This document shows, piece by piece, positions 1 through 35,618 of a stretch of DNA of 35,618 nucleotides; position 1 is the first letter of the stretch; each line of letters begins with the position of its first letter. Origin of the DNA: an uncultured Chloroflexota bacterium (lineage in GTDB: Bacteria > Chloroflexota > Chloroflexia > Chloroflexales > Chloroflexaceae); NCBI GenBank assembly GCA_937120965.1, contig CAKZKA010000251.1, positions 1 to 35,618 of the forward strand, read 5' to 3'. Below the pieces are notes generated by a model. That model did no database searches. It saw only the letters and a list, made by a program, of their open reading frames with translations, and was not told the DNA's origin. A program made the translations under genes and the position numbers.

Positions 1-218
1 GTAGGGGCGCCAGCCGCTCCCACCAGCGGTTCGACAGGCTCACCGCAGGCGGTTGGGAGAGATGGGGAACCCGGGGGCCCCCATCCCCCTGCCGGTAGGG
101 GCGCCAGCCGCTCCCACCAGCGGTTCGACAGGCTCACCGCAGGCGGTTGGGAGAGATGGGGAACCCGGGGGCCCCCATCCCCCTGCCGGTAGGGGCGCCA
201 GCCGCTCCCACCAGCGGT
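1..218. repeat. 94-bp tandem repeat, two full copies plus a partial third
   Basis: Two identical 94-bp units occupy 1-94 and 95-188; a third begins at 189 and diverges after about 30 bases. Each unit contains TTCGACAGGCTCA and a GGGGAACCCGGGGGCCCCC palindrome related to the GGGGAAACCCGGTTTCCCC family seen elsewhere in the window. The array may extend to the left, beyond the window. Overlapping reading frames here are simply the repeat read through and show no protein character. Confidence 0.9.
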
Positions 219-226
219 TGGAACAT

Positions 227-245
227 GGGGAAACCGGGTTTCCTC
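227..245. repeat. Palindromic repeat, GGGGAAACC/GGTTTCC type
   Basis: A near-perfect 19-bp palindrome of the dispersed intergenic family lies between the 94-bp array and the stop codon of the SPFH gene. It sits just downstream of that minus-strand gene, so its hairpin could mark a transcript end, but no T-run follows. Confidence 0.7.
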
Positions 246-272
246 TCGCGTGCGGCGCAGCCGCACGGGGGG

Positions 273-1271
273 CTACGGCGTAGAGGCAGGCGGCTGGACC
301 TCGGACTGCGCCGGTGGCGTGACGACGGTTGACGTGTCGCCCATGCGATTGAGCAGCAAGGTCAGATCGGTATTTGGATCGACAAACCAGATGTTCCCGT
401 TGTCCAGCATCTGGACCATCAACTCGCGTTTCCGCAACTCAAACAACTCGGGATTCTCGCGCCAGTAGCGCCCCTCGATGGCCCGCACCTGAGCCTCACG
501 ATTGGCCGCCTCGAGGGCTGCCGCCGTTTTGCCGCGCTCGCGGGTCAGGGCCACCTGGGCCTCCTGCTCGGCCTGGAACAGGTTGTTGGCCTGCTGGGCC
601 TCGATCTGCTCCCGCCGCTTCTGCTCGGTCTCGATCTGCACCTCCAGGTTGGCCTTCTCGGCCAGCAGACGCGCATACTCCTCGCCAACCTTGATGTCAA
701 GCACTTTCACGTCGTAGATCTGAATGTAGAGTTGCTCGCTGGGGCTGCGCCGCCCGGCTTCACTGGTGGTCAAAAACTGGCGGATGCGCGACGCAAAACC
801 GCCCCGATCCGAGAGCGCCTGATCGAGGGTGAACTGTGTACTGGCGCTCTTGAGCGCGTCGTTGATATAGCCATCGAGCGGCTCGATCAACTGCTCATCA
901 CGCACACCGATCTCGCCATAACTGGCCCGCAATGCCTCGGGGCTGGTGAGCCGGCTGTAATCCACCTGGATATCAATGTCGTAGAGTTGCTTGTCGCTAC
1001 TGGCGACGTTCTGCGAGATGGTGCGGGTTTGCCGACGGACGTTCACCACCTCGATGGTTGTAAAGGGAGCAAAGGGCCGAAAGAAAATCCCCGGCTCCTG
1101 GACACCCTCAACGCGACCCTGGGTCACAATGATCCCCCGCTCGCCTTCGTTGACCTGGGCGAACTTCATGGTTGAGAGACCCAGTCCCACAATCACCAGG
1201 ATCAGCACCGCCGTGGCGATCAGCCCCGTCCGGGCGCGTGAACCACGCGCCCCACTCTGCTGAGTGGTCAT
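273..1271 (-). CDS. SPFH/prohibitin-family membrane protein
   Basis: This 332-residue protein has a short polar N-terminus, one hydrophobic membrane segment at about residues 17-35, and then an SPFH/band 7 (prohibitin) domain. A long charged, Glu/Gln/Ala-rich stretch (about 200-270) should form a coiled coil, and the tail is Pro/Thr-rich. Family members form large membrane-bound ring assemblies that organise membrane microdomains or restrain membrane proteases; which role applies here cannot be read from sequence. The ATG at 1271 is preceded by GGAG at about 8 nt spacing, which supports the start. No protease partner (NfeD or FtsH type) is adjacent. The gene ends directly against intergenic repeats. 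Family assignment is firm; the specific role is unknown. Confidence 0.9.
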   Translation of the reverse strand: MTTQQSGARGSRARTGLIATAVLILVIVGLGLSTMKFAQVNEGERGIIVTQGRVEGVQEPGIFFRPFAPFTTIEVVNVRRQTRTISQNVASSDKQLYDIDIQVDYSRLTSPEALRASYGEIGVRDEQLIEPLDGYINDALKSASTQFTLDQALSDRGGFASRIRQFLTTSEAGRRSPSEQLYIQIYDVKVLDIKVGEEYARLLAEKANLEVQIETEQKRREQIEAQQANNLFQAEQEAQVALTRERGKTAAALEAANREAQVRAIEGRYWRENPELFELRKRELMVQMLDNGNIWFVDPNTDLTLLLNRMGDTSTVVTPPAQSEVQPPASTP

Positions 1272-1415
1272 GCTCTGGCTCCTTCGTCACTGTCGCAATC
1301 CACGCGGCTGCGCCGCACCTAATGGGAATGAACAAGCTCGTTCCAGGGAGGATCGCGCCCTTTCCAGCCCTCCGTCCGGGCAGGGGGCGCAGTTCGATGC
1401 GCTCACCGCCAGAGT

Positions 1416-1434
1416 GGGGAAACCGGGTTTCCCC
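1416..1434. repeat. Palindromic repeat, GGGGAAACCGGGTTTCCCC
   Basis: A perfect 19-bp member of the dispersed palindrome family, in the gap upstream of the SPFH gene. It lies 45 bp before the 107-bp tandem repeat. Confidence 0.8.
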
Positions 1435-1478
1435 GCTTTACGCTTCTGCCTTACTCACTTCTGTTCAGGGGCGGACAG

Positions 1479-1692
1479 AGCGTATAGGCGCCGACGGGCG
1501 TGATGGCGTTGGGATGCGCTGGTTGGTCCTCACCCCCGGCGAGCCACGCGCGGGGGCGTTCCAATGCGATACAAGCCACGTTGGCAGCGTATAGGCGCCG
1601 ACGGGCGTGATGGCGTTGGGATGCGCTGGTTGGTCCTCACCCCCGGCGAGCCACGCGCGGGGGCGTTCCAATGCGATACAAGCCACGTTGGC
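1479..1692. repeat. Perfect 107-bp tandem duplication (repeat C)
   Basis: Units 1479-1585 and 1586-1692 match base for base by eye. The unit carries GGCGCCGACGGGCGTGATGG near its start and GCGTTCCAATGCGATACAAG near its end. Diverged copies lie at 6585-6720 (same orientation) and 12401-12704 (inverted, interrupted). Perfect identity of the two units beside diverged copies elsewhere implies a recent local duplication. No start site or protein domain is associated with it. Confidence 0.9.
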
Positions 1693-2076
1693 GCGGATGT
1701 TCCGTCCGCCCTTAAACTCACTCCTGGTGGTCAAACGGTGAATGTGCAGCGTTTCGCAGTATGCGCCCGGTCTGAGGCTTCGTGAGCCACACCTCTCATT
1801 ATACGTGCCGGGTGTAACGAAAGTTGCCCGGGTGAGCAGGGCCGATGCAACGCAGGCACGTTTGGCGCTCACCTCCGCCCCCCGCGCCTTTCACGGGTAG
1901 ATTTTTTGGGCCCTGATCGTTTCTCGCAACGCGAAGCGCCCGCCACTTGCATGGCGGGCGCGCGAAAGACTTTCGGAGAGAAGCTCGAGCGTGGAAGGCA
2001 AACCTTCCAGGAAAACACCGTGGTCGCACTGCAAGCGCAGCCTGAAAGCATGCCACCGTCCGAACACTGCTCAACT
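1693..2076. other. Gene-free stretch with a 10-bp-arm hairpin
   Basis: No credible gene is visible. The first 25 bases continue repeat C. At 1936-1961 GCGCCCGCCA and TGGCGGGCGC form perfect 10-bp arms around a 6-nt loop, about 115 bp past the 3' end of the glycosyltransferase gene; no T-run follows on either strand. A minus-strand TATAAT at 1798-1803 could be a distant -10 for the SPFH gene, but it has no -35 or TG extension. Confidence 0.5.
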
Positions 2077-3111
2077 TCAACGCCGGAGCGACTGCTCCGC
2101 GCGCGCGCGGTCGGCTTCAGAAAAGCCAAGCGCCTCGGCGACGATGTACAGTGGGCGGCCTTTCACCTCGTCGTAGATCCGTCCCACATACTCACCAATG
2201 ATCCCCAACGAGATAAGCTGCACGGCGCCGATGAACAGCACACTGGCCAGGGTTGAAGCCTGACCGTAGAAGGCGGCCTCCTGGGGATCGGGGCTGCCAA
2301 GACGCATAACGAAGACGACCAGGATGAAGATCAGGCTCAGGGCGGCCACGATGAAGCCCAGGTACGTGGCCAGTTGGAGCGGCAGGTAGGAGAAGCTGGT
2401 AATGCCATCAAGGGCAAACTTGAGCATCTTGCGGAAGGGGTACTTGGTGCTGCCAGCCTTGCGGGCGTGGCGAGTGTAACTGACGCCCGTGCTGCGGAAG
2501 CCGACCCACACCGACAGCCCGCGCATAAAGCGATGATGCTCGCGGATGCGGTTCAGCGCATCTACCACCTTCCGGTCCATCAAACGGAAGTCGCCCGCGT
2601 CAACCGGCAGTTCAACATTCGTAATTCTGGCGATCAAGCGGTAGAAGGCCGATGCCGTTGTGCGTTTGAACCAGGTCTCACCTTCGCGTTCCTCGCGCAC
2701 GGCGTAGACCACTTCGTAGCCCTCGCGCCATTTCGCGATTAACTCGGGGATGACCTCGGGCGGGTCCTGGAGGTCAGAGTCGATCACAATGACAGCGCGG
2801 CCCCGGGCATAATCCGTACCGGCGGTGATCGCCAGTTGGTGGCCAAAGTTACGCGAGAAGTTGATCACCCGGACACGGGCATCACGCTCGTGGATGGCGC
2901 GCAGGATCATCCCTGAGCGGTCACGGCTCCCGTCGTTGACCAGCACCAGTTCAAACGGCTCACCCAGGGGTTCCAGGGCAGCGATGGTGCGCTGGCAAAA
3001 CTCCTCAATCAGTGCCTCTTCGTTAAACACCGGGGCCACGACCGAGAACGTCGGCGGGCCAGCCTCGGTGGTAAGCTGTAGTTCCGGGGCTACTTCGGTG
3101 ACCAATGACAT
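2077..3111 (-). CDS. GT2 glycosyltransferase, GtrB/DPM1-like (polyprenyl-phosphate sugar transferase)
   Basis: This 344-residue protein has an N-terminal GT-A domain with the nucleotide-sugar motif VNDGSRD (residues 58-64), the metal-binding DSD at 111-113 and the QDPPE that follows. Two C-terminal membrane segments (about 235-265 and 280-305) complete the layout typical of GtrB/YfdH/ArnC-type enzymes. These transfer a sugar from a nucleotide donor to a polyprenyl phosphate at the cytoplasmic face, supplying lipid-linked sugar for envelope decoration. The donor sugar cannot be inferred. The ATG at 3111 has GGAGG about 9 nt upstream. The gene stands alone between repeat-filled gaps; the GT-C-like protein at 32840 is a possible but unproven user of such a donor. 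Confidence 0.9.
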
Positions 3112-3203
3112 TGCGGGTTTTCCTCCGACTTTTTGGGTTGTTTTCTGGTCGTACTCTCGTGGCTTCGCCGTACACGACAGGCCCCATTCGCGAGGCGCAC
3201 AAC

Positions 3204-3358
3204 GCTAGAATGAAAATATTTATTCTTGGGAGGGCGCAGCCCTCCCAAACCCTCCCCGCTGGCGGGTTGTTTCCTGGGAGGGGGTAGGGGCGCGGCGGCG
3301 CCGCGCCCCTACCCCCAAACCCTCCCGCGCGCGGGCTATTTTCACCTCGGGGAGGTAT
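3204..3358. repeat. Composite hairpin repeat (family E) with a 17-bp-arm stem
   Basis: The block starts with a TTGGGAGGGC/GCCCTCCCAA hairpin at 3226-3248 (GCA loop). A long stem follows, with arms 3280-3296 and 3300-3316 around GGC, and the block ends in CTATTTTCACCTCGG. It closely matches 25970-26106, including order and spacing. A weaker GGGGGGC/GCCCTCCT hairpin follows near 3375-3395. It fills the gap between polA and the GT2 gene; the rest of that gap (3396-3534) shows no gene. Confidence 0.85.
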
Positions 3359-3534
3359 GAGGTTATTCGTGGGGGGCTGCGCCCTCCTACACCCGCCTGC
3401 TACATCGGGGCCACGCGCGCCATCCCACATCCCCCGCTAAGCCAGGGGCGCGCGCGTCCTTCCGCGTCCGCCCGCCGAGCCGGGGCCGCTCTCACGTGGT
3501 CACACCTGCCCGCGAGGGTTCCCCGCTGCTCCGC

Positions 3535-6459
3535 TCAGTGGCGCGCAATCGCGAGCGGCTGGAGTTCGTCCCAGTTGGGACCGGCTTCGACATCAACGGC
3601 AAGGGGCACATTAAGCTCGTACACATGCTCCATCACCTCGGCCACCAGACGCGCGGCCGTCTCCACTTCAGCTTCGGGCGCTTCGAGGATCAGCTCGTCG
3701 TGCACCTGGAGCAACAGGCGGGTCGCCAGGCCGCGCTCCTGAAGCCGGCGATGGACGTTGATCATGGCGATCTTCATCAGATCGGCGGCGGTGCCCTGAA
3801 TGGGGGCGTTGATCGCCTCGCGCATCGCCGCCTGGGCGCGCGGGCCTCTGGCCTCGCGCATCAACTCGGGGAAGTGGCGCCGGCGCCCGAACAGAGTGCT
3901 CACATAACCGGTCCGACGAGCGTGATCCAGGGTAGTGTCAATGTAGGTACGGATGCCGGGGAAGCTGGCGAACACACCGTCAATCAGGGCCTGGGCATCG
4001 GCGCGTTCCAGCCCCAGGCGCTGGGCCAGCCCGAAGGCGCTGATCCCGTAGATAATGCCAAAGACCACCGTCTTGGCGATACGGCGCTGGTTTTTATCCA
4101 CCTGGTCTTGCGAGACGCCAAAGAGCCGGGCGGCTGTAGCGGCGTGAATATCGCGGCCGGCGCGAAAGGTTTCGACCAGCGCCGGGTCGCCGGTGATGTG
4201 GGCCAGTACGCGCAGTTCAATCTGCGAATAGTCGGCGGCGATGAACTGGTGGCCGGGCGCGGCCACGAAGCCGCGCCGGATCTCGCGGCCCTCCTCGGTA
4301 CGCACGGGGATGTTCTGCAGGTTCGGCGAGTCAGAGGACAGGCGCCCGGTAGCTGCGCCGATCTGGTTGTACGAGGTGTGAATGCGACCGGTGCGCGGAT
4401 TGACCAGGGTTGGCAGCGCATCAACGTAGGTGCTCTTCAGCCTGGTAAGCTGGCGGTAGCGCAGGATGCTTGCGGCGATGGGGGCCAGGGGCGCAAGCTG
4501 CTCCAGCACCTCGGCGGTGATCGAGTAGCCGCCGTTTTTCAACCGGCTCAACCCGAGAGCCTTCGGATCAAGCCCGAACTTGCCGCTCTCGAAAAGCACC
4601 TGGTTGAGCTGTTGCCCCGAGTTGATGTTGAACGGCTCGCCGGCCTGGGCGTAGATCTCGGCCTCCAGGGCGTTGATGCGCGCCTCGAGGCTGGCGCCCA
4701 ACTGGCGCATATAGGCCACGTCGAGCAAGATGCCCGCCCGCTCCATGTCGGCGAGCACCGGTATCAGGGGCAACTCCAGACGGGTGAAGAGTTCGCCGAG
4801 GCGATCGTAGCGGGCGAGCTCTGCCTCGAGCACCGCCTTGAGCCGCAGGGTGAGGTCAGCATCGGCGGCGGCGTAGGGGGCGGCCCGTTCCACCGGCACC
4901 TCGGCGAAGCTGCGCTGATCGCGCCCCCGGCCAATCAGCTCCTCGATGGGAGTGGGCGGCTCGGGGAGGCGCAACTCGAAGAACGCGAGTTCCTTCAGCC
5001 CGACGCGCTGCCTGCCGAGTAGCGCCGCCGCGATCATGGTGTCGAAGGCCAGCCCGCGCACCACGATCCCTTCCGTCATTAACATCTCAAGGTCGAACTT
5101 GGCATTGTGGGCATACTTGGCCCTGGAGGGATCTTCAAAGAACGGGCGCAGGGCGGCGAGCGTCTGGGCGCGGGGCAACTGGGGGCCGCTGTGGTGGCCG
5201 ATGGGAACGTACATCGCCACACCGGGAGCGATGGCCAGCGAAATGCCCACCAGATCGCTGCCGAAGGGCCGCAGGCCGGTGGCCTCCGTGTCGAAGGCAA
5301 AGGCCGGGGCAGCAGTGAGGCGCGTTACCAGATCGGCCAGGTCGGCCTCGGTGGCGATGAGCCGGTACTCGCCGTAGCTAACCGGAGCCGGCGCCGGGGC
5401 CACTGCGGGCGAATCGAGCTCGAAGAGCGGCAACTGCTCTGCGCCGCTGCGTTCGAGGGGCGCGGGTGGTAAGGTCTCCGGCAGGGTGGCGGAGAACAGA
5501 TCTTGCTGTACGACCGGCGGCGTGGCAGCGCCGTTGGCGGTGGGCACACCCGGCACAGCAGCGCTCCCGGAAGATGGCGGCAACTTCTTGATCAGACCGG
5601 AACTGGCGCCGATCTCCAACTCCTGAAACAGGCGAATCACCGCCCCGCGATCATAATCGCGCACCGTCGCCGCCTGCAGGTCGAGCGTCACCGGGGCGTC
5701 ACGAACAATCGTCGCCAGGCGTTTGCTGAACTCGGCTACTTCGCGTTGCCCCTCCAGCACCTTCTTGTAACGGTTGGGCACTTCGTCGAAGCGCTCAAAC
5801 AGGTTCTCAATCGAGCCAAACTGCTTCAGCAGGGTAATGGCGCCCTTCTCGCCGATACCCTTGACGCCAGGGATATTGTCGCTCACGTCGCCCTTCAGGC
5901 CACGCAAGTCGGCCAGTTGGGCCGGAACCAGCCCATCGTAGCGCTCACGCACCTTCTCGAGATCGTAGAGCGTGGTCGTGGTGCGGGCGCCGTAGGGATT
6001 GGCCAGGATGACACGCACGTGCTCGTCCACCAGTTGCAGCGTATCGGTATCGCCGGTCAGGATGAGCGTCTCGAGGCCCAGGGCCGTGGCCTGCCGGGCC
6101 AGGGTACCGATAACATCGTCGGCTTCGTACCCCTCCGCGGTATAGATGGGGATGTTGAGGGCGTGGACGAACTGCTTGATCCGCTCCAGTTGCGGCTCAA
6201 ACTCCTCGGGAGTTTCCGCGCGGCCAGCCTTATACTCAGCGTACAGATCATCACGGAAGGTGCGACCTACATCGAAGGCTACGGCCAGGTACTCTGGCTG
6301 CTGTTCTTGCAGCATGGTCAGCAGCATCTGGGCAAAGCCGAACACAGCGTAGGTCGGCTCGCCGCGTGATGAGCGCAGATCGGCCTCCTTGAGCGCATGA
6401 AATGCGCGAAAGGCCAGTGCGTGACCATCAATCAGCGCCAGTCGCTTGGGTTGCGGCAT
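3535..6459 (-). CDS. polA: DNA polymerase I, with 5'-3' and 3'-5' exonuclease domains
   Basis: The 974-residue protein has three domains. The 5'-3' exonuclease/flap nuclease spans about 1-290. A Pro/Ala-rich linker (about 295-360) precedes the proofreading exonuclease with D390/E392, N452/D456 and Y529/D533 intact. The family A polymerase domain has DYSQIELR (743-750), the O-helix region RRIAKTVVFGIIYG (792-805) and HDEL (920-923). It should fill gaps and remove RNA primers in replication and repair. All catalytic acids are present, so proofreading is predicted active, unlike in many thermophilic PolA proteins such as Taq. It is somewhat longer than the E. coli enzyme, mainly because of the linker. 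GGAAGGGG precedes the ATG, and an extended -10 lies at 6496-6504. Confidence 0.98.
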   Translation of the reverse strand: MPQPKRLALIDGHALAFRAFHALKEADLRSSRGEPTYAVFGFAQMLLTMLQEQQPEYLAVAFDVGRTFRDDLYAEYKAGRAETPEEFEPQLERIKQFVHALNIPIYTAEGYEADDVIGTLARQATALGLETLILTGDTDTLQLVDEHVRVILANPYGARTTTTLYDLEKVRERYDGLVPAQLADLRGLKGDVSDNIPGVKGIGEKGAITLLKQFGSIENLFERFDEVPNRYKKVLEGQREVAEFSKRLATIVRDAPVTLDLQAATVRDYDRGAVIRLFQELEIGASSGLIKKLPPSSGSAAVPGVPTANGAATPPVVQQDLFSATLPETLPPAPLERSGAEQLPLFELDSPAVAPAPAPVSYGEYRLIATEADLADLVTRLTAAPAFAFDTEATGLRPFGSDLVGISLAIAPGVAMYVPIGHHSGPQLPRAQTLAALRPFFEDPSRAKYAHNAKFDLEMLMTEGIVVRGLAFDTMIAAALLGRQRVGLKELAFFELRLPEPPTPIEELIGRGRDQRSFAEVPVERAAPYAAADADLTLRLKAVLEAELARYDRLGELFTRLELPLIPVLADMERAGILLDVAYMRQLGASLEARINALEAEIYAQAGEPFNINSGQQLNQVLFESGKFGLDPKALGLSRLKNGGYSITAEVLEQLAPLAPIAASILRYRQLTRLKSTYVDALPTLVNPRTGRIHTSYNQIGAATGRLSSDSPNLQNIPVRTEEGREIRRGFVAAPGHQFIAADYSQIELRVLAHITGDPALVETFRAGRDIHAATAARLFGVSQDQVDKNQRRIAKTVVFGIIYGISAFGLAQRLGLERADAQALIDGVFASFPGIRTYIDTTLDHARRTGYVSTLFGRRRHFPELMREARGPRAQAAMREAINAPIQGTAADLMKIAMINVHRRLQERGLATRLLLQVHDELILEAPEAEVETAARLVAEVMEHVYELNVPLAVDVEAGPNWDELQPLAIARH

Positions 6460-6495
6460 GCCGGCCCCTTCCGGTCAAAGCGGTCACTACCGGCA

Positions 6496-6504
6496 ATTAT
6501 ACCA
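6496..6504 (-). promoter_or_regulatory. Extended -10 promoter element of polA
   Basis: On the minus strand the sequence reads TGGTATAAT, a perfect TGn-TATAAT extended -10, about 37 bp before the polA ATG. No convincing -35 is seen at 16-18 bp, consistent with extended -10 promoters not needing one. Confidence 0.65.
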
Positions 6505-6584
6505 TCGCATTGCTCAACGCCGCCTAAATAACGCCTTGCGCGCAGATGACAAGCCTGCAAGGGTCAGCCCGCCGCTTCGTTGGG

Positions 6585-6720
6585 CGCCGACAGGCGTGAT
6601 GGCGTTGGGATGCGCTGGTTGGTCCTCACCCCTGGCCCCGCTCCAGCTTCGAGACCAGAGCCGTGCGCGGGCGTTCCAATGCGCTTCAAGCCACGCTGGC
6701 TCGGATGTTCTGTGCGCCCT
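6585..6720. repeat. Diverged copy of repeat C
   Basis: This matches the 107-bp unit at 1479-1692 in the same orientation, including GGCGTGATGGCGTTGGGATG and GCGTTCCAATGCG. It has about 25 extra bases in the middle (around 6635-6660) and continues into GCTCGGATGTTCTGTGCGCC as the second 1586-1692 unit does. A MITE-like element is inserted directly after it. Confidence 0.8.
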
Positions 6721-6722
6721 TA

Positions 6723-6824
6723 TACCATTTTGGATTTTAGATTTTGGATTGTGGATTGCCACGCTGGGCAGCACAACGCCTGAAATCGCTTCAGGCAATG
6801 CGGCATCATCAACGGTAATTGGTA
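6723..6824 (+). mobile_element. 102-bp MITE-like element, copy 1 (target duplication TTA)
   Basis: The element begins TACCATTTTGG and ends with the imperfect inverse CGGTAATTGGTA. It contains the internal hairpin GCCTGAAATCGCTTCAGGC. It is flanked by TTA at 6720-6722 and TTA at 6825-6827. It has no coding capacity, so mobility would need a transposase elsewhere in the genome. Copies at 12723, 25717 and 30247 are near-identical. Confidence 0.85.
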
Positions 6825-6860
6825 TTAGAGATTACGTCACACCCACCCACCACGAGACTG

Positions 6861-6889
6861 TTGACACTCCCGGTGTCTGCGAGTATACT
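6861..6889 (+). promoter_or_regulatory. Consensus sigma70-type promoter in a gene-free block
   Basis: TTGACA at 6861-6866 and TATACT at 6884-6889 are separated by exactly 17 bp, the best -35/-10 pair in the window. No gene starts nearby; the next one on this strand is the PLD gene at 7953, beyond an intrinsic terminator at 7430-7459. The promoter may therefore drive a non-coding transcript. Confidence 0.65.
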
Positions 6890-7116
6890 TCCTCGCGTTC
6901 ACGCACATGCGAAACTCGCCCGATCCACGCCGAACGATAGGCCCCTTGCGTGTAGGCGGGCCGTGGTTTTGCTGCGTAGCCTTTCGGGGAACTATGGGGA
7001 GAGATCAGGTTTCCCCACCGGCCCTCCACGCGGCTGCGCCGCACAACGCAGGATCAACAAGGGTTTGTTCGCACGAGGGCTACGCCCTCCCAAGCCCTCC
7101 CACCAGGGAGGGGGAT

Positions 7117-7203
7117 GGGGAACCCCGGTTTCCCCAGTTCCCAACCGCTGCTGGGCGCGGCTGGCGCCCCACCGGCAGGGGGATGGGGAAACCCGGTTTC
7201 CCC
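7117..7203. repeat. Pair of GGGGAAACCCGGTTTCCCC-type palindromes flanking a conserved core
   Basis: Palindromes at 7117-7135 and 7185-7203 flank a core reading CCAACCGCTGCTGGGCGCGG followed by CTGGCGCC. The same palindrome-core-palindrome layout recurs at 22699-22785, and the core in inverse orientation forms part of the 94-bp units at the left edge. This suggests a composite unit rather than isolated palindromes. Confidence 0.8.
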
Positions 7204-7429
7204 GTATATTCACCTCAGCCCTTCGTGAGAGGCACAGGACGGCATAGTTACGGGCTATTTCGATAGTTTCCAGATGCTAAGCCAGGCGTAAACTCGCGCC
7301 AGGGATTGGGCATGGATAGCAGCCATAGTCATACAGGTCGGCGGCGCAGCGGAGCGCCCACAATCATTGCCAGCTTCACCGGTCCCATATGCGCCGGCTG
7401 CTACGCCTGAGCGCTTCGTGGTCACTGTC

Positions 7430-7459
7430 CCCGGTGCGGCCTGGCCCACCGGGTTTTTT
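7430..7459 (+). terminator. Intrinsic terminator
   Basis: CCCGGTG at 7430-7436 and CACCGGG at 7447-7453 form a 7-bp GC-rich stem with a 10-nt loop, followed at once by six T residues (7454-7459). It is the clearest rho-independent terminator in the window. The only transcription signal I see feeding into it is the promoter at 6861-6889. Confidence 0.7.
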
Positions 7460-7506
7460 GTGCCCTCCCGGGCCAGGCAGTGGCGTTCCCTCCGCCGAAG
7501 GTGTTA

Positions 7507-7594
7507 TACCAATTACTGTTGATGATGCCGCATTGCTCGAAGCGGTTTCAGGCGTTGTGCTGCCCAGCGTGGCAATCCAAAATCCAAAATGTTA
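7507..7594 (-). mobile_element. Decayed, internally deleted MITE-like copy 5
   Basis: This inverted copy of the 102-bp element keeps the TACCAATTAC end and the GTTGTGCTGCCCAGCGTGGC core. It lacks 14 bp of the A/T-rich end, and its internal hairpin no longer pairs (GCTCGAAGCGGTTTCAGGC). The flanking triplets are TTA and TAA, which do not match, as expected for an old or damaged insertion. Confidence 0.75.
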
Positions 7595-7596
7595 TA

Positions 7597-7690
7597 AGGC
7601 GCCACCCCGGGTGCGCGGGCGTCCCGCCCGCAATGGCCTGAATGCAGGCAGGATGCCCGCGTACCCGGGAGAAGTGTGAACACGTACTTT
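7597..7690 (-). repeat. Repeat D, about 90 bp, copy 1
   Basis: The reverse complement matches 12537-12627, sharing GTGTTCACACTTCTCC, GCGGGCATC and GCGGGCGGGACGC segments. Here it abuts the decayed MITE copy; at 12537 it is inserted inside repeat C. Internal inverted repeats (GCGGGC/GCCCGC) give it hairpin potential. No coding sequence is evident. Confidence 0.75.
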
Positions 7691-7735
7691 CCCACACCCC
7701 CTTCGCAGGAGGTCCACACCTTCTCAAACCCACCC

Positions 7736-7841
7736 CACAGGGAGGGGCGTGGGGAACTCAGGGTTCCGAACTCGCGGCGATGCCGACGCGCACGCCGACG
7801 CCCACGCGCCACAGGGAGGGGCGTGGGGAACTCGGGGTTCC
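7736..7841. repeat. Direct repeats of 32 bp, 74 bp apart
   Basis: CACAGGGAGGGGCGTGGGGA followed by ACTC(A/G)GGGTTCC occurs at 7736-7767 and 7810-7841 with one mismatch. A run rich in GCCGACGCGCACGCC lies between them. The downstream gap to the PLD gene (7842-7952) ends in a family E tail, CTATGTTCGCCTCAG at about 7901-7915. Confidence 0.8.
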
Positions 7842-7952
7842 AAACCACCCCTTCGAGATGTTTCCGGGAGGGTGTGGCTCTCCTAACCCTCCCGGGCACG
7901 GGCTATGTTCGCCTCAGGATCCCAGGCAGAACCTGAGGCGCGTGGAGCGCCT

Positions 7953-9416
7953 ATGACCTCGGTATGGCCCTGGATCGCGCTGACCCTGACGGTTGTCACC
8001 TGGATCATCCCCTTCTTGATGCTGTTCGTTGTTCCGGCGAACCGCAAGCCCTCTTCGGCTACCGCCTGGATGCTCTTGATCTTTGCCTTTCCGTGGCCAG
8101 GGGTGATCCTTTTCCTATTGATCGGTTCCCCGAAACTTTCTAATCGGCGAATAGCGCTCCAAAAAGAAATCAATGGCTATATCAAAGATGTTGTCGCGCA
8201 GGCGCAGGCCGATCCGGAGATGCGCCCGCTGCTGGCGCCAGAAATCCCGGCGCGTTACCAACCGTTTGTGGACCTGAGCACCGCGCTGGGGGCCTTGCCG
8301 GCCACGGCGGAGAATGGCGTGGAGATCCTCACCGACTACGACGCCATCCTGGCGCGTATCGCAGCCGACATTGACATGGCGCAGCGCTTTGTCCACATCC
8401 AGTTTTATATTCTCATTGCCGACGCGGCCACCGAGGAATGCTTTCGGGCCATGGAGCGGGCCGTCGCTCGTGGTGTCACGGTGCGGGTGCTCTACGACCC
8501 GGTGGGCAGCCGCAAATACCCGCCCTACCGCGCCACCCTGCAACGCATGCAGGCAGCCGGTATCAGCGCCTATCCAATGCTTCCGCTCTACCGCCTCGAT
8601 GATGTCAACCGGCCCGATCTGCGCAATCACCGCAAGATCGTGGTGATTGACGGCGAGATAGCCTATACCGGGTCGCTCAACCTGATCCACCGCGCGTACC
8701 ACCGCCGCGATAACCTCTACTACGACGAGCTGGTGGCCCGCGTGTCCGGTCCGGTGGTTGATACTCTGGACGCTGTGTTCCGCGCCGACTGGTACTCTGA
8801 GACGGGGCAGCGAACGGTCGATCCCGACGATCCGTTCAGCGCGATCACGTTCACGCCTGGTGGCACGTCGTTGTGCCAGGTGCTCCCCAGTGGCTCGGGC
8901 TTCGAACGCGAGAATAATCTGCGCCTGTTTGTCGACCTGATCCACGCCGCGCGAGAGAAGCTGGTGATCTGTAATCCCTACTTCGTGCCTGATGAGGCGC
9001 TGATGATGGCGGTGATCTCGGCAGCGTTGCGCGGGGTTGAGGTCACAATGTTCAACTCTGAGGCACGCGATCAGTTTCTGGTGTCCCATGCGCAACGTTC
9101 TTATTATGAAGAATTGCTGCGTTCAGGAGTAAAAATACGTCTCTATCGCTCTCCAGTTCTGCTTCACACCAAGACGATCAGTATTGATGACGACATTGCA
9201 GTGATCGGTTCCAGCAATATGGATATGCGTTCGTTTGAATTGAACCTGGAAGTGACACTCATCTGCTACGACCCCTGTGTGGTTGCCGATCTGCGACGTG
9301 TTGAGGCTGACTATGCGGCGCGCTCGCTGGAGGTGACCCTCGATGAGTGGCTCCGCCGCCCGCTCCACAAGCGGCTCTTCGAGAATCTGACCCGACTAAT
9401 GTCGCCGTTGTTGTAG
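7953..9416 (+). CDS. Cardiolipin synthase-like phospholipase D family protein
   Basis: The 487-residue protein has two N-terminal membrane segments (about 5-28 and 37-58), as in bacterial cardiolipin synthases. Two PLD domains follow with complete HKD motifs: H226/K228/D233 and H405/K407/D412. Family members condense two phosphatidylglycerol molecules, or a CDP-diacylglycerol pair, into cardiolipin at the membrane. The ATG at 7953 is chosen over the in-frame ATG at 7905 because GGAG lies 6 nt before it and because the first 16 codons of the longer form lie in a dispersed repeat tail. The gene stands alone. A broader PLD-type transphosphatidylase activity cannot be excluded. Confidence 0.92.
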   Translation: MTSVWPWIALTLTVVTWIIPFLMLFVVPANRKPSSATAWMLLIFAFPWPGVILFLLIGSPKLSNRRIALQKEINGYIKDVVAQAQADPEMRPLLAPEIPARYQPFVDLSTALGALPATAENGVEILTDYDAILARIAADIDMAQRFVHIQFYILIADAATEECFRAMERAVARGVTVRVLYDPVGSRKYPPYRATLQRMQAAGISAYPMLPLYRLDDVNRPDLRNHRKIVVIDGEIAYTGSLNLIHRAYHRRDNLYYDELVARVSGPVVDTLDAVFRADWYSETGQRTVDPDDPFSAITFTPGGTSLCQVLPSGSGFERENNLRLFVDLIHAAREKLVICNPYFVPDEALMMAVISAALRGVEVTMFNSEARDQFLVSHAQRSYYEELLRSGVKIRLYRSPVLLHTKTISIDDDIAVIGSSNMDMRSFELNLEVTLICYDPCVVADLRRVEADYAARSLEVTLDEWLRRPLHKRLFENLTRLMSPLL

Positions 9417-9723
9417 CGTAGGGCAGGCGGATCGCTCTGCGCCTCGGACCCTCGGAGCGGCACGGACCCGGCGAGGGGTTGGTTGAGCGCCAGGCGGCTG
9501 GCGCCGACCCGGTCTCAAGCCAGTCGTGTCAGCGGTTTCGCTCTGACGGGTCTGGAAACCATGTGTTCTGAGGGGCTGGGCCGCCGCCGGGGCGGGTAGG
9601 CTCCGCCTCTGGTACGATTTCCCCACGGCACGATCGGCAACCACCAATCGCGCTGCGCGCCGACGCGCAGGCGCCCGTCTCGCGCTACACTCCTGCTGGG
9701 AGTCGTGTGACCGGGAGGGTGTC
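9417..9723. other. Gene-free spacer, no clear feature
   Basis: The spacer between the PLD and ABC genes is GC-rich with several short inverted repeats. A possible -10, TACACT, lies at about 9685-9690 close to the ABC gene, without a recognisable -35. None of the dispersed repeat families of the window is evident here. Confidence 0.4.
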
Positions 9724-10638
9724 ATGCCTGCGACGCCGCTTGCTATCGAGACCGCCAGGCTGACCAGATACGAGGGGACGCAGCGCAGCGTTGCCGGTGT
9801 CAGCCTGGTGGTGCCGCAGGGGGTGCTGCTGGGCCTGCTTGGTCCGCCCGGGGCAGGTAAGAGCACGCTGATCAAGCTGCTCGCGGGACGCCTGCGTCCC
9901 AGCAGCGGAGCTGGCGCGGTGCTCGGCCATGATCTGTGGCGTGAGCGGCCGGCTATTCGCGCACGCACCGGTGTGGTGGATGCGGTCCCGCCCCTTGTTG
10001 GGGGGCTGTCACTGCGCGCTAACCTGCGCCTCCTGGCCACGTTCAGGAGGCACGGCTGGGCAGCGTCGGTGGATGTGGTGCTGCGCCAGGTAGATCTGGC
10101 GCAGCGCGCCGATGTGCTTGCCCGTGAAGCCTCGTGCGCCGACCGATGGCGTCTGGCCGTGGCCGCGGCCCTGCTTCACCAGCCACGCCTGCTCTTCCTC
10201 GATGAACCTACTCTTGATCTCGACCCCGCCGGGGCCGCGGCCGTGCGCCAGGTGCTCCGGCGCCTGCATGCGGAAGGGTTGACCGTCGTGCTCGCCAGCC
10301 AGCAGGTGCAGGAAGTGGAGCAACTCTGCACCCATGTGGCCCTGCTCCGCGCGGGCCACCTGCTCACCTACGGCCCGATCGAGACGCTGCTGGCGGGCGA
10401 AGACTCACTGCTCATCACCGCCGAACCTCTCCCGATCGTTGCGGCGGTGGCGGCCCGCTTCGGCTACGATGCTACCCCGGCCGGCCACGGCGTTCTGCGC
10501 ATTGCCGCGACCCCCGAGGCCGCGCCGGGGCTGGTCGCTGCGCTGGTGAGCGCCGGGGCGCGCGTGTTTGAAGTGACCCCCCAGCGGCGCAGTCTGGCGC
10601 AGCGGCTGCCGGAGCTGGCCGAGCCTTGCGCCAGGTGA
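9724..10638 (+). CDS. Orphan ABC transporter ATP-binding protein with degenerate motifs
   Basis: This 304-residue protein has an intact Walker A (GPPGAGKS, 40-47) and Walker B (LLFLDEP, 156-162, with the catalytic Glu). Three other elements have diverged. The Q-loop Gln is missing (VVDAVPP). The LSGGQ signature region reads ASCADRWRLAVA. The H-loop His is replaced (ASQQVQEVE, about 191-199). The overall fold and C-terminal extension resemble the CcmA/DrrA-type exporter subfamily. No permease gene is adjacent. ATP binding is likely, but normal hydrolysis in a symmetric dimer is doubtful; it may pair with a canonical partner or act as a regulator. GGGAGG precedes the ATG at 9724. Confidence 0.85.
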   Translation: MPATPLAIETARLTRYEGTQRSVAGVSLVVPQGVLLGLLGPPGAGKSTLIKLLAGRLRPSSGAGAVLGHDLWRERPAIRARTGVVDAVPPLVGGLSLRANLRLLATFRRHGWAASVDVVLRQVDLAQRADVLAREASCADRWRLAVAAALLHQPRLLFLDEPTLDLDPAGAAAVRQVLRRLHAEGLTVVLASQQVQEVEQLCTHVALLRAGHLLTYGPIETLLAGEDSLLITAEPLPIVAAVAARFGYDATPAGHGVLRIAATPEAAPGLVAALVSAGARVFEVTPQRRSLAQRLPELAEPCAR

Positions 10639-10793
10639 TCCTTGCTCCGATGGCAGCCACTGCCGCGCGAGGCTGTCGGTGGGTTCGTGACCGCGCTGAA
10701 GGCCTGCAAGCGCTTCGTTGCTTTCCCACGGGCCTGCTGCATGGTAGCAACTTCGGGTGCACCACCTCGTCCGCTTCATATCTCCGCAGCTCT

Positions 10794-10832
10794 ACACCTC
10801 CACACAACCGGCCTGGAGAGCTGTGGAGGTGT
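10794..10832. repeat. Inverted repeat with 11-bp arms
   Basis: ACACCTCCACA (10794-10804) pairs with TGTGGAGGTGT (10822-10832). An alternative GCTCT/AGAGC pairing overlaps it. It lies in the gap between the 3' ends of the convergent ABC and SbcD genes and could help end either transcript, but no T-run follows. Confidence 0.6.
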
Positions 10833-10892
10833 GGAGATGAAGGCTGGATGGTCAGACGGGTCTGAACATGCCCCGGGTCGTGGCATTACGCG
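10829..10892 (+). repeat. Repeat F, left copy beside the SbcD gene
   Basis: GTGGAGAT.AAG..(T/C)GGATGGTCA followed by a CGnG-rich stretch and TGAAC matches 12242-12306 in the same orientation, roughly 75-80 percent identical by eye. The two copies bracket the SbcD-like gene. Confidence 0.6.
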
Positions 10893-12116
10893 TCACGATT
10901 GTATGAGTTCATCGGCGGCAGCGAGCAGGGCGGCGATGCGTTCCGGGCTGAGGGGCGGTTGCCTGGCGCGCAGGTAGAGTTCCAGGGCGCGCCGGGGGGT
11001 AAGGCCGTCGAGGAGTTCAGGCTCGGCGGCGGCGAAGCGCCGGCGGCCAGCACGTTCCACGTGAAACATGATCCCGGCGACCACGAAGGCCCCGGCTTCA
11101 TCGAGCAGGCGCCGGATCTCCTCCGACCGCAGCCCGTCGGCTTGCTCACGGGTGACCCGCAGCTCCACTCGCACCACCGCCTCGCGCAGATCCCGGCGCG
11201 CGATCAGCGTGGCAAGCTCCCTGGACGGATCGCTGCTGTGCCGCAGATCCTGTTCGATACTCACAAATGGACGCGCCCGCAGCGGATGGAAACTCCAGCG
11301 GGCCTTGCCGGCGCTGATGTCCACCAGCACGCAACCCTTTGGCTCGTCACGCTCGCCGAAGTCAACCCGCTCCAGGCTACCGGGATAGACCATCGGCGGG
11401 TCATGGTGCAGCGCCTGGTGGCGATGGATGTGACCGAGGGCCACATAGGCCACCCCGGGATGGATGAACAGCGAGCGGGGCAATACCAGATCCTGGCCGA
11501 GGGTCATCACCCGCTCGGCGCCGACCTGCGCGCCATCCAGGCTGCCGTGAAAGGCTATGATGCCCGGTCGTTCCGGGTCAAAACTGCGCGCCTGCTCCTC
11601 GATGAAGCGTTCCAGGCGCCAGCGGACCTCGTTCTCAATCTCGGCGAACGAGGCGCCACGCAACTCCTCACGGCTGAGCAACATCTGCCGGGTGACCCAG
11701 GGTACGGCGAGGATCTGCGCGCAGCCGGCCCGGGTGGGCACCTCGTAGAGGCGTGGCCGGTCGGCGATCGTCACCCCCTCGACCCCCAGGGCGCGGAAGA
11801 TCTCGACCGAGTGGGCCCGCCCTGCCGCGGGCGAGATGTCGTGGTTGCCGGTGAGGATAAACACCGCGACACCCGCCGCACGCAGGCGTTGCACCCGGCG
11901 GGCAAACTCGCGCTGGTGGGTCGGGTTGGGTGAGCGGTTCTTGTAGATGTCCCCGGCGAAGAGGACCAGATCGACCCCGGCTTGCAGACCCAGGTCCAGA
12001 GCCTCGTCCAGACGCTCAAGGTAATCTACGAGGCGGCTGTGTAGCCCCGTAGACGGGTCAATGCGCCCGTAGTTCTCGACGCCGATGTGCAGATCGGCGA
12101 GGTGCAGGATCTTCAT
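10893..12116 (-). CDS. SbcD/Mre11-type DNA repair exonuclease (metallophosphoesterase)
   Basis: The 407-residue protein opens with a calcineurin-like phosphoesterase domain. Its metal ligands are visible as D8/H10 (LADLHIG), D56 (GDIY), N91/H92 (GNHD) and the later GHIH motif. A C-terminal capping region of about 130 residues follows, as in SbcD. SbcD normally works with the SMC-like ATPase SbcC to cleave DNA ends and hairpins. No sbcC is present next to it here: upstream lies an 0.8-kb repeat block, downstream a convergent ABC gene. The ATG at 12116 gives the expected N-terminal beta strand MKILHLADLH. The nuclease fold is secure; the partner is unknown. Confidence 0.9.
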   Translation of the reverse strand: MKILHLADLHIGVENYGRIDPSTGLHSRLVDYLERLDEALDLGLQAGVDLVLFAGDIYKNRSPNPTHQREFARRVQRLRAAGVAVFILTGNHDISPAAGRAHSVEIFRALGVEGVTIADRPRLYEVPTRAGCAQILAVPWVTRQMLLSREELRGASFAEIENEVRWRLERFIEEQARSFDPERPGIIAFHGSLDGAQVGAERVMTLGQDLVLPRSLFIHPGVAYVALGHIHRHQALHHDPPMVYPGSLERVDFGERDEPKGCVLVDISAGKARWSFHPLRARPFVSIEQDLRHSSDPSRELATLIARRDLREAVVRVELRVTREQADGLRSEEIRRLLDEAGAFVVAGIMFHVERAGRRRFAAAEPELLDGLTPRRALELYLRARQPPLSPERIAALLAAADELIQS

Positions 12117-12400
12117 GCTCGTCGCCCTCGTAGCTGCGCCGTAGCCGAATGCAAACGCAAAAAGATCGTCAGGCTTGTTTCATTCCCGCCTGTTCCGACT
12201 TGTATCGTTGCTGCATGGACCCCGCGATCGCTTCGTGGGGGCGTGGAGATCAAGCCCGGATGGTCAACCGCGGTTGAACGTGACCTGCCAGGCAATGGCG
12301 ATTACCCGGCCACTGGAGATGCCAATCCTGTTTGAACCACGCCCTGGCGCAAGTGCCCCTGCATCAACCCCGCAGCGCGGGCGTCCCACCCCTATGCGGG
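12117..12400. other. Gene-free stretch upstream of the SbcD gene
   Basis: It contains the right copy of repeat F at 12242-12306, directly related to 10829-10892. No reading frame with protein character and no clear promoter for the minus-strand SbcD gene could be identified. Confidence 0.5.
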
Positions 12401-12477
12401 CTTTAAGGGCAGATAGAACATCCGAGCCAACGTGGCTTGTACCGCATTGGAACGCCCCCGCGCGCGGCTCCGGTCTC

Positions 12478-12523
12478 CCCCCTTCGACAGGCTCAGGGCG
12501 AAGCCTGAGCCTGTCGAAGGGGG
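12478..12523. repeat. Long perfect palindrome containing TTCGACAGGCTCAGG
   Basis: The arms CCCCCTTCGACAGGCTCAGG (12478-12497) and its exact complement (12504-12523) enclose a 6-nt loop, GCGAAG. The TTCGACAGGCTCA core also occurs in the 94-bp units at the left edge. Such sequences occur as REP-like elements in many bacteria. Confidence 0.9.
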
Positions 12524-12536
12524 CCGGGGGTGAGGA

Positions 12537-12627
12537 CGTAAGTGTTCACACTTCTCCTGCGGGCATCTTGCCCGCATCCAGGCCCTTGCGGGCGGGACGC
12601 TCGCGCTACCGGGGTGACGCCTTACCC
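12537..12627 (+). repeat. Repeat D, copy 2
   Basis: It matches the reverse complement of 7597-7690, with shared GTGTTCACACTTCTCC and GCGGGCGGGACGC segments. It is nested within the interrupted repeat C copy. Confidence 0.7.
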
Positions 12628-12722
12628 CAACTGTGAACACGTACCGCATCAGGACGCCATAACGTCCGTTGGCGCTCGTACGTTCTGTTCGCCCCTGAAC
12701 CCGCTCAGGGGCCGGGGGGTGA

Positions 12723-12824
12723 TACCATTTTGGATTTTAGATTTTGGATTGTGGATTGCCACGCTGGGCAGCACAACGCCTGAAATCGCTTCAGGCAATG
12801 CGGCATCATCAACGGTAATTGGTA
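12723..12824 (+). mobile_element. 102-bp MITE-like element, copy 2 (target duplication TGA)
   Basis: It appears identical to copy 1 across its length, with TGA at 12720-12722 and TGA at 12825-12827. The duplication differs from the TTA at copies 1 and 4, showing that the outer triplet belongs to the target and not to the element. Confidence 0.88.
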
Positions 12825-12943
12825 TGAGGACCAGCAGCGTATCAGGACGCCATCGGCCAGAACCATTCCACCTGAAAGGAGGGGAGATCCAGGTTCTCCC
12901 CTCCTCCTGCCAGGAATAGACTATGCTACCTGACCGGTGCGGA

Positions 12944-13627
12944 TCATGCGCGCTGGCGCATGATCATCGCGACCACGACCGCGATCAGGGCTACCAGGAT
13001 AAACAGCGGCAACAGCCCCGTCACGACGCTGATCGTCACTCCGAGGGCGATCTGCACCACAATCGTGCCGATCACCGAGAGCACGAGCACCAGCAGCGCC
13101 TTCCCCGTATCGGTGATATTCATACTCGACTGGACGGCCAGGAAGCCGAAGTACGCCTGCGCCACCAGCACAATGATCGCTCCGGCGGCGCCTGCCAGCC
13201 CGATCAGCCAGCCAAGCACAGGGAGGCCACCCAGCAGAGCCACAACGAACGTCAGCGCCCCCGACACCACTGCCAGCGGCGCTACGAACAGGGCAAAGCT
13301 GTAGGCCACCTCGTCCCACGTCCCCGTCCCATTCGCCAGGCTCTTGCCCAGGTAATAGACCATGGCCGTAAAGATGACGAAGTTGACCAGCGCGCCCACC
13401 ACACCGCCGATAAAGACGCTGAACGGATTGCCGGGCGTACCCGGCAACAGCACCGTTAGAAAGGCCAGAATGCCGGCGATGAGCGCCGCCGCCAGCACGT
13501 ACACGCCCGCCGTGCCAAGGCTGCCCCGCTTCTCGTAGCGCTCAAATGTTTCAACACTGGGGTGGGTGATCACATCCCGGCTCTGCGCCACCATCTCCGC
13601 CAATGTGGTTTGATGAGCCATTGCCAT
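12944..13627 (-). CDS. Yip1-family-like polytopic membrane protein
   Basis: This 227-residue protein has a soluble N-terminus of about 45 residues, then five or six hydrophobic segments from about residue 50 to the end. The pattern fits the bacterial Yip1/YIP1-domain group, whose molecular role is mostly unknown. The start is placed at the ATG at 13627, with GGAGG about 6 nt upstream, rather than 14 codons earlier, where the sequence is the ribosome binding site region itself. Neighbours give no functional link. Family call is moderate; membrane topology is clear. Confidence 0.75.
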   Translation of the reverse strand: MAMAHQTTLAEMVAQSRDVITHPSVETFERYEKRGSLGTAGVYVLAAALIAGILAFLTVLLPGTPGNPFSVFIGGVVGALVNFVIFTAMVYYLGKSLANGTGTWDEVAYSFALFVAPLAVVSGALTFVVALLGGLPVLGWLIGLAGAAGAIIVLVAQAYFGFLAVQSSMNITDTGKALLVLVLSVIGTIVVQIALGVTISVVTGLLPLFILVALIAVVVAMIMRQRA

Positions 13628-13761
13628 TGGAACCCTCCTTCCACCACTTGAACCCAGGAACGGTACCATCTACCAGTATGGACGCGCTATGGGTCCCCAA
13701 TGTTGCACCACCCCGGCCGGGAGCTCGAAAGGCGCGACTTTACACCTCGCCTGGCTGATAA

Positions 13762-13800
13762 CCCACACTATCCCACACTATCCCACACGTATCCCACACC
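13762..13800. repeat. Short tandem repeat of about 10 bp, four copies
   Basis: CCCACACTAT occurs twice in a row, then CCCACACGTAT, then CCCACACC. It lies in the 284-bp gap downstream of the minus-strand RluD gene. The rest of this gap shows no gene. Confidence 0.75.
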
Positions 13801-13911
13801 AGCAAGCGATACCTCGTTGTCGTCCCCCGGGCGCGCGCCCGCGTAGCTCGCGGCCACCTGTCAAGTATTTTTCGAACAAGTGTTCTCTTCTCAGCACCAC
13901 CCGCAACCCGC

Positions 13912-14874
13912 TCAACCCTGCTGCCCGGCGGGCCGTGCTTCAGGGCCGCGCGCCGCGGCGCGCAGACGTTCGAGGGTGGCTTCCAGGTCCGCTGGCAGGG
14001 GGGAAACAAATTCGCGCCACGTGACGTCGGCCGGGTGGTAAAACCCGAGCCGGTGGGCGTGCAGGAACTGGCGCGTAAGCCCGAAGGTCGGGCGGGGCTT
14101 GCGTCCGCCGTAGGTTGGATCGCCAAGCACCGGCTTGTTGCGGTGCAGCATATGGACGCGAATCTGATGCGTGCGGCCCGTCTCCAGGCGCACCTCGAGC
14201 AGCGAATACTTGCCCAGCTCCTCGAGCACACGGTAGTGCGTGCGTGCCGGGCGCCCCCCGGGCGTGACCGTCATCCGCAGACGGTCGGCGGGGTGCCGGC
14301 CGATCGGCGCGTCAATCGTGCCCTCCGGATCTTTGAAGTGCCCTTCGACCACCGTAAGGTAGAGCTTGAGCATAGTATGCGCCCGTTGTTGCTCCGTGAG
14401 CGCCTGCATCGCCCGGTCATGGCGCGCCACCACCAACAGGCCGGACGTGTCCTGGTCGAGCCGGTGGACGATCCCGGGCCGGATGCCGCCGTTCACCTGC
14501 ATCTCGGGGTAACGCGCCAGCAGGGCGTTAGCCAGGGTGCCACCGACATGCCCGGGCGCCGGATGCACGACCATACCGGCGGGCTTGTCAACCACCACAA
14601 CGTCCGCATCTTCGTACATGATTTTCAGCGGAATGGCTTGCGGTTCGAGGGTGGTAGGTTGGGGCGGCGGCACGCTGACCAGGATGCGCTCACCGCCGCG
14701 GAGGATGTAACTGGCGCGAGCCATGCGCCCGTTGACGGTCACGCGACCTTCGGCGATCAACTGCTGCGCATATGAACGCGAGAGCCCCGTCACCGAGCGC
14801 GACACGAAGCGATCGAGCCGGTCCCCGGCATCATCGGGCGCGCTGTACAGGGTGATCGTCTCTTCTTCGGTCAT
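13912..14874 (-). CDS. rluD: RluD-family 23S rRNA pseudouridine synthase
   Basis: The 320-residue protein has an N-terminal S4 RNA-binding domain (about 15-75) and an RsuA/RluA catalytic domain. The latter carries the hallmark HRLDQDTSGLLV with catalytic D140. RluA/RluC/RluD enzymes isomerise uridines in rRNA; RluD acts on helix 69 of 23S rRNA. The exact target is inferred from length and domain order, and RluC-like specificity is possible. It starts 54 bp after the second lspA gene on the same strand. The lspA-rluD arrangement is common in bacteria, so co-transcription is likely. Confidence 0.92.
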   Translation of the reverse strand: MTEEETITLYSAPDDAGDRLDRFVSRSVTGLSRSYAQQLIAEGRVTVNGRMARASYILRGGERILVSVPPPQPTTLEPQAIPLKIMYEDADVVVVDKPAGMVVHPAPGHVGGTLANALLARYPEMQVNGGIRPGIVHRLDQDTSGLLVVARHDRAMQALTEQQRAHTMLKLYLTVVEGHFKDPEGTIDAPIGRHPADRLRMTVTPGGRPARTHYRVLEELGKYSLLEVRLETGRTHQIRVHMLHRNKPVLGDPTYGGRKPRPTFGLTRQFLHAHRLGFYHPADVTWREFVSPLPADLEATLERLRAAARGPEARPAGQQG

Positions 14875-14928
14875 GGGTTGCCGGGGAGCGGCCAGACACA
14901 GGTAGGGACAGAAAGCTCTGTCAGGCGG

Positions 14929-15489
14929 TCACTCGAGATCGCGACTGAGGAGATCGCTCAGCAGCCGGTCGTCGCGGGGCGGCGGCAGCGGAGCAGGGGC
15001 AGGCTCGTCGCCAATGAAGATCAGGTACCCTGCAAGCATGGTTACCCCGATCGTCACCGCGCTATCAGCGAGATTGAACACCGGCCACCATCCGATACTG
15101 ATAAAATCAATCACATAGCCAAAGCGCAGCCGATCGAGAATGTTGCCCACTGCCCCGCCGCCAATCAGCCCCATTGCGGTTTGAACCCAGGCCGAGTGGT
15201 TGGGCAGGTAGACGGCATAAGCGTACACCGCGCCGATAGTGATCAGAATAGCGGTAATGGTAAACAACCCCGATAGACTCTGAAACAACCCGAACGCGAT
15301 GCCTGTGTTGCGCGTGTAGACCAGATTGAACCAGTCGCCTATCAGCGCGATCACCCGGTCACGCGGGTCGGAACCCAGCGTGGCCACGGCCCAGCGCTTG
15401 CTCATCTGGTCCACACCGAGCACGGCGAGCGCCAGCGCAGCGGGGAACAGCCAGCGACGGATGGCGGGAGTGTTAACCAACGCGCTCAC
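14929..15489 (-). CDS. lspA: Lipoprotein signal peptidase (signal peptidase II), second tandem copy
   Basis: The 186-residue protein has four membrane segments and both family motifs: GNILDR (D119) and FNLADS (D142), the two catalytic aspartates that cleave the signal peptide of prolipoproteins. A charged, Pro-rich tail of about 25 residues follows the last helix. The start is set at the GTG at 15489, 7 nt after the stop of the upstream copy; an in-frame start at 15561 would overlap that gene by 65 bp. The two LspA copies differ widely in sequence, so the duplication is old. Both look active. Confidence 0.92.
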   Translation of the reverse strand: MSALVNTPAIRRWLFPAALALAVLGVDQMSKRWAVATLGSDPRDRVIALIGDWFNLVYTRNTGIAFGLFQSLSGLFTITAILITIGAVYAYAVYLPNHSAWVQTAMGLIGGGAVGNILDRLRFGYVIDFISIGWWPVFNLADSAVTIGVTMLAGYLIFIGDEPAPAPLPPPRDDRLLSDLLSRDLE

Positions 15490-15496
15490 GGTGCTT

Positions 15497-16009
15497 TTAC
15501 TGGTGGGGCAGGGCCTGCTGATCTCCGCGCGCCTGGCGCTGAGCCAGTTCATCGCGCGCAAACTGGAGCATCAGCAGAGCAGCGCCAATGGTAATCGCGC
15601 TATCGGCAAGGTTGAAGATCGGCCACCAGCCGACCTGAATGAAATCTACTACATACCCCAGACGCACGCGGTCTATGAGATTGCCAAATGCCCCGCCCAT
15701 AATCAGACCCATGGTCACCTGTGTGATCAAGCGATGATGGGGCATCTGGGTGTGGTAGAACACGATCGCCCCGGCGATGATCACCAGTGCCGTTACGGTC
15801 AGCAGCTCGGGGTGGCCCTGGAACAGGCTGAAGGCTACACCGGTGTTGTGCGAATACGCGATGCGCACGCTATCGCCGACCAGGGGAATGAAGTTCGTCA
15901 TCGTCGCCGGTCCCAGGGTGCGCACCACCCACCATTTCGTCGCCTGGTCAAGCGCTATCACCACGGCGGCCACCACCGCCGGTACGAGCCACCTGGTATG
16001 TGCGTTCAT
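15497..16009 (-). CDS. lspA: Lipoprotein signal peptidase (signal peptidase II), first tandem copy
   Basis: This 170-residue protein has four predicted membrane helices and the motifs GGAFGNLIDR (D113) and FNLADSAI (D136) with both catalytic aspartates. It removes signal peptides from diacylglyceryl-modified prolipoproteins in the inner membrane. The ATG at 16009 has GGTGGA about 8 nt upstream, so it is preferred over the GTG at 16021. It is the first gene of an apparent lspA-lspA-rluD unit. Its leader contains a hairpin with a T-run (see 16030-16056). Confidence 0.94.
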   Translation of the reverse strand: MNAHTRWLVPAVVAAVVIALDQATKWWVVRTLGPATMTNFIPLVGDSVRIAYSHNTGVAFSLFQGHPELLTVTALVIIAGAIVFYHTQMPHHRLITQVTMGLIMGGAFGNLIDRVRLGYVVDFIQVGWWPIFNLADSAITIGAALLMLQFARDELAQRQARGDQQALPHQ

Positions 16010-16029
16010 CAGCGTTTCCACCGCGCTTG

Positions 16030-16056
16030 TAAAAAATAATGCTGACTTCCAGCATT
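16030..16056 (-). terminator. Terminator-like hairpin in the lspA leader (possible attenuator)
   Basis: On the minus strand AATGCTG-GAAGT-CAGCATT forms a perfect 7-bp stem, followed within one base by six T residues. It lies between a minus-strand TATAAT and the lspA ATG at 16009. The stem is short and has few G-C pairs, so termination efficiency is uncertain. Confidence 0.4.
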
Positions 16057-16074
16057 TCCACAGCGTTGCTGTCT

Positions 16075-16080
16075 ATTATA
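16075..16080 (-). promoter_or_regulatory. Candidate -10 for the lspA-lspA-rluD unit
   Basis: The minus strand reads TATAAT here, 66 bp before the lspA ATG. No good -35 is seen at standard spacing. It is divergent from the tig promoter at 16116-16144. Confidence 0.45.
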
Positions 16081-16115
16081 ACGTAGAACGCGGGCCGCTG
16101 CCGTCAGAGTCGCGC

Positions 16116-16144
16116 TTTTCACCCCCCTGGCCTCGTGCTATAAT
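16116..16144 (+). promoter_or_regulatory. Promoter of tig
   Basis: TTTTCA (16116-16121), a 17-bp spacer and TATAAT (16139-16144), with TGC directly before the -10, give a well-formed extended -10 promoter. The start of transcription would be near 16151, leaving a leader of about 90 nt before the GTG start of tig. Confidence 0.65.
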
Positions 16145-16240
16145 GAGCCGGAGTATCGCGCCCCGCGACCTGAAGGGTGTGAGGGCCGTGGCGCCATGCC
16201 CATTACCGGCGCGTGGCTGAAATACAGGAGACGGTTGAGC

Positions 16241-17614
16241 GTGAAAATTACTGCCGAGAAACTCCCCAGGAGCCTGTTGTCATTGCAGATCGAGCTTGAC
16301 AAAGACCGCCTGGAACGTGGCCTCGATCAGGCGGCGCGCCGGTTGTCGCAGAAATACCCCGTTCCCGGCTTCCGCCCCGGTAAGGTGCCACGGTTCATTA
16401 TCGAGCGTACCTTTGGTCGCGGCGCGTTGATCGAAGAGGCGTCGGAGGATTTGATGAATAAAGCCCTCCGCGATGCCCTCAAGCAGGAAAATATCCAGCC
16501 TGTTGGTCCAGCCACTCTTGCGGAGATCTCGTCCTCTGAGCCGTTCATTTTCACGGTTCACGTGCCTGTGGCGCCGACCGTCGATGTGGGCGACTACCGC
16601 GCCATCCGCGTTCCTCTCGACATCCGGCCGATCGACGAGGAGACGGTGGATGTGGCTATGGAGACGCTCCGTGAACGCCACGCGGTGCTGAAGGAGCTTG
16701 ACAATCCGCGTCCGGTCCAGGAGGGCGACCACATCCGCGTGCGTCTCGATACGATCGTTGATGGCGCGTTGCTGGTCGAACGCGAGGACGGAGAAGCGGC
16801 TCCTGAGCACACGCTCGACGTGGTGGCGGGCCGGCTGGTGAAGGAGCTGTACGCCGGCTTGCTCGGGATGCATATCGGTGAGACGAAGGCGATTACGGCG
16901 CTCATGGCCGATGATCATCCCGAAGAACGGCTGCGTGGCAAGGAAGTGACATTCAAGGTTGAGCTCCTGCAGATCCAGGAACGCCTGCTGCCCGATTGGG
17001 ATGAGCTGCCTGTCCTGGAGAACTTTGAAGGCGCCCTTGAGGCGTTGCGCGCCAGAACCCGCGCTGAACTCGAAGAAACTGCCCGCCAGGAAGCTGAGCG
17101 CAAGGCGCTGAATGCCTACATTGATCAACTTGTCGCTCAGACCAGTTTTGACGTTCCCGAGGTGATGATCCGCGAGCTGGCCGAGGATCTGCTTGAGGAA
17201 GAGGGACAGCAGTTCGCGCGCTACGGCATCACCCTGGAGCAACTGTTGGAGTACCGCGGCCAGTCGCGTGACCAGGCTATTGATGCGTGGATGGGCGAGG
17301 CCGAGCGCCAGACAAAGATCAATCTTGCCATTCGCGAGGTGCTGCGCCGTGAAGGCTTGACGGTTGCCGACGCGGAGATCGAGAGTGAAATCGGGCGCAT
17401 CGCGCTTGACTATGCTGAGGAACAGCGCGAAAGCGTCACCGAGCTGCTACGCTCGAATATGCGCTCAACCATCAGTACACTGGTGCTTGATCGCAAGCTG
17501 CGCGAGCGGTTGCTGGCGATCGCCGCCGGCACAGCGCCCACCCTCGACGAATCGGCGCCATCCGCCCCCGAGGCCCGGGCGCCCGCGCCGGAGGAGCCGG
17601 CAGCGTCTCCATAA
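16241..17614 (+). CDS. tig: Trigger factor, ribosome-associated chaperone
   Basis: The 457-residue protein has the N-terminal ribosome-binding domain with the signature GFRPGKVP (about residues 41-48). An FKBP-type peptidyl-prolyl isomerase domain (about 150-250) and a long helical, Glu-rich C-terminal chaperone domain follow. The tail is Ala/Pro-rich. Trigger factor shields nascent chains at the ribosome exit. The GTG at 16241 is chosen because AGGAG lies 10 nt upstream and the protein then begins MKITAEKL, as expected; an in-frame ATG at 16196 lacks such a site. It is followed by clpP and clpX, the classic tig-clpP-clpX order, although a 361-bp gap with its own -10 separates clpP. Confidence 0.96.
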   Translation: MKITAEKLPRSLLSLQIELDKDRLERGLDQAARRLSQKYPVPGFRPGKVPRFIIERTFGRGALIEEASEDLMNKALRDALKQENIQPVGPATLAEISSSEPFIFTVHVPVAPTVDVGDYRAIRVPLDIRPIDEETVDVAMETLRERHAVLKELDNPRPVQEGDHIRVRLDTIVDGALLVEREDGEAAPEHTLDVVAGRLVKELYAGLLGMHIGETKAITALMADDHPEERLRGKEVTFKVELLQIQERLLPDWDELPVLENFEGALEALRARTRAELEETARQEAERKALNAYIDQLVAQTSFDVPEVMIRELAEDLLEEEGQQFARYGITLEQLLEYRGQSRDQAIDAWMGEAERQTKINLAIREVLRREGLTVADAEIESEIGRIALDYAEEQRESVTELLRSNMRSTISTLVLDRKLRERLLAIAAGTAPTLDESAPSAPEARAPAPEEPAASP

Positions 17615-17642
17615 TTGTGATGAACGTGGCGGGAGGGGGCGT

Positions 17643-17661
17643 GGGAGGGCGAAGCCCTCCC
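17643..17661 (+). terminator. GGGAGGGC/GCCCTCCC hairpin after tig (family E)
   Basis: An 8-bp perfect GC stem with a GAA loop lies 29 bp after the tig stop codon. On the plus strand it is followed by CGCAAAAAA and not by T residues, so it is not a standard intrinsic terminator. It belongs to the dispersed GGGAGGGC hairpin family and could still block 3' decay. The remainder of the gap (17662-17928) shows no gene. Confidence 0.4.
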
Positions 17662-17928
17662 CGCAAAAAACTATCCATCACAACCTGGTTGACAAACCAC
17701 TAGCTTCAGAAGGGTTGGCAGGGCAGCGCCCCCACAGAACCGTCAAGGCTGCACGCGGTATGGCTCGGAGGAGCAACGCTCTCCCGAAACCCTCGTTCTC
17801 GACCAGGCATCTAAACTGTGGCGCCTTCGGTTTTAGAACAGGAGGGTCGCGAAGGGGTGCCCCCCCTCAGACCCGCTTCCCCGAACTATCCGCCTGGCAA
17901 GAGTGGCCTGATCCGCCGCTATCTGATG

Positions 17929-17934
17929 TATAAT
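17929..17934 (+). promoter_or_regulatory. Candidate -10 for clpP
   Basis: TATAAT lies 42 bp before the clpP ATG in an unusually A/T-rich pocket (TGTATAATATTACATAATAC). A TG directly abuts the hexamer without the usual intervening base. No matching -35 is visible. Confidence 0.5.
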
Positions 17935-17975
17935 ATTACATAATACAGCGTTGATCTGGAATGGGTGAGGAAACA

Positions 17976-18623
17976 ATGAACTGGATCTCTCCAAAGGGCC
18001 CGTCCTGGGAACTTCCCCGGCCCGAGAGTTTAATACCCATGGTGGTGGAAAGCACCAGCCGTGGTGAGCGCGCCTTCGATATTTATTCGCGCCTGCTCAA
18101 GGAGCGTATCGTTATTCTGGGTACACCGATCGACGATCAGATCGCTAACCTGGTGGTTGCACAGTTGCTCTTCCTGGCCAGCGAAGACCCTGACCGCGAT
18201 ATCTGGCTCTACATCAACAGCCCGGGCGGCTCGGTCACCGCGGGTCTGGCAATCTACGATACGATGCACCACATTCGCCCGCACGTGGCCACGGTCTGCC
18301 TGGGCATGGCCGCAAGTATGGCGACGATTATTCTGGCTGGCGGAGAGAAGGGGAAACGCTTCAGCCTGCCTAACTCGACGATCCATATGCACCCGGCGCT
18401 CGGCGGCTTCCGCGGCTCCGGTCCCGATGTCGAGATTCAGGCCCGTGAACTGCTCCGGCTCCAGAATCTGGGGCGTGAACTGATGGCCCGTGATACGGGG
18501 CAACCGGTGGAAAAGATCGCCCGCGACTTCGATCGCGATGCCTATATGACGCCGATCCAGGCCAAAGAGTACGGTATCATCGACGAGATCCTCATGCCTG
18601 AGGAACTGGCCGAGAAGAAGTAA
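17976..18623 (+). CDS. clpP: ATP-dependent Clp protease proteolytic subunit
   Basis: The 215-residue protein has the Ser-His-Asp triad of ClpP: S114 in GMAASMA, H139 in HMHPALGG and D188 in [10 protein letters not shown], aligned to E. coli S97/H122/D171 numbering of the mature enzyme. Fourteen subunits form the proteolytic chamber fed by ClpX or ClpA/C. The ATG at 17976 is preferred over 17961 because GTGAGGA sits 5 nt before it. clpX follows after 89 bp, separated by a strong hairpin (18638-18691). Confidence 0.97.
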
Positions 18624-18637
18624 CAGCACAGCTCGCA

Positions 18638-18691
18638 GAGCCGGAGCGCCGCCAGAACTGGCGGTCGCTCGCCACCCCGGCGCTCCGGCTC
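18638..18691. repeat. Nested hairpin in the clpP-clpX gap
   Basis: GAGCCGGAGCGCCG (18638-18651) and its exact complement (18678-18691) form 14-bp arms. Inside, GCCAG and CTGGC (18651-18662) can form a second small stem. It lies between the clpP stop and the clpX ribosome binding site. There is no T-run, so processing, transcript stabilisation or partial termination are all possible. Confidence 0.7.
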
Positions 18692-18712
18692 GCGACCAGC
18701 GGAGACATTCCA

Positions 18713-20014
18713 ATGACCCGCTCCCGCAATAGTGGTCGTGGCGCCTACGTCTGTTCGTTCTGCGGCCGGGGTCAGGATGAGGTGCAGCGTCTCATCGCCG
18801 GACCCGGCACCGTCTTTATTTGCGATGAGTGCGTGGCCCTGTGCAGCGCAATTATCGCTGAAGAGACCGAGCAGCAACTGGTGGCCCCACGCCGCACGAC
18901 GCCGCCTGGCCCGGCGCGCTTGCCCACGCCGCGCAAACTGCGCGAGAAGCTTGATCAGTACGTCGTGGGTCAGGATCGGGCCAAGGTTGTCCTCTCCGTG
19001 GCGGTGTATAACCACTATAAGCGGATCCGTGCCGGCGCCAGGATTGATGATGTCGAGATTAGCAAGAGCAATATCCTGCTCCTTGGCCCCACCGGTAGTG
19101 GCAAAACCCTCCTCGCCCAGACGCTGGCCCGCGTCCTCGATGTGCCATTCGCTATTGCCGATGCAACTGCCCTCACCGAGGCCGGTTATGTTGGCGAAGA
19201 CGTCGAGAATATTCTGCTCCGCCTGATCCAGGCCGCCGATGGCGATGTAGAGCGCGCCCAAACCGGCATTATCTATATTGATGAAATTGATAAAATCGCT
19301 CGCAAGGCCGATAATCCGTCAATTACCCGCGATGTGTCGGGTGAGGGTGTGCAACAGGCCCTGCTGAAGATCCTCGAAGGTGGTGTGGCCCACGTGCCGC
19401 CTCTGCCCGGGCGCAAACATCCCCAGCAGGAGTATATCGCCTTCGATACCACCAATGTGCTGTTCATCTGCGGTGGCGCCTTCGAGGGGATCGAGGAGCT
19501 CATCGCCCGGCGTGTGCGCGGAAAGCACCTCCTCGGCTTCGGTAGCCAGAAGCCCAGCGCCAGCACGACTGACCACGCCCAATTGCTCGCTCAGATTACC
19601 CCCGATGACCTGATGCGCTATGGCTTTATCCCCGAGTTTATCGGGCGCCTGCCAGTGGTGGTTGGCCTCGAACCGCTGACCCACGAGGCCATGCTGCGCA
19701 TCCTCACCGAACCGCGCAATGCGGTGATCAAACAGTATCAGAAGTTGCTTGCCCTTGACCACGTTGAACTGGAGTTCACCCCCGATGGGTTAGAGGCGAT
19801 CGCCGAACGCGCTATGCAGGCAAAGACCGGGGCGCGCGCTCTGCGCAGTATCGTGGAAGAGGTGCTGCTCGAGGTGATGTACGAGGTGCCGGCCCAGGAG
19901 CACATCGGCCGCTGTATCATTAATGCCGAAGTGGTCGCCGGACGCGGGCATCCCATCCTGGTCCCGCGCACCGAGCGCCCTGAGTATCGCCGCCGTCTGG
20001 ACGAGGCGGTGTAG
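18713..20014 (+). CDS. clpX: ATP-dependent Clp protease ATP-binding subunit ClpX
   Basis: The 433-residue protein has the N-terminal C4 zinc-binding domain (C14, C17, C37, C40). An AAA+ module follows with Walker A GPTGSGKT (125-132), the GYVGEDVE pore loop and Walker [11 protein letters not shown]. The RGKH loop region and the C-terminal small domain are present. ClpX hexamers unfold substrates and thread them into ClpP. GGAG precedes the ATG. The response regulator gene begins 58 bp after its stop on the same strand. Confidence 0.98.
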
Positions 20015-20072
20015 GACCGAAGCAGCCGATTGGCCACGCTCTCGGTTCTTCGCGCTATCCGTACCTGATGCT

Positions 20073-20810
20073 ATGCCACTCTTCCGCCGCACATCCGACC
20101 GCGTCTCTGAAGAGGCTCTCGCCCCCAGGCGCATCCTCATCGCTGATGACGACCCCTCGATTGCCAACCTGATACAGGTGACGCTCAAAGATCCCCGCTA
20201 CGAACTGACTGCGGTGAGCAATGGCCTCGAGGCGCTCCAGGCTTTCGAGAAACAGCCCTTCGATGTGATTATTCTCGATGTGATGATGCCCTATGTGGAT
20301 GGCTTCGAGGCCTGCCAGCGCATCCGTGAGCAAAGCGATGTGCCGATCGTGATTCTTACCAGCCGCGATGGCACCGATGATGTCGTGCACGGCTTTGAAT
20401 TGGGCGCCGATGACTATATCGTCAAGCCGTTCAAAACTGCCGAGTTGATCGCTCGGGTCGAGTCTATTCTGCGACGGGTTGAGGGCTATAAGTCCCGGCG
20501 CGCGCCACCGATCGTTCGCGTTGGCCCGATTGAGATCGATGCCCCGCGCCACCGCGTGACCGTGCGCAACCACGAAGTCAACCTGACCCCGATGGAGTTT
20601 GAGTTACTCTACTTCCTCGCCGCCAATGCCGGACAGGTCTTTGACCGTGAGACGCTCTTCCGCGAGGTCTGGGGCTACGAGTACGTCGGCGAAACCAATC
20701 TGGTTGATGTGTGCGTGCGCCGCCTGCGTGAGAAGGTCGAACTGGAACCGTCGCGCCCTCAGTTGATTATTACCGTGCGCGGAGTGGGCTATAAGCTCTC
20801 GGAAGGGTGA
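20073..20810 (+). CDS. OmpR/PhoB-family response regulator
   Basis: This 245-residue protein has a receiver domain (about 20-135) with the acidic pocket DDD (25-27), phospho-acceptor D69 in VIILDVMMP, a Thr/Ser switch (ILTSRDG) and the Lys of VKPF. A winged-helix DNA-binding domain (about 150-245) with VCVRRLREKVE follows. No sensor kinase is encoded nearby, so it is an orphan in this window. The start at 20073 gives a 19-residue lead before the receiver; an upstream in-frame start at 19923 lies inside clpX and is rejected. It is packed with upp, which begins 3 nt after its stop. Confidence 0.94.
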   Translation: MPLFRRTSDRVSEEALAPRRILIADDDPSIANLIQVTLKDPRYELTAVSNGLEALQAFEKQPFDVIILDVMMPYVDGFEACQRIREQSDVPIVILTSRDGTDDVVHGFELGADDYIVKPFKTAELIARVESILRRVEGYKSRRAPPIVRVGPIEIDAPRHRVTVRNHEVNLTPMEFELLYFLAANAGQVFDRETLFREVWGYEYVGETNLVDVCVRRLREKVELEPSRPQLIITVRGVGYKLSEG

Positions 20811-20813
20811 TCT

Positions 20814-21443
20814 ATGGCGGGTCAGGTGCACGTGTCACGCCATCCGCTGGTGCAGCATAAGCTGGCCCTGCTGCGCAGCAAGTTGACCGAGCCCAAGAAG
20901 TTTCGCGAACTGGTGCGCGAGATTGCTCAGTTGCTCTTCTATGAGGCTTCGCAGGACCTGGCCCTCGCCCCGCTGACGGTTGAAACACCCCTCGCTACCG
21001 CCCAGGGCTACGAAGTGGCCGAGCGCGTCGGCGTGATCCCTATCCTCCGCGCTGGCCTGGGCATGTCTGAGGCGATCATCAACATCCTCCCTACCGTCCA
21101 CGTCTGGCACCTGGGTATTTTTCGCGACCACGAGACTCTCCTGCCGGTGACCTACTACAACAAGCTCCCGAAAGAGCCCGATATTGACCTGTCGATCGTG
21201 GTTGATCCGATGCTGGCAACCGGGGGGTCGGCGGTGGCAGCGGTCAATATTCTAAAAGCCTGGGGCTCCCGGCGGATCAAGTTCCTCGGCCTGATTGCGG
21301 CCCCCGAGGGCGTGCGCGCTCTCACCGAGGCCCATCCCGATGTGCCCATTCACCTGGCGGCCATCGACAGCCACCTGAATGAGCACGGCTACATCGTGCC
21401 CGGCCTGGGTGATGCCGGTGACCGGCAGTTTGGCACCGGGTAG
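20814..21443 (+). CDS. upp: Uracil phosphoribosyltransferase
   Basis: The 209-residue protein matches the length and motifs of Upp: RAGLGM, the PRPP-binding loop [12 protein letters not shown] (about 123-134) and the C-terminal uracil-binding [17 protein letters not shown]. It converts uracil plus PRPP to UMP for pyrimidine salvage. It is separated by 3 nt from the response regulator gene and by 6 nt from the WecA-like gene, so all three are probably co-transcribed and translationally coupled. Confidence 0.97.
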
Positions 21444-21449
21444 CGTTTC

Positions 21450-22547
21450 GTGATCGCCATCACCCTCGTCACCACGTTCGTGATCGCCGCCGCCGTCACC
21501 GCGCTGCTGACACCGGCGCTCATCCGCCTCAGCATGAGCCAGGGGTGGGTGGCCTACCCCGGTCCGCGCCATATCCATCGAGTGCCAACGCCTACCGTCG
21601 GCGGTGTGGCCATGATCGCCGGGTTCGCTGCCGCGCTGTTGCTCAGCTTTGTGCTGCAACGGCTCGACCCTGCGCTCACCCGCTCGAGCTTTGAATACCT
21701 GCGGCTCGGCCTGTTGCTGGCCGGCGCCAGTCTGGTGGCCCTCATCAGCCTCATCGACGACGTGCGCGACTTACCCGCCCTGCCACGTCTGCTGGTCCAC
21801 GTGCTTGCCGCCCTGATTGCCGTGGGGCCGTACCTCTGGGACCAGACGCTCTATCCCGATGCCCTGGGCCAACCCACCGAAGCGCGGGGTATCATCCTGA
21901 CCGCCTTCAACTTCCCCTTTGTCAACCAGATCCACCTCCATAACTTCAGCCCCTGGCTGGCCATCGGCGCGACGATCTTCTGGATCGTCGGCGTGCAGAA
22001 TATGGTCAACTGGGCCGATGGGCTGGACGGATTGGCTGCCGGGGTTACGCTGATCGCCGCGACGATCCTGGCCCTGCACACCCTCGGTCTCGATCCGCCG
22101 CAGTATACCGTGGCGATGTTGCCCCTGGCCCTCGCCGGGGCGTGCGCTGGCTTCCTCCCCTTCAATCTGCATCCTGCCCGCACCTTTATGGGTGATGTGG
22201 GGGCCATGACCATCGGCTACATCCTCGCAGTGAGCGCGATCATCGGCGGGGCCAAACTGGCAACCGCGCTGCTGGTGCTGGGGGTGCCGCTGATTGATAT
22301 GGCCTGGCTCATTCTTGTGCGGACGCTGCGGGGGCGCGGCGCGGCGCGGGCCGGGCGCGACCACCTGCACCACCGACTGCTGGCGCTGGGCCTCTCGCAA
22401 CGGCAGGTGGTGCTGATCTACTATGGCCTGAGCCTCGCCTTCGGGGCGGTTGCGCTGCTTGACGTGCCGCCGCTTGCCAAGCTGCTGGCGCTGCTCGTGC
22501 TGGGCGTTCTGGTGCTTGGAGCGCTGGTCTGCGCCGGCTCGGCATAG
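21450..22547 (+). CDS. WecA/MraY-family polyprenyl-phosphate sugar-1-phosphate transferase
   Basis: The 365-residue protein has about ten membrane segments. It carries the family's cytoplasmic motifs: NMVNWADGLDGLAAG (Mg-binding Asp residues, about 185-199), FMGDVGAM and GRDHLHHRL. The last resembles the HIHH-type motif of the WecA/TagO branch more than MraY, which points to UDP-GlcNAc:undecaprenyl-phosphate GlcNAc-1-phosphate transfer. That reaction starts envelope polysaccharide or teichoic-type polymer synthesis. The start is a GTG 6 nt after the upp stop; the Shine-Dalgarno signal is weak, so coupling to upp is likely. Confidence 0.9.
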   Translation: MIAITLVTTFVIAAAVTALLTPALIRLSMSQGWVAYPGPRHIHRVPTPTVGGVAMIAGFAAALLLSFVLQRLDPALTRSSFEYLRLGLLLAGASLVALISLIDDVRDLPALPRLLVHVLAALIAVGPYLWDQTLYPDALGQPTEARGIILTAFNFPFVNQIHLHNFSPWLAIGATIFWIVGVQNMVNWADGLDGLAAGVTLIAATILALHTLGLDPPQYTVAMLPLALAGACAGFLPFNLHPARTFMGDVGAMTIGYILAVSAIIGGAKLATALLVLGVPLIDMAWLILVRTLRGRGAARAGRDHLHHRLLALGLSQRQVVLIYYGLSLAFGAVALLDVPPLAKLLALLVLGVLVLGALVCAGSA

Positions 22548-22639
22548 GGCCGCCGGGGCGCGCCCGAACCCTCCTCGCCGGTATGTTCACCGCAGCCGTT
22601 TGTGCGGCGCAGCCGCACAATGCCGGAATGAAACGTGTA

Positions 22640-22668
22640 GTAGAGACGCAGCGCCGCTGCGTCTCTAC
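22640..22668. repeat. 13-bp-arm hairpin, GTAGAGACGCAGC type
   Basis: The arms GTAGAGACGCAGC (22640-22652) and GCTGCGTCTCTAC (22656-22668) pair perfectly around GCC. It is preceded by a TGTGCGGCGCAGCCGCACA palindrome at about 22600. It corresponds in shape and position-specific bases to the stems at 3280-3316 and 26037-26073. Confidence 0.85.
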
Positions 22669-22698
22669 GCTCAAATCTCCCCACAGGGAGGGGGGAAT

Positions 22699-22785
22699 GG
22701 GGAAACCCGGTTTCCCCATTCCCCAACCGCTGGTGGGAGCGGCTGGCGCCACTCCAGGCAGGGGCCTGGGGAAACCCGGGTGCCC
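22699..22785. repeat. Palindrome pair of the GGGGAAACCCGGTTTCCCC family
   Basis: A perfect palindrome at 22699-22717 and a degenerate one at 22768-22785 flank CCAACCGCTGGTGGGAGCGG and CTGGCGCC, the same core as at 7117-7203. It lies in the gap between the 3' ends of the convergent WecA-like and M20 genes. Confidence 0.8.
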
Positions 22786-22921
22786 TATGTTCACGTTAGA
22801 CGCCCATGCGCGGGGCGCACAACGCCGCGATGAATAAGGGGTATCTCAGGGATGGCCGCCCCCTCCCTGGCCCTCCCCCGCTGGGGGAGGGAACCGGGCT
22901 TCTCCCCGCAGGGAGGGGCCT

Positions 22922-22940
22922 GGGGAAACCCGGGTTCCCC
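22922..22940. repeat. Palindromic repeat, GGGGAAACCCGGGTTCCCC
   Basis: A member of the dispersed family just after the 3' end of the minus-strand M20 gene. It is followed by the family E-type tail GTATGTCCACCTCAG. Confidence 0.75.
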
Positions 22941-22958
22941 GTATGTCCACCTCAGCCC

Positions 22959-24146
22959 CTACAGATTGGCCCGACCGCTAAGGAACCGCGCCGTCGTCTC
23001 GGCGAGAATGGCCGCGCCTAACGGCAGACAACGCTCGTCAATGTCGAAGATCGGCGTGTGATGGGGCCGCGCAACGCCATCATCAATCGCCGCGCCGAGC
23101 ATGATCATGGCGCCGGGAGCGCGCTGGCACATAAAGGCGAAATCCTCGGCGCCAAGGCCGGCTGGCGAGCGATCCAGCGCTGCTTCACCCAGCAGGTCGC
23201 GGGTCACCTCTTCCATCCAGCCGGCAACCCGCTGGTCGTTCCAGGCTGCGGGGTAGCCACGCTGGATGGTGAGCCGGTAATCGCCGCCCAGTCCCCGGGC
23301 GAGGGCAAAGGCGCGCTCCACCTCGGCGATCAGTTGTTCGCGCACCGCAGGGCTGTAACTGCGCAAGGTGCCCCGGATCTCAACCTCGCTGGGGATGACA
23401 TTGGTGGCCTCGCCGCCACGCACTGCCCCCACACTCAGTATGCTCGGCTCGACCGGGTCGAGCCGTCGCGCCTTGATCCCGTAGAGCGCCGAGAGCACCG
23501 GTACCAGCATAAAGAGCGGATCGCTACCTTCGTGGGGGTAGGCGCCGTGGCCGCCGCTGCCGATCAGCACCCCGTGGAAGTCATCCGCCGCTGCCGTGTT
23601 CCAGCCTTTACGCACCGTGACCTGGCCAAGGGGCAGCAGCGAATCGACGTGCAGGGCGATCACCGCGTCCACACCGTCCATTGTGCCCTCTTCGACCATG
23701 CGCAGGCCACCGCTTTTGCCTTCGCTATCGGCAGATTCTTCAGAGGGCTGGAAGAGCAAGCGCACCCGCCCGCGCAGGTCGCCGCTGGCGAACCGCTCGC
23801 GAAGCAGGTGCGCAACGCCCAGGAGTATCGCCGTGTGCGCATCGTGGCCGCAGGCGTGCATGACGCTAGGGTTGGTTGAGGCAAAGCTGTGGGTGGTGGC
23901 CTCGCGAATGGGCAGCGCGTCCATATCGGCGCGGATTGCAATGGTGGGGCCGTGCGCGTCGCCCAGGTCGGCAACAACGCCCGTCCTGGCGATGCCGGTG
24001 CGCACCGCGATGCCGCCGATCTCGGCGAGCGTTTCGGCAACCAGCGCAGCAGTGCGCGTCTCACAAAACCCGAGTTCGGGATGGGCGTGAATGTCGCGCC
24101 GGAGGCGCACCAGTTCGTCGTGCAGGGCGTAGGCGCGGTCAAGCAT
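22959..24146 (-). CDS. M20-family amidohydrolase (aminoacylase/IAA-amino acid hydrolase type)
   Basis: This 395-residue protein has the M20D layout: an N-terminal catalytic part with ADMDALPI and HACGHDAHTAILLG metal-ligand motifs, a conserved EES, an inserted dimerisation domain in the middle, and a C-terminal His in PHHTPIFDID. Such enzymes hydrolyse N-acyl amino acids or small peptides; the substrate is not predictable. The ATG at 24146 has GGAG 8 nt upstream and gives the usual short helix before LRRDIHAHPELGF; the in-frame start at 24242 adds 32 residues with no family counterpart. It is divergent from fabF. Confidence 0.93.
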   Translation of the reverse strand: MLDRAYALHDELVRLRRDIHAHPELGFCETRTAALVAETLAEIGGIAVRTGIARTGVVADLGDAHGPTIAIRADMDALPIREATTHSFASTNPSVMHACGHDAHTAILLGVAHLLRERFASGDLRGRVRLLFQPSEESADSEGKSGGLRMVEEGTMDGVDAVIALHVDSLLPLGQVTVRKGWNTAAADDFHGVLIGSGGHGAYPHEGSDPLFMLVPVLSALYGIKARRLDPVEPSILSVGAVRGGEATNVIPSEVEIRGTLRSYSPAVREQLIAEVERAFALARGLGGDYRLTIQRGYPAAWNDQRVAGWMEEVTRDLLGEAALDRSPAGLGAEDFAFMCQRAPGAMIMLGAAIDDGVARPHHTPIFDIDERCLPLGAAILAETTARFLSGRANL

Positions 24147-24265
24147 AGGTCGTGCTCCAGTGCCAACAACTGTGAGAGAAAGGGGACAGGGCGGCGCCCA
24201 CGCTCCGGCAGGGCCGCCTTTTCGGTGATGAATGCGCCGCAAGCGTCACGTGCATCAGTAACCTC

Positions 24266-24274
24266 AGTATACCA
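24266..24274 (-). promoter_or_regulatory. Extended -10 of the M20 gene
   Basis: The minus strand reads TGGTATACT, about 120 bp before the M20 ATG. It is one base from the TGGTATAAT at polA and has no strong -35. Confidence 0.5.
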
Positions 24275-24291
24275 TTCGCAAATGTTTCCGC

Positions 24292-24322
24292 TTCGTTCTG
24301 GTCGGGAAACCGCCAGAACGAA
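24292..24322. promoter_or_regulatory. Operator-like inverted repeat between divergent M20 and fabF
   Basis: TTCGTTCTGG (24292-24301) and CCAGAACGAA (24313-24322) are exact complements separated by 11 bp. The site lies just upstream of the M20 -10 and about 90 bp upstream of the fabF -10. The spacing of the half-sites fits a dimeric regulator, but no regulator is implied by sequence. It does not match the FapR consensus I know. Confidence 0.45.
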
Positions 24323-24411
24323 CCAGAAAACCGGGGTTCGGGGCTTGCCCCAACGCCGTCGCATCAGCCCTGCGGACGCCCGCCCAACTGCTCCTCTCGG
24401 GCGGCGACGCG

Positions 24412-24420
24412 TGGTACAAT
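24412..24420 (+). promoter_or_regulatory. Extended -10 of fabF
   Basis: TGGTACAAT, a one-base variant of the TGGTATAAT motif, lies 45 bp before the fabF ATG. No clear -35 is present. Confidence 0.55.
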
Positions 24421-24465
24421 ACAGTAGTTTTGTGTGAGAAGATGATCACGTTTGAGGAGGCCGGT

Positions 24466-25716
24466 ATGGGGCGGCGGGTCGTGGTAACCGGGATGGGCGC
24501 CGTTAGCCCCCTCGGGCTGAGCGTGCCTGAGCTGTGGCAGGGTATCGTCGAGGCCCGCAGCGGCGTCGGGCCGATCACCCTGTTCGACGCCTCGGGCTTC
24601 GAGACGCGCTTTGCAGCCGAGGTGAAGGGCTTCGACCCCACCCACTACATGGATCGCAAGGAGGCCCGCCGCACCGACCGCTTTGTGCAGCTTGCCGTTG
24701 CCGCTGCGCTCGAGGCCCTGCGCACTTCCGAGTTGCAGATCACGGCCGAGAATCGCGACGAGGTTGGAGTGTTCATTGCCAGCGGCATCGGCGGCATCGC
24801 GACGCTGAGCGAGCAGTTCGATGTGTTGCGCGCCCGCGGGCCAGGACGGATCAGCCCGTTCCTGATCCCGGCGATGATCACTAACCTGGCCGCCGGGCAG
24901 GTCTCAATCACCACCGGGGCGCGAGGACCGAGCTACTGTATCACCTCGGCCTGCGCCTCCTCGGCCCACGCCATCGGCGAGGCCGCCGAGACCATCCGCC
25001 GCGGCTGGGCCAGGGCAATCATCGCCGGAGGCAGCGAGGCCAGCATTACCCCGATCGGGGTGGCCGGCTTCAACGCGATGCGCGCCCTCTCGACGGCCAA
25101 CCACCAGCCTGCCACAGCATCGCGCCCCTTCGACGCCGACCGCGACGGCTTTGTGATGGGCGAGGGCGCTGCTGTGCTGATCCTGGAGGATCTCGAGTAC
25201 GCCCGGGCGCGCGGCGCCCGCGTTTTGGCCGAGATCGCCGGCTACGCCGCCACGTCGGACGCCTACCACATCAGTAACCTCGCCGAAGATGGCGAGGGCA
25301 TTGTGCGCGCCATCAGCCTCGCCCTCCAGCGCTCCAGACTGCAACCTGCCGACATTGATTATATCAACGCCCACGCTACCGGCACTCCTGCCGGCGATCC
25401 GGTTGAAAGCGCGGCGATCCGGCAGGTCTTTGGCCCCCGCGGCAAGGCGCCACCGGTAAGCTCAAGCAAGTCGCAGTTCGGCCATCTCCTGGGCGCCGCC
25501 GGGGCGATCGAGGCTGTGGTCAGTGTGCTGGCGATGCAGCACGGCCTGCTGCCGCCGACTATCAACCTCCAGCGACCCGATCCCGCCTGCGATCTCGACT
25601 ATGTGCCTGGCCAGCCACGTCCCGCCGCCCTGCGCGCGGTGATGAGCAATTCCTTCGGCTTTGGTGGGCACAATGTCTGTCTGGTCTTCCGGCGGCTTGA
25701 GGACCCCGTGAGGTAA
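24466..25716 (+). CDS. fabF: 3-oxoacyl-[acyl-carrier-protein] synthase II
   Basis: The 416-residue thiolase-fold enzyme has the Cys-His-His triad of KAS II: Cys in ITSACASSAH (about residue 167), His in NAHATGTPAGDP and His in KSQFGHLLGAAG. It elongates acyl-ACP chains in fatty acid synthesis. The ATG at 24466 is preceded by GAGGAGG at 5 nt, so the in-frame start at 24430 is rejected. No other fab gene is adjacent. The stop codon TAA (25714-25716) is also the left target duplication of a MITE-like element, so insertion here did not change the protein. Confidence 0.97.
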   Translation: MGRRVVVTGMGAVSPLGLSVPELWQGIVEARSGVGPITLFDASGFETRFAAEVKGFDPTHYMDRKEARRTDRFVQLAVAAALEALRTSELQITAENRDEVGVFIASGIGGIATLSEQFDVLRARGPGRISPFLIPAMITNLAAGQVSITTGARGPSYCITSACASSAHAIGEAAETIRRGWARAIIAGGSEASITPIGVAGFNAMRALSTANHQPATASRPFDADRDGFVMGEGAAVLILEDLEYARARGARVLAEIAGYAATSDAYHISNLAEDGEGIVRAISLALQRSRLQPADIDYINAHATGTPAGDPVESAAIRQVFGPRGKAPPVSSSKSQFGHLLGAAGAIEAVVSVLAMQHGLLPPTINLQRPDPACDLDYVPGQPRPAALRAVMSNSFGFGGHNVCLVFRRLEDPVR

Positions 25717-25818
25717 TACCAATTACCGTTGATGATGCCGCATTGCCTGAAGCGATTTCAGGCGTTGTGCTGCCCAGCGTGGCAATCCACAATCCAAAAT
25801 CTAAAATCCAAAATGGTA
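25717..25818 (-). mobile_element. 102-bp MITE-like element, copy 3 (target duplication TAA, the fabF stop)
   Basis: This inverted copy is nearly identical to copies 1, 2 and 4. TAA flanks it at 25714-25716 and 25819-25821; the left TAA is the fabF stop codon in frame. Its internal GCCTGAAGCGATTTCAGGC hairpin now sits about 30 bp after fabF and could affect the transcript end. Confidence 0.9.
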
Positions 25819-25822
25819 TAAT
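25814..25822 (+). promoter_or_regulatory. Extended -10 created at the MITE/target junction, facing rnc
   Basis: The last bases of the element (TGGTA), the duplicated TAA and the following T give TGGTATAAT on the plus strand, identical to the polA and 32807 motifs. It lies about 290 bp before rnc. The -35 position within the element is A-rich without a match to TTGACA. Activity is untested. Confidence 0.45.
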
Positions 25823-25865
25823 ACCAGTTGGAATTGAACAAGCCGCACACGCACTCCGCCAGCAT

Positions 25866-26106
25866 GAAAATAACTATTCTTGGGAGGGCGCAGCCCTCCC
25901 AGACCCTCCCGCGCGCGGGCTATGTTCACCTCAGTCGTCCATGCGGCTATGCCGCACAACACCGGAATGAAAATATTTGTTCTTGGGAGGGCGAAGCCCT
26001 CCCAAACCCTCCCCGCCGGTGGGCTGTTTCCTGGGAGGGCATAGAGGCGCGGCGCCGCCGCGCCTCTATGCCCAGACCTTCCCGCGCGCGGGCTATGTTC
26101 ACCTCA
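25866..26106. repeat. Two family E composite repeats, including a 17-bp-arm stem, abutting rnc
   Basis: Hairpins TGGGAGGGC/GCCCTCCCA occur at 25881-25901 and 25983-26005. A long perfect stem has arms 26037-26053 and 26057-26073 around GCC. CTATGTTCACCTCAG closes each unit, at about 25920-25934 and 26092-26106. The second unit parallels 3204-3358. The repeat ends only about 4 bp before the rnc ATG. Confidence 0.85.
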
Positions 26107-26110
26107 GCAT

Positions 26111-26827
26111 ATGGTAACCAGACTGGAAGAACTGATCGGTGTACCGTTCCACGATGTGACCCTCCTTCAGAGCGCCTTTGTGCACCGCTCGTTTTTGCAC
26201 GAACATCCCGAACGCCTCCCCGGTCTGACCTCGAATGAGCGACTGGAGTTTCTCGGCGATGCCGTGCTGAGCTTTATCACCGCTGCCTGGCTCTACGAGC
26301 GTTTTCCCACCTACACCGAAGGCGAATTGACGGCGCTACGCGCCGCCCTGGTCAAGACCTCCACCCTCGCCGCTTTCGCCCGCAGCCTCGATCTCGGCCA
26401 GTACATTCGTATGAGCCGGGGCGAAGACACGCCCGTGGCCCGCAACCGCGCCGCGCTGCTCGCCGATGTATTTGAGGCTGTCCTTGGCGCTATCTACCTC
26501 GATCAGGGGCTGGATGCGGCCCGCGCTTTCGTGATGCCGTTCCTCGAACGTCAACTCGATGTTGCCCTCAGTGGCCGCGACGTGGACTATCGCACCCGGC
26601 TCCAGGAGATGACCCAGGCGCGCTTTAATCAAACCCCGGCGTACCGCACCGTTGGCGTCAGCGGTCCAGACCATCAGCGCGAGTTCAGGCTCGAGGTTTT
26701 GCTTGGCGATCAGGTGCTCGGCGTCGGCTGTGGCTCCAGCAAGCAGGCAGCGGCCCAGGCTGCCGCAAAGGCCGCCCTCGAACGCCTCGAGCAGGGATGG
26801 TTCCCCCAGCCCTCGGACGAGTTGTGA
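26111..26827 (+). CDS. rnc: Ribonuclease III
   Basis: The 238-residue protein has the RNase III catalytic domain with the signature NERLEFLGDAVL (about 43-54) and a second acidic cluster (ADVFEAVLGAIYLD, about 118-131). A C-terminal double-stranded RNA-binding domain (about 160-233) follows. It processes rRNA precursors and other duplex RNA as a dimer. No Shine-Dalgarno sequence precedes the ATG at 26111, because a dispersed repeat tail runs to within about 4 bp of it. The conserved N-terminus leaves little room for a later start. Translation may be leaderless-like or rely on weak pairing. Confidence 0.96.
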   Translation: MVTRLEELIGVPFHDVTLLQSAFVHRSFLHEHPERLPGLTSNERLEFLGDAVLSFITAAWLYERFPTYTEGELTALRAALVKTSTLAAFARSLDLGQYIRMSRGEDTPVARNRAALLADVFEAVLGAIYLDQGLDAARAFVMPFLERQLDVALSGRDVDYRTRLQEMTQARFNQTPAYRTVGVSGPDHQREFRLEVLLGDQVLGVGCGSSKQAAAQAAAKAALERLEQGWFPQPSDEL

Positions 26828-27110
26828 TGGCGGGGCTACAGGTCGTTGGGGTCATCTGTGCAACGGGGTGTTCTGTCCGCCTTTAAATCTGTGGGAGGTG
26901 GAAGGGCTGCCCCTCCGAGGAAAAACCTGTTATCATCTGAAACACGGGAAACCTCGGGTTCCCCAACTCCCTGGCCGGTGAGGAGGGGTGGGGAGAGCGC
27001 AGTCCTCCCAGAAGTAAACCCGTTTTCATCGTATCGTTGTGCCGTGCAGCCGCAAGATCGTCTGCCTTCACCACAGAAACCTTTGTTGATAGACTACCAG
27101 GGCGAACCCT
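26828..27110. other. Gene-free gap with degenerate repeat fragments
   Basis: It contains a short stretch resembling repeat C's end (GTTCTGTCCGCCTTTAAA at about 26870), weak GGGAAACCTCGGGTTCCCC-type palindrome remnants near 26945-26965 and family E fragments. A weak extended -10-like TGATAGACT lies near 27085, upstream of the reductase gene. No gene is visible. Confidence 0.45.
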
Positions 27111-27965
27111 ATGGCAAGGATCTTCATCACCGGCGGCACCGGATACCTCGGGCGGGTGCTGACGCGGCAGGCCAGTCTTGCCGGTCACAGTGTGATGGCG
27201 AGCTACCACACCCAGCCGCCGCCCGCCGATCTGGCGAACTGGCTGCCCCTCGATGTGCGCGACCCGCTGGCGGTGGAAGAACTCCTGGAGCGGTTACGAC
27301 CCGAGGTGGTGATCCATACTGCCTACCGGCAGAGTGGCCCCGATCTCCTGCCGGTAACGGCCATCGGAGCAGGTAACGTGGCACGGGCCGCCGCCGCCAT
27401 CGGCGCGCGCCTGATCCACCTCTCCACTGATGTGGTTTTCGATGGCGAACGCGAAGGCGCATACACCGAAGATGATCCCCCCTCCCCCATCAGCGCCTAT
27501 GGCGCGGCCAAGGCTCAGGCTGAGGCTCTGGTGGCAGCAGCGCATCCAGGCGCCGTTCTGGTGCGCACGTCGCTCATCTACGGCTTTGCGCCCATTGATC
27601 GCATCTCCCAGTTTGTTCTAGACGTTGCGACCGGGCGCAGCCCGGAGCGACTCTTCACCGACGAGATCCGCTGCCCGATCTACGTGGAGGACCTGGCGGC
27701 GGCGCTGCTGGAGTTGACCACCCTGCCCTGCAGCGGGCCCCTCCACGTGGCCGGCGCCGAGGCGCTGAGCCGCTATGCCTTCGGCATTCTGATCGCCCGC
27801 GCCTGGAACGTAGACCCCTCGGGCATCCAGGGCGCCTTGAGCGCCGATAGTCCAGTGCGACGCCCGCGTAACTGCGCCCTCGATAGTTCACGGGCGCAGC
27901 AGTTGCTGCGCACGCGTCTGCGTGGGGCGTCCGAGGTATTGCGGGATCTGGGCCGTGTGGTGTGA
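27111..27965 (+). CDS. RmlD-like NAD(P)-dependent sugar nucleotide reductase (extended SDR)
   Basis: This 284-residue Rossmann protein starts with the nucleotide-binding TGGTGYLG (about 7-14). It has STDVVFDG followed by the YGAAK catalytic Tyr-Lys pair (about 128-132), as in dTDP-4-dehydrorhamnose reductase and its relatives. RmlD itself makes dTDP-rhamnose for cell-surface glycans. No rmlA, rmlB or rmlC is adjacent, so a different substrate is possible; MAT2B-like and other RmlD-fold proteins share these motifs. The ATG at 27111 begins directly at the first beta strand. GGGCGAAC upstream is a weak ribosome binding site. Confidence 0.82.
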   Translation: MARIFITGGTGYLGRVLTRQASLAGHSVMASYHTQPPPADLANWLPLDVRDPLAVEELLERLRPEVVIHTAYRQSGPDLLPVTAIGAGNVARAAAAIGARLIHLSTDVVFDGEREGAYTEDDPPSPISAYGAAKAQAEALVAAAHPGAVLVRTSLIYGFAPIDRISQFVLDVATGRSPERLFTDEIRCPIYVEDLAAALLELTTLPCSGPLHVAGAEALSRYAFGILIARAWNVDPSGIQGALSADSPVRRPRNCALDSSRAQQLLRTRLRGASEVLRDLGRVV

Positions 27966-28068
27966 GCATAGGCGCTCAGGCCGATCCCATCCCGTGCTCA
28001 CGTGAACACTCCGCAAGCAACCTCGCCTCCAAGCCCGATGCCGTGTGCGGCAATCTGCAATCCGAAAT

Positions 28069-28743
28069 CTACTGAGATGTTCTGGTATGCCGGTTGCTCC
28101 GCACCCCCCGCACGATGTATTCGACATACTCACCGATGTTGGTCGCGCGATCGCCGATTCGCTCCAGGTTGTGGCCGATCCACAGCAGAAAGGTGCCGGG
28201 CCGCACCATCGCCGGATCACCCTCCATACGCTCGATCTGCGCATCAAAGAGTTGCGCGTAGGCGACGTCAACGGTTTGATCTTCCTGTTCGAGGCGCAGG
28301 TTGATGCCAGGGTCGCGGGCAGCGAGGGCAGCGAGAGCCTCACTGAGCATCCGACGGGTAACTGCCGCCATGTGCTCGATCGTTTCAGGTACTCCTCCCG
28401 GTGGTGCGCCTCCCAGACGCACCACCAGACTGGCAATGCCCTTGGCGTAATCGGCGATCCGTTCGAGTTCGCTGGCAGCCTGCATGAATGAACTGACCAG
28501 CCGTAGATCGCCGGCTACCGGTCCCTGGGTGGCAATAATCTGAATGGCATGCTGAAGCAGGGCGTCGGTGGCCTCATCAATCCCCTCGTCGCGACGAATG
28601 ATCGCCCGTGCCTCTTCGAGCGCCCCCTGCTTGAGCGCCCAGAGTGCGCGGCGGATCGCTTCGTCGGCCATCTTCCCCAGCGCGATCAGCTCCCGTTCCA
28701 GTTCCGCAAGCTCGTGGAGGTAATGCTCCCGTAGAGGCGGCAT
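28069..28743 (-). CDS. phoU: PhoU-family phosphate signalling protein
   Basis: The 224-residue all-helical protein has two PhoU repeats, the first with LGKMADEAIRRALWALKQ and the second around AYAQLFDAQIERMEGDP. It includes the metal-binding E/DxxxD-type positions in RIADYAKGIASLV and RIGDRATNIGEYV. PhoU links the Pst phosphate transporter to the PhoR/PhoB system and represses the Pho regulon. Neither pst genes nor a kinase is adjacent here. The ATG at 28743 has GGAGGGAG 6-8 nt upstream; longer in-frame extension runs into the GC-rich tandem array and is rejected. An extended -10 lies at 28783-28791. Confidence 0.9.
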   Translation of the reverse strand: MPPLREHYLHELAELERELIALGKMADEAIRRALWALKQGALEEARAIIRRDEGIDEATDALLQHAIQIIATQGPVAGDLRLVSSFMQAASELERIADYAKGIASLVVRLGGAPPGGVPETIEHMAAVTRRMLSEALAALAARDPGINLRLEQEDQTVDVAYAQLFDAQIERMEGDPAMVRPGTFLLWIGHNLERIGDRATNIGEYVEYIVRGVRSNRHTRTSQ

Positions 28744-28782
28744 CTCCTGCTCCCTCCCTGACTGCCTGGCGCCATTGTGACT

Positions 28783-28791
28783 ACTATAGCA
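28783..28791 (-). promoter_or_regulatory. Extended -10 of phoU
   Basis: The minus strand reads TGCTATAGT, about 40 bp before the phoU ATG. It carries the TGn extension found at other genes in this window. Confidence 0.45.
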
Positions 28792-28839
28792 CGTGTTCGC
28801 GGAGCATGACGGCGCGGAACCCAGATCCCCGGTAGAGAC

Positions 28840-28960
28840 GGCCCGGCGGGGCCGTCTTGGAGGCCCGGCGGGGCCGTCTCGGAGGCCCGGCGGGGCCGTC
28901 TCGGAGGCCCGGCGGGGCCGTCTCGCAAGCCCGGCGGGCGGTTGCGGCGGCCGTCTCGCA
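28840..28960. repeat. 22-bp tandem array, four near-perfect units and degenerate ones
   Basis: Units of GGCCCGGCGGGGCCGTCTCG plus GA start at 28840, 28862, 28884 and 28906. A longer degenerate unit follows at 28928-28960, then a partial. Each unit junction can form a GACGGCCC/GGGCCGTC hairpin. The array fills the space between the divergent phoU and GT4 genes. The period is not a multiple of three, so it is not a coding repeat. Confidence 0.9.
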
Positions 28961-29057
28961 GGCTCGGCGGGCGGTCGCGGGGGCGGGGCAGCAGATCGCG
29001 CTGCCACGAAGGCGTTTCGTGGTACCATGGAAAATCACATCGCTTCTACCACTATGT

Positions 29058-30191
29058 ATGCGCATCGGGCTTGACGCACGCTACACCACCGACCATTTTC
29101 CCGGCATCGGGCGCTACACCCTCAGCCTGGCTGAGGCGCTCGCTGAGCCCGGGTCTAACCATACCCTGGTGCTCATCGTGGACCCGCGGGCGCAGCGGGG
29201 GCGTTACGACCTGGCGGGGCTGGGTTTGCTACCGGGGGTAGAACTGGCCGAAGCTCCCGTCGCCCCGTTTTCGGCGGCGCAGCACCTGGTCCTGCCTGCC
29301 CTGGCGCGCCGCCTGCGGCTCGATGTGTTGCATTCGCCCTACTACATCAAGCCCTACCTGGGGTTGCCCTGCCCCTCGGTCGTAACGATCTACGACCTGA
29401 TTGGCTGGCGCTTCCCGCGCGCCCTCTCGCGACGCGGGCGGCTGTTCTACCGCGTGAGCATGGCCCTCGCGGCCCACACCGCAACGAGGATCATTACCAT
29501 CTCGGAGAGCGCCCGCGCCGACATCGCCCACGTCTACCGCCTCTCGCCCCAGCGGATCGTGGTGACGCCCCTCGCCGCGAACCGACGCTTTCAACCCCAG
29601 GCCCCCGCGGCGGTCGCTGCGGTGCGCTGGCGTTACGGCCTGCCGGAGCGTTATGTCCTCTATGTTGGCTCAAACAAGCCGCACAAAAACCTCGAGCGGC
29701 TGGCGCGGGCCTGGCGCAAGGTGCTTGAGGAGGCTCACGAGGCTTCCGCGGGCGCGGCGCTGGTCATTGCCGGTCACGAAGATCCGCGTTACAGCGAGGT
29801 GCGCCGCTTCGTGGCCGAACACGCGCTTGAGGCACGGGTGCGCTTTGCGCCCAATGTGGCCGAAGCCGATCTTCCCGCGCTCTACAGTGGCGCAACGGTC
29901 TTCGCATTCCCCTCGTACTACGAAGGCTTCGGGCTGCCGCCGCTGGAGGCGATGGCCTGTGGCGCGCCGGTACTCTGCGCCTATGCCTCCAGCCTGCCCG
30001 AGGTGGTGGGCGATGCCGCCCTGACGGTGGACCCCTTTAGCGTGAACGAACTGGCCGAGGGGTTGGTGCGGTTGCTGGGCAATCCTGTATTGCGCCGCAC
30101 CCTGAGCGAGCGGGGGCGGCAGCGGGCGAGCCTGTTCTCCTGGCGTCGCACCGCGCTGGAAACGCTGCGTGTCTACGAAAGCGTGTGGTAA
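29058..30191 (+). CDS. GT4-family glycosyltransferase (group 1)
   Basis: The 377-residue GT-B protein begins MRIGLDARYTTDHFPGIGRY, with the glycine-rich acceptor-side loop typical of mannosyltransferase-like GT4 enzymes. Its C-terminal half has YVLYVGSNKPHKNLERL and the donor-binding EX7E motif in PSYYEGFGLPPLEAMACG. It probably adds sugars to envelope polysaccharide or lipid intermediates; donor and acceptor are unknown. The start is placed at the ATG at 29058 because upstream in-frame codons run through the tandem array. The ribosome binding site is weak. A TGGTACCAT at 29020-29028 may serve as an extended -10. Confidence 0.9.
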   Translation: MRIGLDARYTTDHFPGIGRYTLSLAEALAEPGSNHTLVLIVDPRAQRGRYDLAGLGLLPGVELAEAPVAPFSAAQHLVLPALARRLRLDVLHSPYYIKPYLGLPCPSVVTIYDLIGWRFPRALSRRGRLFYRVSMALAAHTATRIITISESARADIAHVYRLSPQRIVVTPLAANRRFQPQAPAAVAAVRWRYGLPERYVLYVGSNKPHKNLERLARAWRKVLEEAHEASAGAALVIAGHEDPRYSEVRRFVAEHALEARVRFAPNVAEADLPALYSGATVFAFPSYYEGFGLPPLEAMACGAPVLCAYASSLPEVVGDAALTVDPFSVNELAEGLVRLLGNPVLRRTLSERGRQRASLFSWRRTALETLRVYESVW

Positions 30192-30246
30192 ACGTGCCTC
30201 ACGCGGGCGCGACGATCACGAAGATGGGGGTGGGAGGGTGGCGTTA

Positions 30247-30348
30247 TACCATTTTGGATTTTAGATTTTGGATTGTGGATTGCCACGCTGGGCAGCACAA
30301 CGCCTGAAATCGCTTCAGGCAATGCGGCATCATCAACGGTAATTGGTA
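30247..30348 (+). mobile_element. 102-bp MITE-like element, copy 4 (target duplication TTA)
   Basis: A full-length copy lies between the convergent GT4 and SH3 genes, flanked by TTA at 30244-30246 and 30349-30351. It appears identical to copies 1 and 2. Confidence 0.88.
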
Positions 30349-30423
30349 TTAGCCCGGGTCCGGGCTGAGAAGGCGCGGGGACCCCCGGCTTCCCACCGAC
30401 GCAGACACGATGGCGCACCATCG

Positions 30424-30966
30424 CTACGGCGCAGGTTCGGACAGCAGGGTCGCGCTGGCCCACCCCAGGCTGCCAACCGAGACACGTTGAGGGCTGCACT
30501 CACCGCCACTCGCGATAACCCGGATACGGTACCAGGTTGCGCCGTCGGCGGCGGTGCGCTGTTCGAGGAACTCGATAGCATCGCCGGGGCAGATCTGGCC
30601 GATCACCGTTTCCGTTGCGATGCGCGGCTCGCTGCGTAGATTGCCCCCGGCAAGCACGCTGCCACGGCCAATAATGGCTGGTACCGGTGTGCTGGAGAGG
30701 GGCGGGGTGGCGCTGGCCAGGGCGCGGGCGGTGCGGGTGGCGAGGACGGCGGCGTTACTCGTTTCAATGGCGCTGGCCGTCGCGCCGGCACTGACCCGCG
30801 CGCGCTCGAGGCCAAAGCGCACCGCAACCAGCCCGCCCCCCACCAGGAGGGTAAGCGCCGTGCCGGCAATCAGCAGGTTGGCCAGCGCTCGCAGCGGGCC
30901 GCCCCGGCGCGGCGCGCCCGGGCCAAAATAGCGCTCCCAATCTTGAGGCCTGGCTCGTGGAGGCAC
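30424..30966 (-). CDS. Single-pass membrane protein with a C-terminal SH3-like domain
   Basis: This 180-residue protein has a basic cytoplasmic start with DWERYFGPG, one membrane segment (about 28-52), an Ala/Thr-rich linker and a C-terminal bacterial SH3-like domain. The SH3 signature is visible in GGNLRSEPRIATETVIGQICPGDAIEFL and WYRIRV..GWASATLL. Such proteins usually display the SH3 domain outside the membrane, often towards the cell wall. The GTG at 30966 has AGAGG 7 nt upstream; a longer in-frame start at 31074 overlaps the next gene and includes a dispersed palindrome. The binding target is unknown. Confidence 0.75.
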   Translation of the reverse strand: MPPRARPQDWERYFGPGAPRRGGPLRALANLLIAGTALTLLVGGGLVAVRFGLERARVSAGATASAIETSNAAVLATRTARALASATPPLSSTPVPAIIGRGSVLAGGNLRSEPRIATETVIGQICPGDAIEFLEQRTAADGATWYRIRVIASGGECSPQRVSVGSLGWASATLLSEPAP

Positions 30967-31027
30967 GTGACACCTCTGCGGATTGTTGAGAGGGCGTTGT
31001 GCGGCGCAGCCGCATGCGCGCCGAAGG

Positions 31028-31912
31028 TTACAGATCGCAACGCAGGATAGGGTGGCGCTCGCCAGTGGGCGCAAAGCCGAACCAGCGGTAGAGGCGCTGC
31101 GCGCTCTGGTTGTAGGCCTGGGTGTTGAGCGTCACTGCCGTGGCCCCGCTCTCGCGCGCGTAGCTGATCAGGTCGGCCAGCAGGCTGACCCCGATCTGCT
31201 GGCCGCGATACTCCGGCGCAACGGCGATCCGCACCAGATGCATCAGCCGTCCCCCGAAGTGGGCCGTGGCGTAGGCGTAGCCGACCACCGCGCCATCGAG
31301 TTCGGCGACCACAAAGTAGGGCCCCTGCTCGATCGCCGGGCCGAGAATGGTGTCATCCTTGGTCCATTGCGGCTCGAAGCACACCTGATCGAGGCGCAGA
31401 ACGATGGGCAGATCCTCTCTGGTGGCAGGCCGGATGTGTACAGTAGCGTTGCCGGTGCTGGGGATATTAAAACGCTGCTTTTCGTACACCAGCACGTCGG
31501 TATCGTGCTGATAGCCAATCGCCCGCAGCGTGGGCAGGAGCCAGTGTTCGATGTTGCCGTCACCGCCGAAGTACACGTGACGCACACCTGCGGCCTTCAA
31601 GCTGGCATGCAACGCGCTCATAAGGGCGGTAATCCCGGCGCTGCTTTCCGCCCCTTCGGCAAAAGCCACCGCACGCAGCCAGCACGTCTCCTCGCTTGAT
31701 CGGCTGATCAGCGCCACCGCCCGTAATTCGCCCGCGGCTTCGAGCGCCATCCCCAGACCCTCGGCGAGCAGGATCTCCAGGTCGTTGCCGCTCAGCAGGC
31801 TAAAACGGCGACTGCCGTCGCGGAGCAGGCGCGAAACGGCGTGCAGATCCCCACTGGAGACGTTGCGCGGCCTGGCGCGGCTGATGTCGAAACTTTTGCG
31901 AAAGAGCCACAT
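31028..31912 (-). CDS. GNAT-family N-acetyltransferase, probably with two GNAT-like halves
   Basis: The roughly 294-residue protein has a clear C-terminal GNAT domain (about 150-294). Its acetyl-CoA loop is in VRIAVAPEYRGQQIGVSLL, followed by NQSAQRLYRWFGF. The N-terminal half has GNAT-like secondary structure (SRLLRDGSRRFSLL, then an ALISR strand) but no clear acetyl-CoA motif. Its substrate is unknown. The start is uncertain: ATG at 31912 is given, while an in-frame GTG at 31966 is possible; however, a minus-strand TACAAT overlaps that GTG region and would be its -10, which favours the shorter form. The SH3 gene follows after 61 bp on the same strand. Confidence 0.82.
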   Translation of the reverse strand: MWLFRKSFDISRARPRNVSSGDLHAVSRLLRDGSRRFSLLSGNDLEILLAEGLGMALEAAGELRAVALISRSSEETCWLRAVAFAEGAESSAGITALMSALHASLKAAGVRHVYFGGDGNIEHWLLPTLRAIGYQHDTDVLVYEKQRFNIPSTGNATVHIRPATREDLPIVLRLDQVCFEPQWTKDDTILGPAIEQGPYFVVAELDGAVVGYAYATAHFGGRLMHLVRIAVAPEYRGQQIGVSLLADLISYARESGATAVTLNTQAYNQSAQRLYRWFGFAPTGERHPILRCDL

Positions 31913-31966
31913 ACTGGGCAACTGTGTGCGCGAACCTGTTTCGGCCACGGCGTTCTCATTGTACAC

Positions 31967-32079
31967 TACTATTCGGTTTCAGAGGTGACCACGCCCGTCC
32001 CCCCGGGACTGTCGCAGAGTCCGCCCCATGGCGGGTTGGTGCGGCAGCGCAGCCGCATGGGCGTCTGAGATGAAAATAC
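31967..32079. other. Gene-free start of the GNAT-phosphatase gap
   Basis: This stretch between the divergent GNAT and phosphatase genes contains a GCGGCAGCGCAGCCGCA palindrome near 32041-32056 and no credible gene. The rest of the gap to 32319 is made of the repeats listed next. Confidence 0.45.
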
Positions 32080-32167
32080 GGGGAAACCCGGTTTCCCCAT
32101 CCCCCTGCCTGTGGGGGCGGCAAGCCCTCCCCACCGGTGTGAACATGTGGGGAAACCCGGTTTCCCC
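32080..32167. repeat. Two GGGGAAACCCGGTTTCCCC palindromes in direct array
   Basis: Perfect 19-bp palindromes at 32080-32098 and 32149-32167 are each followed by ATCCCCCTGCCTGTGGG and AGCCCTCCCC segments, giving a repeat period of 69 bp. A second block at 32168-32234 continues into a TGGGAGGGC/GCCCTCCCA hairpin at 32214-32234. Confidence 0.88.
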
Positions 32168-32266
32168 ATCCCCCTGCCTGTGGGAGCAGCAAGCCCTCCC
32201 CGAGGGGAGGGTTTGGGAGGGCGCAGCCCTCCCAGGAACAAACACGTTCATCTTGTCATCGTGCGC

Positions 32267-32300
32267 GCGCAGAGGGAAAACCCGGTTTCCCCTCTGCGCA
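32267..32300. repeat. Extended palindrome just upstream of the phosphatase gene
   Basis: GCGCAGAGGGAAA and TTTCCCCTCTGCGC form nearly perfect arms around ACCCGG. The core is a GGGAAACCCGGTTTCCC family member with longer arms. It ends about 10 bp before the ribosome binding site of the phosphatase gene. Confidence 0.8.
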
Positions 32301-32319
32301 CCTCTGGATGAGGTCAGCC

Positions 32320-32799
32320 ATGTACACCTACCTTTCAACCCAGTGGCGACGCTTGTTTGGCCTCAACGTCTCAGTGATTGAACCGAATCTCCTGGTAGGC
32401 GGCGAGTTTCGCCCTGACCAGTGGCCGCAGTTGCGCGTCCTGGGCGTGCGGGCCGTGCTCAGTATGCAGGCCGAGCGCGAGGATCGCTTCGCCGGAGGGG
32501 CGCCCGACCGGGCGTTGCGGCTGGCAGTGCCGGATTTCTCCCCTCCTACCCTTGAACAACTCGCCGATGGCATCGCCTTCATCAGCGCTGCCCATCAGGC
32601 CGGCTTGAGCGTCTTTATTCACTGCCACGCGGGGGTCGGGCGCGCCCCGCTGATGGCTGCGGCCTATCTCATGTACCAGCAGGCGCTCGACCACCGGACC
32701 GCCCTCGCGCGCATTCACGCCGCCCGCCCGATCATCGGCCTCAACCGGTCCCAGCTCAAGCGCCTGCGCGAGCTGGAAGTCATTCTGCGCCACGGCTGA
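32320..32799 (+). CDS. Dual-specificity-type protein phosphatase
   Basis: This 159-residue protein carries the Cys-based phosphatase signature HCHAGVGRAP (about 105-114), a CX5R loop. A candidate general acid Asp lies in AVPDFSPP, about 35 residues earlier. Substrates of such small bacterial enzymes may be phosphoproteins, phosphoinositides or sugar phosphates; none is indicated here. The ATG at 32320 is chosen because GAGG sits 6 nt before it; the in-frame ATG at 32308 would include that site in the coding sequence. It precedes the polytopic membrane protein gene by 40 bp, which has its own extended -10. Confidence 0.85.
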   Translation: MYTYLSTQWRRLFGLNVSVIEPNLLVGGEFRPDQWPQLRVLGVRAVLSMQAEREDRFAGGAPDRALRLAVPDFSPPTLEQLADGIAFISAAHQAGLSVFIHCHAGVGRAPLMAAAYLMYQQALDHRTALARIHAARPIIGLNRSQLKRLRELEVILRHG

Positions 32800-32806
32800 T
32801 GACCGA

Positions 32807-32815
32807 TGGTATAAT
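32807..32815 (+). promoter_or_regulatory. Extended -10 before the polytopic membrane protein gene
   Basis: TGGTATAAT, identical to the polA motif, lies between the phosphatase stop codon and the ATG at 32840. The expected leader is under 25 nt. No -35 match is apparent. Confidence 0.55.
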
Positions 32816-32839
32816 CGGGCGCGTTGTGGCGGAACAAGG

Positions 32840-34774
32840 ATGACCCCTGAGACCAGCATAGAGATCCGGGAGTGGTTGCTGGCCCTGGCGGCAACGGCGC
32901 TCCTGTTTGTCTTGCCAGGGTGGGCGCTGCTCAGGCGCTGGGCCGGCGCAGCGCGTTGCACCCTCTTTGAGCAACTGATCCTGGGTCTCGGCGTTGGGAT
33001 GGCGCTCTACCCCTGCTTGCTCCTCGCGCTGGACCTTCTGGGCCTGCGGGCGGGGCCTGCCCTGGGCTGGGCGCTGCCGCTGCTGGCTCTGCCCCTTCTC
33101 CTGTGGAGCTACCGCCACCCGGTGGCGCGGCGCCGGAGCTGGCCCACACCCGGCAACGCGCTCTGGTCTGGAACGGCGCTGCTCGTGACTACGGGCGCTG
33201 TTGCCGGCGTGCGCGGCCTGGCGGTGCACGGACTGGAGGTGCCGCTCTGGGGCGACTCCGTGCATCACGCGATGATCGCCCAGTTAATTGTGGACCACCA
33301 GGGGTTGTTTCGTTCGTGGCAGCCCTACGCCGCGCTCCAGACGTTTACGTATCATTTCGGCTTCCATGCCCACGTGGCCGCAATTGCCTGGATGACCGGT
33401 ATAGCAACCCCGCGGGCCGTTGTGCTCACCGGCCAGATCGCCAACATCGCCGCCGTGCTGGCGCTCTATCCCCTGGCTGTGCAGTTGGGGCGGAGCCGCT
33501 GGGCCGGCGTCATCGCGCTGCTGCTGGCTGGCCTGCTCGCGCCGATGCCTATGCTGTACGTCCACTGGGGGCGCTACACCCAGCTTGCCGGGCAGGTGAT
33601 GCTGCCGGTGGCGGTCTATCTGGCCTGGCGCTTCCTGGAAGCGCCGCGACGCCACCGGGTCCTGCTGCTGATCACATCCGTAACCTTTGCCGGTATGGTG
33701 CTTACCCATTACCGGATCGCCATCTTTGCCCTGTGTTTCTTCCCCGCGGTTGGGCTGGTGTGCGCTCGAGGTTCCTGGCGCGAGTGGGGCGCGCGTCTTG
33801 GCCTGCTGGCCCTGTTGAGTGGGGCGCTGGCAGCGCCGTGGTTGTTGCGCGTCCTGGGTGGCCAGCTTCTGGTCGTGCTCGGTTCAATCGTCGCTGCCTC
33901 GGCCACGCGCGGCGCTGCCGCGCCAGGGGTCGATTCGCTGAACGTAATGGGGGGACCGTTGTTCTTCCTGCCTGCGCCGGTGTGGTACGCCCTGCCGGTG
34001 GCGTTGCTCTGGGCAGTGTGGCGCCGCAAACGCGCGCTGCTGGCAATCGCGCTCTGGTGGTTACTGGTTCTCTTGCTGGTCAATCCCCAGGTGCTTGGCC
34101 TGCCTGGCGCCGGCACGTTAACCAACTTTGCCTGGTTGATCGCTGCCTATATGCCTGCGGGCCTGATCATCGGAGCAATGGCGGGTGGGCTGCTGAAGCA
34201 TACCAGCCGCCCCGCCTATCTGGCAGCGCTTACCCTGGTCACCGTCGGGCTGGCCTGGTGGGGGGGCGGCCAGCGCCTCCAGCAGATTGACCTCGCCACT
34301 ACCGCCATGGTTGAGCCGGCGGACCTGCGGGCCTTTGAATGGATCCGCCGGTCAACCCCCGCCGATGCGCGTTTTCTGGTCAATGGCTTCTTCCCCAATC
34401 CGGGTGTGGTCGTGGGTTCCGATGGCGGATGGTGGCTCCCGCTGCTGGCCCGGCGCCAGACGACCCTGCCGCCGATCCTCTACATTGCCGAACAAGGCCC
34501 GCGCCCCGACTATCGCCTGTGGGTGAATGCTCTGTATGCCGCCCTTCACGATCTGGGCATTACGCATCCCCGGACGCTCGCCATGCTGCGCGAGCGCGAG
34601 GTGACTCACGTGTACCTGGGGCAACGGGGCGGCACAGTGGGCTACAGTGGTGGCGCCCAGATTATCGCCCCTGAGACTCTGCTGGGTGACCCCGCCTTTC
34701 GCCTGGTGTACCACGAGGATCAGGTGTGGATCTTTGCTATCCAACCAGAAGGAAAGGACAACGGCGGCCTATGA
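32840..34774 (+). CDS. Large polytopic membrane protein, GT-C glycosyltransferase-like
   Basis: This 644-residue protein has about 12 hydrophobic segments from residue 10 to about 470. A C-terminal soluble domain of about 150 residues follows (FEWIRRSTPADARFLVNGFF onwards). An Asp in the first large loop (VPLWGDSVHH, about residue 139) sits where GT-C enzymes keep a catalytic acid. The layout resembles uncharacterised dolichyl-phosphate-mannose-mannosyltransferase-like proteins. It would use a polyprenyl-phosphate sugar such as the GT2 enzyme at 2077-3111 makes, but this link is conjecture. The stop overlaps the ATG of the methyltransferase gene (ATGA), showing translational coupling. Confidence 0.75.
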   Translation: MTPETSIEIREWLLALAATALLFVLPGWALLRRWAGAARCTLFEQLILGLGVGMALYPCLLLALDLLGLRAGPALGWALPLLALPLLLWSYRHPVARRRSWPTPGNALWSGTALLVTTGAVAGVRGLAVHGLEVPLWGDSVHHAMIAQLIVDHQGLFRSWQPYAALQTFTYHFGFHAHVAAIAWMTGIATPRAVVLTGQIANIAAVLALYPLAVQLGRSRWAGVIALLLAGLLAPMPMLYVHWGRYTQLAGQVMLPVAVYLAWRFLEAPRRHRVLLLITSVTFAGMVLTHYRIAIFALCFFPAVGLVCARGSWREWGARLGLLALLSGALAAPWLLRVLGGQLLVVLGSIVAASATRGAAAPGVDSLNVMGGPLFFLPAPVWYALPVALLWAVWRRKRALLAIALWWLLVLLLVNPQVLGLPGAGTLTNFAWLIAAYMPAGLIIGAMAGGLLKHTSRPAYLAALTLVTVGLAWWGGGQRLQQIDLATTAMVEPADLRAFEWIRRSTPADARFLVNGFFPNPGVVVGSDGGWWLPLLARRQTTLPPILYIAEQGPRPDYRLWVNALYAALHDLGITHPRTLAMLREREVTHVYLGQRGGTVGYSGGAQIIAPETLLGDPAFRLVYHEDQVWIFAIQPEGKDNGGL

Positions 34775-35382
34775 ACCTGTCGAGGAAGGTCCGGCCAACC
34801 CGAGGCGGCGGTCTCCTGGAGCCACTACTCGCCCGGATGCGCGCCCGCAAAGCCAACCAGTTGATCCCGCCGCAGTTGCGTGACGGGCGCATCCTCGATA
34901 TTGGCTGCGGCTCGTTCCCCTATTTCCTTTCACACACCTTCTTCCGCGAAAAGTTTGCCCTCGATCGCGTTAATCCACAGGGTGAAATTGCCGGCGATAT
35001 TCACTGGCATAATAGTGATCTGAACCAGGACACACAACTGCCGTTTCCGGATCGATTCTTTAGCATTGTGACCATGCTCGCCGTGGTGGAGCATCTGGAC
35101 CCTGAGAAGCTCGAGAGCCTGTTAAGTGAAATCTACCGCATTCTGGTTCCCGGCGGCGCCCTGATTATTACCACGCCCGCGGCCTGGTCCGACGGTTTGC
35201 TACGAGCGATGTCCCGTATCAACCTGGTGAGCCGCGAAGAGATCGAGGAGCATGCCTACGCCTATACCCTGCCGATCCTGGGCTGGTACTTCGGGCGCGC
35301 GGGCTTTCCACGCACCCTGATGCGGTTCGGTTACTTCGAATTGGGGTTGAACATGTGGGCGACGGCGACCCGTCCGGTGTGA
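34771..35382 (+). CDS. SAM-dependent methyltransferase, class I (Methyltransf_11-like)
   Basis: The 203-residue protein has SAM-binding motif I in ILDIGCGSFPYF (about 46-57), an acidic residue after strand 2 (ALDRVNP), the post-motif FSIVTMLAVVEHLD and the LVPGGALIITTP strand. The acceptor is not predictable. Its ATG at 34771 overlaps the upstream stop by 4 nt (ATGA), so it is coupled to the GT-C-like gene and may act on the same glycan or lipid product. Confidence 0.9.
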   Translation: MNLSRKVRPTRGGGLLEPLLARMRARKANQLIPPQLRDGRILDIGCGSFPYFLSHTFFREKFALDRVNPQGEIAGDIHWHNSDLNQDTQLPFPDRFFSIVTMLAVVEHLDPEKLESLLSEIYRILVPGGALIITTPAAWSDGLLRAMSRINLVSREEIEEHAYAYTLPILGWYFGRAGFPRTLMRFGYFELGLNMWATATRPV

Positions 35383-35618
35383 TGCATGCCTGAACATAGG
35401 GGGAAACCCGGTTTCCCCATATCCCCGCCCACGAGGTGACAAGCCCTCCCCACCGGGAGGGGTTGGGAGGGCTCCCAGGAACAAATTGGTTGCGTTCTGG
35501 CGTTGCGCGGTTGCGCCGCAAGGGCGTCTGCTCCCCGGTCGCGACATCGTCGCGCGGGCCCCCGAGGGCTACCGCGGGTCATCCGTGGCGGGCTACGGAT
35601 ACCCCGACACAATCTTCT
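35383..35618. repeat. Repeat-filled right edge with GGGGAAACCCGGTTTCCCC
   Basis: A perfect 19-bp palindrome lies at 35400-35418, followed by CATATCCCCGCCCACGAGG, AAGCCCTCCCC and GGGAGGG segments like those at 32080-32234. The final 110 bases contain GGTTGCGCCGCAAGGGCG and other GC-rich inverted repeats, without a gene that can be supported before the window ends. Confidence 0.75.

Follow-up and report, generated by a model that had tools for sequence, protein, structure and literature searches.

A TNA-duplicating MITE of a Chloroflexaceae genome and its probable link to a branch of transposases related to IS630

Described systems and the elements of the window

Three-base TNA (TWA) target duplications and a preference for palindromic targets characterize the IS1031 subgroup of the IS5 family and the PIF/Harbinger elements. 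RAYT/REPIN systems, in contrast, display a conserved perfect hairpin and no target duplication. Insertion at TA together with duplication of TA counts as a hallmark of the Tc1/mariner/IS630 superfamily, and work on ISY100 describes the IS630 family as inserting into TA and duplicating it (PMC2170065).

The 102-bp repeat considered here has the 3-bp TNA duplication in common with IS1031/IS5 and PIF/Harbinger elements, but its TACCA...TGGTA ends match those of IS630-family elements. The transposases of these matching autonomous elements resemble those of the IS630 family (Tc1/mariner superfamily, e.g. ISY100) in their NF033545 and PF13358 matches; unlike IS630/ISY100, with their TA target and TA duplication, this TACCA group uses TNA, has a DD31E motif and in many cases carries two overlapping ORFs. 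Nezha and other MITEs of cyanobacteria are also short and non-coding, with inverted repeats, and occur in Nostocales, a likeness that is by description only.

The window, i.e. the whole stretch of 35,618 nucleotides that was analysed, lies on contig C251 of the source genome (G000; 5.18 Mb in 307 contigs). The initial annotation had listed four full 102-bp copies in it (6723, 12723, 25717 inverted, 30247) with matching triplets TTA, TGA, TAA and TTA, which is exact for the window:

6720-6722, unstranded: target duplication TTA, left of MITE copy 1
6723-6824, plus strand: MITE copy 1, 102 bp; left end TACCATTT and heptads, right end AATTGGTA
6728-6758, plus strand: heptad array TTTTGGA TTTTAGA TTTTGGA TTGTGGA TTG of MITE copy 1
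6778-6796, plus strand: internal hairpin GCCTGAA-ATCGC-TTCAGGC of MITE copy 1
6825-6827, unstranded: target duplication TTA, right of MITE copy 1
7507-7594, minus strand: decayed MITE copy, 88 bp, two heptads fewer; left end mutated to TAACA; unmatched flanks TTA/TAA
12720-12722, unstranded: target duplication TGA, left of MITE copy 2
12723-12824, plus strand: MITE copy 2, 102 bp; homologous empty sites elsewhere in the genome
12825-12827, unstranded: target duplication TGA, right of MITE copy 2
25714-25716, unstranded: target duplication TAA, left of MITE copy 3, doubling as stop codon of the beta-ketoacyl-synthase ORF 24430-25716
25717-25818, minus strand: MITE copy 3, 102 bp, inverted
25819-25821, unstranded: target duplication TAA, right of MITE copy 3, common to the neighbouring end at 25822
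25822-25847, plus strand: inverted-repeat end TACCAGTTGGAATTGAACAAGCCGCA, a second and distinct one from the same superfamily, back to back with MITE copy 3 with only TAA between them; agrees with the family-wide end pattern at 19 of its 20 specified bases
30244-30246, unstranded: target duplication TTA, left of MITE copy 4
30247-30348, plus strand: MITE copy 4, 102 bp
30349-30351, unstranded: target duplication TTA, right of MITE copy 4

No partner was found for the inverted-repeat end at 25822-25847. The window also contains repeats of other kinds: perfect tandem duplications of 94 bp and 107 bp (1-188 and 1479-1692), a 22-bp tandem array, GGCCCGGCGGGGCCGTCTCGGA, where a glycosyltransferase-like ORF begins (28840-28949), and a separate GC-rich family with GGGGAAACCCGGTTTCCCC palindromes (55-263, 7099-7221, 22681-22958, 32071-32201 and 35391-35452), some copies of which are about 250 bp long elsewhere in the genome.

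Anatomy, target sites and spread of the MITE

At the left end of the element, TACCATTT precedes a series of 7-bp units with the pattern GATTNNN, while the right end is the inverted repeat TACCAATTACCGTTGATGATGCCGCATTG. Its length classes (88, 95, 102, 109, 116 and 123 bp) indicate that whole 7-bp units have been gained or lost among the genome copies. Two sister elements, B and C, have different interiors and the 102-bp size, ends and TNA duplications in common with the A type. The same 7-bp motif is known as the Class I heptad TDNGATT of the P6b stem in the Nostoc trnL intron, where it forms part of an intron stem-loop and where its evolutionary history has been described as unresolved (PMC4476775); it is conceivable that this intron heptad originated from a MITE. 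In Viridilinea the array has grown to roughly 9-11 heptad units at two loci (L149, L197) and is microsatellite-like. Elements of 315-634 bp in genus g5 (L300-L302, L305, L311) have the same inverted repeats and TNA duplications with other repeats as cargo; no transposase ORF was found in them.

Along with the list of copies had come the proposal that the genome be searched for the repeat and its flanking triplets listed. The 15-mer core TGGGCAGCACAACGC, allowing at most one mismatch, occurs 184 times in the 5.18 Mb, against 0 occurrences of a reversed control pattern. Among the A-type copies with both ends readable within the genome stretches read (n=67), the two flanking triplets agree in 61, and TNA accounts for 59 of these, with all four bases at N (TAA 25, TTA 19, TCA 8, TGA 7); as a control, the next triplet outward is identical in only 2 of the 67. 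TNA duplications also flank the sister-type copies (8/8). Empty sites, in which the flanks joined minus one triplet are found uninterrupted elsewhere in the genome, exist for the window copy 12723-12824 at three loci (L045, L037, L056), and for another copy (L016) they are provided by more than ten copies of a different repeat, one of them in the window at 12566-12640. From these uninterrupted homologous sites it follows that the duplication comprises three bases and that the TA within TACCA/TGGTA is element sequence; they likewise bear out the earlier reading of the triplet as target sequence. Nested insertions occur at L007, L010 and L019, an A-type copy at L010 splitting a sister element at TTA, and back-to-back elements with one common TNA are seen at L007, L019 and window 25819-25821. 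Given its copies, the matching TNA triplets and the uninterrupted homologous sites, the repeat is a MITE, as had been supposed: it is short and non-coding, with many near-identical copies. The earlier claim of recent activity also agrees with the genome, in which 26 of 72 copies are identical over the full 102 bp.

Single insertions, too, favor targets that resemble the element's own junction, GG-T-n-TNA-n-A-CC. Over four bases on each side, the mean numbers of matches are 1.57 and 1.60 against a background of 1.06 and 1.03 (SD 0.13), an excess of roughly four standard deviations on either side. As a separate observation, every TNA reads as a stop codon on one of the two strands (TAA, TGA or complements), and 15 of 59 insertions coincide exactly with the stop codon of an open frame that spans 150 codons or more, compared with 5.1% of control TNA sites (p 2e-7); restriction to non-coding-like sites leaves an enrichment at p 0.04. 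A TNA duplication at a stop codon preserves the stop, the case in the window being MITE copy 3 at the TAA of the beta-ketoacyl-synthase ORF.

The heptad-type left end is present in 14 of the 158 genomes of the class, all within one family. Among the matches listed in a GTDB-wide scan, this end type occurs in Chloroflexota, with Viridilinea, Chloroploca and Oscillochloris as named relatives, and in many cyanobacteria, including Nostoc, Calothrix, Tolypothrix, Microcoleus and others. Most of the complete copies from cyanobacteria measure 98-102 bp and have TNA on both sides, and Calothrix brevissima NIES-22 alone has 127 copies of the matching end TACCAATTTGAAAAAAGAATGCGACA (at most 3 mismatches). 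IMG/VR and phage collections yielded no TIR or MITE match.

IS630-family elements with matching ends

Two plasmids of Nostoc have the cyanobacterial form of the MITE end, TACCAATTTGAAAAAAGAATGCGACA(A/G)ATG, located after TAA and directly upstream of an IS630-type HTH ORF, which corresponds to the HTH half of an IS630 transposase. Eight IS630-family elements of 1129-1151 bp on cyanobacterial plasmids have TACCA...TGGTA ends, with inverted repeats of about 30 bp that are 21-27/30 identical, and all eight are flanked by identical TNA triplets (TAA 3, TCA 2, TTA 2, TGA 1). Cyanobacterial relatives annotated as IS630-like include ISAcma28, and an element with that annotation (L364) has the same kind of ends and TTA on both sides. 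Two DD31E elements of Chroococcidiopsis (L358, L363) start with the TACCATTT left end as well, but a search for identical TNA triplets around them found none. Closer to the source genome, its own bacterial family within the Chloroflexota contains two elements (L350 and L337; 1.17 kb) with the Chloroflexota-type TACCA...TGGTA ends and unequal flanking triplets, and a further one (L338) with TGA on both sides. At the right end, MITE B shares 25 of 30 positions with L350 and MITE A 20 of 30, L350 being the nearest IS end. Agreement between the left end of the MITE and the IS end is confined to the first ~8 bp, after which heptads follow; we infer that the heptad array took the place of most of the left inverted repeat, and the array may carry putative binding sites.

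The proteins of the matching elements score above the cut-off of NF033545 (IS630) and match PF13358. In all TACCA-group transposases where it can be read the D-E spacing is 31 (DD31E), whereas the remaining full-length IS630s from the bacterial family of the source genome have 36 or 43 where readable, with one fragment at 30. In a tree, a branch with 96/90 support separates the DD31E TACCA group from these other IS630s, two of which (L339, L354) show TATAGC-type ends and TA flanks. In many copies of the TNA group an A-rich slippery site connects the two overlapping ORFs. In place of the 2-bp TA duplication that is the IS630 hallmark, both the MITEs and the eight cyanobacterial ISs duplicate TNA, and for this reason we speak of a TNA-duplicating branch related to IS630 and not of a standard member of that family. 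Literature searches with the end sequences, IS630 with TNA and DD31E (ISfinder being outside their scope) returned no description of a TNA-duplicating IS630 group.

The driver in the source genome and competing explanations

As a whole explanation we favor, with a probability of roughly 0.8, a MITE that is moved in trans by a transposase of the TNA-duplicating IS630 branch. This Tc1/mariner-like enzyme would bind the MITE ends in trans; the non-autonomous element would then be excised by a cut-and-paste reaction and reinserted at TNA with a 3-bp staggered cut, with insertion favoring sites that resemble its own end junction. Such a transposase presumably moved the copies in the source genome, where no intact one was detected: the DD31E-group profile (A1) found no match in G000 nor in the MITE-bearing relatives G024, G034 and G040; within the same genus it picked up just one broken gene, in G026. 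As identical copies point to recent movement, the driver in the source genome has probably either disappeared recently or escaped assembly, hidden, for example, by its division into 307 contigs.

An explanation that we regard as unlikely invokes a stand-alone domesticated transposase gene, unflanked by ends in the manner of RAYT-REP and perhaps derived from IS630, as the mover of the repeats. It would account for the abundance of ends without any bracketed transposase, which applies to ~1 Mb of G000, to the ends listed in NIES-22 and to ~170 ends in 13 relatives, and for the near-constant size of 98-102 bp and architecture in two phyla. In Calothrix NIES-22 there was no inverted end pair 0.6-3 kb apart among 100 of the 127 TIR copies, and an all-against-all comparison of repeats in the ~1 Mb sample of G000 revealed no multi-copy IS. 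However, IS630-family elements with the same ends exist, and a single DDE_3 gene was detected in G000 (L344), a truncated DD43E-type relative whose final Glu is replaced (NPVA). A search of ~1 Mb of G000 for a larger element bounded by these ends and by identical TNA triplets gave ten candidate pairs, none of them convincing.

The initial annotation had predicted that an IS1031-subgroup transposase of the IS5 family elsewhere in the genome drives the MITE, and had suggested a search for an IS5-family element with TACCA-matching ends. TNA duplications of 3 bp are indeed recorded for IS1031-type elements, but no IS5-type transposase bracketed by TACCA-type ends was found in the genome and we consider this driver very improbable. 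In profile searches PF13359 (DDE_Tnp_4) gave 0 matches in G000, and PF13340 (DUF4096) gave 0 in G000, G040 and G034, all of which contain MITEs, as against 20 in G007 and 10 in G009, both of them genomes without the heptad-type end. PF01609 has three matches in G000, none bracketed by element ends: one gene (L032) has no TACCA-type end nearby, another (L033) belongs, judged from its own short inverted ends, to an IS inside a sister MITE, and the third (L034) is a degraded remnant adjoining a complete MITE. The IS at L033 (1187-2656, with transposase ORF 1354-2610), which we take to resemble IS701, has inverted ends CTCTACTTTGTCAGTTC and is inserted at TTAT in a B-type MITE.

Still more remote is single-strand mobility of the RAYT/REPIN type, with the hairpin as the mobile signal. 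The repeat is short, reaches a high copy number and contains a palindrome, but precise 3-bp duplications and inverted repeats at its termini are signs of a double-strand reaction with staggered cuts, and the empty sites contradict such mobility. Moreover, the perfect GCCTGAA/TTCAGGC hairpin, earlier ascribed to all full copies, holds for those of the window but genome-wide for 44 of 72 sampled copies; in the remaining 28 of 72 it is imperfect, older copies having forms such as GCCTAAA/TTTAAGC. The view of the repeat as a fixed functional sequence (a terminator or a structural RNA) whose TNA flanks arose by chance can practically be dismissed, despite the hairpin and the location of about a quarter of the copies at open-frame ends, in view of the empty sites, the variable N, the nested insertions and a fold energy that is not unusual for the A type (z -0.86).

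Returning to the TNA-duplicating branch related to IS630, we lean towards a broader proposition, in which a branch of IS630/Tc1-mariner elements with DD31E and TACCA ends changed its stagger from 2 bp (TA) to 3 bp (TNA), and its MITEs, with a 7-bp array replacing most of one inverted repeat, occur in Cyanobacteria and Chloroflexota and persist in genomes without a detectable autonomous partner. A natural 3-bp TNA branch would make the change in target choice and stagger of a DDE transposase testable against TA-using relatives. Such a branch also provides a driver for a class of MITEs that is abundant in cyanobacteria and phototrophic Chloroflexota, and offers an example of a MITE lineage that holds one size and architecture across two phyla.
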